DNA of 44,583 nt from Gemmatimonadota bacterium (GTDB lineage: Bacteria > Gemmatimonadota > Gemmatimonadetes > Gemmatimonadales > GWC2-71-9): NCBI GenBank assembly GCA_003221895.1, contig QHUJ01000147.1, positions 1-44,583 of the forward strand, read 5' to 3'. Positions within the stretch are counted from its first letter, which is position 1, and every line of letters starts with the position of its first letter. Both the position numbers and the translations under genes were made by a program. Below the pieces are notes generated by a model. It saw only the letters and a program-made list of their open reading frames with translations. It did no database searches and was not told where the DNA came from. Below are positions 1 through 44,583 of this stretch, piece after piece.

Positions 1-366
1 AAGACCGAGAACTTCGGGCCCCGTGAATCCCGGGCTTGCCCGGTTTCGTACCATTCCTTAGTTTGCTCAAAGCACCTCGCGCCGCACCGAATCACGCACG
101 AAGAAGGCAATTGCGACTGACATGATTCGTTACTCCACCGATACGCCGCTGCGTCCCATGTGGATGGGGCTGGGCATTCCTGTGTGCCTGGTCGCGCCAT
201 TTGGCGACGTGCGTGGGCGTATTGCGTCCGGCATCTCGGGCGCCGGTGGAGGTGGAGGAGCACCCTAGAAGTCGATCGGATCTAGTTCACGCCGTGATCC
301 GGCCTTCCGGGTGCTTCATGGGACCTGGGAGGCCGTTCTGTTGTGGACAACTCGAGGATCACGGAC
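1..366. other. Intergenic region upstream of the ABC exporter
   Basis: No convincing gene is seen here. One frame is open from the window edge to a TGA at 118-120 and could be the tail of a gene outside the window, but its composition does not resemble a recognisable protein. A 48-codon ATG frame lies at 122-268 without a well-placed ribosome binding site. A short inverted repeat (CCGGGC/GCCCGG) sits at 30-43 and is followed by TTT. The last part should contain the promoter of the ABC gene, but I cannot pick a convincing -35/-10 pair. Confidence 0.5.
30..46 (+). terminator. Possible short hairpin terminator
   Basis: CCGGGC and GCCCGG form a compact GC-rich hairpin with a tight loop, followed by only three T residues. 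It could end a transcript entering from the left edge. The T tract is poor, so this is a weak call. Confidence 0.25.
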
Positions 367-2634
367 ATGAGCACGCAGCAACATCTCGACGATCACATCA
401 TCGCCCGATACACGGCCCAGCCGGCGCGGCTCCCTCCCGAGCTCCGGCGGCAGATCGAGAGCGCCTGGCAGGGAGCGCCGGTACAGCTGTATGCGCTGGC
501 GGATCTCGATCAGAGCCTGCGGCTTACGGAGACGTGGGTGGCGCTTGGCCCACACCACCTGGCCGTGGCGCGGCCCGCGGGTGAGGAGTGGGAGATCCGC
601 AGCGTCGAGCGGCGCCTGATCCAGGCGGTCCGCGAGGCGCCGGGCCTTTCCGCGAACACCCTCACGATCCTCGGAACGCCCGACGAGCCCGCGTTGGCGC
701 TGGTGCGCTACACGCATCGCCAGCGGCGCGCCTTTGAGAACATCCGGTTCGTGCTCGAAGAGCAGCTGGAAGGCAGCGCGCGGGAGATCCCCGGCATGGA
801 CGCGGATCGCGTCTATGCGGAGAGCATCGCGCGCCCCGTACGCGAGGCGCAGGCGCTCGTTTCGGGCCGGCAGACAGCGGTGATTCGGCGCCTGCTCGGC
901 TACCTGAAGCCGTACCGCCGGCAGCTCACGCTCGGCATGACGGCCGCGACGGTGATTACGCTGGTCAGCCTGATCCCGCCGTACCTGGCGGGCACCCTGA
1001 TCGATCGCGTGGTACGGCCGGCGCAAGCGGGCACGCTGCCGCTGTCGCGCGCGATCACGATCGCCTGGTTGGCGGTGACGGCGATGGCGGCGGTCTACCT
1101 GGTGAAGCAGGCCGCCGCCTATGTCCGGCTGCGGCTGATGGCCATTCTAGGCGAGTGGGTCGCACGGGATTTGCGCGCCGAGCTGTATGAGCACATCCAG
1201 CGCCTGTCGCTCGCGTTTTTCTCGCGGAAGCGGACCGGGAGCCTGATCACGCGCGTGTCTGCGGACACCGACCGGCTGTGGGACTTCCTCGCGTTCGGCG
1301 TCGTCGACGTGTCGCTGTCACTCGTGATGCTCATCGGGCTTAGCGCCGTACTCCTGACGCTGGATTGGCGGTTGGGTCTGGTGATGACGCTGCCGGTGCC
1401 GATGCTCTGCTGGTTGATCTACCGGCACGGGGAAAACATCAGCCGCCTGTTCATCCGTGCCTGGCGGAAGTGGTCGCGCGTGACGGACGTGCTGTCGGAC
1501 ACGATCCCGGGGATTCGGGTGGTCAAGGCGTTCAACCAGGAGCAGCGCGAGATCGGACGCTTCGGCGAACGCAACGAGGATGTGACGGCCGAGTTCAACC
1601 GGATCCACGCCTCGTGGACGACGTTCTGGCCGCTGCTCGTGCTGGGCGTTCACGCCATGACGATCACGGTCTGGGTGTTTGCGGTGCCCCGGCTGTTGGG
1701 GAGTGGGGCGCATCTGCCCGTGGGAACGTTCGTTTCGTTCCTCCTCTATACGACGATGTTTCTGGCGCCGATCGACGTGATCGGGCAGATGGCCCGCACG
1801 ATCAACCGCGCGACGACGTCGGCACACCGGGTGTTCGAGGTGCTGGACACCGAGCCGGAAGTGCGCGACGTCGCCGAGCCGGTTCAGCTGGAGCCGGTGC
1901 ACGGCCGCGTGACGTTCGACCACGTGGTGTTTGGCTACGACGGCGTTCGTCAGGTGTTGCGCGGTGTGAGCTTCGATGTGGCGCCCGGCGAGCTGATTGG
2001 CCTGGTGGGCCCGTCCGGTGGTGGAAAGACGACGATCGTGAACCTGATCGCGCGCTTTTACGACGTGACCGGTGGCGTGATTCGGATCGACGGCGTCGAC
2101 ATCCGCCAGCTCGATACGGGGCACTTCCGCCGACAGATCGGCATGGTGCTGCAGGACCCGTATCTGTTCCATGGAACGGTGCTCGAGAATATCCGCTATG
2201 GATTGCCCGAGGCGCCGCTCGGGCAGGTCATCGCGGCGGCGCAGGCGGCGAACGCCCACGACTTCATCACCAAGCTGCAGCACGGCTACGACACGGTGGT
2301 GGGGGAGCGGGGGCACACGCTGTCCGGCGGGGAGCGCCAGCGCGTGTCGATTGCGCGGGCGATCCTGCACAACCCGCGGATTCTGATTCTCGACGAGGCG
2401 ACGAGCAGCGTCGATACGGAGACCGAGCGGGAGATTCAGCAGGCGCTGGAGCGTTTGGTGGCAGGGCGCACCGTGTTCGCGATCGCGCACCGGCTGTCGA
2501 CGCTCCGCAAGTCGTCCCGGTTGTTCGTGATCGAGGAGGGGCGGCTCGTCGAGCATGGGACGCATGCCGAGCTCTTGCAGCGGGCCGAGGGGAAGTATCG
2601 ACGGTTGTACGAACTACAGCTTCAGCTCGCGTGA
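367..2634 (+). CDS. ABC exporter, fused permease and ATPase, with N-terminal extension
   Basis: This is a half-transporter of the type-1 exporter class. About 165 N-terminal residues form a soluble extension. A six-helix membrane domain follows at roughly residues 180-470 and a nucleotide-binding domain at roughly 500-755. The Walker A (GPSGGGKTT), signature (LSGGERQ), Walker B with catalytic Glu (ILILDEATSS) and H-loop (AIAHR) motifs are all intact, so ATP hydrolysis is expected. I chose the ATG at 367 because GAGG lies 9 nt upstream; a GTG at 343, also with a GGGAGG, is possible. The next gene encodes a DUF1854 protein. From memory, this exporter/DUF1854 pairing has been annotated as cyanophycin metabolism-associated, but no cyanophycin gene lies here. 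The substrate is unknown. Confidence 0.9.
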   Translation: MSTQQHLDDHIIARYTAQPARLPPELRRQIESAWQGAPVQLYALADLDQSLRLTETWVALGPHHLAVARPAGEEWEIRSVERRLIQAVREAPGLSANTLTILGTPDEPALALVRYTHRQRRAFENIRFVLEEQLEGSAREIPGMDADRVYAESIARPVREAQALVSGRQTAVIRRLLGYLKPYRRQLTLGMTAATVITLVSLIPPYLAGTLIDRVVRPAQAGTLPLSRAITIAWLAVTAMAAVYLVKQAAAYVRLRLMAILGEWVARDLRAELYEHIQRLSLAFFSRKRTGSLITRVSADTDRLWDFLAFGVVDVSLSLVMLIGLSAVLLTLDWRLGLVMTLPVPMLCWLIYRHGENISRLFIRAWRKWSRVTDVLSDTIPGIRVVKAFNQEQREIGRFGERNEDVTAEFNRIHASWTTFWPLLVLGVHAMTITVWVFAVPRLLGSGAHLPVGTFVSFLLYTTMFLAPIDVIGQMARTINRATTSAHRVFEVLDTEPEVRDVAEPVQLEPVHGRVTFDHVVFGYDGVRQVLRGVSFDVAPGELIGLVGPSGGGKTTIVNLIARFYDVTGGVIRIDGVDIRQLDTGHFRRQIGMVLQDPYLFHGTVLENIRYGLPEAPLGQVIAAAQAANAHDFITKLQHGYDTVVGERGHTLSGGERQRVSIARAILHNPRILILDEATSSVDTETEREIQQALERLVAGRTVFAIAHRLSTLRKSSRLFVIEEGRLVEHGTHAELLQRAEGKYRRLYELQLQLA

Positions 2635-2651
2635 CAACGAAGGAGGAGGTC

Positions 2652-3164
2652 ATGACAACGTCGTTAATCCGGCACCCCAATGATGGGGCCACTCAGAAAC
2701 CCACCAGCTCACTCCGGCTCGAGTGGCGTGCCGATGGCTCGCTATGGGCGCTGCAGGGCGGGGAGGAGCGCGCCGTATCCGTGCGCCGGTGCTTCCCGTG
2801 GTCGGAGCCTTCCCGTCATCTATCGCTGCGCGATGCGGACGAAGAGGAGTTCGCGCTGGTGCGTGATCCGGCGGAGCTGGACGCCCGCTCGCGCGCCGCG
2901 CTCGAGATGGCGCTGGCCGTGGTTGGATTCGTGTTCGAGGTCACGCGGGTGCTGGAGATCGATGAAGAAGTCGAGATCCGGCGCTGGCGGGTCGAGACTC
3001 GGCAGGGACCGCGCACGTTCCAGACCCGGCTGGACGATTGGCCACGCATCCTACCGCACGGAGGGTTATTGATCCGTGATCTGGCCGGGGACCTGTATCA
3101 CCTTGGCCGGCCGGAGTCGCTCGACCGGAAGAGCCAGGAGTTGCTCTGGGCGTTTGTGGACTGA
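2652..3164 (+). CDS. DUF1854 family protein, partner of the ABC exporter
   Basis: The 170-residue soluble protein has no signal peptide and matches my recollection of the DUF1854 family: a basic and aromatic N-terminal third, a central helix beginning SRAALEMALAVV, and a C-terminal half rich in charged beta strands (EVEIRRWRVET). The start is secured by an AGGAGGAGGT directly upstream of the ATG. Only 17 bp separate it from the exporter stop, so the two are almost certainly co-transcribed. The biochemical role is unknown. The pairing suggests that it regulates or assists the exporter, which is inference. Confidence 0.75.
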   Translation: MTTSLIRHPNDGATQKPTSSLRLEWRADGSLWALQGGEERAVSVRRCFPWSEPSRHLSLRDADEEEFALVRDPAELDARSRAALEMALAVVGFVFEVTRVLEIDEEVEIRRWRVETRQGPRTFQTRLDDWPRILPHGGLLIRDLAGDLYHLGRPESLDRKSQELLWAFVD

Positions 3165-3195
3165 ACCGAACGACCAGGATCCCATCCGATGACGC

Positions 3196-4023
3196 CTACC
3201 TCTGGCATCTCGGACAGAACGTCGTCGTTCGCAGATCGATCTCGTGGGTCTCAACGAGCTTTCTGCCGCAGTGCACACACTTTTCTCCGCCTCGGCCGTA
3301 GACCCGGAGCTCGAACTGGAACCGGCCGCGCTCACCGGTTCCGGTGCGATAGTCGCGCAGCGTCGTGCCCGAGGACATCAGGGCTCGCTGGAGTACGTCG
3401 ACGATCGCGGCGTGCAGCCGCGCGAATTCCTCGAGCGACAGCTTGTGCGCCGGTTTGGCTGGATTGAGCTTGGCGTCGAACAACGCTTCGTTCGCGTAGA
3501 TGTTGCCCACGCCGGCCAGGCGGCGCTGGTCCATGATTGCTTTCTTTACGGCCGTGCGCGTGCCTTTCAGCCGGTTTGCGAATACGAACGGCGTGAATGT
3601 CTCCTCGAGCGGCTCGGGCCCGATGCGTCCAGTGTAGGCCATCCATCCCGCTTCATCGAGCAGGCAGATCGTCCCGAGGCGGCGCACGTCGCGGTGGACG
3701 AACTGCCGTCCGTCGCTGAGCGTGCAGATCAGGACGGCGTATTTGAGCTCGTCGCGCGTGAGCGGCCGGTCGTAGACGATGACCGATCCCGTCATGCGCG
3801 GCTGGATGATCATCCGGTGGCCGCTCCCCAGGCGGAACACGACGTGCTTGGCACGCCGGTAGACCTGCTCGATCGTATTGTCGGTGAGCGTCTTGCTGAG
3901 GCGGCCCTTGGAGACTGCGCGGAGGACATCGGTCTTCCGGAGCTCGGCGCGCGCAATGCGGTGCCCCTCGAGGCGAGGGGCGATTTGACGGACGATGGTT
4001 TCGACTTCAGGCAGCTCCGGCAC
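3196..4023 (-). CDS. mutM: Formamidopyrimidine-DNA glycosylase (Fpg/MutM)
   Basis: This bifunctional DNA glycosylase/AP lyase removes 8-oxoguanine and formamidopyrimidines. The start is the GTG at 4023, because it yields the invariant PELPEVETI N-terminus, whose proline is the Schiff-base nucleophile and whose glutamate is catalytic. The conserved lysine lies in RRAKHVVF. The helix-two-turn-helix region includes GVGNIYANEALF. The C-terminal zinc finger is complete, with CVHC and CPRC cysteine pairs. At 275 residues the length is normal. Its start overlaps the 3' end of purD by 17 nt, and a GGAGAG lies about 8 nt upstream inside purD, so it is translated from the purD transcript. Confidence 0.95.
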   Translation of the reverse strand: MPELPEVETIVRQIAPRLEGHRIARAELRKTDVLRAVSKGRLSKTLTDNTIEQVYRRAKHVVFRLGSGHRMIIQPRMTGSVIVYDRPLTRDELKYAVLICTLSDGRQFVHRDVRRLGTICLLDEAGWMAYTGRIGPEPLEETFTPFVFANRLKGTRTAVKKAIMDQRRLAGVGNIYANEALFDAKLNPAKPAHKLSLEEFARLHAAIVDVLQRALMSSGTTLRDYRTGTGERGRFQFELRVYGRGGEKCVHCGRKLVETHEIDLRTTTFCPRCQR

Positions 4024-5329
4024 GCCGAATTTCTCTCCAGGCGACGTCACGTCGCCACGTCTTGCCTTCAAAGGTGATCTGTTCGGCTGCCTGCCTGCTG
4101 GCCCGCGCGGCGAGAGGGACCGTGGCTCCGAGTCCCGTGACGCTGAACACACGGCCGCCGGCGGTGCGCAAGCGGCCATCGGGATCGCGGAATGTACCCG
4201 CATGGAAGACGATCACGTCTTCATCGAGCTCCCCAGGTGCGGGGAGGCGGATCGCGACGCCCTTCTCAGGGTTCTCGGGGTAGCCGCGCGCGGCCAACAC
4301 GGTCGTGACCGCCGCGCGCTCGGCGTCCAGAACGTGGACGTGCGCCGGCGGGTTCCAGCGGCGTTCGGCGATCGCTAAGAGATGCTCGGTAAAGCCCCCC
4401 CTCGCCCCGGTAGGCAGCGCGGGAAGGAGCGCTTGCGTTTCGGGATCGCCGAAGCGCGCGTTGAACTCGAGGACGGACGGAGTCCCGTCCGGCAAGATCA
4501 TCAGGCCGGCGTACAGTACGCCCTCGTAGGGCGTGCCCTGCGCTGCGACCTCACGCAGCACCGGCTCGAACACTTCGGCGCGCACGCGCTCGAGCAGCGC
4601 GTCCGAGGCGATCCCCACGGGGCAGTACGCCCCCATCCCGCCGGTATTCGGTCCCGTGTCTCCCTCGCCCAGTCTCTTGTGGTCCTGTGCGGGCGGCAAC
4701 ATGAGCAGGCGTTCACCATCGGTGAGCGCGAGCACGGATAGTTCCTCGCCTTCGAGGAACTCCTCCACCAGAACTTCTTTTCCGGCCTCGCCGAGCGAGC
4801 CGTCGAGCATCGCGCGTACCGTCATGGCGGCGTCGATGCGGGTCTTGCACACGACGGCACCTTTTCCGGCCGCTAATCCCGACGCTTTCACGACCAAAGG
4901 CTCGGCGTGATTGCCGATGTATTCGAGCGCCGGGCCCATCCCGACGAACGTCGCACTCGCGGCCGTGGGGACGCCGGCGCGCCGCATCACTTCTTTCGCG
5001 TATGCCTTGGACGACTCGAGCCGGGCGGCGGCGGCGGTCGGGCCGAAGACCGCGCGGCCCTGCTCGCGCAGGCGATCGGTGAGCCCGGCGGCGAGCGGCG
5101 CCTCGGGGCCGACGATCGTCACATCGATGTTGTGTTGCTGGACGGCGGTTACGAGATCGTCGATGGCGGTAGCGGAGACGGGAAGATTCGTGGCGAGTGC
5201 CGCGGTGCCTGGATTCCCTGGTGCAGCGAACAGCGTGAGGTCGTTACTGGTCGAGGCAGCGGCGTCGCGATGCACAGCCCAGCAGAGCGCGTGCTCGCGG
5301 CCGCCGCCTCCGACGACCAGTACCCTCAC
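4007..5329 (-). CDS. purD: Phosphoribosylamine-glycine ligase (PurD, GARS)
   Basis: PurD catalyses the ATP-dependent joining of glycine to 5-phosphoribosylamine in purine synthesis. The N-terminal nucleotide-binding motif GGGGREHAL is present. The ATP-grasp core follows, including KASGLAAGKGAVV and the metal- and substrate-binding stretch EFNARFGDPE. The 440-residue length is typical. The start is a GTG at 5329 that overlaps the TGA of the upstream peptidase gene by 4 nt (GTGA), which implies translational coupling. It lies in a minus-strand run of M48 peptidase, purD and mutM. I see no other purine gene in the window, so purD is separated from the rest of its pathway. Confidence 0.95.
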   Translation of the reverse strand: MRVLVVGGGGREHALCWAVHRDAAASTSNDLTLFAAPGNPGTAALATNLPVSATAIDDLVTAVQQHNIDVTIVGPEAPLAAGLTDRLREQGRAVFGPTAAAARLESSKAYAKEVMRRAGVPTAASATFVGMGPALEYIGNHAEPLVVKASGLAAGKGAVVCKTRIDAAMTVRAMLDGSLGEAGKEVLVEEFLEGEELSVLALTDGERLLMLPPAQDHKRLGEGDTGPNTGGMGAYCPVGIASDALLERVRAEVFEPVLREVAAQGTPYEGVLYAGLMILPDGTPSVLEFNARFGDPETQALLPALPTGARGGFTEHLLAIAERRWNPPAHVHVLDAERAAVTTVLAARGYPENPEKGVAIRLPAPGELDEDVIVFHAGTFRDPDGRLRTAGGRVFSVTGLGATVPLAARASRQAAEQITFEGKTWRRDVAWREIRRAGAA

Positions 5330-6321
5330 TTCTTCTTAAACGCGTCCGTGAATGCTTGAGCCGCCCGCTTGGCGCTGTCCACGACGTCATTCACGACGGC
5401 TTGTGCTTCCTTCATATAGTGATCGCGGGCTTCATCGATGTCGGTCTCGATGGGCCGCTTGTCGGCGTCCGGTCCGCGGCGCGTGTACTCGCCGTTCAGA
5501 ATCCGCTCATACGCGCCTGCCGCCACCCACCGCTGCAATTCTGCTGCGCGGAGCGTGTTGAACGGATGCGTCTGGTCCAGGGTGTTGAGGATCTTGAAGA
5601 TTCGGTCGACGGCGCCCCCCGTCTCCTCGTACTCCTTGGCCTGGGCCAGAAACTCGTTCAGATCCATCTGCTTCATGTCGCCACCGCCCGCCATCTTCAG
5701 AAACATCCGCATCGAGGCGGGGGGGTCCTGGGTGGCGATCAATCCGGCGCGATCGGATGACAGCTCGCTCTTGCGGTACCACTCGAGCAGCGCGAAGCGG
5801 ACCGGCGCAAGCACCAGGCTCGTCAGAAACGGCAGGAAGTTCGCGCTGACGAACAGAATGATGATGAGAATCGTGTGGTACAGCGCGTGGCCGCTCATGA
5901 TGTGGCCGAGCTCGTGACCCAGCAGCGTCCGCATCTCATCATCGTCGAGCAGCTTCAGAGCGCCCGAGTTGATGACGATGAAGGGGCGCTCCACGCCGAA
6001 CGCGCCCGCGTTGACGAACGGTGTCTGCGACACGAACAATTCTGGCCTGTCCGGCCAGTCCATCGTCGTGAGCACGTCGGTATACAGCTGTTGGAGCCTC
6101 GGGAATTGATTCGGCCCCACGCGGACGGCGTTGGCCTGGAACAGCAGGCGGATGCCCCGTTCGCCGAAGAATCCGACGATCTTCTTGACGACTTCATCGA
6201 AGCCGGGAACCGATCGCAGCGTTTGCAGCGCGGCGCGGTCCGCCGGATGCTCCCACGACACGGGAGCGATCTGGGTGAGAATCTTACGCGGACGAGCCGC
6301 GGGCAGTGTGGCGTCGGTCAT
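5326..6321 (-). CDS. M48-family zinc metallopeptidase
   Basis: The protein carries the zinc-metallopeptidase motif HELGH, followed by SGHALYH, and a downstream SSDRAGL segment where M48 enzymes place the third zinc ligand region. Here the residue before R is Asp, so the exact third ligand should be checked. A strongly hydrophobic stretch after the active site (LIIILFVSANFLPFLTSLV) suggests membrane association. I chose the ATG at 6321 because GGAGAA lies 9 nt upstream; an extended start at 6354 adds only atypical residues. It resembles small HtpX/YcaL-like proteases involved in envelope quality control, but the substrate is unknown. The stop overlaps purD by 4 nt. Confidence 0.8.
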   Translation of the reverse strand: MTDATLPAARPRKILTQIAPVSWEHPADRAALQTLRSVPGFDEVVKKIVGFFGERGIRLLFQANAVRVGPNQFPRLQQLYTDVLTTMDWPDRPELFVSQTPFVNAGAFGVERPFIVINSGALKLLDDDEMRTLLGHELGHIMSGHALYHTILIIILFVSANFLPFLTSLVLAPVRFALLEWYRKSELSSDRAGLIATQDPPASMRMFLKMAGGGDMKQMDLNEFLAQAKEYEETGGAVDRIFKILNTLDQTHPFNTLRAAELQRWVAAGAYERILNGEYTRRGPDADKRPIETDIDEARDHYMKEAQAVVNDVVDSAKRAAQAFTDAFKKK

Positions 6322-6343
6322 GAATTTCGTTCTCCGGCAATGG

Positions 6344-6371
6344 GATTCCCACACCTACGAGACTGGGAATC
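6344..6371 (-). terminator. Inverted repeat after the trans-sulfuration gene
   Basis: GATTCCCA at 6344-6351 and TGGGAATC at 6364-6371 form a perfect 8-bp stem with a 12-nt loop in the 60-bp gap between the stop at 6382 and the peptidase start at 6321. There is no T tract on the minus strand, so it may be an attenuator, an RNA-stability element or a factor-dependent terminator. Confidence 0.35.
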
Positions 6372-6381
6372 GCGTGTTTCG

Positions 6382-7551
6382 TCAGTCATCGGCCAGTGCT
6401 TGGTCCAAATCCGCAATCAAGTCCTCCACGTCCTCGATGCCCACCGACAACCGTACCAGGCTGTCGGTGAGCCCCATGCGGCGCCGCATCTCGGGAGGCA
6501 CGCTGGCGTGCGTCATGGAGGCGGGATGTCCAATCAGGCTTTCCACGCCCCCCAGCGATTCGGCGAGTGCGAAGACCCGCGTGCGCTCCACAAAACGGCG
6601 AGCGACGCCCGAGTCGCCCAGCTCGATGCTGAGCATGCCGCCGAAACCCTTCATCTGACGCGATGCCAGGTCGTATTGGGGATGGGAGCGTAAGCCGGGA
6701 TAATAGACTCGCTGAACTCTGGGGTGCTTCTCGATCCATTCGGCGATGCGGCGGCCGTTGGCATCGTGCTGGCGCATTCGCAGCGCCAGCGTCTTGGTGC
6801 CGCGCAGGGCGAGCCAGCAGTCGAACGGTCCGGGAACGGCCCCCGACGAGTTCTGGATGAAGCCGAGCCGCTCGGCGATGTCGTCGCGGCTCGTGACGAG
6901 CATGCCGCCCACCATGTCGGAGTGGCCGTTCAGATATTTGGTGGTGGAGTGCAGCACGATATCGGCGCCGAACTCGAGCGGCTGCTGGAAGTAGGGCGTG
7001 GCGAACGTGTTGTCCACGACGAACAGCGCGCGGGCTTTGCGCGCGATCTCGCCGGTCGCTCCGAGGTCGCACAGCCGCATCATGGGATTCGTCGGCGTCT
7101 CGGCGTACACGATCTTCGTGTTGGGATTCACGGCAGCGGCCACCGCCTTGGTGTCGCCCCCATCCACGAACGTGAACGTGATGCCCAGGCGCGCCCAGAT
7201 CTGGGTCATCTGCCGGTGCGACCCGCCGTACACGTTTTCGCCGCTCACCACGTGATCGCCTGCGGACAGCAGTTTCATGACCGCATCGAGCGCCGCCAAA
7301 CCCGATCCAAACGCGAACCCGTGAAGCCCGCCTTCCAGCGCAGCCACGTTACGCTCGAGCGCCTCGCGAGTCGGATTGCGGGTGCGCGCATACTCGAAGC
7401 CTTTGTTGCGGCCGAGTCCGTCCTGGATATACGTGGACGTCTGGTAGATAGGAGTCATGACCGCGCCACTTAGGGGATCACCTAGGTGTCCCGCATGCAC
7501 GGCGCGCGTCGCGAAGCGTCTCGCGAGGTCATGCTCGGCAATGCGCGTCAT
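6382..7551 (-). CDS. Trans-sulfuration PLP enzyme (cystathionine gamma-synthase/lyase family)
   Basis: This 389-residue fold-type I PLP enzyme acts in the interconversion of cysteine, cystathionine, homocysteine and methionine. The N-terminal signature TPIYQTSTY, the PLP phosphate-contact region ARTRNPTREALE, the substrate-loop segment ENVYGGSHR and the PLP-lysine region HSTTKYLNGHSD are all intact. Sequence reading alone does not separate gamma-synthase, gamma-lyase and O-acetylhomoserine sulfhydrylase, so I leave the symbol blank. The start is the ATG at 7551. A longer upstream frame runs into the divergent regulator gene and is not credible. A TACGTT box lies only 6 nt before the ATG, consistent with a leaderless transcript divergent from the response regulator. 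Confidence 0.88.
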   Translation of the reverse strand: MTRIAEHDLARRFATRAVHAGHLGDPLSGAVMTPIYQTSTYIQDGLGRNKGFEYARTRNPTREALERNVAALEGGLHGFAFGSGLAALDAVMKLLSAGDHVVSGENVYGGSHRQMTQIWARLGITFTFVDGGDTKAVAAAVNPNTKIVYAETPTNPMMRLCDLGATGEIARKARALFVVDNTFATPYFQQPLEFGADIVLHSTTKYLNGHSDMVGGMLVTSRDDIAERLGFIQNSSGAVPGPFDCWLALRGTKTLALRMRQHDANGRRIAEWIEKHPRVQRVYYPGLRSHPQYDLASRQMKGFGGMLSIELGDSGVARRFVERTRVFALAESLGGVESLIGHPASMTHASVPPEMRRRMGLTDSLVRLSVGIEDVEDLIADLDQALADD

Positions 7552-7557
7552 GGTCGG

Positions 7558-7563
7558 AACGTA
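7558..7563 (-). promoter_or_regulatory. -10 box (TACGTT) of the trans-sulfuration gene
   Basis: TACGTT on the minus strand ends 6 nt before the ATG at 7551. That places the expected transcription start at or next to the start codon. No ribosome binding site fits in between. Confidence 0.45.
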
Positions 7564-7592
7564 AGGGCGGCTTTCGCCAGGGGCAAGCGACC

Positions 7593-7598
7593 TATACT
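7593..7598 (+). promoter_or_regulatory. -10 box (TATACT) of the HD-GYP regulator
   Basis: TATACT is followed after 11 nt by the ATG at 7610, in a 58-bp divergent intergenic region. The predicted leader is a few nucleotides at most. I see no good -35 hexamer. Confidence 0.5.
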
Positions 7599-7609
7599 TT
7601 GGGGCCGCG

Positions 7610-8695
7610 ATGCCAAACTTCTCGGGACTGCGCTGCCTGGTCGTCGACGATGAGCCGCGGCTGCGCCGCGTCCTCGTGCGGTTGCTGGAGGGCGAGGGCT
7701 TTGGATGTGCCGAAGCGGCTTCCGGCGTCGAAGCGCTGCAGGAGCTCGAGCGCGCCCCCGTTCCATTAGTGATTTCCGATCTGCGGATGCCTGAGATGGA
7801 CGGCGTCACGCTGCTGCGCGAGATCATCGCGCGCTGGCCGGACACCGCGGTGATCGTCGTGACCGCGGTTGCCGAAGTCGAAAGCGCGGTCGCGTGCCTG
7901 CAGATGGGTGCGCTCGATTACGTCGCGAAGCCATTCCATCTGGACGAAGTGCGCGCGCGCGTATCGCAGGCGCTCGACAAGCGCCGGCTGTTGATCGAAA
8001 ACCGCAGCTATCAGAAGAACCTGGAAGAGCGCGTCGAAGCGCAGGCGCGCCGCATCGAAGAGCTGTTCCTCGAAGGCGTTCACGCGCTGGTGTACGCGCT
8101 CGAGGCGAAAGACGCGTACACGCGCGGCCATTCCATGCGCGTCGCGAACTACTCCATCGAAATCGCCCGCGCGCTGGGGCTCGACAAGGACCTCATCGAC
8201 ACGATCGCGCTGGGCGCAGAGTTGCATGACGTAGGCAAGATCGGGGTGAGCGAAAGTGTCCTGCACAAGGCCGGGAAGCTCACCGACGCCGAGTACCGTC
8301 ACATCATGGAGCACACGGTCATCGGCGCGCGCATTCTCGGCCCGCTGATGCGCGACGCTCCCGGCGCGCTGTCGATCGTGCGCTCGCATCACGAGCGCCT
8401 CGACGGCAGCGGCTTTCCCGACGGCTTGAAGGGCGGTGTCATTCCCTTCGAGGCGCGGCTCGTCAGCGTCGCCGACGCGTTCGACGCGATGACCAGTGTC
8501 CGTCCCTACCGGCCTTCGCTGTCGGTGAAACAGGCGATGCACGAGCTTGAGGAAGGCAAGGGCGTCCAGTTCGATGCGGAGATCGTGGACGCGTTCCTGC
8601 GCGCCTTCGCAGAGGGTGCCGCCCTGCCGATACCCACCCCGCAGCTCCAGCCGCTGCGTCTGCCGACCCGCGCCATGGAAGCCCGTCGGGCCTGA
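7610..8695 (+). CDS. Response regulator with HD-GYP output domain
   Basis: The 361-residue protein has an N-terminal receiver domain (about 1-120, phospho-acceptor Asp in VISDLRMPEMDG, conserved Lys in YVAKPF). A short coiled linker and a C-terminal HD-GYP domain (about 160-340) follow. The HD-GYP metal-binding motifs HDVGKIG and HHERLDGSGFPDG are present, with Phe in place of the Tyr of the GYP signature. Family members hydrolyse cyclic di-GMP, so phosphorylation-controlled c-di-GMP breakdown is the likely role. No cognate histidine kinase is adjacent. The gene lies 25 bp upstream of glmM, which has its own candidate -10. Confidence 0.9.
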   Translation: MPNFSGLRCLVVDDEPRLRRVLVRLLEGEGFGCAEAASGVEALQELERAPVPLVISDLRMPEMDGVTLLREIIARWPDTAVIVVTAVAEVESAVACLQMGALDYVAKPFHLDEVRARVSQALDKRRLLIENRSYQKNLEERVEAQARRIEELFLEGVHALVYALEAKDAYTRGHSMRVANYSIEIARALGLDKDLIDTIALGAELHDVGKIGVSESVLHKAGKLTDAEYRHIMEHTVIGARILGPLMRDAPGALSIVRSHHERLDGSGFPDGLKGGVIPFEARLVSVADAFDAMTSVRPYRPSLSVKQAMHELEEGKGVQFDAEIVDAFLRAFAEGAALPIPTPQLQPLRLPTRAMEARRA

Positions 8696-8704
8696 GCCGA
8701 TTCA

Positions 8705-8710
8705 TTAAAT
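8705..8710 (+). promoter_or_regulatory. Possible -10 box (TTAAAT) of glmM
   Basis: An AT-rich hexamer stands out in the 25-bp gap before glmM and ends 10 nt before its ATG. It deviates from TAnnnT at position 2, so glmM may instead be read through from the regulator gene. Confidence 0.3.
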
Positions 8711-8720
8711 TGAGCGTCCC

Positions 8721-10127
8721 ATGTCCGACACCCTGATGGTGAGCGTGTCGGGGGTTCGAGGTCTCGTCGGCAAGGATCTGACCCCTGAAGTGGTGGCCCG
8801 TTGGGCCGCCGCGTTCGGGACGTGGGCGAAAGACGGCGGACGCGGGGGGGGGGGGACCCGGCGGCCTGGCGGGCCGAAGGTCGTAGTCGGCCGAGACGCA
8901 CGAACGTCCGGCCCGATGTTCGCGGGCGCCGCGACGGCCGGCCTGCAATCGGTCGGTTGCAATGTGATTGATGTGGGACTAGTTGCCACACCAACGGTGC
9001 AACTCGCTGTCGAATACCATCACGCCGCGGGCGGCATCATCCTGACCGCCAGCCACAATCCCATTGAGTGGAACGCCCTTAAGTTCGTGGGCCCTGATGG
9101 CATCTTTCTTGATAGTGGAGCGGGCACGCGGGTACGCGAATTGGCGGCGGGGGATTCCCTGCCACGAGCCAACTATAACGCGATCGGCGGTGTGGAGGCG
9201 GACGCGAACGCGATTTCCCGCCATCTCGCCGCCGTGCTCGCGCTTCGCGGAGTGGACGTTCGGGCGATCAAGCGACGCCGGTTTCGCGTGGCGCTCGATA
9301 CGGTCCGTGGCGCCGGCGGCGCGGTGATGCCGGAGCTGCTCGAGCGGTTGGGCTGCCGGGTGACGGCGATCAATCTGGAAACGGACGGACTGTTTCCGCG
9401 CCCGCCCGAGCCAGTACCCGAGAATTTGCACGCGCTGGGCGCGCTCGTGCGGCGCTCGAAAGCGGATGTGGGAATAGCCGTCGATCCTGATGTCGATCGA
9501 CTCGCCATTGTAGACGAGCGGGGCAACGCGATCGGTGAGGACTATACGCTCGCGTTTGCGATTCGTGCGGTGCTGGGGAAGAGGGACACGGGACGGCGGA
9601 AGCGTGGGATCGTCGTGTGCAATCTCTCGACGAGCCTCGTCGTTGAGGATGCCGCGCGAGAGTACGGTGCGACAGTCATCCGGGCGCCGGTCGGCGAAGC
9701 GCACGTCGCGCGCAAGATCATCGCGCTGAAGGCGGCGATCGGCGGCGAAGGGAACGGCGGGGTGATGTATCCGGCGCTGCATGTGGGACGCGACGCGCCG
9801 GTGGCTGGGGCGCTGGTGCTGGGACTCTTGGCGCGCCAGCGCGTAACAGTCAGTGAACTGGTCGCGCGTTCGCCGCGTTACACGATCGTGAAAGCCAAGG
9901 TCGAACGTGGAGCGCGGCTCGACGCGGTATACGACGGGTTACGAAAAAAGTTTACCGATGCGGAGATCGATACGCAGGACGGGCTCCGTCTCGCATGGCC
10001 GGATCGCTGGCTGCATGTGCGGCCGTCGGGAACGGAGCCAATCATCCGATTGATCGCGGAAGCGCCGTCCGGCGCCGAAGCCGAAAAACTGATTGCCGAA
10101 GGGCGGCGGTTATGTGCGGCATCGTAG
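8721..10127 (+). CDS. glmM: Phosphoglucosamine mutase-type phosphohexomutase
   Basis: This alpha-D-phosphohexomutase has the catalytic serine loop TASHNP, the metal-binding loop DPDVDR, the sugar-binding loop GEGNGGVMYP and the phosphate-binding RPSGTEPIIR, all intact over 468 residues. Assignment to glucosamine phosphate rather than mannose or glucose phosphate rests mainly on context: its last 16 nt overlap glmS, which makes glucosamine-6-phosphate, the mutase substrate. Together they supply precursor for UDP-GlcNAc. A Gly-rich insertion near residues 40-50 is encoded by a run of 12 G residues at 8844-8855, an obvious slippage site inside an essential gene. Confidence 0.85.
   Translation: MSDTLMVSVSGVRGLVGKDLTPEVVARWAAAFGTWAKDGGRGGGGTRRPGGPKVVVGRDARTSGPMFAGAATAGLQSVGCNVIDVGLVATPTVQLAVEYHHAAGGIILTASHNPIEWNALKFVGPDGIFLDSGAGTRVRELAAGDSLPRANYNAIGGVEADANAISRHLAAVLALRGVDVRAIKRRRFRVALDTVRGAGGAVMPELLERLGCRVTAINLETDGLFPRPPEPVPENLHALGALVRRSKADVGIAVDPDVDRLAIVDERGNAIGEDYTLAFAIRAVLGKRDTGRRKRGIVVCNLSTSLVVEDAAREYGATVIRAPVGEAHVARKIIALKAAIGGEGNGGVMYPALHVGRDAPVAGALVLGLLARQRVTVSELVARSPRYTIVKAKVERGARLDAVYDGLRKKFTDAEIDTQDGLRLAWPDRWLHVRPSGTEPIIRLIAEAPSGAEAEKLIAEGRRLCAAS
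8844..8855 (+). repeat. Homopolymer tract of 12 G inside glmM
   Basis: Twelve consecutive G residues encode four glycines in a non-conserved linker of GlmM. Any slip that is not a multiple of three would truncate the protein early. Confidence 0.95.
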
Positions 10128-11941
10128 GGTATACGGGGAAGCGAACGGCGGCCCCTGTCGTCCTCGAGGGCCTGAAGCGACTCGAGTATCGCGGCTACGA
10201 CTCGGCGGGACTCGCCGTCGTGAACGGAGGACTGGAAATCTTCCGCGCGCCCGGTAAGATCGCCGTGCTCGAACGGGAGCTCGGCACCAATCTGCCCGAA
10301 GGCACGACCGCGATCGCGCACACGCGCTGGGCGACGCACGGCGCGCCCAACACCGTCAACGCCCACCCCCACGCCGACTGCGGCGGCACGCTCGCCCTGG
10401 TACACAACGGCATCATCGAAAACGCCGGCGTGCTGCGGCGGGCGCTGAGCCAGCGCGGTCATGTCTTCCGCTCGCAAACCGACACCGAAGTACTGTCCCA
10501 TCTCATCGAAGAGACACACACGCAGGGGATGTCGCTCGTCGACGCGACCGCCGCGGCGCTGCGCCAGGTGGAAGGCGCGTACGGCATCGCGGTGATCTCG
10601 AGTCGCGAGCCGGATACCATCGTCGCCGCGCGGCGCGGATCGCCGCTGCTCGTGGCGATCGGGAACGGTGAGAATTTCGTCGCGTCTGACGCCTCGGCAG
10701 TGCTGGCGCACACACGCTCGGTGGTGTACCTGGACGACGGTGAGATCGCCGAAGTGAAGCCGACCGACTACCGGATCACCGATCTGGCCTCGGCGGAGAA
10801 AGAGAAGACGGTCACGCAGGTCGAGTGGGATCTCGCCACGATCGAGCGCGGGGGCTTCGCCCACTTCATGCTCAAGGAGATCATGGAGCAGCCCGAGAGC
10901 GTGCGGAATACGCTGCGCGGCCGGCTGCTCGAGGAAGAAGGCACGGTCCGCTTCGGCGGTCTGAATATCAGTGATGACGAGCTGCTCAAGGTGCAGCGCA
11001 TCGTGATCACCGCGTGCGGCACCTCCTGGCATTCGGCGCTGATCGGCGAATACATGATGGAGGAGCTGGCCCGCATTCCCACGGAAGTCGAGTACGCGTC
11101 GGAATTCCGCTACCGCAATCCCATCGTGGACGAGCGGACGCTCGTGATCGGCATTTCGCAGTCGGGGGAAACAGCGGATACGCTGGCGGCGCTGCGAGAG
11201 GCCAAGCGCCGGGGCGCACGCACGCTGGGCCTGATCAACGTCGTCGGCAGCACGATCGCGCGCGAAGTGGACGGCGGCATCTATCTCCACGCCGGACCCG
11301 AAATCGGCGTGGCCAGCACCAAGGCCTTCACGAGTCAGATCGTCGCGCTGGCGCTGCTCACGCTGAAAATGGGCCGGCTGCGCGCGCTTTCGATCCTGCA
11401 GGGCAGGGAAGTGGTGCGCGCGCTCGCCAAGCTCCCGGAGCTGGTGAGTCGCGTGCTGGCCAAGGCCCCCGAAGTGGAGCAGATCGCCGACCGGCTGGTG
11501 CGCGCGCAGAACGTGCTCTACCTGGGTCGCGGCTACAACTTCCCGGTTGCGCTCGAAGGGGCGCTCAAGCTCAAGGAAATCTCCTACATCCATGCCGAAG
11601 GGTATCCGGCGGCGGAAATGAAGCACGGACCGATCGCGCTCATCGATGACTTGATGCCGGTCGTGTTCATTGCGCCGAAAGACGGCGTGCATCAGAAGGT
11701 CGTAAGCAACATCGAGGAAGTGAAAGCGCGGGGGGGCCGAGTCATCGCCATCGTGACCGAGGGCGACACGGCGCTCGACACGCTGGCGGACTATCGCATC
11801 GAGATTCCCGAGACGCTCGATGTCCTGACGCCGGTCTTGAGCGTGGTGCCGCTGCAGCTGCTGGCGTACTATATCGCGGTGCGGCGTGGATGTAACGTGG
11901 ATCAACCGAGGAATTTGGCGAAGAGCGTTACAGTCGAGTGA
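10112..11941 (+). CDS. glmS: Glutamine-fructose-6-phosphate aminotransferase (GlmS)
   Basis: GlmS converts fructose-6-phosphate and glutamine to glucosamine-6-phosphate. The start is the ATG at 10112, giving the required CGIVGYTG N-terminus with Cys next to Met as the glutaminase nucleophile. The N-terminal glutaminase domain spans about 1-240 and includes HTRWATHG and HNGIIEN. Two sugar-isomerase domains follow, with the motifs CGTSWHSAL, SQSGETADT and the C-terminal KSVTVE. The length of 609 residues is standard. It overlaps glmM by 16 nt, so any glmS ribozyme-type leader is excluded. Its stop overlaps the dtd start by 4 nt. Confidence 0.97.
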   Translation: MCGIVGYTGKRTAAPVVLEGLKRLEYRGYDSAGLAVVNGGLEIFRAPGKIAVLERELGTNLPEGTTAIAHTRWATHGAPNTVNAHPHADCGGTLALVHNGIIENAGVLRRALSQRGHVFRSQTDTEVLSHLIEETHTQGMSLVDATAAALRQVEGAYGIAVISSREPDTIVAARRGSPLLVAIGNGENFVASDASAVLAHTRSVVYLDDGEIAEVKPTDYRITDLASAEKEKTVTQVEWDLATIERGGFAHFMLKEIMEQPESVRNTLRGRLLEEEGTVRFGGLNISDDELLKVQRIVITACGTSWHSALIGEYMMEELARIPTEVEYASEFRYRNPIVDERTLVIGISQSGETADTLAALREAKRRGARTLGLINVVGSTIAREVDGGIYLHAGPEIGVASTKAFTSQIVALALLTLKMGRLRALSILQGREVVRALAKLPELVSRVLAKAPEVEQIADRLVRAQNVLYLGRGYNFPVALEGALKLKEISYIHAEGYPAAEMKHGPIALIDDLMPVVFIAPKDGVHQKVVSNIEEVKARGGRVIAIVTEGDTALDTLADYRIEIPETLDVLTPVLSVVPLQLLAYYIAVRRGCNVDQPRNLAKSVTVE

Positions 11942-12384
11942 GAGTAGTTCTCCAGCGGGTTAAGCGCGCGGAGGTTCGGGTCGACAGCCGGGTTACCGGA
12001 AGTATCGGTCCCGGCTTTCTTGTGCTTGCAGGCTTTTCACCAACCGACACGGACCTCTCCATCACGTGGATGGCGGAGAAAATCCTCGGCCTGCGGGTGT
12101 TCGGCGACGACGAGGGCAAAATGAATCGCGACCTTGCCGACGTCGGCGGCGCGGTGCTCGTGGTGTCGCAGTTCACCCTCTATGGCGATGCCAGCAAAGG
12201 CCGCCGGCCGAGCTTCATCGACGCCGCGCCTCCCACCGTGGCGGTTCCGCTCTACGAGAAGTTCGTCGCGCTGCTCAAGGAGAAATCGGGCGGCAAGATC
12301 CCCATCGAGACGGGGGAATTCGGTGCGATGATGGACGTCGAGCTGGTGAACGACGGGCCAGTCACGTTGCTGCTGGAGCGCTAG
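11938..12384 (+). CDS. dtd: D-aminoacyl-tRNA deacylase (Dtd)
   Basis: Dtd hydrolyses D-amino acids (and glycine) mischarged on tRNA. The 148-residue protein shows the two active-site signatures of the family, SQFTLYGD and NDGPVTLLLE, the latter containing the GP cis-proline motif. The N-terminus MRVVLQRVKRAEV is typical. The start is a GTG that overlaps the glmS TGA (GTGA), so it is the third gene of the glmM-glmS-dtd unit. Its stop lies in a CTAG tetranucleotide shared with the stop of the convergent propeller gene. Confidence 0.95.
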   Translation: MRVVLQRVKRAEVRVDSRVTGSIGPGFLVLAGFSPTDTDLSITWMAEKILGLRVFGDDEGKMNRDLADVGGAVLVVSQFTLYGDASKGRRPSFIDAAPPTVAVPLYEKFVALLKEKSGGKIPIETGEFGAMMDVELVNDGPVTLLLER

Positions 12385-13250
12385 CGGGCGGCAGGCACCG
12401 CCACGATCGCGAGCCGATCTCCCTGCGGGCTCACGGCGAGACGCGTGACGCTGGAAAGACCCGCGGCGGCAAAATCCGCCACCTCGTCCCACGCACTGCC
12501 GCGCCGCGGATCCCACTGATACAATTTCGTTCCGCTGGCGGTCAACACGATCCCTCCCGGTGTCCACGCGAAGAAATCGGCACCGGGTGGCGCCTTCACC
12601 AGCTTCGTCTCCCGATGCGTGCGGGTGTCGAGCTCCTCGAGCCACGGACCCGCGACTGAGTCGCGCTGCACGAAGCTGACCGACGGGCGTCCTGGGATCC
12701 GTTGCAGCGACCGGCCGATGTCGCGCGCGACCACCTCTCCGTGCGCACCGCGGGATGAGGCATCGGCGATCTGCAGCGTGGAGGGCGAGCCCAGAACGAA
12801 CAGGACGAGGGTGTGGCCGTCGGCCCAGGCGTGGTACCCGACCGGTTTGATCGAATCGAGCACCAGGCGTGGCCGCGAGCCGTCGAGGTCGAACGCCCAG
12901 AGTCGCTGCGTCGAATCGGCCTCGACGCGCACCGCCGAGAAGCCGCTGCCGTCCGGGAGTGGCGTCGGGGAGTACTCGCTCTCGCGCGTGGTGGTGAGCC
13001 GGATGCTCGTCTGTGCTTCGATGTCGTAACGGTAGATGTCCGCCTGGCTGTCCTCCCGGATCGACGTATACAGGAACGCGTGGCCGTCGGGGAGAAAGAA
13101 CGGCTGGTTGTCGTAGCCCGGTCTCGCGGTGACATTGACCGGCACGCCCACGCTGACGCGGCCGCTTGCGACGCGCAGGTCGGCCAGATAGATGTCGGTC
13201 GCCGGTGGAGCGGCAGGCGCCTGGAGTGTGAACAGCGCGATCCACAGCAC
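12381..13250 (-). CDS. Secreted TolB/PD40-like beta-propeller protein
   Basis: The predicted protein has a short hydrophobic N-terminus followed by repeats of the PD40/TolB type, such as NQPFFLPDGHAFLYTS, EYSPTPLPDGSGFSAV and AVSPQGDRLAI, over about 270 residues. These imply a beta-propeller with a probable periplasmic location. No enzymatic motif is visible and the function is unknown; similar propellers often act as binding modules. I place the start at the GTG 13250, downstream of a TAAGTT box; a TTG at 13256 is the alternative. The gene is divergent from maf, with about 30 bp between the starts, and convergent with dtd. Confidence 0.7.
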   Translation of the reverse strand: MLWIALFTLQAPAAPPATDIYLADLRVASGRVSVGVPVNVTARPGYDNQPFFLPDGHAFLYTSIREDSQADIYRYDIEAQTSIRLTTTRESEYSPTPLPDGSGFSAVRVEADSTQRLWAFDLDGSRPRLVLDSIKPVGYHAWADGHTLVLFVLGSPSTLQIADASSRGAHGEVVARDIGRSLQRIPGRPSVSFVQRDSVAGPWLEELDTRTHRETKLVKAPPGADFFAWTPGGIVLTASGTKLYQWDPRRGSAWDEVADFAAAGLSSVTRLAVSPQGDRLAIVAVPAAR

Positions 13251-13255
13251 ACCCA

Positions 13256-13261
13256 AACTTA
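13256..13261 (-). promoter_or_regulatory. -10 box (TAAGTT) of the propeller gene
   Basis: TAAGTT on the minus strand ends 5 nt before the GTG at 13250. With the maf box at 13270-13275 it forms a compact back-to-back promoter pair. Confidence 0.4.
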
Positions 13262-13269
13262 CCCCGCGC

Positions 13270-13275
13270 TATCTT
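13270..13275 (+). promoter_or_regulatory. -10 box (TATCTT) of maf
   Basis: TATCTT is followed by 7 nt and the GTG at 13283, so the transcript is predicted to start at the first codon. Confidence 0.5.
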
Positions 13276-13282
13276 TTTCCGC

Positions 13283-13870
13283 GTGACTGCCATGAAACCG
13301 ATCGTCCTTGCATCCGGCTCCCCGCGCCGGAAACAGCTCCTCGAAATGTTGCGCATTCCCTTCCGCGTCATCGCCCCCGACGTGGATGAGCACGTGCTGA
13401 CCGGCGAGAAGCCCGATGCCTATGTCACGAGGCTCTCGCGCGCGAAGGCAGAAGCGGTGGTGCGGCGCGCACCGGGCGACGTGATTCTGGCCGCCGATAC
13501 CACCGTCGTGCTCGGCGGCAAGATCTTCGAGAAACCGACGTCGCCTGCGCACGCCGTCGCCATGCTGGAGCAGCTCCAGGGCAAGACGCACGAAGTGCTC
13601 ACCGCGGTGGCCGTCACGGAAGACGGCCGGCTCGAGCAGGCCCTCGATGTCTCACGCGTGACCTTCCGTCCCAACGATCGCCACACCCTCGAGGAATACG
13701 TCGCGACGGGCGAGCCGCTCGACAAAGCGGGTGCGTACGCAATTCAAGGCCTCGGTGCGCCGCTCATCGAGCGGGTCGAAGGCGACTTCTTTGGGGTGAT
13801 GGGGCTGCCGTTGCGACTGGCGCTGGATCTGCTGGCGCGATTCGGCCGGCCTTACCGCTTTACGCGGTAG
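13283..13870 (+). CDS. maf: Maf-family nucleotide pyrophosphatase
   Basis: Maf proteins hydrolyse dTTP, UTP or modified nucleotides to monophosphates. The N-terminal signature LASGSPRRKQLLEML is perfect, and the catalytic region LAADTTVVLGGKIFEKP and the C-terminal GAYAIQGLGAPLIERVEGDF are present. The length is about 195 residues. The start is either the GTG at 13283, favoured by the -10 box 7 nt upstream, or the ATG at 13292, which gives the commoner MKPIVLASGSP N-terminus. Its 3' end overlaps the convergent cyclase gene by 19 bp. Confidence 0.94.
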   Translation: MTAMKPIVLASGSPRRKQLLEMLRIPFRVIAPDVDEHVLTGEKPDAYVTRLSRAKAEAVVRRAPGDVILAADTTVVLGGKIFEKPTSPAHAVAMLEQLQGKTHEVLTAVAVTEDGRLEQALDVSRVTFRPNDRHTLEEYVATGEPLDKAGAYAIQGLGAPLIERVEGDFFGVMGLPLRLALDLLARFGRPYRFTR

Positions 13871-15480
13871 ACCGGAATCTTCTTCGCTTTTCCCTTGACC
13901 TGAATCGGCTCGAGCGCCTCGACGGCGGGCTTCTGCTTCAGCTGCTGGTAGAACGGCTCCGAAATCAGGATTTCGTTCGACCCCGCCTTGCCGCAGAGAC
14001 GATAGGCCGTGTTCACGGCGTCGCCGATGACGGTGTATTCGAGCCGGCGGTCGGAGCCGATGTTCCCGGCGAACACCTCACCGAAATTGATGCCAATCCC
14101 GATCTGAACCTCCGTGCGTCCTTGCTCCTTCCACTTGCGGTTCAGCTTCTCGAGCTCGGTGAGTTGCGCGAGGGCGCATTGCACGGCGCGGTCGGCGTCG
14201 TCTGCGTGGGCGATCGGGGCGCCCCACAGGGCCATGATCGCGTCGCCCATGAACTTGTCCAGCGTGCCGCCGTGCTCGAAGACCTTGTCCACCATCTCGG
14301 TGAAGTACTCCGTCAGCAACCGGGCGATATCGTCCGGGCTCATCGTCTCGGACATCGGCGTGAAGCCGCGGATGTCGGAGAAGAACACCACCACCGGCCG
14401 CTTCTCGCTCGGCAACCGGCCGCCGTCCTGCTGCTGCGCGATCACCTGTGCGATGTTGGGCGAGAAGTAGCGCTCGAAATTCGAGCGCACCAGCGCCTCG
14501 CGCCGGATGCGCTCGGATAATTGCGAATTCTCGATGGCCACGGCGGTGAGACCGCCGAACGCGATCAAAAACTCGAGGTCTTCATCGGCAAACGAGTGCG
14601 TCGCGGTGAGGTTATCGACGTACAGGATGCCCAGCACCTTCGAATCGGAGCCCATGAGCGGCGTGCACATCGCGCTGCGCACGCTCTGGATCAGGATCGA
14701 CTTCCCCTTGAACCGCTCATCCGCGGCCGCGTTGTCCGACAGAATCGCCACGCGCTCTTCGACCGCTTTGCGCGCGATCGACTGCGGGACGTGCTTGGCG
14801 GCGCTGGCATCGCCGGTGCGGCTCTTGGAAATGCGCGGCACCAGCTCATTGGACTTGCCATCGAGCAGCAGGATGGACACGCGGTCCACATTCATGATCT
14901 GGAACGTGAAATCGACGACCTTGTCGAGCAGCCGGTCGAGCTCCTGCTGCTTCGACAGCTCCTTCGAGACCTCGAGCAGCAGCGACAGCTTCTTCTCCCG
15001 CCGCTCTTCCAGGTTGTCCGCTCTGACCTTGAGATGCGAGGAGCCCTGCGGCTCGTCGATGACGATCGCCGGCACGCCGCCGGATATACTCACGGGCATT
15101 TGGCGCACGATCGTTCCCGCCGCGACGCCGCCTTTGCCCGGTCTCGGGCTGGTGAATTCCGCGGGGGGAGCAACGACCTGCGGACGGGCGACCGGGGCCG
15201 TCACTTCTTTGACGCGAAACGCCACCTTGCCGAACGTCACGACGTCGTTCGCGCCCGCTTCGGCCTCCGTGACTTTTGCGCCGTTCAGGAACGTGCCGTT
15301 CGACGAGCCGAGGTCGGTGACCCGGACGCCGCTTTCCGTGAGCACGATTTCGGCGTGACGCCGCGAGATGGTGGGGTCGTAGATCGGGACGTCGCTCGTC
15401 ACGGCTCGACCCACCACCAGCTTGTGGCCCAGCTGGAGGTCGATCGACTGATCACCCGAGGTGCTCAACAGTTTGAACAC
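13852..15480 (-). CDS. FHA-GAF-class III adenylate/guanylate cyclase
   Basis: This three-domain signalling protein of about 540 residues starts with an FHA domain (about 20-95, with SRRHAEI and GSSNGTFLNG), which binds phosphothreonine. A GAF domain follows at about 170-330. The class III nucleotide cyclase domain at about 365-540 carries metal-binding VVFFSDIRGFT, DKFMGDAIMALWGAP and YTVIGDAVNTAYRL. The key Asp and Asn residues needed for catalysis are visible, so it should make cAMP or cGMP. The start is chosen at GTG 15480, 8 nt after a TATATT box. The TTG at 15489 overlaps that box and is unlikely. No Ser/Thr kinase that could feed the FHA domain is in the window. Confidence 0.92.
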   Translation of the reverse strand: MFKLLSTSGDQSIDLQLGHKLVVGRAVTSDVPIYDPTISRRHAEIVLTESGVRVTDLGSSNGTFLNGAKVTEAEAGANDVVTFGKVAFRVKEVTAPVARPQVVAPPAEFTSPRPGKGGVAAGTIVRQMPVSISGGVPAIVIDEPQGSSHLKVRADNLEERREKKLSLLLEVSKELSKQQELDRLLDKVVDFTFQIMNVDRVSILLLDGKSNELVPRISKSRTGDASAAKHVPQSIARKAVEERVAILSDNAAADERFKGKSILIQSVRSAMCTPLMGSDSKVLGILYVDNLTATHSFADEDLEFLIAFGGLTAVAIENSQLSERIRREALVRSNFERYFSPNIAQVIAQQQDGGRLPSEKRPVVVFFSDIRGFTPMSETMSPDDIARLLTEYFTEMVDKVFEHGGTLDKFMGDAIMALWGAPIAHADDADRAVQCALAQLTELEKLNRKWKEQGRTEVQIGIGINFGEVFAGNIGSDRRLEYTVIGDAVNTAYRLCGKAGSNEILISEPFYQQLKQKPAVEALEPIQVKGKAKKIPVYRVKR

Positions 15481-15488
15481 AGGCCGCA

Positions 15489-15494
15489 AATATA
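15489..15494 (-). promoter_or_regulatory. -10 box (TATATT) of the cyclase gene
   Basis: TATATT on the minus strand lies 8 nt before the GTG at 15480 and just after the trpE stop at 15507. The cyclase therefore probably has its own leaderless promoter despite sitting directly behind trpE. Confidence 0.5.
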
Positions 15495-15506
15495 GGTGGG
15501 GCGGGC

Positions 15507-16997
15507 CTAATCTCCAGCTTTTGCGAGCGCGAGCGCGCGTAAGACCGCTTGCGCCTTCGCCTCCGTCTCCGCGAACTCACGCGCCGGATTGGAATCGGCC
15601 ACGATGCCGGCGCCGGCCTGCACGATGACGCGGTCCTTGAGGACGAGCGCGGCGCGAATCGCGATGCAGGTGTCGAGACTCGCCGCGCCCCATCCGACGT
15701 AGCCCACGGCTCCGGCGTAGGGCCCGCGCCGCTCCGGCTCGAGCTCATCGATGATTTCCATGGCGCGCACTTTCGGCGCGCCGCTCACCGTGCCCGCGGG
15801 GAAGCAGGCGCGGAAAACATCGAGCGCGTCGTGACCGGGGCTGAGTGTGCCGCGCACCTCGCTCACGAGATGCTGCACGTGTGAGTAGCGCTCGATCTCG
15901 AGCGAGCTGGTGACGTGTACGGAGCCGTACTTGGCGACACGCCCGACATCGTTGCGGCCCAAATCCACGAGCATGCGGTGCTCGGCAAGCTCCTTCTCGT
16001 CGGCGCGCAGCGAGCCGGCGAGCGCGGCATCCTCCTCCGGCGTGGCGCCGCGCGGGCGCGTGCCCGCGATCGGCCGCACCGTGACCTCGTCGCCTTCCAC
16101 GCGCACCAGCACCTCCGGTGAGCTGCCCACGAACGTCGCATCGTCGAGCACCAGGTGGAAGAGATAGGGCGCCGGGTTCAGCGCGCGGAGATAGCGGTAG
16201 AGGCGCAGCGGATCGATCGGCCCGTGGACCACCTGGCGGCGCGACAGCACGGCCTGAAAGACATCGCCGGCGGCGATGTACTCTCGGATCCTCTCGACGT
16301 CACGCTCGAACGCGGCGCGCGGGTAGCGGGAGTCCGCGCGCGGCGCACGCCCGTCACTCTGCAGGGGCAAAGGTGTCAGGTGGTGGCTCGCGCCGAGCCG
16401 GGCGATCAGCGTCTCGATCCGCTCCTGCGCGCCGTCATACAGCCGCAGCCGCTGCGCCGTGGACGAGCCCGCCGGCACTTCGACGTTGGCCACGACGATC
16501 GCGCGGCCGAACACGTTGTCGAGAATCACCAGCGAATCTGCGATCATCACGACCGCGTCGGGCACGCCGAGCGTGTCTTCGGGCCCCTTGGACAGCCGCT
16601 CGATGCTGCGGACGAGATCGTAGCCCATGAATCCAACCGCGCCGCCGATGAAGCGCGGCAGCCCGGGTACCGACGCGCCCGGTAGCGAGCGCATGCGCTC
16701 GGCCAGATGCGTGATCGGATCGGCGGTTTCGCCCGCCGGCTCCCAGCGCGTGGCCGGGGTCCACCGCTCGACACTGGTGCCGCGATAGCGCCACGCTTCC
16801 CGCGGCTCCGTGCCGAGGAACGTGTACCGCGCCCAGCGCTCGCCGCCGACCAGCGATTCGAGAAGGAACGCGAACGGCGGTCGCGCAATCTTGGCGAACG
16901 CCGCGACGGGCGTGTCGGCGTCGGTGACGACCTCGCGCAGCACCGGCACCATCCCGCCGCGCTTCGATCGCTCCAGGAATGCGTCGCGTGGGTCCAT
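15507..16997 (-). CDS. trpE: Anthranilate synthase component I (TrpE)
   Basis: TrpE makes anthranilate from chorismate with ammonia delivered by the TrpG glutaminase. The 496-residue protein has the N-terminal LLES tryptophan-binding element followed by RYTFLG. The chorismate-binding core includes IAGTRPRG, DEKELAEHRMLVDLGRNDVG and SGAPKVRAMEIIDELE. This pattern favours TrpE over PabB, although neither trpG nor other trp genes are in the window. The ATG at 16997 is divergent from the barrel gene at 17016, with an 18-bp gap. I do not see a leader peptide or an attenuator. Confidence 0.9.
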   Translation of the reverse strand: MDPRDAFLERSKRGGMVPVLREVVTDADTPVAAFAKIARPPFAFLLESLVGGERWARYTFLGTEPREAWRYRGTSVERWTPATRWEPAGETADPITHLAERMRSLPGASVPGLPRFIGGAVGFMGYDLVRSIERLSKGPEDTLGVPDAVVMIADSLVILDNVFGRAIVVANVEVPAGSSTAQRLRLYDGAQERIETLIARLGASHHLTPLPLQSDGRAPRADSRYPRAAFERDVERIREYIAAGDVFQAVLSRRQVVHGPIDPLRLYRYLRALNPAPYLFHLVLDDATFVGSSPEVLVRVEGDEVTVRPIAGTRPRGATPEEDAALAGSLRADEKELAEHRMLVDLGRNDVGRVAKYGSVHVTSSLEIERYSHVQHLVSEVRGTLSPGHDALDVFRACFPAGTVSGAPKVRAMEIIDELEPERRGPYAGAVGYVGWGAASLDTCIAIRAALVLKDRVIVQAGAGIVADSNPAREFAETEAKAQAVLRALALAKAGD

Positions 16998-17001
16998 ACC
17001 C

Positions 17002-17007
17002 TAGATT
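17002..17007 (+). promoter_or_regulatory. -10 box (TAGATT) of the barrel gene
   Basis: TAGATT lies 8 nt before the ATG at 17016, inside the 18-bp gap between divergent trpE and the barrel gene. Its -35 would fall inside trpE. Confidence 0.5.
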
Positions 17008-17015
17008 TCGCGCCG

Positions 17016-19058
17016 ATGCGCTGGGCCGCTGCGCTCCTGATCGTGATATTGACCGCCCCCGCCTCCGCTCCCGCCGCTGCTCAGGACTGGAACAGCGACT
17101 CGGCGCTGGCGCTGGCGCGCCGCGCCATCGAACGCCGCACGCGCGCCGCGGTCGACACCGCATTGCGAGACTACAAAGCGCAGGCTCACGGGTTTCTCTT
17201 CTTCCTCGGACAGTTCGGCGAAGGGCTCACCGAGCCGCCCCGGCTCGTGAAAGCGGATCAGCTGGAGCTGGAAGTGTACTGGAAGTCGCCGCAGCTGAGC
17301 AAGCAGCGCATCATCGGCTGGCGCGATCGCACCGAGCTGCCCACCGACATCAACTACCATCGCGACCACCTGGGCATCGTCCAGAACAACTTTGGGCGCG
17401 CGATCCGTCTCGGCGAGGGTGACGAAGTGCGCGACGTGCCCCATCCACTGGCGCCCGGCGGCACCGACCTCTACGACTTCGCGTTGGGCGACACGACCAC
17501 GATCGTGCTGCCGCAGCGCGCCGTCCGCGTCGTGGCGCTGCAGGTGAGGCCCAGGAGCTTTGCCGAAGCGGCGATCGTCGGGACGCTGTTCGTCGATGCC
17601 GAAACCGCCGAGCTGGTGCGCATGGCGTTCAACTTCACCCCGGCGGCGTATCTGGATGAATCGTTGGAAGACGTCAGCATCGTGCTGGATAACGCCCTGT
17701 GGGACGGCCGCTTCTGGCTGCCCTATCGCCAGGAGATCGAAATCCGCCGGCGCGCGACCTGGCTCGACATCGCCGCGCGCGGCATCATCCGCGGGCGGTG
17801 GGAGATCGACAGCTACGTGTTCAATGTCGGCCTCGTGGACAGCTGGTTCGCCGGCGAGGAGATCAGCATCAGTCCCAAAGCCGAGCGCGACGCGTACCCG
17901 TGGCCGGGGCCCTTGAGTGCCGCGATTCAGGACATCTCCGAGCCGGTGCGTGAGAACGATCTCGAGCAGGTCCGCGCGGAAGCGAGTCGCATTGCGGGGC
18001 GGCGCGCGCTCAGCGGGTTGAAACGGCAGCGGCTCGGGACGCGCTCGCTGAGCGAGATCATCCACGCGAACCGGGTGGAAGGACTCGCCCTGGGAGCGGG
18101 CTTCGTGTGGCGTGCCCCGGGTGACGGATTCGAGCTGCGGGGACTCGGCAGTTACGGGTTTGCCGACGGGGCAGGCAAGGGGATGCTCGCGCTCAGCTCG
18201 GCGGACGGATTCGAGCTCGCCGGATTCCGCCAGGTGCGCGACATCGCGGACGCGCCGGTGATCGCGCCGCTCGTGAATTCGATTTCATCACAGGAGTTCG
18301 GCGACGACTACGGCGATTACTATCGCGCCACCGGCGGGCGAGTCAGTTACCGCACCGGAATCGGCGGACGGGGCGAAGTGCGCTTCGCCGTGACGGGCGA
18401 GCGGATCGAGTCGCAGTCGATTCATGCCACGCCCGCGAGCGGCACCTACCGGCCCAACCCGGCGATGCTGGACGGCGACTACTATTATGGAACGGTGACG
18501 CTGCGACGGCGCAGTGAAGGCTTCGCGGTGCGCCGCGACCTGGCCGCGGCCGTCACGCTCGAAGCGGGAGCGGGCGACAGCTCGGGAAACTATGGTCGGC
18601 TCAGCGCGTCGGGGCATGTGCTCCTGCCGGTCGGCAGCAACCATGTTCTCGTGCGGGGCGATTTCGGCGTCGCGACCGCCCATCTGCCGCCGCATCGCGC
18701 GTTCATCATCGGCGGTCACGGGACGCTCATCGGTGACGAGTTTCGGGAGTGGGGCGGCCGGTCCCAGGCACTCATTCACGTCGAGTGGCGCACGCCGGTG
18801 CCATTTCTGCGGCTGACGGCAGGACCGGCCCGTACACCCGGCACCATTACACTCGCGCCGTTCATCGCCGCCGGATGGACCGGCGGCAAGATCGATGTGA
18901 TTCCCACCCCCTGGGTTGCCACGCCGGGCACGCGCATGACGTTGGGCGTAGGTGCCGAATGGCTGGGTGTGTTTCGCGTCGAAGCAGGCTATGGCATCCA
19001 ATCGCATAACTTCCGCGTCGCCTTCGATGTAACGCGCGATTTTTGGGACATTCTGTGA
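17016..19058 (+). CDS. Predicted outer-membrane beta-barrel protein
   Basis: The 680-residue protein begins with a clear signal peptide (hydrophobic core ALLIVILTAPASA, cleavage likely after AQA-like residues near 24). A soluble beta-rich region extends to about residue 350. The C-terminal half has alternating hydrophobic strands and ends in an aromatic/hydrophobic pattern (DVTRDFWDIL) typical of barrel proteins. The segment around IIGGHGTLIGDEFREWGG, followed by a strand with EWRTPVP, resembles the late barrel strands of Omp85-type proteins, and the N-terminal part vaguely recalls DUF5686 proteins. I cannot confirm either family by eye. It is divergent from trpE and 49 bp upstream of the pilus ATPase. 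Confidence 0.75.
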   Translation: MRWAAALLIVILTAPASAPAAAQDWNSDSALALARRAIERRTRAAVDTALRDYKAQAHGFLFFLGQFGEGLTEPPRLVKADQLELEVYWKSPQLSKQRIIGWRDRTELPTDINYHRDHLGIVQNNFGRAIRLGEGDEVRDVPHPLAPGGTDLYDFALGDTTTIVLPQRAVRVVALQVRPRSFAEAAIVGTLFVDAETAELVRMAFNFTPAAYLDESLEDVSIVLDNALWDGRFWLPYRQEIEIRRRATWLDIAARGIIRGRWEIDSYVFNVGLVDSWFAGEEISISPKAERDAYPWPGPLSAAIQDISEPVRENDLEQVRAEASRIAGRRALSGLKRQRLGTRSLSEIIHANRVEGLALGAGFVWRAPGDGFELRGLGSYGFADGAGKGMLALSSADGFELAGFRQVRDIADAPVIAPLVNSISSQEFGDDYGDYYRATGGRVSYRTGIGGRGEVRFAVTGERIESQSIHATPASGTYRPNPAMLDGDYYYGTVTLRRRSEGFAVRRDLAAAVTLEAGAGDSSGNYGRLSASGHVLLPVGSNHVLVRGDFGVATAHLPPHRAFIIGGHGTLIGDEFREWGGRSQALIHVEWRTPVPFLRLTAGPARTPGTITLAPFIAAGWTGGKIDVIPTPWVATPGTRMTLGVGAEWLGVFRVEAGYGIQSHNFRVAFDVTRDFWDIL

Positions 19059-19090
19059 GCCACGATACTGGACGGGAACGCCCGCACCCA

Positions 19091-19103
19091 TAGCTTGGAG
19101 GAG
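19091..19103 (+). promoter_or_regulatory. TAGCTT box plus GGAGGAG ribosome binding site before pilB
   Basis: A GGAGGAG at 19097-19103 sits 4 nt before the ATG at 19108 and secures the start. A TAGCTT immediately upstream resembles the -10 boxes elsewhere in the window. If it were used as a promoter it would initiate within or after the ribosome binding site, so the two signals compete. Read-through from the barrel gene is the simpler reading. Confidence 0.35.
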
Positions 19104-19107
19104 CCTC

Positions 19108-21369
19108 ATGGCAGTCACGGCGTTCCCAGACGAATGGCTGGCCCAATCCCTTGAGGGCCTGGTTACCCCCGAGCTGCTGGAGCAGCTGCGGGGGAAGGCC
19201 GACCCCGGCCGCACGCTGTGGGAAGTCCTGGTTTCCGAGCGGATCGCGACCGACGCAGAGATCATCGACAAGCTGTCGCATCGCTTCCGGCTGAAAGTCG
19301 CCGACGCCTCCAAGATCGATCACGCCGTTCGCCAGGGCGTGCCCGAGCAGCTTGCCCGCCGTTATCGGGTGCTGCCCCTGCGCCTCACCGATTCGTTCCT
19401 GGAGCTCGGCACCGCGAATCCCTTCGACCTGGACGCGGAAAAGGCGCTCGCGTTCGCCACGGCGCGTGAAATACGCCTGTTCCTCCTCCCGCCATCGAAA
19501 ATCAGCGAGAAGCTCGACGAGCTCTACAAGCCTGAGAAGCAGCTCGACAAGCTGCTCGAGGGAATGGAGAGCTCGGCCGATCTGGTCCAGCTTAAGGACA
19601 CGCAGCCGGAGGAGCTCAACATTTCCGAGGCGGACGCGAGCCAGAAGCCCGTGGTCCGCCTCGTCGACATGATTATCTCGGAAGGAATTCTCTCGCGGGC
19701 GAGCGACATTCACGTCGAGCCTGAGGAAGGCGGCGTGGCGGTGCGCTACCGGATCGACGGCGTGCTGCGCCAGGTGATGAAGATCCCCCGCCAGGCCGGC
19801 CTGCCGCTGATCTCCCGCATCAAGATCATGTCGTCACTCGATATCGCCGATCGCCTGCGGCCGCAGGACGGTCGCGCTCGCGTGGCGGTGAACGGACAGC
19901 CGGTCGACCTGCGTGTCTCGACCCTGCCGGCGCAGCTCGGGGAAAAGGTCGTCATCCGCATCCTCGACTCGCGCGGCACGGTCAAATCGCTCGACACCCT
20001 TGGGCTCAATCCGGGCGAAGCGGAAGCCATCAGACGGCTGCTCGAGAACCACGAAGGAATCCTCCTGGTGACCGGCCCGACCGGGTCCGGCAAGACGACG
20101 ACGCTCTACTCCTGCATCAACCAGATCAAGAGCGAAGGCGTCAACATCGTCACGGTTGAAGACCCCGTCGAATACCGGATACAGGGTATCGTGCAGGTGC
20201 AGGTCCAGGAAAAAGCGGGTCTCACATTCGCCTCCGCGCTGCGGTCCATTCTGCGCCAGGACCCGAACGTCGTGCTCGTGGGCGAGATCCGCGACAAGGA
20301 GACGGCGCAGATCGCCGTGCAGGCATCCTTGACCGGCCACCTCGTGCTCTCCACGCTGCACACCAACGACGCGGCCAACGCGGTCACGCGGCTGGTGGAT
20401 ATCGGCGTCGAGGCGTACAAGATCGCCGCCTCGCTGCGCGGTGTCGTGGCACAGCGGCTGATGCGCAAGCTCTGCACCACCTGCAAGGAAGTCTGGATGG
20501 AGGCGCCTCCCGAGCGGTTGCGCCGCTGGATTCCGAAGGGCACGCCGCTGTATCGCGCCGCCGGCTGCCCCGACTGCGCGATGACGGGATATCGGGGCCG
20601 GTTCTCCATTCTCGAGATTCTCACGGTGGGCCCCGAGCTCGAGCGCCGGATCGCCGCGGGGGAGGCCGCGGACCGGATCAGTGAGGCGGCAAAGCGTGGC
20701 GGAATGAAATCACTGTGGGATTCCGGGCTCGCGCATGTGACGCGCGGTGAATCGACCATCGAAGAGCTGACGCGCGTCGTGGACATCCCCTCCGACGAGG
20801 GCGCTGAACCCCTCGCCGAGCCGGCGCGGCCGGGCGCTCCCTCACGGGCGTCCGGCGCCGTGACGGACGTCCCGCGGGGCTCCTCGGCGGCGGGCACGGC
20901 GGTGATACCAGAGCCCGTCGGCTCGTTCACGACGAATTTCGATCTGCTGGAAGAGACCCTGACGCCCACGCTCCGCTCCGGCGCGCACGGCCAGCCGGTT
21001 TCGAAAGTTCTACTCGTGGACGACGAAGACAGCCTGCGGAAAGTCATGCGCGATCTGCTCGAGCGCGACGGCTACTTTGTCGCCGAGGCGCGCGACGGTG
21101 TGCAGGCGCTCGACCAGGTCGATCGCGTCGGGCCGGACATCATCGTGCTCGATTTGAACCTGCCGGGCCTGGATGGATACGGCGTCCTGTCCCACCTGCG
21201 CTCGCGTCCCGCGACGGCCAACATCCCCGTGATCGTGTTGACCGCGAAAGGCGACGAGGACAACGAAGTCCGCGTCTTCGAGCTTGGCGCCGACGACTTT
21301 CTCACCAAGCCCTTCCGCGCGCGCGCATTGTCGGCGCGGCTCGAAGCTGTTCTCGGTCGCCGCCGCTGA
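19108..21369 (+). CDS. Type IV pilus / type II secretion ATPase (PilB/GspE) fused to a receiver domain
   Basis: The 753-residue protein has a GspE N-terminal domain (about 1-150) and a secretion ATPase core. The core carries Walker A GPTGSGKTTTLYS near residue 325, the Asp box and Walker B around LRQDPNVVLVGEIRDKETAQ, and a His box around TGHLVLSTLHTND. A zinc-binding CTTC/CPDC pair sits near 455-490. A low-complexity Ala/Pro/Gly linker (about 565-620) leads to a complete receiver domain (about 631-753) with VDDED, phospho-acceptor VLDLNLPG, VLTAKG and FLTKPF. It should power pilus or pseudopilus assembly. The receiver suggests control by phosphorylation. No other pil or gsp gene is nearby. 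The stop overlaps the next gene as CTGA. Confidence 0.92.
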   Translation: MAVTAFPDEWLAQSLEGLVTPELLEQLRGKADPGRTLWEVLVSERIATDAEIIDKLSHRFRLKVADASKIDHAVRQGVPEQLARRYRVLPLRLTDSFLELGTANPFDLDAEKALAFATAREIRLFLLPPSKISEKLDELYKPEKQLDKLLEGMESSADLVQLKDTQPEELNISEADASQKPVVRLVDMIISEGILSRASDIHVEPEEGGVAVRYRIDGVLRQVMKIPRQAGLPLISRIKIMSSLDIADRLRPQDGRARVAVNGQPVDLRVSTLPAQLGEKVVIRILDSRGTVKSLDTLGLNPGEAEAIRRLLENHEGILLVTGPTGSGKTTTLYSCINQIKSEGVNIVTVEDPVEYRIQGIVQVQVQEKAGLTFASALRSILRQDPNVVLVGEIRDKETAQIAVQASLTGHLVLSTLHTNDAANAVTRLVDIGVEAYKIAASLRGVVAQRLMRKLCTTCKEVWMEAPPERLRRWIPKGTPLYRAAGCPDCAMTGYRGRFSILEILTVGPELERRIAAGEAADRISEAAKRGGMKSLWDSGLAHVTRGESTIEELTRVVDIPSDEGAEPLAEPARPGAPSRASGAVTDVPRGSSAAGTAVIPEPVGSFTTNFDLLEETLTPTLRSGAHGQPVSKVLLVDDEDSLRKVMRDLLERDGYFVAEARDGVQALDQVDRVGPDIIVLDLNLPGLDGYGVLSHLRSRPATANIPVIVLTAKGDEDNEVRVFELGADDFLTKPFRARALSARLEAVLGRRR

Positions 21370-21833
21370 CTTCTGTTCGAGTCGCCTTCGTAGACACCTA
21401 CGCGTTACGCGGCGCCGGCGAGCGCCTGCAGGTCCTCGCGCTGCGGCGCGGCGCGAAGGGCCGCAACGTCGGCTCGTGGGAGACGATTCACGGAACCATC
21501 GAGGCCGGTGAAACGCCGGTGCAGGCGTCGCTGCGCGAATTGCGCGAGGAAACGGGCCTCGTTCCCGCAAAATTCTACAATCTCAGCCGCACCGAAGCGT
21601 TTTATCAACATCGCCGCGACGAAGTGGCGTTGATTCCGGTGTTCGCCGCATTTGTTGCTGGCGATGCGAGGGTGCGCCTGTCCGATGAGCACGATCAGGC
21701 CGAGTGGTTGAGCGCGGCGGAGGCGGCGAAGCGGTTCGCCTGGCCCCGCGAGCGGAGAGCACTGGACGACATTTTGTCAATAGTGGGGGGCGGAGACGCG
21801 GGCTTGCTGGAAGACGTCCTGCGAGTAAGCTAG
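21366..21833 (+). CDS. Nudix hydrolase, apparently starting at CTG
   Basis: A full Nudix box is present: G at the start of GTIEAGE and the catalytic RELREETG, fitting G-x5-E-x7-RExxEExG. The preceding strand VRVAFVDTYAL and the region VLALRRGAKGRNVG are typical of the fold and lie upstream of the first GTG at 21519. The frame is open from a TGA at 21231 and contains no ATG, GTG or TTG before 21519. The only sensible start is therefore the CTG at 21366, which overlaps the pilB TGA as CTGA. The resulting 155-residue protein would begin MTSVRVAFVD. The substrate, probably a nucleoside diphosphate derivative, is unknown. Translation is presumably coupled to pilB. Confidence 0.8.
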   Translation: MTSVRVAFVDTYALRGAGERLQVLALRRGAKGRNVGSWETIHGTIEAGETPVQASLRELREETGLVPAKFYNLSRTEAFYQHRRDEVALIPVFAAFVAGDARVRLSDEHDQAEWLSAAEAAKRFAWPRERRALDDILSIVGGGDAGLLEDVLRVS

Positions 21834-21848
21834 TAGCCGAGCTCCCTT

Positions 21849-22238
21849 GTGAATCCATTCTATCATCGGATCTACCGCGTGGTCCGTCACATCCCCAAGG
21901 GACGGGTGGCGACGTACGGCATCATCGCGCGGCTCGCGGGACGGCCCGGCGCCGCGCGCACGGTCGGCTGGGCGCTCTCCGCACTTCCCGAAGACAATGA
22001 TGTACCGTGGTGGCGCGTGATCAACGCGGCCGGCCGCATTTCGTTTTCAGGATCGGATCACTCGGCGGTGCTGCAGCGCGCGCTGCTGTTGCGCGAAGGC
22101 GTGCGGTTCGCGCCGGGCGGCGCCGTGAATCTCGGGACCTACGGCTGGCCCGCGGAGGCCTACGACACCGCGGTGGCCTCCCACAAGCGCGCCGCCTCGA
22201 CGCGAAGATCGCGCAGGTTGAAAGGCTTGCGCACGTAG
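21849..22238 (+). CDS. Alkyltransferase-like (ATL) DNA-binding protein
   Basis: The protein matches the DNA-binding domain of O6-alkylguanine-DNA alkyltransferases: IPKGRVATYGIIARLAGRPGAARTVGWAL, followed by the active-site region. The usual PCHRV motif reads PWWRV, so the alkyl-accepting Cys is replaced by Trp. That is the hallmark of ATL proteins, which flag alkylated bases for nucleotide excision repair instead of repairing them. The conserved domain ends near residue 105. The remaining basic tail overlaps the 3' end of the histidine kinase gene on the other strand by 79 bp. The start is a GTG, 15 bp after the Nudix stop. Confidence 0.85.
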   Translation: MNPFYHRIYRVVRHIPKGRVATYGIIARLAGRPGAARTVGWALSALPEDNDVPWWRVINAAGRISFSGSDHSAVLQRALLLREGVRFAPGGAVNLGTYGWPAEAYDTAVASHKRAASTRRSRRLKGLRT

Positions 22239-24304
22239 CGCACGCCGAGACGCGTCAGCGTCTCTTCGGTCGTCGGACGCACGTCGCCGGTGGCGACGAT
22301 GATGCGTTCTCGCAATGCCGGCAGTTTCGCAACCAATTCCTCCGCGAGCAGCACCCCGCGCTTTCCGGGCGCCATCGCGCGCGCATCGGTAATTACCAAA
22401 TCGAAGCCGCCGCGCTGCGCCAGGTCGAGCGCGTGCTGTGGATCCCCTGCGACTTCGACGTCGTGCCCATCGCGCGCGAACAACGCCTTGATGGTGCGCT
22501 GCACGGCCGGATCGCCGTCGACGAGCAGGATGGTGCGCTTGACGAAGTGCGCGCCCGCCGTGGTCGCGGCCGGCTGCCCCGCCGCCGGCGTCGTCGCTGG
22601 GGCCACGGCATCGGCCGGGGCAGGCGGCAGGTCCACCCGGAACGCGGCGCCGCCGCTCGCCGGGGTTGGCTCGATGGTGAGGTGCCCGCCGTGGCTCTCG
22701 ACGATCGAGTACGTGATCGACAGTCCGAGGCCTGTGCCCTTGCCCGGTTCCTTGGTCGTGAAGAACGGCGTGAACACGTTCTGCAGCACATGCTCGGGAA
22801 TGCCGGGCCCCGAATCGGCGACGCGCAGATGCACCTGGCCGTCGAACCACGTGGACACGGTGATCTCGCGCGGCCGGTCGCGGGGATTCTCGGCGACGGC
22901 CTGCGCGGCATTGGTCACGAGGTTGAGCACCACTTGCTGCAGCCCGTGACGGTCGCCGAGCACCTCGGGCAAGGCGCCGCTCAGCTCCCGCGTGACCGTA
23001 ATGTCCTTGAGCTTGAGATCGTAGGCCGTGAGCGAGAGCGTGCGCCGGATCACGTCGTTGAGGTCGACGAGGTCGCGTTCGCCCGTGCCCTTGCGCGCGA
23101 ATGTCAGCAGGTTGCGCACGATGCGGCCCGCGCGCTCCGCCTGCTCCTGGATGACCTGCAGGTGCCCGCGGTCCTTCTTGCCGAGCTCCTTCTGCTCGAG
23201 CAGGAACTCGGAGAGGCCCGCGATGGAGGTGAGGGGGTTGTTCAGCTCGTGCGCCACACCTGAAACGAGCTGGCCGACGGCGGCGAGCTTTTCGCTCTGG
23301 ACGAGCTGCGTCTCGAGCGCTTGTTGCTCCGTCACGTCCTCCACCAGCACCACGACGCTCTGCTCGAAACCCGCGCCGGCAATGTGCGCCGCATTCACGC
23401 GCACGGTGCGCTGCAGCCGCTCGGAGCGGAGGACCAGCGGGGCCGACCGCTCGCCCCGCCGCGTTCCCGCCAGCAGCTCGGATAGGGCTTGCGCCTTGCC
23501 CGTTCCGAGCAGCGCGTCGCCCAGCGCCGTGCCCACCAGCGTGGAGACCGGAACGCCCAACAGGCTCGCGAGGGAGCGGTTCGCCCGCCGCACGACGCCG
23601 TCGGTATCGACGACGGCAATGCCTTCACTCAAAGCGTCGAACGCCGTTTCCCACTGGTCCTTGGCGCGCCGGACCATCTCGAAGAACCGCGCGTTGGCGA
23701 TCACGACAGCGGCGTGCGTCGCCAGCGTCGAGAGCAAGCGCACGTCTTCGGGGACAAACTGCGCTTCGCGCGGATCGGTGATGACGAGCGTGCCGATGAC
23801 GGCACCGTGGGAGCGCAGCGGCACGGCGGCGGCGGCCACGGCGTCGAAGCCGGGCACGATGGACGTAGACTCGGACCCCGAGTTGCGCACCAGCTCGAGG
23901 TGGTCGCGGCCGGTCGCGCGCGCCACCAACCCGGCGTCATCCGGGGCAATCTTGCGGCCGCGCAGACCGCTCAGCGTGCCCTCCGCGGCGGCAATCTGAA
24001 TGGGATCCCCCGGCGCATCGCCCACCAAAGCGAGCAGGGCGCCCTGTGCATCGAGGAAGCGGACGGCGTAGCGCACGACCTGCTCGACGATGCGGTCCAG
24101 CTCGAGCGAGTCGGATAGCACGTACGACAGCTCCTGCAGCGAAAACAGCTCGGAGAGCCGGCGATTGAGCTCCTCTGCGGCGCGCCTACGCTCCTGCTCG
24201 GACCGGACCAAACGCTCGCGCAGGCGCCACAACACCCCGCCCACGACCAAGAAGACGACGAGCAGGCCGGCGAATAACACCGGGTGTGGTCGGACCAGGT
24301 CCAT
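22160..24304 (-). CDS. Membrane-anchored hybrid histidine kinase (GAF-PAS-HisKA-HATPase-REC)
   Basis: The 714-residue sensor begins with one transmembrane helix (about 8-28) and a short coiled coil. A GAF domain (about 55-210) and a PAS domain (about 220-330) follow. The HisKA phospho-acceptor motif VAHELNNPLTSIAG is near residue 353 and the HATPase domain shows N-box NLVTNAAQAV, G1 DSGPGIP and G2 GTGLGLS. A C-terminal receiver domain (about 595-714) has the acceptor Asp in VITDARAMAP, where two extra residues separate the Asp from the usual MP, and the Lys in VRKPF. No cognate output regulator is adjacent. The ligand sensed by the GAF/PAS domains cannot be inferred. Confidence 0.93.
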   Translation of the reverse strand: MDLVRPHPVLFAGLLVVFLVVGGVLWRLRERLVRSEQERRRAAEELNRRLSELFSLQELSYVLSDSLELDRIVEQVVRYAVRFLDAQGALLALVGDAPGDPIQIAAAEGTLSGLRGRKIAPDDAGLVARATGRDHLELVRNSGSESTSIVPGFDAVAAAAVPLRSHGAVIGTLVITDPREAQFVPEDVRLLSTLATHAAVVIANARFFEMVRRAKDQWETAFDALSEGIAVVDTDGVVRRANRSLASLLGVPVSTLVGTALGDALLGTGKAQALSELLAGTRRGERSAPLVLRSERLQRTVRVNAAHIAGAGFEQSVVVLVEDVTEQQALETQLVQSEKLAAVGQLVSGVAHELNNPLTSIAGLSEFLLEQKELGKKDRGHLQVIQEQAERAGRIVRNLLTFARKGTGERDLVDLNDVIRRTLSLTAYDLKLKDITVTRELSGALPEVLGDRHGLQQVVLNLVTNAAQAVAENPRDRPREITVSTWFDGQVHLRVADSGPGIPEHVLQNVFTPFFTTKEPGKGTGLGLSITYSIVESHGGHLTIEPTPASGGAAFRVDLPPAPADAVAPATTPAAGQPAATTAGAHFVKRTILLVDGDPAVQRTIKALFARDGHDVEVAGDPQHALDLAQRGGFDLVITDARAMAPGKRGVLLAEELVAKLPALRERIIVATGDVRPTTEETLTRLGVRYVRKPFNLRDLRVEAARLWEATAVS

Positions 24305-24311
24305 GAGCTTC

Positions 24312-24317
24312 TATATT
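24312..24317 (+). promoter_or_regulatory. -10 box (TATATT) of the ApbE-like gene
   Basis: TATATT overlaps the divergent histidine kinase promoter region and ends 12 nt before the TTG at 24330, giving a very short predicted leader. Confidence 0.4.
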
Positions 24318-24329
24318 CAACTATCGGTC

Positions 24330-25070
24330 TTGAGAATCAATCGTACGCATCACATGGCCTTCACGTGCGCGCTCGGCCTGTTCATCGCGGCCTGCGGCGC
24401 GGAGCCGCCGCCCGCGGTGTCGCGGGTGTGGCCCGTCCTGGGCACGATGATGTCGGTCGCCGCGTGGGCGCCGGACACCATCCGCCTGGCCGGCGCGTTG
24501 AACGGGGCGCGCGACTCGGTCGACCGCATCGACTCCCTCATGATGCATCACGCGCGGATTGACGCGCTCGATTCGGCGCAGCGCGATTTGTTGCAGCGCA
24601 CCGGCGTGACCGCGGCATCCGAAAGCCTGGCGTCAGGCTACGCGCTCGACCGCGCGGCGCTCGCGCTCGCCGGCGTCAGCGATAGCGCGCTGCTCGATCT
24701 CGGCGGCCAGTATTTGTGGGTCGGGCCGCCGGGGCGGATGACCAATCGGACGGTGGGCATTCCCGACCCCGACAATTCTCTCGACGCGCTGGGGTGGGTC
24801 GAGCTGCGCGGTGGCTCGATCCGGACGCAGCCGCAATCGCGCGAGCATCATGGGCGCGCGCACTCGGTCACCGTGCTGGCGCCCGACGCCCTCACCGCTC
24901 ATGCCTGGTCCATCGCGTTCTTTGCCCTTGGGTGTGACAGCGCGTTGGCGGTGGCGGCCGGTTTGGGAGGGCGGATCAGTGTCGCGTGTGCGGATTCGGC
25001 CGGTGTGCGCTGGACCAAAGATCTCGAAGAGCGAGTCAGAGTCCCGGCGGCGTCTGGGCGCGCGCCTTGA
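24330..25070 (+). CDS. Short ApbE-like lipoprotein
   Basis: The C-terminal half resembles ApbE flavin transferases (FAD:protein FMN transferase): SGYALDRAALAL, LLDLGGQYLWVG and the late segment SVTVLAPDALTAHAWSIAFFALG. The N-terminal part has VLGTMMSVAAW, equivalent to the family MGT motif. At about 246 residues it is some 80 short. The block equivalent to the family G-x-DPTVGPL region is absent, and the usual HIxDPxTG motif is reduced to REHHGRAHS. The TTG start at 24330 is chosen because it gives a lipoprotein signal with basic n-region and lipobox IAAC; ATG 24354 lacks the basic residues. It may be a catalytically altered or decaying ApbE. Its 3' end overlaps the next gene by 35 bp. Confidence 0.65.
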   Translation: MRINRTHHMAFTCALGLFIAACGAEPPPAVSRVWPVLGTMMSVAAWAPDTIRLAGALNGARDSVDRIDSLMMHHARIDALDSAQRDLLQRTGVTAASESLASGYALDRAALALAGVSDSALLDLGGQYLWVGPPGRMTNRTVGIPDPDNSLDALGWVELRGGSIRTQPQSREHHGRAHSVTVLAPDALTAHAWSIAFFALGCDSALAVAAGLGGRISVACADSAGVRWTKDLEERVRVPAASGRAP

Positions 25071-25623
25071 CGCGGGCCCGCTCCTGATCGAGCAGGCGAA
25101 TCGAGTGATTCCAGCTGTTGTTCGATACTCCCTGATAACTCAGGGTCAGCTCCTCGCGCAGGCTGATGCCGGGGTCGAATAAATAGATCGCAGCCGCCTG
25201 CTGGCGCGCGTCGAGCTGGTAGGAGCTCCACGTGGGAGAGAGCGGGACGATCGCGACGGGGCGAAACAGGCGGCCGCGGGTCGTAATGTTCAGGTCTTCA
25301 GGATTGAACCGGGCCTGCTGTACGACGCCGAGGAATGTCACCATCACCAGGGTCGCCTTATCGGTCGCGGCGCGGGACGCCGCTTCCGCGATGTCGTTGT
25401 AGCGGCTCTTCACCAGCGCATGCAGCGAGCGATACGTGTCGGGCGCGAGCAGACGGATGACCTGCTCGTCCAGCGGCAAGACCTGAACCTCGATCGTGCC
25501 CGTCGAGAAGCGGACGACGATGTCGTCGCGGCGTAAGGAGCCGTAACCGGCCGGGATCGTATCCTGCGAGGCCAGTCTGCACGTCGGCACGACTGCGAGC
25601 AGCAGCAGTATCGTGAGTCTCAC
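25036..25623 (-). CDS. Secreted protein of unknown function
   Basis: I do not recognise a family. The 195-residue product starts with a signal peptide (LTILLLLAVVPTC, cleavage near residue 20) and continues as a mixed alpha/beta domain with strands such as DDIVVRFSTGTIEVQVLPL and TLVMVTFLGVVQQARF. A Cys in the hydrophobic stretch does not fit a good lipobox, so a soluble periplasmic form is more likely. The GTG start overlaps the engB stop as GTGA, making it the last gene of the tig-clpP-clpX-engB run. The 35-bp tail-to-tail overlap with the ApbE-like gene is modest and tolerable. Confidence 0.7.
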   Translation of the reverse strand: MRLTILLLLAVVPTCRLASQDTIPAGYGSLRRDDIVVRFSTGTIEVQVLPLDEQVIRLLAPDTYRSLHALVKSRYNDIAEAASRAATDKATLVMVTFLGVVQQARFNPEDLNITTRGRLFRPVAIVPLSPTWSSYQLDARQQAAAIYLFDPGISLREELTLSYQGVSNNSWNHSIRLLDQERARVKARAQTPPGL

Positions 25624-26194
25624 GCGGCCGCCGTGATCAGCCCTGCGATCGCTTCCCTCAGGTCCGCGATTCCCTCGCCGGTGACAGCGCTCGTAACTAG
25701 TATCTGATCCTCCGGCAGGCCCAAATCGTCGCGCAGCTCGCGTTCCCGTGTGCGTCGCTCTGCCTGGGAGAGCTTGTCGCTCTTCGTGAGCGCCGCGAGG
25801 ACGTGCGTTTCCCCCTCCACAAGTACGTCCTGCATGGCCCGGTCGTCAACCGAAGGGGAGTGGCGCATGTCCAGCAGCCATACCACACCGCGGAGGCGCT
25901 CGCGCACCAGCGCGTGCTTGACCAGGCCGCGGTAGGCGGCGCGCTGCGCTTTGCCCGCACGCGCGTAGCCATATCCCGGCAGGTCCAGCAGGTAATGCGA
26001 CGCGTCGATCAGAAAGACGTTGAGTGCCCGCGTCTTCCCCGGCGTCGCGGACGTTTTGGCAATGCGCCGCCCCACCAGCGCATTGAGCAAAGACGACTTG
26101 CCCACGTTGGAGCGGCCGATGAATGCGACTTCGGGGAGTGGGGGATCGAGCACTGCGTCGGCTCGCGGGAAGGAGCCGATGTACTTGGGATCCG

Positions 26195-26198
<4 letters not shown>
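25620..26198 (-). CDS. engB: Ribosome biogenesis GTPase EngB/YsxC
   Basis: EngB is a small GTPase needed for 50S subunit assembly. G1 (GRSNVGKSS), the switch-region TPGKT, G3 (DLPGYGYA), G4 (TKSDK) and the G5 region (TSAVTGEG) are all intact. Family proteins begin shortly before the strand [15 protein letters not shown]. The CTG at 26198 gives [16 protein letters not shown] and 192 residues, a normal length, and overlaps the clpX TGA as CTGA. The alternative GTG at 26261 adds 21 unconserved, Arg/Pro-rich residues read through the clpX end and lacks a ribosome binding site. I favour CTG, but GTG cannot be excluded. Confidence 0.93.
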
Positions 26199-27445
<1,247 letters not shown>

Positions 27446-27487
27446 CGTCTTCCTAGTATGGGAAGGCGCCGCGAACAGCGCAAGTGA

Positions 27488-28123
27488 TCACTTCTTTGCC
27501 TTCCCGTCTTCCTTGATTTCCTCGAAGTTCGAGATGACGTGATCGATCAAGCCATACTCTTTCGCCTCTTCCGCCGACATGAAGCGGTCGCGGTCCATGT
27601 CCTTCTCGATCGACTCGACCGTCTTGCCGGTATGCTTGGCATATAACTCGTTGAGTTTACGCCGCAGGAACAGGATCTCCCGCGCTTGGATTTCGATGTC
27701 CGAGGCGGTGCCCTGCGTGCCGCCGGAGGGCTGGTGCATCATGATCCGCGCGTGGGGTAACGCTGACCGCTTGCCCTTCCGGCCCGCGGTGAGCAAAAAC
27801 GAGCCCATGGACGCCGCCATCCCCATGCAGATCGTGTTCACGGGGGCACGCAGGAACTGCATGGTGTCGTAAATCGCCATACCCGATGAGACGAGCCCCC
27901 CTGGGGAATTCACGTACAGGTAGATGTCCCGTTCGGGGTTGTCCGCGTCGAGGAACAGCAGCTGGGCGATGATGATGTTGGCGACATCGTCCGTGATCGA
28001 TGTGCCGAGGAACACGATACGGTCCATCAGCAGCCGGCTGAAGATGTCATAGGTGCGCTCGCCGCGGCTGGAGCGCTCGATGATGTACGGCGGATAGATG
28101 TGACTCTCGTTCGTAATGATCAC
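27488..28123 (-). CDS. clpP: ATP-dependent Clp protease proteolytic subunit ClpP
   Basis: ClpP is the tetradecameric serine protease partner of ClpX. The catalytic triad is visible: Ser in [10 protein letters not shown], His in [10 protein letters not shown] and Asp in [13 protein letters not shown]. The oligomer-handle and C-terminal regions are normal, and the length is 211 residues. The GTG start overlaps the TGA of tig by 4 nt (GTGA), indicating translational coupling of chaperone and protease. An N-terminal [18 protein letters not shown] is typical. Confidence 0.97.
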
Positions 28124-29367
28124 GTCTGCTCCACGGTAGACTGCGACAGGAGATAGGTGAACACCTTCTCCTCGGTGATGCTCCGCGCGACGTCACGGAG
28201 CCGCTTGGCTTTCTCCAGCGACGCATAGAGCTGCCCCGCCGGCAGACCGCGCCGCTGGGCGAGCTCCTGCACTTTCTGATCGAGCTCCGCTTCGGTAGCC
28301 CGGAGATTCTGCGTCTCGACCACGTAGTCGAGCACCAGATCGCGCCGGACCTGCGACTCGGCGATGGTGCGGAACTCCTGCGCGAACTGCTGCCAGCGCT
28401 CCTCGGGGATCTCGTACGCCTGGGCGTACGCTCCCAGCACGCGCTCGATCAGCGGGCGCGGCGCGACCACGTTGTTGGCCTCGACGATTTGCTGGACCAG
28501 ATCGCCCCGCAGCTTCGCGTCCGCCTCCCGCTCGGCCTCTTTCCCGAGGTCGGTGGCGACGGCGCTGCGCAGCGCCTCGACCGACTCGAAGTCGCCCATT
28601 TCCCGCGCGAGCGCGTCATCCAGCGCCGGCAATTCCTGCCGCTTCACTTCGCGCAGCGTCAGCTGGATCTCGCGGGTCTGGCCGCGCTTCGCCTCCTCGG
28701 CGAAATCGTCGGGGAAGCGCACGGTGGCATCCACCGATTCACCGGGCGTCAACGCCATGATGCGCTCTTCGACATCGGGAATCGCGCGTCCCTCGCCGAG
28801 TACGAACTGATAGGGCTGCGGGTCCTTGGCTTCACCGTTCTCGCGCGTCGCGATGATCACGTCGACGAGATCCTTGGGCTTCGGCTTCTCGGTGGCGACC
28901 GGCGTCCACGGCGCGCGCTGCTCGCGCATCGCGTTGAGCTGCGCGTCGACCTGAGCCGCGGTCACGGCCGCCACCTTCCGCGTCAGCCGGAAGTTGCCGA
29001 GCCGCTCGAGCTTGAGCTCGGGCTTCAGCTCGACGTGGAACTCGAAAGTGACGGGGGAGCCTGCTTCCCATTTCAGATTATGGATGTGCGGATCGGCGAT
29101 GGGCTTCAGCTCTTCCTGCTTCTGGGCGACGCGCCAGCTCTCCTGCACCAGCTCGCGCAGCGTCTCCTCGCGGATACCATCGGCGAATTTCTTTCGCACG
29201 ACCGCCGCCGGCACCTTGCCCTGCCGGAAACCGGGCAGGCGGGCGCGGTCCTGGTAAAACTTGGTCGCGCGCTCCTCAGCCGCACGGACGTTGTCCGGGG
29301 GGATCGTGACCTCGAGCGAGGCTTCGCCGGGCTCGGTGCGGGTTTTCCTTACGAGGATCTCTGGCAT
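28120..29367 (-). CDS. tig: Trigger factor
   Basis: Trigger factor is the ribosome-associated chaperone and peptidyl-prolyl isomerase. The ribosome-binding signature lies in the N-terminal domain: the helix after [10 protein letters not shown] replaces the family GFRxGKxP. A PPIase-like middle domain (about 150-240) begins near [12 protein letters not shown] helical C-terminal chaperone domain occupies the last 170 residues. The total of 415 residues is normal. The ATG at 29367 lies 8 nt after a TAGCTT box, so a leaderless message is predicted, starting just downstream of the tRNA-Leu gene. It is the first gene of the tig-clpP-clpX-engB operon. Confidence 0.96.
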
Positions 29368-29375
29368 GTGACCAA

Positions 29376-29381
29376 AAGCTA
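29376..29381 (-). promoter_or_regulatory. -10 box (TAGCTT) of tig
   Basis: TAGCTT on the minus strand ends 8 nt before the ATG at 29367. It lies between the hairpin behind tRNA-Leu and tig, so the chaperone operon probably does not depend on the tRNA promoter. Confidence 0.5.
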
Positions 29382-29397
29382 ATCACCTGAGGAAGCG

Positions 29398-29419
29398 CTG
29401 GGCCGCCTCCGGCGGCCAG
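29398..29419 (-). terminator. Hairpin directly behind tRNA-Leu
   Basis: GGCCGCC and GGCGGCC separated by TCC (29401-29417), extended by CTG/CAG with one bulged base, form a strong GC hairpin beginning right after the tRNA 3' end. A T tract is lacking, so it may define 3' processing or factor-dependent termination rather than a classic intrinsic terminator. Confidence 0.45.
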
Positions 29420-29501
29420 TGCGACCGGAGGGACTCGAACCCCCACGGGTTGCCCCACCAGCTCCTAAGGCTGGCGCGTCTGCCAATTCCGCCACGGTCG
29501 C
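29420..29501 (-). tRNA. tRNA-Leu (anticodon UAG)
   Basis: Read on the minus strand, a complete 82-nt cloverleaf is seen: a 7-bp acceptor stem (GCGACCG with CGGTCGC), a D arm with GAATTGGCAGA loop, and anticodon stem CCAGC/GCTGG with loop CTTAGGA, so the anticodon is TAG. A long 13-nt variable arm (GGG/CCC stem) is characteristic of Leu, Ser and Tyr tRNAs. The T arm has loop TTCGAGT. The discriminator base is A, as required for tRNA-Leu. The CCA end is not encoded and must be added after transcription. Confidence 0.97.
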
Positions 29502-29502
29502 A

Positions 29503-29535
29503 AAACCCCGAAGAAATTTATACTTCTTGGGGTTT
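29503..29535. promoter_or_regulatory. Palindromic divergent promoter between tRNA-Leu and a secreted-protein gene
   Basis: An inverted repeat with arms AAACCCC-G-AAGAA and TTCTTGGGGTTT (one bulged G) surrounds an AT-rich core. The core holds TATACT on the plus strand (29519-29524) and TATAAA on the minus strand (29517-29522), i.e. overlapping -10 boxes for both genes. The arms could bind a dimeric regulator or fold in RNA. Because both genes point away, it is not a terminator of either. Confidence 0.5.
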
Positions 29536-29567
29536 AATGGTGTCACCCAACGACTCGGGAGTGTCTC

Positions 29568-30215
29568 GTGTTCCACAGCGCGGTCAGGACGTCCTTTTTC
29601 GGGCTTGCACTCATGGCCACCGGCCCAGGAACCACTCGTGCGCAGGTTCCGGACCGGGCGAAAACCTGCAACGACCTGGAGAGCCGATCATTCAAGGTCG
29701 GGACCTGGATGGCCCACGACTGGACCGGCGGTACGTTGAACGGCAGTAAGACGCGCGTTGCGGTCGTGCGGCAGGAGCTGCTGGAGAAAGTCCCGTACTA
29801 CTGGTACGAGCTGACGATGGACGATCCCGCTCGCCCGACCGCCAAGATGACCTTCCAGATTCTGGTGGGCGGTCCCACGTCCGGCTTCACGGGCGTCCGC
29901 ACCGTGATCATGAAGACGGGTAACATGCCGCCCATGCGCATGCCGCCCGAGACGATGCAGATGTTCAATGGCATCAACGTCGCGCAGATGGCGCGAGACT
30001 GTCAGACGATGGACGCCGTCGCATGGGAGGATCTGAGCGTCCCGGCGGGCAAGTTCCACGCGCTGCATCTCCGCAACCCGCGGACATCACTTGAATTCTG
30101 GATCACCGCGGGTCCGAGCTCCGGCATCGTCCAGTTGAAGTCGAAGGACGGCTCGGTCGGTGTGCTGACGGCGCAGGGTGACGACGCCAAGTCGTCGATG
30201 AACGGGACGCCCTAG
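29568..30215 (+). CDS. Secreted protein of unknown function
   Basis: No family is recognised. The 215-residue product starts at GTG 29568, with GGGAG 6 nt upstream, and has a signal peptide (FFGLALMATGPGTTRA, cleavage probably after AQ near residue 24). The mature part is a compact beta-rich domain containing the segments FKVGTWMAHDW, YYWYELTMDD and LEFWITAGPSSGIVQLKSKD, with one cysteine pair candidate (Cys of TCNDLES and Cys of RDCQTMD). It is divergent from tRNA-Leu and 61 bp upstream of ctaC, which has its own promoter, so a link to respiration is not implied. Confidence 0.72.
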   Translation: MFHSAVRTSFFGLALMATGPGTTRAQVPDRAKTCNDLESRSFKVGTWMAHDWTGGTLNGSKTRVAVVRQELLEKVPYYWYELTMDDPARPTAKMTFQILVGGPTSGFTGVRTVIMKTGNMPPMRMPPETMQMFNGINVAQMARDCQTMDAVAWEDLSVPAGKFHALHLRNPRTSLEFWITAGPSSGIVQLKSKDGSVGVLTAQGDDAKSSMNGTP

Positions 30216-30226
30216 CTACGGTCTTT

Positions 30227-30241
30227 GCGCGCTTCCGCGCG
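30227..30241 (+). terminator. Short GC hairpin between the secreted-protein gene and ctaC
   Basis: CGCGC and GCGCG flank TTCC twelve nucleotides after the stop codon at 30215, immediately before the ctaC -35 box. The T tract is missing (only TT), so this is a weak terminator candidate. Confidence 0.3.
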
Positions 30242-30270
30242 TTGACGTGTTGCGGGACCCCGTCTACTTT
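30242..30270 (+). promoter_or_regulatory. Promoter of the caa3 oxidase operon
   Basis: TTGACG at 30242-30247, a 17-nt spacer and TACTTT at 30265-30270 make the best-formed sigma-70-type promoter in the window. The GTG start codon at 30277 follows the -10 box by 6 nt, so transcription should begin at the start codon itself. This rules out the upstream in-frame GTG at 30247, which lies in the -35 box. Confidence 0.7.
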
Positions 30271-30276
30271 GACGCC

Positions 30277-31266
30277 GTGCCGCTGGCTCTCGTTTCATTA
30301 GTTCTCCTCCTCCTCACCGCGTGCGGCGGCGGCCATTACCCGCAGTCGGTGTTCCATGCCGAAGCCGACTTCAGTCGAGAGCTCGACGGCCTCTTCAGGA
30401 ACATCTTCGCCTGGGCGGTTGGAGTCTTTGTCGTCGTCGAGGCGCTGCTGCTCGTGGCGATCGCCCGCTTCCGCGCGCGTCCGGGCGGCCCGGAGCCCAA
30501 ACCGGTACACGGCCACACCGCGCTCGAGATCGGGTGGACGCTGGCGCCGGCGCTGATCCTGGTGTTCATCGCGGTACCGACCATGCGGACCATTTTCGAC
30601 ACCGCGGGTCACGCGCCCGAGGGGGCCTTGCGCGTCGAGGTGATCGGGCATCAATGGTGGTGGGAGTACCGCTATCCGACGCTCGACATCAGCACGGCGA
30701 ACGAGCTCCACATTCCTGCGGGGATGCCGATTCAGGTGGAGATGACGTCGGCGGACGTGATTCACAGCTTCTGGATCCCGCGACTCGCCGGCAAGCGCGA
30801 TCTCATCCAGGGGCGAACCAATCGCATTGCGTTTCGGACCGACTCGACAGGCGAGTACTGGGGGCAGTGCGCGGAGTTCTGCGGCGCCTCACACGCCAAC
30901 ATGCGCCTGCGCGTCATCGCGCAGTCGGATTCGGTCTTCCAGCGCTGGGTGGATCGCCAGCGCGCCGCTCCGGTGACGCCCGCCAAGGGCTCTGTGGAAG
31001 AAACCGGGCAGCAGATTTTCCGCCGCAGCGCCTGCATCGGGTGTCACACGATCACCGGCATCGCCAACGCAAAAGTCGGTCCGGATTTGAGCCACGTGGG
31101 CGGCCGCGGCACGATCGCCGGGGCGTTGTTCCCCAACACGACTGAGTCGCTGCATCGGTGGATCAGCAACGCACCTTCGCTGAAGCCCGGCGCGCTGATG
31201 CCGCCGCAGAGTCTGCAGGGCGCGGACCTCGATGCCGTCGTCGCCTACCTCCAGAGCCTGAAATGA
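30277..31266 (+). CDS. ctaC: caa3-type cytochrome c oxidase subunit II with fused cytochrome c
   Basis: This 329-residue subunit receives electrons at the CuA centre. The N-terminus is a lipoprotein signal with lipobox LLTAC (Cys 16). Two transmembrane helices follow (about 45-70 and 90-115). The cupredoxin domain has the CuA ligands in GQCAEFCGASHANM near residue 196. A C-terminal cytochrome c domain carries the haem motif CIGCH near residue 252 and a distal Met in ALMPPQSL. This fusion defines the caa3 type. The start at GTG 30277 is dictated by both the signal peptide and the promoter. The stop overlaps ctaD as ATGA. Confidence 0.95.
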   Translation: MPLALVSLVLLLLTACGGGHYPQSVFHAEADFSRELDGLFRNIFAWAVGVFVVVEALLLVAIARFRARPGGPEPKPVHGHTALEIGWTLAPALILVFIAVPTMRTIFDTAGHAPEGALRVEVIGHQWWWEYRYPTLDISTANELHIPAGMPIQVEMTSADVIHSFWIPRLAGKRDLIQGRTNRIAFRTDSTGEYWGQCAEFCGASHANMRLRVIAQSDSVFQRWVDRQRAAPVTPAKGSVEETGQQIFRRSACIGCHTITGIANAKVGPDLSHVGGRGTIAGALFPNTTESLHRWISNAPSLKPGALMPPQSLQGADLDAVVAYLQSLK

Positions 31267-33053
31267 AGAGCTGGCTGACGACCACCGACCACAAGCGCAT
31301 CGGCTTACTCTACTTCTGGACGGCGTTCGCCTTCTTCCTGATCGGCGGGTTGGAGGCGCTCATCATCCGCGCCCAGCTGGTCCGTCCCGAGGGGATCGGC
31401 GTCAGCGCCGAGACGTTCAATCAGCTGTTTACGATGCACGGCACCACGATGGTGTTCCTGGCGCTGATGCCGCTGTCGGCCGCGTTCTTCAACTTCATCA
31501 TCCCGCTGCAGATCGGCGCGCGCGACGTCGCGTTCCCGCGGCTCAACGCCTTCAGCTACTGGGTATTCCTGCTCGGCGGGCTGTTCCTGAACGCCAGCTT
31601 TGTCGCAGGCCCGCTGTTCGGGGCAGGGCAGCTCTCGGTCGCTCCCGATGCCGGGTGGTTCGGCTACGCCAATCTCACGTCTCGCCAGTTCTCGCCGGGT
31701 CCTAACGTCGATTTCTGGCTGCTCGGCCTGCAGATCCTCGGGATCGCGTCGCTCGCGGCGGGCTTCAATTTCGTCGTGACGATCCTCAACATGCGTGCGC
31801 CGGGCATGCGCATGCTGCGCCTGCCACCGTTCACCTGGATGACGCTGATCACGCAGTTTCTGGTGATCACCGCGTTCCCGGTCATCACGGTTGCCCTGGT
31901 GCTGCTGATGTTCGATCGCTTCTTCGGGACGCATTTCTTCCTGCCGTCGGGCGGGGGCGACCCGATCCTCTGGCAGCACCTGTTCTGGATGTTCGGGCAT
32001 CCCGAGGTCTACATCCTGATCCTTCCCGCTATGGGCATCGTGTCGGAAGTGCTGCCGACCTTTTCGCGCAAGCCGCTGTTCGGCTACACGGTCGTCGTGT
32101 ATTCCGGTGTGGTGATTGCGTTCCTGGGCTGGAGCGTGTGGGCGCACCACATGTTCGCCTCGGGCCTGGGTCCCATCGCAGATTCGGTCTTCGCCGGCAC
32201 CACGATGCTCATCGCCATTCCTACCGGCGTGAAGATCTTCAATTGGATCGGGACGCTGTGGGGTGGGCAGATCCGGTTTACGACGGCGCTGCTGTTCGCC
32301 GTGGGCTTCATCGCGATGTTCATCATCGGGGGGCTGTCCGGCGTGACGCACGCGTCCGCCCCGACCGATCTGCAGCAGACCGATACGTATTACGTCGTGG
32401 CCCACATCCATTACGTCCTGTTTGGTGGGACGATCCTCGGCTTGTTCGCCGGGATGTATTACTGGTGGCCCAAGATGACCGGGCGGCTGCTGTCGGAGCG
32501 GCTGGGGAAGGTGCACTTCTGGCTGACGTTGATCGGGATGAATCTCGCGTTCTTCCCGATGCACTTGTCCGGCCTGCTGGGAATGCCGCGCCGCATCTAC
32601 ACCTATTCACCCGATCTGGGCGTCGCCGGCTTCAACCTCGTCTCCACCATCGGCGCGTTCCTGGTCGGCATCGCGACGCTGGTTTTCTTCTGGAATCTGC
32701 TGCGGACGCGGTGGCAGCCGGTCAATGCGCCGGCCAACCCGTGGAACGGCGCGACGCTCGAATGGGCGATCCCGTCGCCGCCGCCGGTCTACAACTTCAC
32801 CGTCATCCCCACGGTGGCGAACCGGCTTCCGCTCTGGCAGACCGAGCGCCACGGGCCGATGGCACCGTTGCCGGAGCGGCCGCCGGCTCCGATCCACGTT
32901 CCGGGTGGCTCCTGGTGGCCGATGATCACCGCCGTGGGGCTTCCGATCATGGCGATCGGCGCCTTGTCGCATTTCCTCCCGGTCGTGCTGGCGGGGGCCG
33001 TCGTGGCGATCGTCGGCATCTATGGCTGGGCTTTCGAGCCCTTTGAGATGTAA
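31263..33053 (+). CDS. ctaD: Cytochrome c oxidase subunit I
   Basis: This is the catalytic haem-copper subunit with about 12 or more transmembrane helices in 596 residues. The low-spin haem His is in FTMHGTTMVFL. The CuB site shows HPEVYILILP, with the cross-linked His-Tyr pair, and the His pair of VWAHHMFASG. The high-spin and low-spin haem ligands lie in YYVVAHIHYVLFG. The Glu of HPEV and the preceding YxH region indicate an A-type oxidase with a D-channel. I chose ATG 31263, giving KSWLTTTDHKRIG, a standard N-terminus. The gene overlaps ctaC by 4 nt and ctaE by 1 nt (TAATG). Confidence 0.97.
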   Translation: MKSWLTTTDHKRIGLLYFWTAFAFFLIGGLEALIIRAQLVRPEGIGVSAETFNQLFTMHGTTMVFLALMPLSAAFFNFIIPLQIGARDVAFPRLNAFSYWVFLLGGLFLNASFVAGPLFGAGQLSVAPDAGWFGYANLTSRQFSPGPNVDFWLLGLQILGIASLAAGFNFVVTILNMRAPGMRMLRLPPFTWMTLITQFLVITAFPVITVALVLLMFDRFFGTHFFLPSGGGDPILWQHLFWMFGHPEVYILILPAMGIVSEVLPTFSRKPLFGYTVVVYSGVVIAFLGWSVWAHHMFASGLGPIADSVFAGTTMLIAIPTGVKIFNWIGTLWGGQIRFTTALLFAVGFIAMFIIGGLSGVTHASAPTDLQQTDTYYVVAHIHYVLFGGTILGLFAGMYYWWPKMTGRLLSERLGKVHFWLTLIGMNLAFFPMHLSGLLGMPRRIYTYSPDLGVAGFNLVSTIGAFLVGIATLVFFWNLLRTRWQPVNAPANPWNGATLEWAIPSPPPVYNFTVIPTVANRLPLWQTERHGPMAPLPERPPAPIHVPGGSWWPMITAVGLPIMAIGALSHFLPVVLAGAVVAIVGIYGWAFEPFEM

Positions 33054-33646
33054 TGGCACACGACACGCACGCGGCAACTCACCACCACACGAGCATGGGG
33101 CTCGACAGCCGCAAGATGGCGTTCTGGGCGTTCATCGGCTCCGAATGCCTGCTCTTCGGCTCGCTGATCTCGACCTATCTCGTCTACAAGGGACGCAGCC
33201 TCGTCGGGCCGTATCCGCACGAGATCCTGAACATCCCCTTCACCTCGTTCAGCACATTTGATCTGTTGATGTCGAGTCTCGCGATGGTGCTCGCCCTGGC
33301 AGCGGTGCAGCGCGGCGACATGAAGCAGGGCAAGCTCTGGCTACTCGTGACGGCGCTCCTCGGACTCGTGTTCCTCGGTGGGCAGTTCTGGGAGTTCAGC
33401 CACTTCGTGCATGAGGGGTTGGGGCTGACGACGAATCTGTTCGGCTCGACGTTTTACGTCCTGACCGGGACGCACGGCGCGCACGTCACGATCGGCGTCA
33501 TCTGGCTGCTCACACTGTGGGTGCAGGCCCTGCGGGGGAAACTCGGACCTGCGAATGCGATGACTGTGGAAATCACCGGTCTCTACTGGCACTTCGTGGA
33601 CGTCGTGTGGATCGTCATTTTTACCGTGGTCTACCTGATCCAGTGA
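33053..33646 (+). CDS. ctaE: Cytochrome c oxidase subunit III
   Basis: This 197-residue membrane protein with five predicted helices has the subunit III hallmarks FWAFIGSECLLFGSLISTYL, FWEFSHF, GTHGAHVTIG and the C-terminal LYWHFVDVVWIVIFTVVY. A His-rich N-terminal tail (THHHTS) precedes the first helix. The ATG shares one base with the ctaD stop (TAATG), so translation is coupled. It stabilises subunit I in the assembled complex. Confidence 0.95.
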   Translation: MAHDTHAATHHHTSMGLDSRKMAFWAFIGSECLLFGSLISTYLVYKGRSLVGPYPHEILNIPFTSFSTFDLLMSSLAMVLALAAVQRGDMKQGKLWLLVTALLGLVFLGGQFWEFSHFVHEGLGLTTNLFGSTFYVLTGTHGAHVTIGVIWLLTLWVQALRGKLGPANAMTVEITGLYWHFVDVVWIVIFTVVYLIQ

Positions 33647-33656
33647 GAACACGCCG

Positions 33657-33965
33657 ATGAGCGAGCAGGGTCAAGCACACGCGACGACCGGGACCTATCT
33701 GCGCATCGCCGCGATCCTCGTGATGATCACGCTGATCGAGGTCGGCGTGTTCTACGTGCCCGCATTCCAGGCGGTCCTCGTGCCGGTGCTCCTCGTCCTC
33801 TCGGCCGTCAAATTCACGCTGGTCGTGATGTTTTACATGCATCTCAAGTTTGACAACAAGTTCTTTGCATTTCTCTTCGGCGGACCGTTGCTGCTCGGGC
33901 TGGCGGTCGTCGTCAGCCTGCTCTTCATCTTTTATGGAACGGTGCGTCTGCGGACCGGCAGCTGA
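33657..33965 (+). CDS. ctaF: Cytochrome c oxidase subunit IV
   Basis: This is a 102-residue protein with three predicted transmembrane helices (about 14-36, 40-62 and 70-92) and a charged turn MHLKFDNK between the second and third. It matches the CtaF/CyoD-like small subunit of bacterial aa3/caa3 oxidases in length, topology and position directly after subunit III, 10 bp downstream. A 12-bp perfect inverted repeat begins one base after its stop codon. Confidence 0.88.
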   Translation: MSEQGQAHATTGTYLRIAAILVMITLIEVGVFYVPAFQAVLVPVLLVLSAVKFTLVVMFYMHLKFDNKFFAFLFGGPLLLGLAVVVSLLFIFYGTVRLRTGS

Positions 33966-33966
33966 A

Positions 33967-34006
33967 GTCCAATGATCAGTGTCGAATAACCCATTGATCA
34001 TTGGAC
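33967..34006. repeat. Perfect 12-bp inverted repeat behind ctaF
   Basis: GTCCAATGATCA (33967-33978) pairs with TGATCATTGGAC (33995-34006) across a 16-nt loop. The right arm is continuous with the ATTGGAC heptamer array, whose unit is thus also present in inverted form in the left arm. It could attenuate the transcript before ctaG. Confidence 0.85.
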
Positions 34007-34027
34007 ATTGGACATTGGACATTGGAC
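34000..34027 (+). repeat. Heptanucleotide tandem repeat, ATTGGAC x4
   Basis: Four perfect head-to-tail copies of ATTGGAC are followed by a degenerate ATTCCAG. The array contains the only in-frame start codons (TTG at 34001 and 34022) that retain the conserved N-terminus of CtaG, so it forms either the leader or the first codons of that gene. Confidence 0.95.
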
Positions 34028-34867
34028 ATTCCAGCCTGGGATCGTTGGGATCTACACCCGAGCGTGGTGGCAGGGCTCGTCCTCCTGGGCGGGCTTTACG
34101 TCTTTTTAGGGGGTCACAGATCCGCTCGTCGGCACGTCGCAAGCTTCGTCGCTGCATTGCTCGTGCTCGGTGTCGCGTTGAATGGGCCGCTTCATAACCT
34201 CTCTGACACGTATCTCTTCAGCGCCCACATGGCGCAGCACCTGCTGCTGACGCTCGTATTTCCACCATTGCTCCTCTATGGCACCCCGGGTTCGGTCGTC
34301 AGGAAGCTGCTCCGGCCGCGTTGGGTAATGGGACTCGGACGGTTTGTCACGCGGCCGCTGCCCGCCGCGATTCTCTTCACAGCGCCGATCGTGGGCTGGC
34401 ACGTGCCCGCGCTGTACGAAGCCGCGTTGCGCAACCACAACCTGCACATCGTCCAGCATCTCGTATTCCTGACGACCGCCGTCATCATGTGGTGGCCCGT
34501 GCTGTCCCCGGTGCCGGAGCTCCCGCGACTGCCTCACCTGTTGCAGATGCTCTATCTGTTCCTGCTCGGCATCCCGATGTCCATCACGGGGGCGCTGATC
34601 ACGCTGTCGGATCGCGTGCTCTATCCCTTTTATGCCGCCGCGCCACGAGTCGGTGGGTTGTCACCGCTCGACGACCAGCAGATTGGTGGGTTGCTGATGT
34701 GGGTGTTGGGTGGGTTGATGCTGTGGATCGTGATGACCGTTATCTGGTTCCGGTACTCCGTCTGGGACGAGAGAGGCGATGCTGAAACGGGAGTGCCGGT
34801 GGAAGCCTATGGCAATGCGGAAGTCGGAACGCGGAACGCGGAATCGCAGGGTGGGGGTCGAAGCTAG
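34001..34867 (+). CDS. ctaG: Cytochrome c oxidase assembly factor CtaG (caa3_CtaG family)
   Basis: A seven-helix membrane protein, it belongs to the caa3_CtaG family linked to copper delivery and oxidase assembly. The central His-containing motifs FSAHMAQHLLLT, GWHVPALYEAALRN, HIVQHLVF and GIPMSITGALIT are typical. The frame has no ATG start: an upstream TGA at 33995 leaves TTG 34001 or TTG 34022, both inside the ATTGGAC array. TTG 34022 gives MDIPAWDRWDLHPSVV. The last 20 or so residues are encoded by a second heptamer repeat (GCGGAAC-type) and have no conserved character. Both ends of the gene therefore appear to have been remodelled by repeats. Confidence 0.88.
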   Translation: MDIGHWTLDIPAWDRWDLHPSVVAGLVLLGGLYVFLGGHRSARRHVASFVAALLVLGVALNGPLHNLSDTYLFSAHMAQHLLLTLVFPPLLLYGTPGSVVRKLLRPRWVMGLGRFVTRPLPAAILFTAPIVGWHVPALYEAALRNHNLHIVQHLVFLTTAVIMWWPVLSPVPELPRLPHLLQMLYLFLLGIPMSITGALITLSDRVLYPFYAAAPRVGGLSPLDDQQIGGLLMWVLGGLMLWIVMTVIWFRYSVWDERGDAETGVPVEAYGNAEVGTRNAESQGGGRS

Positions 34868-34895
34868 CCTTTCAATTCCGCATTCCGACTTCCGC
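34817..34895. repeat. GCGGAAx heptamer repeats forming an inverted repeat at the ctaG 3' end
   Basis: Copies of a 7-bp unit (GCGGAAG, TCGGAAC, GCGGAAC, GCGGAAT) run through the end of ctaG. Complementary copies follow the stop codon at 34865-34867. The longest perfect arms are GCGGAAGTCGGAA (34817-34829) and TTCCGACTTCCGC (34883-34895). The element sits between two convergent genes, so it could act as a bidirectional transcription barrier. Confidence 0.85.
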
Positions 34896-34903
34896 GTTCC
34901 GAG

Positions 34904-35407
34904 TTACTCCCCGTCCTCAGTTTCCCCAAGCGGATGCCGTCTCAATTCCTCACCAATTCGCGGGTGCTCCCGCCACAGGTAGTATCCCATCCCGAGGGCG
35001 GCGAGACCGTTGCCGATGGCCACGTTCCACCAGACGAGGTTGCTGAGTAGCGGCTTGGCGAGCAAGGCCATGAGGATGTAGAACCCTACTTCGAAGAAGC
35101 AGAATCCCACGATCACGAGGAACAGGGTCGACGGCGCGTACTCGACCTCGGCGGCGAGTGCCGCTGCGATACAGCCGACCACGACGAATGCGCTCACGTG
35201 GATCATCGTGTACCCGAAGATGCGGGCGGGTTCGATGACGACACTCGCGGGATCGTGCGCGCCCCAGAACACCGCGCTTCCCAGCATGGCGGGGGTGAAG
35301 AGCGGCTGGCCGTTGATCGTGTCGACGATGAGGAACCAGATGGCGACGACGGCGGCGCCGATACAGCCGGCGATGAAGCCTTCGCGCAGGATGCGATTGA
35401 GATCCAT
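34904..35407 (-). CDS. Small membrane protein of unknown function
   Basis: The 167-residue product has four predicted transmembrane helices (about 8-30, 62-84, 90-115 and 122-143) and a short charged C-terminal tail ending in acidic residues. No family is recognised. The ATG at 35407 is chosen over the longer GTG/ATG frame to 35440 because a TATATT box lies 9 nt before it and because the extra residues overlap the divergent promoter. It is convergent with ctaG and divergent from the next membrane protein. Confidence 0.7.
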   Translation of the reverse strand: MDLNRILREGFIAGCIGAAVVAIWFLIVDTINGQPLFTPAMLGSAVFWGAHDPASVVIEPARIFGYTMIHVSAFVVVGCIAAALAAEVEYAPSTLFLVIVGFCFFEVGFYILMALLAKPLLSNLVWWNVAIGNGLAALGMGYYLWREHPRIGEELRRHPLGETEDGE

Positions 35408-35416
35408 CTGCCGCCC

Positions 35417-35422
35417 AATATA
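35417..35422 (-). promoter_or_regulatory. -10 box (TATATT) of the four-helix membrane protein
   Basis: TATATT on the minus strand ends 9 nt before the ATG at 35407. It is back to back with the plus-strand TAGATT at 35443. Confidence 0.5.
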
Positions 35423-35442
35423 TCGTCGCGGCGAGTGCATGC

Positions 35443-35448
35443 TAGATT
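35443..35448 (+). promoter_or_regulatory. Extended -10 box (TGC-TAGATT) of the six-helix membrane protein
   Basis: TAGATT is preceded directly by TGC, an extended -10 element, and ends 8 nt before the ATG at 35457. Confidence 0.55.
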
Positions 35449-35456
35449 AGGGCCCG

Positions 35457-36113
35457 ATGACGAGGCGTCCGTTGTTCTACGGCCTGAGTCTGTTGATCGG
35501 CGTGCTGTTGTTCGGGATCGCCGGCCTGAATCACCCATTCCTGTCCGGCGACGGTGCGGCGCAGCTGAGCACCATCGCGCACAAGAGTGGATGGCGCGTC
35601 ATCCATTGGTCGCTGCTCTTCGGGCTGGTGTTCCTCTACGTCGGCCTGATCGGTGTGGCGCTGCGCCACGATGGAACCCCGGGTGCCACTCCTGGCAGGG
35701 CAGGCGTATTCCTCGGGGCGTTCACCTTCGCGGTCTGGTCGCTGAACATCCTGTTCATGGTCGGAGCTGGCTGGCGGCTGGCACACGCGTTTACTGCCGC
35801 GGACACCGGATTGACCGGCACGCACGCCGTGTTCGTCTACGACATGCTCCATCCCACGGGCTTGGCTGCTGAGCGTCTCGCGACGTTCATGCTGGGTCTC
35901 GTGGCCTACATGTTCGGCTGGGCGATTCGGAACGGCGGGGTCTGGCCGCGATGGCTGGCCTGGGCGGCGTGGGGAGTGGCGCTCGCGAACGCCGCCGTCG
36001 CGTTAGTGTTCGACGAGTTTTCGTCGAATCTGTTTGTTGCTCAGGGAGTGTTCGTGATCTGGCTGGCGGCGACCGCGGTGGTGATGCTCGCGGAACGCCG
36101 CCAGGGAACGTAG
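35457..36113 (+). CDS. Six-helix membrane protein, DUF4386-like
   Basis: The 218-residue protein has six predicted helices, evenly spaced, with a conserved-looking segment AHKSGWRVIHW and a long second loop containing DTGLTGTHAVFVYDMLHP. The layout resembles DUF4386-type membrane proteins, but the match is by general appearance only. No catalytic motif is seen and the function is unknown. It ends just before a 28-bp palindrome that separates it from the convergent protease gene. Confidence 0.7.
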   Translation: MTRRPLFYGLSLLIGVLLFGIAGLNHPFLSGDGAAQLSTIAHKSGWRVIHWSLLFGLVFLYVGLIGVALRHDGTPGATPGRAGVFLGAFTFAVWSLNILFMVGAGWRLAHAFTAADTGLTGTHAVFVYDMLHPTGLAAERLATFMLGLVAYMFGWAIRNGGVWPRWLAWAAWGVALANAAVALVFDEFSSNLFVAQGVFVIWLAATAVVMLAERRQGT

Positions 36114-36118
36114 GCAAA

Positions 36119-36146
36119 GTAGGGGCGCAGCATGCTGCGCCCCTAC
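36119..36146. terminator. Perfect 28-bp palindrome between convergent genes
   Basis: The arm GTAGGGGCGCAGCA is followed at once by its exact reverse complement TGCTGCGCCCCTAC. In RNA it would form a long hairpin on either strand. It lies between the stop at 36113 and the protease stop at 36176 and could end transcription from both sides, although no T tract follows. Confidence 0.6.
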
Positions 36147-36182
36147 AATCCCGTCATTTCGCCCCTACAATCCCGTCATTTC
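36139..36182. repeat. 22-bp tandem duplication at the protease 3' end
   Basis: Two identical 22-bp units, beginning GCCCCTACAATCCCG and ending TCATTTC, lie head to tail at 36139-36160 and 36161-36182. The first overlaps the right arm of the palindrome and the second contains the stop codon and last codon of the protease gene. This looks like a local duplication of the gene end together with the repeat element. Confidence 0.9.
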
Positions 36183-37723
36183 GCGCGCACGCGCACGATG
36201 CGCTGTTGCCAGCCGTCCGGCGTGCTCGAGAGAACCGTCAACGTCACGATCTGCCCGGACTTCACGCCGGACAAGGCCTGCCGCAGCTCCGCGCGCGTCC
36301 GCGTCGGCTCACCGTTCACCTTGAGAATGATGTCCGGATAGCCCTGACTGTCGTCCACCAGGTGCGCATACGACGGTCCATCGGGCGACACCTGGGACAC
36401 GACGAGACCGCCGCCCGAGCGCATGACGGCGCGCAGGCTGGGGTCGCGTGCGTTCTCCTGGGAGAGCGGCTGCACGGAAATGCCGAGCGGCTCCTCCATC
36501 GGAGCGGGATCCCGCCGGTTTGCGCCCTCGTCGGAGTCCGAAATCTCTTCGGGCTCAGCCGATGGCGCCGCTACCAGGCGCACCGGAATCGTTTTACGCA
36601 CGCCACCGCTGCGCACGACACTGACCTGCACGGTCTCGCCCGGCTTCTTGAACCCGACGCGCTGCTGCAGCTGCGCGACCGATTCGATCGACTGTCCGTC
36701 GACCGCGACGATGACGTCACCGGCTTGGATCCCGGCGCGCTTCGCCGGTGAATCATCACCGCTGTAATCGTTGACCACCACACCGTGGATATCCGTCAGC
36801 TTCGCGTCCTCGGCGTCCTCCGGTGTGATGGGGCGTATCGACACGCCGATCACGGCGCGCTCGACGTGTCCGGTCGCGATCAGCTGGGTCATCACGGTGC
36901 GGGCGAGGTTGATCGGGATTGCAAACCCGTACCCGGCATAGAACCCGGTCTCACTGGCGATGGCCGAATTGATGCCGATGACCTCGCCACGCACGTTCAC
37001 GAGCGGCCCGCCCGAGTTTCCAGGATTGATGGCCGCGTCTGTCTGGATGAAATCCTGAATCGCGTAGCGACTCTGATTCAGGCCCGAGAGCAGCCGGCCT
37101 TTGGCACTCACGATTCCCGCTGTCACCGTGAAGGTGAACGCCTCACCCAGCGGGTTACCGATCGCGAGCACCCAGTTGCCGATCTTGGTCGAATCCGCAT
37201 CACCCATGCGCACGGTAGGAAGCCCCGTCGTCTGGATCTTGATCACGGCGACGTCCGTGCTCGGGTCGGTGCCGACCGTTTTCGCGGTGAATTCGCGATT
37301 GTCGTACAGCCGCACGATCACGCGATCGGCGCCCTGCACGACGTGATTGTTGGTGAGGATGTATCCGTCCGGGGAGACGATGAACCCCGACCCCGAGCCC
37401 TGCTCGACCTGGGGGCGGCGCGGGACCTGGAAGAAATCCTCGAATCCCGGCGGCAGGCGGCGGCTCGACACCCGCTCGCGTCGTTCCGACTTGATGAATA
37501 CCACCGCCGGCTTCACATGGTCAGCGACCGAGGCGAAGGCCTCGCCGAGATCCACGGCAGCCTTGGCCTGGGGAACCGGACGATTGGTATCCTGCAGCAC
37601 CGTCCGGATCGCCGCCTCCCCGCGCGTCGGCAGCTTGAAGGCCGAGGCGAATGCGAGGCCGAGCGCAAACGCCATCGCTACCAACGTGCCGAATTTCAAC
37701 CAGTCCCGCGTCTTCACCGACAT
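36176..37723 (-). CDS. Do-family (DegP/HtrA) periplasmic serine protease
   Basis: The 515-residue protein has an N-terminal membrane anchor or signal (LVAMAFALGLAFASAF) and a trypsin-like domain with His in ILTNNHVV, Asp in STDVAVIKI and Ser in NPGNSGGPL. Two PDZ domains follow (about 275-365 and 420-510), the first after HGVVVNDYSGDDSPA and the second after GGLVVSQVSPDGPS. It should degrade or refold misfolded envelope proteins. It begins 12 bp behind dnaK with a GGGGG-type ribosome binding site, an informative pairing that places cytoplasmic and envelope folding-stress functions in one transcript. The last codon lies in a 22-bp tandem duplication. Confidence 0.94.
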   Translation of the reverse strand: MSVKTRDWLKFGTLVAMAFALGLAFASAFKLPTRGEAAIRTVLQDTNRPVPQAKAAVDLGEAFASVADHVKPAVVFIKSERRERVSSRRLPPGFEDFFQVPRRPQVEQGSGSGFIVSPDGYILTNNHVVQGADRVIVRLYDNREFTAKTVGTDPSTDVAVIKIQTTGLPTVRMGDADSTKIGNWVLAIGNPLGEAFTFTVTAGIVSAKGRLLSGLNQSRYAIQDFIQTDAAINPGNSGGPLVNVRGEVIGINSAIASETGFYAGYGFAIPINLARTVMTQLIATGHVERAVIGVSIRPITPEDAEDAKLTDIHGVVVNDYSGDDSPAKRAGIQAGDVIVAVDGQSIESVAQLQQRVGFKKPGETVQVSVVRSGGVRKTIPVRLVAAPSAEPEEISDSDEGANRRDPAPMEEPLGISVQPLSQENARDPSLRAVMRSGGGLVVSQVSPDGPSYAHLVDDSQGYPDIILKVNGEPTRTRAELRQALSGVKSGQIVTLTVLSSTPDGWQQRIVRVRAK

Positions 37724-37735
37724 CAGCGCCCCCTT

Positions 37736-39688
37736 TTAAGACTTCTTCGATTTATCGTCATCCACGATCTCATAATCAGCATCAACGACCTTTTCCTTGC
37801 CACCATCGCCGCTACCACCGGGCTGACTCTCACCAGTCCCTGACGCTCCGGCCCCGGCGCCAGCGCCCTCGGCGCCAGCTCCAGCACCACGCGCTGCATA
37901 CAGCGACGCGCCGGCTGCCGAGTAGGCCTGTTGCAGCTCGTCGAGGGCTTTGCTGATTTCGTCCGCGTTGCCGCTGCGCAGCGCCGCCTGGGCCGACTGA
38001 ATCGCGGCGTCGAGCCGGGACTTGAGACCAGCCTCCAGCTTATCGACCCAGTCTTTGGACTCTTTGGTCACCTGGTACACCATGTTATCGAGGCGGTTAC
38101 GTTGCTCGATCACATCACGCCGCTTCTTGTCTTCAGCGGCATGCGCCTCGGCGTCCTTCACCATCTTGTCGATGTCCTTGTCGGCGAGACCGGACGAGGC
38201 CTCGATACGGATCTTCTGCTCCTTGCCCGTCGCCTTGTCCTTGGCGGAGACGTGCAGGATGCCGTTGGCATCGATGTCGAACGTCACCTCGACCTGCGGC
38301 ACGCCCCGCGGAGCCGGCGGAATGCCCGTCAGCTGGAACTTGCCGATGGTGCGGTTGTCCTGCGCCATCTGCCGCTCGCCCTGCAGCACGTGGATTTCCA
38401 CGGTGGTCTGATTGTCCTCTGCCGTCGAGAACACCTCCGACTTCTTGGTCGGGATCGTGGTGTTGCGCGGGATGAGGACGGTCGTCACGCCACCGAGTGT
38501 CTCGATGCCGAGCGACAGCGGCGTCACGTCGAGGAGCAGCACGTCCTTCACCTCGCCGGCGAGCACGCCACCCTGAATCGCGGCGCCGATCGCGACCACT
38601 TCGTCCGGGTTCACACCCTTGTGCGGCTCTTTGCCGAAGAAGCTCTTGACGATCTCCTGGACCTTCGGCATGCGCGTCTGGCCGCCGACCAGGATCACTT
38701 CATCGATGTCGCCCGGCTTCAGCCCCGCATCCGTCAGCGCCTGCTGCATCGGCGGCATCGTCCGCTTCACCAGGTCGTCCACCAGCTGCTCGAGCTTGGC
38801 GCGCGTGAGCGTGAGATTGAGGTGCTTCGGTCCCGATTGATCCGCCGTGATGAAGGGGAGGTTGATTTCAGTCTGCAACACCGTCGACAGCTCCATCTTG
38901 GCCTTCTCGGCCGCCTCCTTGAGACGCTGCAGAGCCATCGGGTCCTTCGACAGGTCGATCCCCTGCTCGCGCTTGAACTCTGCCACCAACCATTCGATGA
39001 CTCGCGCGTCGAAATCGTCGCCACCCAGGTGCGTGTCGCCGTTGGTGCTCTTCACCTCGAAGACGCCTTCGGCGAGCTCGAGGATGGAGATGTCGTAGGT
39101 ACCGCCGCCCAGGTCGTAGACCGCGACTTTCTCTTCCTTCTTCTTATCGAGCCCGTAGGCGAGCGCCGAAGCGGTGGGCTCGTTGATGATGCGGACGACG
39201 TCGAGTCCGGCGATCTTGCCGGCGTCCTTCGTCGCCTGCCGCTGAGAATCGTTGAAGTACGCTGGGACGGTGATGACGGCCTTCTCGACCTTGTGGCCGA
39301 GATAGTCTTCCGCGGTCTGGCGCATCTTCTGGAGGATCATCGCCGAGAGCTCAGGGGGGGTATACTGCTTGCCCATGATTTCCACGGCGGCCAGCCCGTT
39401 CTGACCGCGGACCGTCTTGTAGGGAACGCGTTTGATCTCTTCCGTGACTTCCTCGTAGCGCCGCCCCATAAACCGCTTGATTGAGAAGACTGTGTTCTGC
39501 GGGTTGGTCACCGCCTGCCGTTTCGCCACCTGCCCAACCAGCCGTTCACCGTCCTTGGTGAAGGCGACGACCGAGGGGGTCGTCCGACCGCCTTCGGCGT
39601 TGGGGATGACGACGGGATCGCCACCTTCCATAACCGCCACCACGGAGTTGGTGGTCCCGAGGTCAATGCCGATGATCTTCTCAGCCAT
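37736..39688 (-). CDS. dnaK: Chaperone DnaK (Hsp70)
   Basis: The ATP-dependent chaperone begins at ATG 39688 with AGGAG 9 nt upstream, giving [20 protein letters not shown]. The ATPase domain has phosphate-binding loops [23 protein letters not shown] and [13 protein letters not shown] linker equivalent to [18 protein letters not shown] leads to the substrate-binding domain and a helical lid. The Gly/Ala-rich tail ends in [11 protein letters not shown]-like residues, as in the family. The length of 650 residues is standard. Neither dnaJ nor grpE is adjacent. The gene is followed by the Do-family protease. Confidence 0.98.
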
Positions 39689-39788
39689 AACTTTCAGCTC
39701 CTGATAGGGATTTGATGCGGACCCAGTGCCGGCGGTCGCAAGGGGCAAGCATCGTGCCCGTATTCGCTGCCAATAAGGCAGGCGGTTG

Positions 39789-39823
39789 GGCGGTTACGTA
39801 GTTCGACCGGAATTATAACCGCC
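39789..39823. promoter_or_regulatory. Inverted repeat over the dnaK promoter
   Basis: GGCGGTTA (39789-39796) and TAACCGCC (39816-39823) form a perfect 8-bp inverted repeat with a 19-nt spacer. A minus-strand TATAAT at 39812-39817 lies at one arm and is the best -10 for dnaK, giving a leader of about 120 nt. The arrangement looks like an operator. It is not the CIRCE element recognised by HrcA. Confidence 0.45.
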
Positions 39824-39839
39824 TAGTGGCGGCACCGCC

Positions 39840-39845
39840 TAGATT
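39840..39845 (+). promoter_or_regulatory. -10 box (TAGATT) of the rhomboid gene
   Basis: TAGATT lies 7 nt before the ATG at 39853. It overlaps the second of two ACCGCCTAG direct repeats (39818-39826 and 39834-39842), which flank a GGCGGC and may be part of the shared dnaK/rhomboid control region. Confidence 0.5.
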
Positions 39846-39852
39846 CCGCCTC

Positions 39853-40614
39853 ATGTTTCCGTACAAAGACGAGAACCCCACCGAAAAACCAGCCGTCATC
39901 ACCGTCGCACTCATTCTCGCCAATGTCCTCGCCTTCATTTTTGTACAAGGCGCCGGCGCTGCCGGCCCGCTGGCGCGGTCGGTCTGCGACCTCGGCCTGA
40001 TTCCAGGAGAGATCCTGCAACGGGCGAGACCTGGGAGCGGTGTCGAGCTCGCTCCCGGTATGATGTGCGTCGTGGGCGCGGTGCCGAAGTACTGGACCGT
40101 GATCACCTCGATGTTCATGCACGGCGGGTGGCTGCATCTGATCGGCAACATGCTGTTTCTCTGGGTATTCGGAAACAACATCGAAGATGCGACAGGGCAT
40201 GGAAAGTTTCTGATCTTTTACCTCTTGTGCGGCGTGGCAGCGGCCGCGACGCAGACGTTCGTCAGTCCGCATTCTGTGGTGCCGATGGTGGGCGCTTCCG
40301 GCGCCATCAGCGGTGTGTTAGGGGCCTACATCCTGTTGTACCCGCGAGTGCGCGTGCACACGTTGATCATCCTGCCGATTTACATCACGAGCGTCGCGCT
40401 TCCGGCGTACGTGATGCTCGGCTACTGGATCATTCTGCAGGTGCTGAGCGGCTTATTCAGTCTCAGCGAGGTCGAGAAGGGTGGCGTGGCATTCTTCGCG
40501 CACATCGGGGGATTCGTGACGGGGCTGGTCCTCGTGCGGCTGTTCGCCTCGGAAGATGTGCTCCGGCGCCGACCGACGCCGCCTGCGACCTATTACCGGT
40601 ATCGCACGAATTGA
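39853..40614 (+). CDS. Rhomboid-family intramembrane serine protease
   Basis: The 253-residue membrane protein has six or seven predicted helices. The catalytic Ser is in GASGAISGVLGAYI and the catalytic His in FAHIGGFVTGLVL. The family L1-loop region includes FMHGGWLHLIGNMLFLWVFG. All key residues are present, so it should cleave transmembrane substrates. The ATG at 39853 gives MFPYKDENPTEKP, a common rhomboid N-terminus, and fits the -10 box 7 nt upstream; the longer start at 39826 overlaps the promoter. It is divergent from dnaK and convergent with phoU, with a 3-bp gap. Confidence 0.93.
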   Translation: MFPYKDENPTEKPAVITVALILANVLAFIFVQGAGAAGPLARSVCDLGLIPGEILQRARPGSGVELAPGMMCVVGAVPKYWTVITSMFMHGGWLHLIGNMLFLWVFGNNIEDATGHGKFLIFYLLCGVAAAATQTFVSPHSVVPMVGASGAISGVLGAYILLYPRVRVHTLIILPIYITSVALPAYVMLGYWIILQVLSGLFSLSEVEKGGVAFFAHIGGFVTGLVLVRLFASEDVLRRRPTPPATYYRYRTN

Positions 40615-40617
40615 GGC

Positions 40618-41291
40618 CTATCCCTCCGCATGATGCTTGATTGACTTCCCCTCGACTAGGAAGACGACGTCCTCCGCAATATTCGTCGCCAAGTCCGCCA
40701 CTCGCTCCAGATTCCGGCTGACCAGGAAGAGCTCCATCGCGGTTCCGATGATGTGCGGATCCTCCATCATGTGGGTGAGCAGGATCCGGAACATCGACTG
40801 ATGCAGCGCGTCGACGCTGTCGTCGCGGCGGCAGATCGCGCGACCGGCCTGCGAGTCGCCGCGCACGAATGCGTCGAGCGCATCGGCGAGCATCGTCCGT
40901 GCCTGCCGTGCCATCTCGAGTAGCTCAGGCTCGGGCACGATCGGCCGGCTGGCGAGCAGCCGCTCGGCCGATTGCGCGATGTTGACCGCGTGATCGCCCA
41001 CCCGTTCGAGATCGTTGGCGATTTTCATCGCCGCCGTGAGAAACCGCAGATCGCGGGCCATCGGCTGCTGCGTCGCGAGCAGGCGGATCACCGTCTCTTC
41101 GACCTCGAGCTCGAGCTGGTCGACCTCCCGGTCGCCCTGAATGACCTGCGCGGCTTTTTCGCCGTCTCGTTGCAGCACGGCCTCGACAGACGCCGCGAGT
41201 GCTGCCTGCGCCTCGCCCGACATGTTGAGCAGGGCGACCTTGAGCTCCGAGAGCTCGTCGTGGAAATGCCGATGACTCGCCGGTTGTGCGT

Positions 41292-41295
<4 letters not shown>
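40618..41295 (-). CDS. phoU: Phosphate-specific transport system accessory protein PhoU
   Basis: PhoU is a helical negative regulator that links the Pst transporter to the PhoR kinase. The 225-residue protein has the two PhoU repeats, each with the metal-contact motif: [14 protein letters not shown] in the first and [18 protein letters not shown] in the second. The ATG start overlaps the stop of the second pstB by 4 nt (ATGA). It is the last gene of the pst run. No phoR or phoB is in the window. Confidence 0.96.
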
Positions 41296-42127
<832 letters not shown>

Positions 42128-42131
<4 letters not shown>

Positions 42132-42904
42132 CCAAACCGTCCCGTGATATACGCCTCCGTCTGCTCCATCTTCGGCTTCGTGAAGATTTCGTCGGTCCGG
42201 CTTACCTCGATCAGGCTGCCGAGGTACATGAAGGCGGTGTAATCCGACACGCGCGCGGCCTGCTGCATGTTGTGCGTCACGATCACGATCGTGTACAGGC
42301 GTTTGAGTGCATGACAGAGCTCTTCGATCCGCAGCGTGCCCGCGGGGTCGAGCGAAGCGGTCGGCTCATCGAGCAACAGAATCTCAGGCCGCGGGGCCAC
42401 GGCGCGAGCAATGCACAGCCGTTGCTGCTGCCCGCCCGACAGCGCGAGTGCGCTCGTCCGCAGGCGATCCTTCACCTCGTCCCACAGGGCAGCCTGCTGC
42501 AACGCGCGCGCGACGGCCTCATCGACATCGTGGTGCGTGCGCTTTCCGTTGACCCGCAGTCCTGCGGCGACGTTGTCGTAGATCGACATCGTCGGGAACG
42601 GCGTGGGCCGTTGAAAGACCATGCCGACTCGGCGCCGCAGCTCGACCGGGTTCACGCCCGGCGCATAGATGTTGATGTCGTCGAGCAGCACTTCGCCCAC
42701 TACGCTCGCGTCCGGGGTGAGCTCGTGCATGCGGTTCAGGCAGCGGAGCAGGGTACTCTTGCCGCACCCGGACGGCCCGATGATCGCGGTGACCGTGTGC
42801 GCCGGAAACAGCAGCGAGACGTCGCGCACCGCGCGATGCTTCCCGAAGAGCGCGGTGAGTTTGACCGTCTCGAGCCGGAGCCGGGTGTTAGCGGACGCTA
42901 CCAT
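42128..42904 (-). CDS. pstB: Phosphate ABC transporter ATPase PstB, first copy
   Basis: The 258-residue ATPase of the Pst high-affinity phosphate importer has Walker A (GPSGCGKST), signature (LSGGQQQR), Walker B ([13 protein letters not shown]) and H-loop ([11 protein letters not shown]), all intact. The PstB features FQRPTPFP and [10 protein letters not shown] are present. Its start overlaps pstA by 17 nt and its stop overlaps the second pstB by 4 nt. The two copies differ in many positions, so this is not a recent duplication. Confidence 0.96.
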
Positions 42905-43736
42905 GGCGCTCTCGTGTCACCCAGCGGGCGGTGAGGGAGATGCTGAGCACCAGCCCCATGAGAACGAGCGCTGAGGCCCAGGCGAGGCGATGCCACTCTT
43001 CGAACGGCCCCGTGCCATAGACGTAGATCTGCAGCGACAAGGCCTGCATGGGCTGCGTGATGGACAGGGTGAAGTTGAGGTTGCCGAGTGCCGTGAAGAG
43101 GAGAGGGGCCGTCTCACCGGCGACCCGCGCGATCCCCACGAGACACCCGGTGACGATGCCGCTGAGCGCGGTCCGGGCGACGACCTTGAGCGACGTGCGC
43201 CACCGGGGATAGCCCAACGCCAGCGCCGCTTCGCGGAGCGAATGGGGCACCAGGCGAACCATCTCCTCTGTCGTGCGCGCCAGCATGGGGATCATCAGTA
43301 CGGCGAGCGCGACACTCCCTGCCAGCGCGGAGAACCGATGCATGGGTCGCACGACGAACGTCCACGCTACGATCCCCACGACGATCGATGGCGTCCCGTT
43401 CAAGACGTCGGCGATGAACCGGACGATGAATCCCAGCTTTCCCGAACCGTACTCGGCCAGGTACAGGCCGGCGCCGACGCCGACGGGCACGCCGATCAAC
43501 GCGGCAAGGCCGACGATGATCCCGGTTCCGACGATGGCGTTCGCGACGCCGCCCCCGGTTTGCCCCGCGGGCACGGGGCTCTTGGTGAAAAACGCCCAGT
43601 CGATCGATGACGCGCCTTTGATGACGAGGTTGCCCATAATGAGCACCAGCGCGAGGACCGCGAGGGAGCAGAGGACGACGACGAGCGCCGTCATCAGCCG
43701 GCTGATCAGATGCCGCCGCAGCGCGCGGCTGCTCAC
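42888..43736 (-). CDS. pstA: Phosphate ABC transporter permease PstA
   Basis: The 282-residue inner-membrane permease has six predicted helices. Its permease signature lies around [24 protein letters not shown], with the EAA-type loop contacting PstB, and [18 protein letters not shown] follows. The GTG start at 43736 overlaps the pstC stop as GTGA. This start gives a basic N-terminus before the first helix ([19 protein letters not shown]). It forms the transmembrane channel with PstC. Confidence 0.95.
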
Positions 43737-44583
43737 AGCGCCCTGCTCCCGACGGCCGTCCCGCGCGCCACCCGCCAGATCAGAATGCGCGCGATGGCGT
43801 TGACTGCCACCGTCACGACGAAGAGGATGAGGCCGACCTCGAAGAGCGCCGACAGATACGTGCTCGTAGTCGCTTCGCTGAACTCGTTGGCGATCGCCGC
43901 GGCCATCGTGTACGCCGGCTGCAGCAGCGAAACCCCGATATCGTGGCGGTTCCCGATCACCATCGTCACGGCCATTGTTTCGCCGAGGGCACGACCGAGT
44001 CCGAGAATGATCGCGCCGATCAGTCCCGCTCGCCCGTAGGGCAGCACGGCCGACCGCACCGCCTCCCAGCGGGTCGCGCCCATGGCGAGCGCGGCCTCGC
44101 GCTGGCTGCCCGGAACTGCGAGCAGCACTTCCCGTGACACGGCCGCGATGTAGGGGACGATCATGATGGCCAGGATGACGCCGCCAGCGAACAACGAATT
44201 GCCGTAGAAGACGCCGTGAAAGAACGGCGTCCATCCCAGGACCGCTCGAAGTGGTGGAACCACGACGGTCCGCAGGAATGGAATCAGCACGAAGATGCCC
44301 CACACGCCGTACACCACACTGGGGATCGCCGCCAGCAGCTCGACGAGGAAGGCGACCGGCTGACGCAGCCAGCGTGGCGCGAACTCGGTGAGAAAAATCG
44401 CGACGCTGAGCGCGAGTGGGACCGCGATCAGGAGCGCGACCACCGACGACAGCAGCGTCCCGACAATCATCGGTGCCGCGCCGTAGATCTCCGCGACCGG
44501 ATCCCAGGTCGACGTCCACAGGAACGACGGACCGAATCGCCGGAGCGCGGGCAGCGCGCGCACGAACAACACGCCGAGAATCA
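43733..44583 (-). CDS. pstC: Phosphate ABC transporter permease PstC (5' end outside the window)
   Basis: The frame is open to the window edge and the protein is missing its N-terminal start, including most of the first helix. About 283 residues are seen, with five of the usual six helices. The EAA-type loop VPGSQREAALAMGATRWEAVRSAVLP and the following LGRALGETMAVTMVIGN are typical of PstC. An internal GTG at 44572 would truncate the first helix and is not the true start. The stop overlaps pstA as GTGA. The phosphate-binding protein pstS is not in the window and may lie upstream. Confidence 0.94.
   Translation of the reverse strand, partial: ILGVLFVRALPALRRFGPSFLWTSTWDPVAEIYGAAPMIVGTLLSSVVALLIAVPLALSVAIFLTEFAPRWLRQPVAFLVELLAAIPSVVYGVWGIFVLIPFLRTVVVPPLRAVLGWTPFFHGVFYGNSLFAGGVILAIMIVPYIAAVSREVLLAVPGSQREAALAMGATRWEAVRSAVLPYGRAGLIGAIILGLGRALGETMAVTMVIGNRHDIGVSLLQPAYTMAAAIANEFSEATTSTYLSALFEVGLILFVVTVAVNAIARILIWRVARGTAVGSRAL

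Follow-up and report, generated by a model that had tools for sequence, protein, structure and literature searches.

The window analysed here is a 44,583-nt stretch from a Gemmatimonadota genome, in which Pfam profiles place the cta neighbours ctaD (COX1), ctaE (COX3), ctaF (COX4_pro) and ctaG (Caa3_CtaG). The ctaF ORF, encoding cytochrome c oxidase subunit IV (33657..33965, plus strand; PF03626, E = 9.7e-10), ends with the TGA at 33963-33965 and is followed by ctaG, encoding a Caa3_CtaG assembly factor (34022..34867, plus strand, from its most likely start; PF09678, E = 6e-56). Between the ctaF stop and 34037, where the first conserved Trp codon of CtaG is encoded, there are 71 nt, which consist mostly of repeat. 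On the plus strand, a hairpin left arm, GTCCAATGATCA (33967..33978), starts 1 nt past the ctaF stop codon and is followed by a centre or loop (33979..33992) and by a right arm composed of ATTGATC, four ATTGGAC units and a terminal ATTC (33993..34031). The ATTGGAC units lie at 34000, 34007, 34014 and 34021, the additional ATTGATC unit at 33993-33999 and an inverted copy at 33967-33973. Tandem Repeats Finder reported period 7, 4.6 copies and 100% match for 33999-34030, and the segments 33967-33978 and 33995-34006 form a perfect 12-bp inverted pair; the four perfect units, inverted copy and 12-bp hairpin of the original prediction are thus all present at 33967-34027. Folded alone, 33967-34006 gave -20.7 kcal/mol (z = -6.98; equalled by 0 of 200 shuffles), and the longer segment 33955-34060 gave -40 kcal/mol (z = -3.5; equalled by 1 of 200). 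A lone ATTGGAC is no rarity: the window has seven, and at least seven were found in 8 of 100 shuffles.

The genome of the window (G000) is a 3.7-Mb draft that is 97% complete; its relatives are all drafts, those that can be named being MAGs, and the nearest of them are Gemmatimonadetes MAGs from about 20-40 cm depth, probably soil. In G000, ATTGGACATTGGAC gave 12 matches in 6 places and ATTGRNCATTGRNC, a pattern of two tandem units, gave 58 matches in 16 places, with no match for either reversed control. The original prediction had proposed searching the genome and its relatives for such arrays, and the search revealed a genome-wide heptamer repeat, with at least two tandem 7-bp units in many places of a genome, rather than an array unique to the contig. 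We call this repeat family A. The two-unit pattern was present in all 10 genomes of the genus (1 to 58 matches each, the single match being in G004) and in 13 of 51 relatives outside it (at most 4 matches each). In a scan of 395 genomes of the phylum, 117 had any match, mostly one or two, and the control often did likewise. At least six matches were found in six genomes of the genus (G000, G002, G003, G005, G006 and G008) and in seven outside it (G107, G276, G334, G191, G318, G388 and G363), and the reversed control reached six solely in G162 (18) and G262 (14), of the same order. The control matches in these two genomes read as GTTACNR heptamers, which from their sequence probably represent a separate heptamer family.

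The usual form of family A is GAAT(GNYCAAT)n-GATC-(ATTGRNC)mATTC, its words being mainly ATTG[AG][AT]C. We read 63 clusters (12 G000 loci, 38 stretches of six relatives and four ctaG junctions), a sample that scarcely covers G002, G004 and G008 and in which a few clusters may be chance. Both arm word types were present in 45 of the 63, with strict left-to-right order in 38 of these and mixed order in seven, mostly where ATTGATCAAT scored as both types; ten clusters had left words only and eight had right words only. At ctaF-ctaG, the array forms the right arm of one copy of the dispersed family A palindrome, and the centre of this copy, which is unlike the usual GATC, is probably a decayed one. 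Family A is mostly intergenic, as judged by eye from the long ORFs and tRNAs around 15 clusters at the 12 G000 loci, with an exception at the N-terminus of bioY. A tRNA gene was located within 120 nt on either side of 18 of the 63 clusters, a raw count that includes orthologous sites repeatedly; L006, L063, L046 and L011 are examples. Downstream (3') of tRNA-Pro(cgg), family A was found in G000, G003 and G005, octamers in G008, and other sequence in G002, G004, G006, G007 and G009.

The junction between ctaF and ctaG was readable in nine genomes of the genus; in G004, where only 11 nt of contig precede the match, it was not. Five of the nine carry the element (G000, G001, G002, G003 and G005, the filled genomes). 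In the other four (G006, G007, G008 and G009, the empty genomes) a single GTGA serves as both the ctaF stop and the ctaG start, leaving 5 nt between the ctaF stop and the Trp codon and no repeat seed there. The same distance in the filled genomes is 71 nt in G000, 86 in G001, 102 in G002 and 65 in both G003 and G005. Insertion at ctaF-ctaG was not found at the nine next-nearest loci (L022, L023, L025, L136, L138-L141 and L152), and comparison with more distant relatives indicates that the shared GTGA is probably the ancestral state of the junction. The base before the ctaF stop is C instead of G in the filled genomes, and the old GTG start of ctaG has therefore been lost. Right-arm words at the junction, with near-matches counted, number 5 in G000, 2 in G001, 5 in G002 and 3 in each of G003 and G005; the copy-number comparison called for earlier, made here between species, thus showed that both the number and the order of units vary.

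Where, then, does ctaG begin in the filled genomes? In G000, an in-frame stop for ctaG lies at 33995-33997, within the array region. The first in-frame TTG (34001..34003, plus strand) is 35 nt past the ctaF stop codon, and the second (34022..34024, plus strand), in the final repeat unit, is 5 codons ahead of the conserved Trp; judged from the sequence, the latter is most likely the ctaG start. The claim that these two TTG codons of the array are the sole in-frame starts preserving the conserved CtaG N-terminus was upheld. The alternative considered at the outset, a start near GTG 34064, would use the next in-frame start codon of ctaG but is disfavoured, because it would delete the conserved block W..W[DN].H.[ST]V, which is kept in 15 of 16 CtaG sequences (the window and 15 relatives). 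Tandem ATTGGAC is free of stops in every frame and provides one TTG per frame each 21 nt. In G001, G002, G003 and G005 an ATG in the palindrome centre (TCAATGATC) and a right-arm TTG or GTG are in frame, and ctaG probably starts at this ATG; in G000 the in-frame starts ahead of the Trp are TTG alone, without a centre ATG. All in-frame starts ahead of the Trp lie inside the element in five of the five filled genomes, in agreement with the proposal that the array is the initiation region of ctaG. Annotators should be aware that peptides like IGHWTLDIGHW at an N-terminus are repeat words that have been translated.

The filled allele appears to have a history of its own. On ctaG nt 1-276 the filled genomes formed one clade (support 83/95), a moderate support, and the filled group was named after the pattern had been seen. 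This clade was rejected on ctaE (AU 1.1e-9; four of the five filled genomes, G001 being missing), on ctaF (AU 5.4e-5), on three proteins joined (0.03) and on rpoB (0.0057; four filled genomes against three others, the seven in which rpoB was found), and it was neither recovered nor rejected on the whole of ctaG (AU 0.32) or on its 3' part (0.055). We counted the sites with a base common to all four empty genomes and not shared by four or more of the filled ones. There are four such sites in ctaG nt 1-276, all of them perfect and all within the first 35 nt of the conserved core (34037..34071, plus strand); judged against the outgroup, three of the four are derived. The corresponding count for ctaF is one, an imperfect site. 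Among the 126 possible 5|4 splits, 6 have at least four sites of this kind in the first 60 nt of ctaG. Furthermore, G002 and G009 share about 96% identity in the 2.4 kb that end with ctaF and about 79% directly after the element. That the filled genomes group together solely on 5' ctaG suggests short-tract exchange, and the simplest reading of these sequences would be a single insertion followed by transfer of the filled allele between species on short tracts. Convergence under selection is disfavoured as the source of the shared ctaG sites, since a synonymous change (His CAT to CAC) and a two-base Ile-to-Ala change are among them. Contigs end about 290 bp past the element on the ctaG side in G002 and about 320 bp before it on the ctaF side in G001, so chimeric joins are possible in these two; the element of G000 is in mid-contig.

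Three more junctions, at bioY and at two sites designated S3 and S4, have in-frame N-terminal arrays at or beside a stop/start overlap, and the arrays therefore recur at overlap junctions. At S3, the upstream stop and the downstream start overlap in five of five genomes read. G009, G002 and G006 carry there an in-frame N-terminal hairpin of the octamer GGCGGTTG in signal-peptide-like coding sequence (L290:17081-17168, L295:9948-10031 and L291:18458-18545, corresponding to window region 25550-25650), and the product is 214 aa with the hairpin, versus 195 in G000 and 192 in G008, in both of which the hairpin is missing and the start and upstream stop share GTGA. At S4 (window 42020-42140, minus strand), whose gene, from its motif, looks like one for an ABC transporter ATPase, stop and start overlap in six of six genomes; G000 has an in-frame octamer array just after the ATGA overlap (Tandem Repeats Finder, 42088-42114, 3.4 units), G007 has a different in-frame octamer hairpin in the same slot, and G001, G004, G006 and G008 have neither. 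The S3 hairpins (G009, G002 and G006) and the S4 hairpin of G007 are in-frame palindromes in coding sequence, as in Rickettsia palindromic elements; in ctaG and bioY, right-arm words are read in frame. The BioY protein of G000 (G000:C16:924; L045, L249) begins with MERALVIGHWTLDI, coded by family A words. These words are degenerate in the G006 and G002 orthologues and absent in G001 (L257), with all of these at one length; bioY was readable in five of ten genomes, and the N-terminus in G004 is shorter and different. Since the length is equal without the words, substitution may also create or remove them, and in bioY their gain may not have been by insertion. The C39 and C97 arrays, considered as further N-terminal fusions, were rejected because better-looking starts, judged by eye, lie downstream.

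Word hairpins are not confined to family A. At the 3' end of ctaG, a hairpin of GGAANNC words (family B; 34817..34902) has the ctaG stop in its loop. Three tandem GGAANNC units gave 28 matches in G000 and none in the control; family B was found in nine of the ten genomes of the genus, and 18 of 61 genomes had any match, the strongest outside the genus being G019, G028, G034, G020 and G024. With words assigned by eye, as in all reused slots, the 3'-end slot of ctaG holds GGAANNC in G000 and two more distant relatives, GCGAAAT in G006, GTGCGGC in G009 (with a remnant in G001) and GGGGCTC-like words in G005, G007 and, weakly, G003, and it is empty in G008, G004 and three others. A TA/TAC duplication is apparent by eye at this junction. 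Similarly, the spacer (window 29385-29420; L288-L295 in relatives) 3' of a tRNA-Leu (window 29419-29501) holds GTGCGTG in G003, GGGGAAT in G005, GGGGCCT-like words in G006 and G007, CGACGTCT in G009 and other words in G002 and G008, while G000 has a plain small hairpin. Hairpins were surveyed across 192,816 nt, made up of the window plus nine stretches partly syntenic with it, and orthologous places were counted repeatedly. The 10 hairpins scoring at least 15 all had tandem 7- or 8-mers as arms (a period of 14 being taken as two 7s), and five block-shuffled controls gave none at that level; at a score of at least 12 there were 22 hairpins, of which six had no period and two had a period of 6 or 10. 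The ctaF-ctaG hairpin of the window is absent from those scoring at least 13. Elsewhere in the window (36119-36184), a perfect 14-bp palindrome, GTAGGGGCGCAGCATGCTGCGCCCCTAC, precedes 2.1 copies of a 22-bp unit, and a near copy of the palindrome is present in G007 (L288:8176-8203).

Several other origins and roles of the array were weighed. It might have grown in place by slippage from a chance short repeat, without a dispersed history. Slippage of 7-bp units is plausible in general, unit number and order do vary between species at this one junction, and bioY shows that words can appear or vanish without a change in length; nevertheless, identical words are present at 16 places in G000 and in each of the 10 genomes searched in the genus, they share a palindromic grammar with GAAT/ATTC ends, and the empty relatives, with their 5 nt from stop to Trp, contain no seed, which makes local growth very improbable. 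A REPIN-like element moved by a RAYT (a Y1 transposase) would account for short hairpins in many copies, and Y1_Tnp matches over the cut-off were obtained in 28 of 61 genomes searched, including all nine same-genus relatives. We nonetheless find this origin improbable, given that G000, the genome richest in family A, has no Y1_Tnp (PF01797) match in its 97% complete draft, in which a gene may be missing, that none of the five Y1 loci read (L124-L128, of which L127 alone is from the genus) contains a family A tandem pair, and that the arms consist of tandem words with no single conserved REP core; a RAYT link thus gains no support from G000, though it may exist in relatives. One of these loci, L128, has one family B pair. 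A third reading is that the element works in the cta operon as a conserved RNA hairpin, be it a terminator, an RNA-processing signal or an intercistronic regulator, in keeping with the strong folds predicted at four filled junctions (z = -3.5 to -7.8; G000, G001, G002 and G005) and with the nearby tRNA genes of 18 of the 63 clusters. We regard it as unlikely, because the element is missing in four of nine genus genomes, the arms display no pairing or wobble bias, no Rfam family scored over its gathering threshold and no U-tract follows the hairpin. The junction does not have the GC-rich stem and U run of an intrinsic terminator, its stem being GTCCAATGATCA and the sequence after the array CCAGCCTGGGATC. 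Among 88 pairs of facing arm words at 34 centres, 23 matched, against a shuffle mean of 18.3 (equalled in 190 of 2000 shuffles), and G.U and A.C pairs were equally frequent (17 each); there is thus no sign of selection for RNA pairing. The Rfam search returned three microRNA families, all below the gathering score, on the family B hairpin.

The original prediction had also held that changes in copy number, 7 bp being no multiple of 3, would shift the available starts and the hairpin. This was borne out in part: such changes would alter the hairpin, the distance from the ctaF stop and the extra upstream TTG, but they would not switch start or frame, because TTG 34022 belongs to the last unit, downstream of the others, and its distance to ctaG cannot be shifted by copy number. 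We therefore give hardly any credence to a phase-variable contingency locus in which ATTGGAC copy number turns CtaG on and off. Although the unit length and the variation in unit number between species would suit such a switch, the last-unit TTG remains in frame at any copy number, all frames receive starts, and the frame is kept in five of five filled species. A source of starts that tolerates changes of frame describes the array better than a switch does. In a model with a ribosome on the ctaF stop of G000, predicted openness rose from 0.00 to 0.41 at TTG 34022 and from 0.34 to 0.81 at TTG 34001. Melting of the hairpin by the terminating ctaF ribosome was rejected as a general coupling mechanism, since one of two starts was helped in G003 and no clear help was seen in G001, G002 and G005. 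A broader reading of the hairpins, which we hold as tentative and rather doubtful, is that an unrecognised process builds and spreads hairpins of 7- or 8-bp words, reusing slots and acting repeatedly at operon stop/start overlaps; by such repeated insertion it would give genes new N-termini and starts.

The STRR sequences of cyanobacteria are short tandem heptamers dispersed in the genome. The resemblance to them noted originally holds by kind alone, both being dispersed heptamers; the STRR sequences belong to a different phylum. Rickettsia palindromic elements are inserted in frame, and to our knowledge they are neither tandem heptamers nor known to have replaced a start. They are described as being read as part of proteins (PMC2635572), and family A is like them in being palindromic and read within proteins. 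The GGGNATC and GGGGA(C/T)T heptamers of Xanthomonas and Nostoc are dispersed, have variable positions, are over-represented in intergenic regions and in part form inverted pairs (Rehm et al. 2015, PMC4692102); the same paper cites three tandem heptanucleotides in Calothrix and reports heptamer over-representation in many bacterial genomes without explanation. Family A resembles these heptamers in its dispersed, partly inverted 7-bp units with variable positions; however, the Xanthomonas/Nostoc words are G-quadruplex sequences, whereas those of family A have no G-runs, commonly form both arms (45 of 63 clusters) and enter coding N-termini. In Beggiatoaceae, where canonical ribosome binding sites are rare, TAACTGA arrays lie near start codons in a patchy set of taxa and are described as having no evident spreading mechanism (MacGregor 2015, PMC4679880); their units are repeated directly and in most cases precede the start, whereas family A is a hairpin with starts within its units. 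Geobacter metallireducens has an element with four tandem heptamers in 49 places within and between genes, and five tandem MTYCTGA heptamers, drawn folding back, at 15 sites (PMC2700814); these have other words and are considered putatively regulatory, and the passages describing them contain no empty-site comparison. REPINs are short hairpins of inverted repeats that occur outside genes in many copies (PMC3116915), from which family A differs in its tandem-word arms, the lack of a RAYT match in G000 and the absence of any compensatory change seen. Neither heptamer repeats of this type in Gemmatimonadetes nor a replaced start codon was found among the open-access matches listed. We regard the family A hairpin as a new variant of a kind already known, the dispersed heptamers.

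Taken together, these data make it likely, in our judgement, that a dispersed heptamer hairpin inserted at the ctaF/ctaG overlap took over the start of ctaG and that the resulting allele spread between species. According to this explanation, a short non-coding hairpin of tandem 7-bp words would have entered the stop/start overlap in part of the genus and pushed out the old GTG start, so that CtaG would now be initiated within the element, at the right-arm TTG in G000 and at the centre ATG in the four others. The insertion would be tolerated by ctaG because the right-arm words supply starts and ATTGGAC adds no stops. The local trees indicate that the filled allele probably moved between species by a short recombination tract, and coupling to ctaF translation is probably weaker in the filled genomes, or may have given way to re-initiation. 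Filled and empty alleles of one junction coexist in one genus, and it should therefore be possible to measure there directly how a heptamer hairpin is gained, lost and spread and what it costs. Our study points to a simple way in which the start of an operon gene may be captured by a non-coding repeat.
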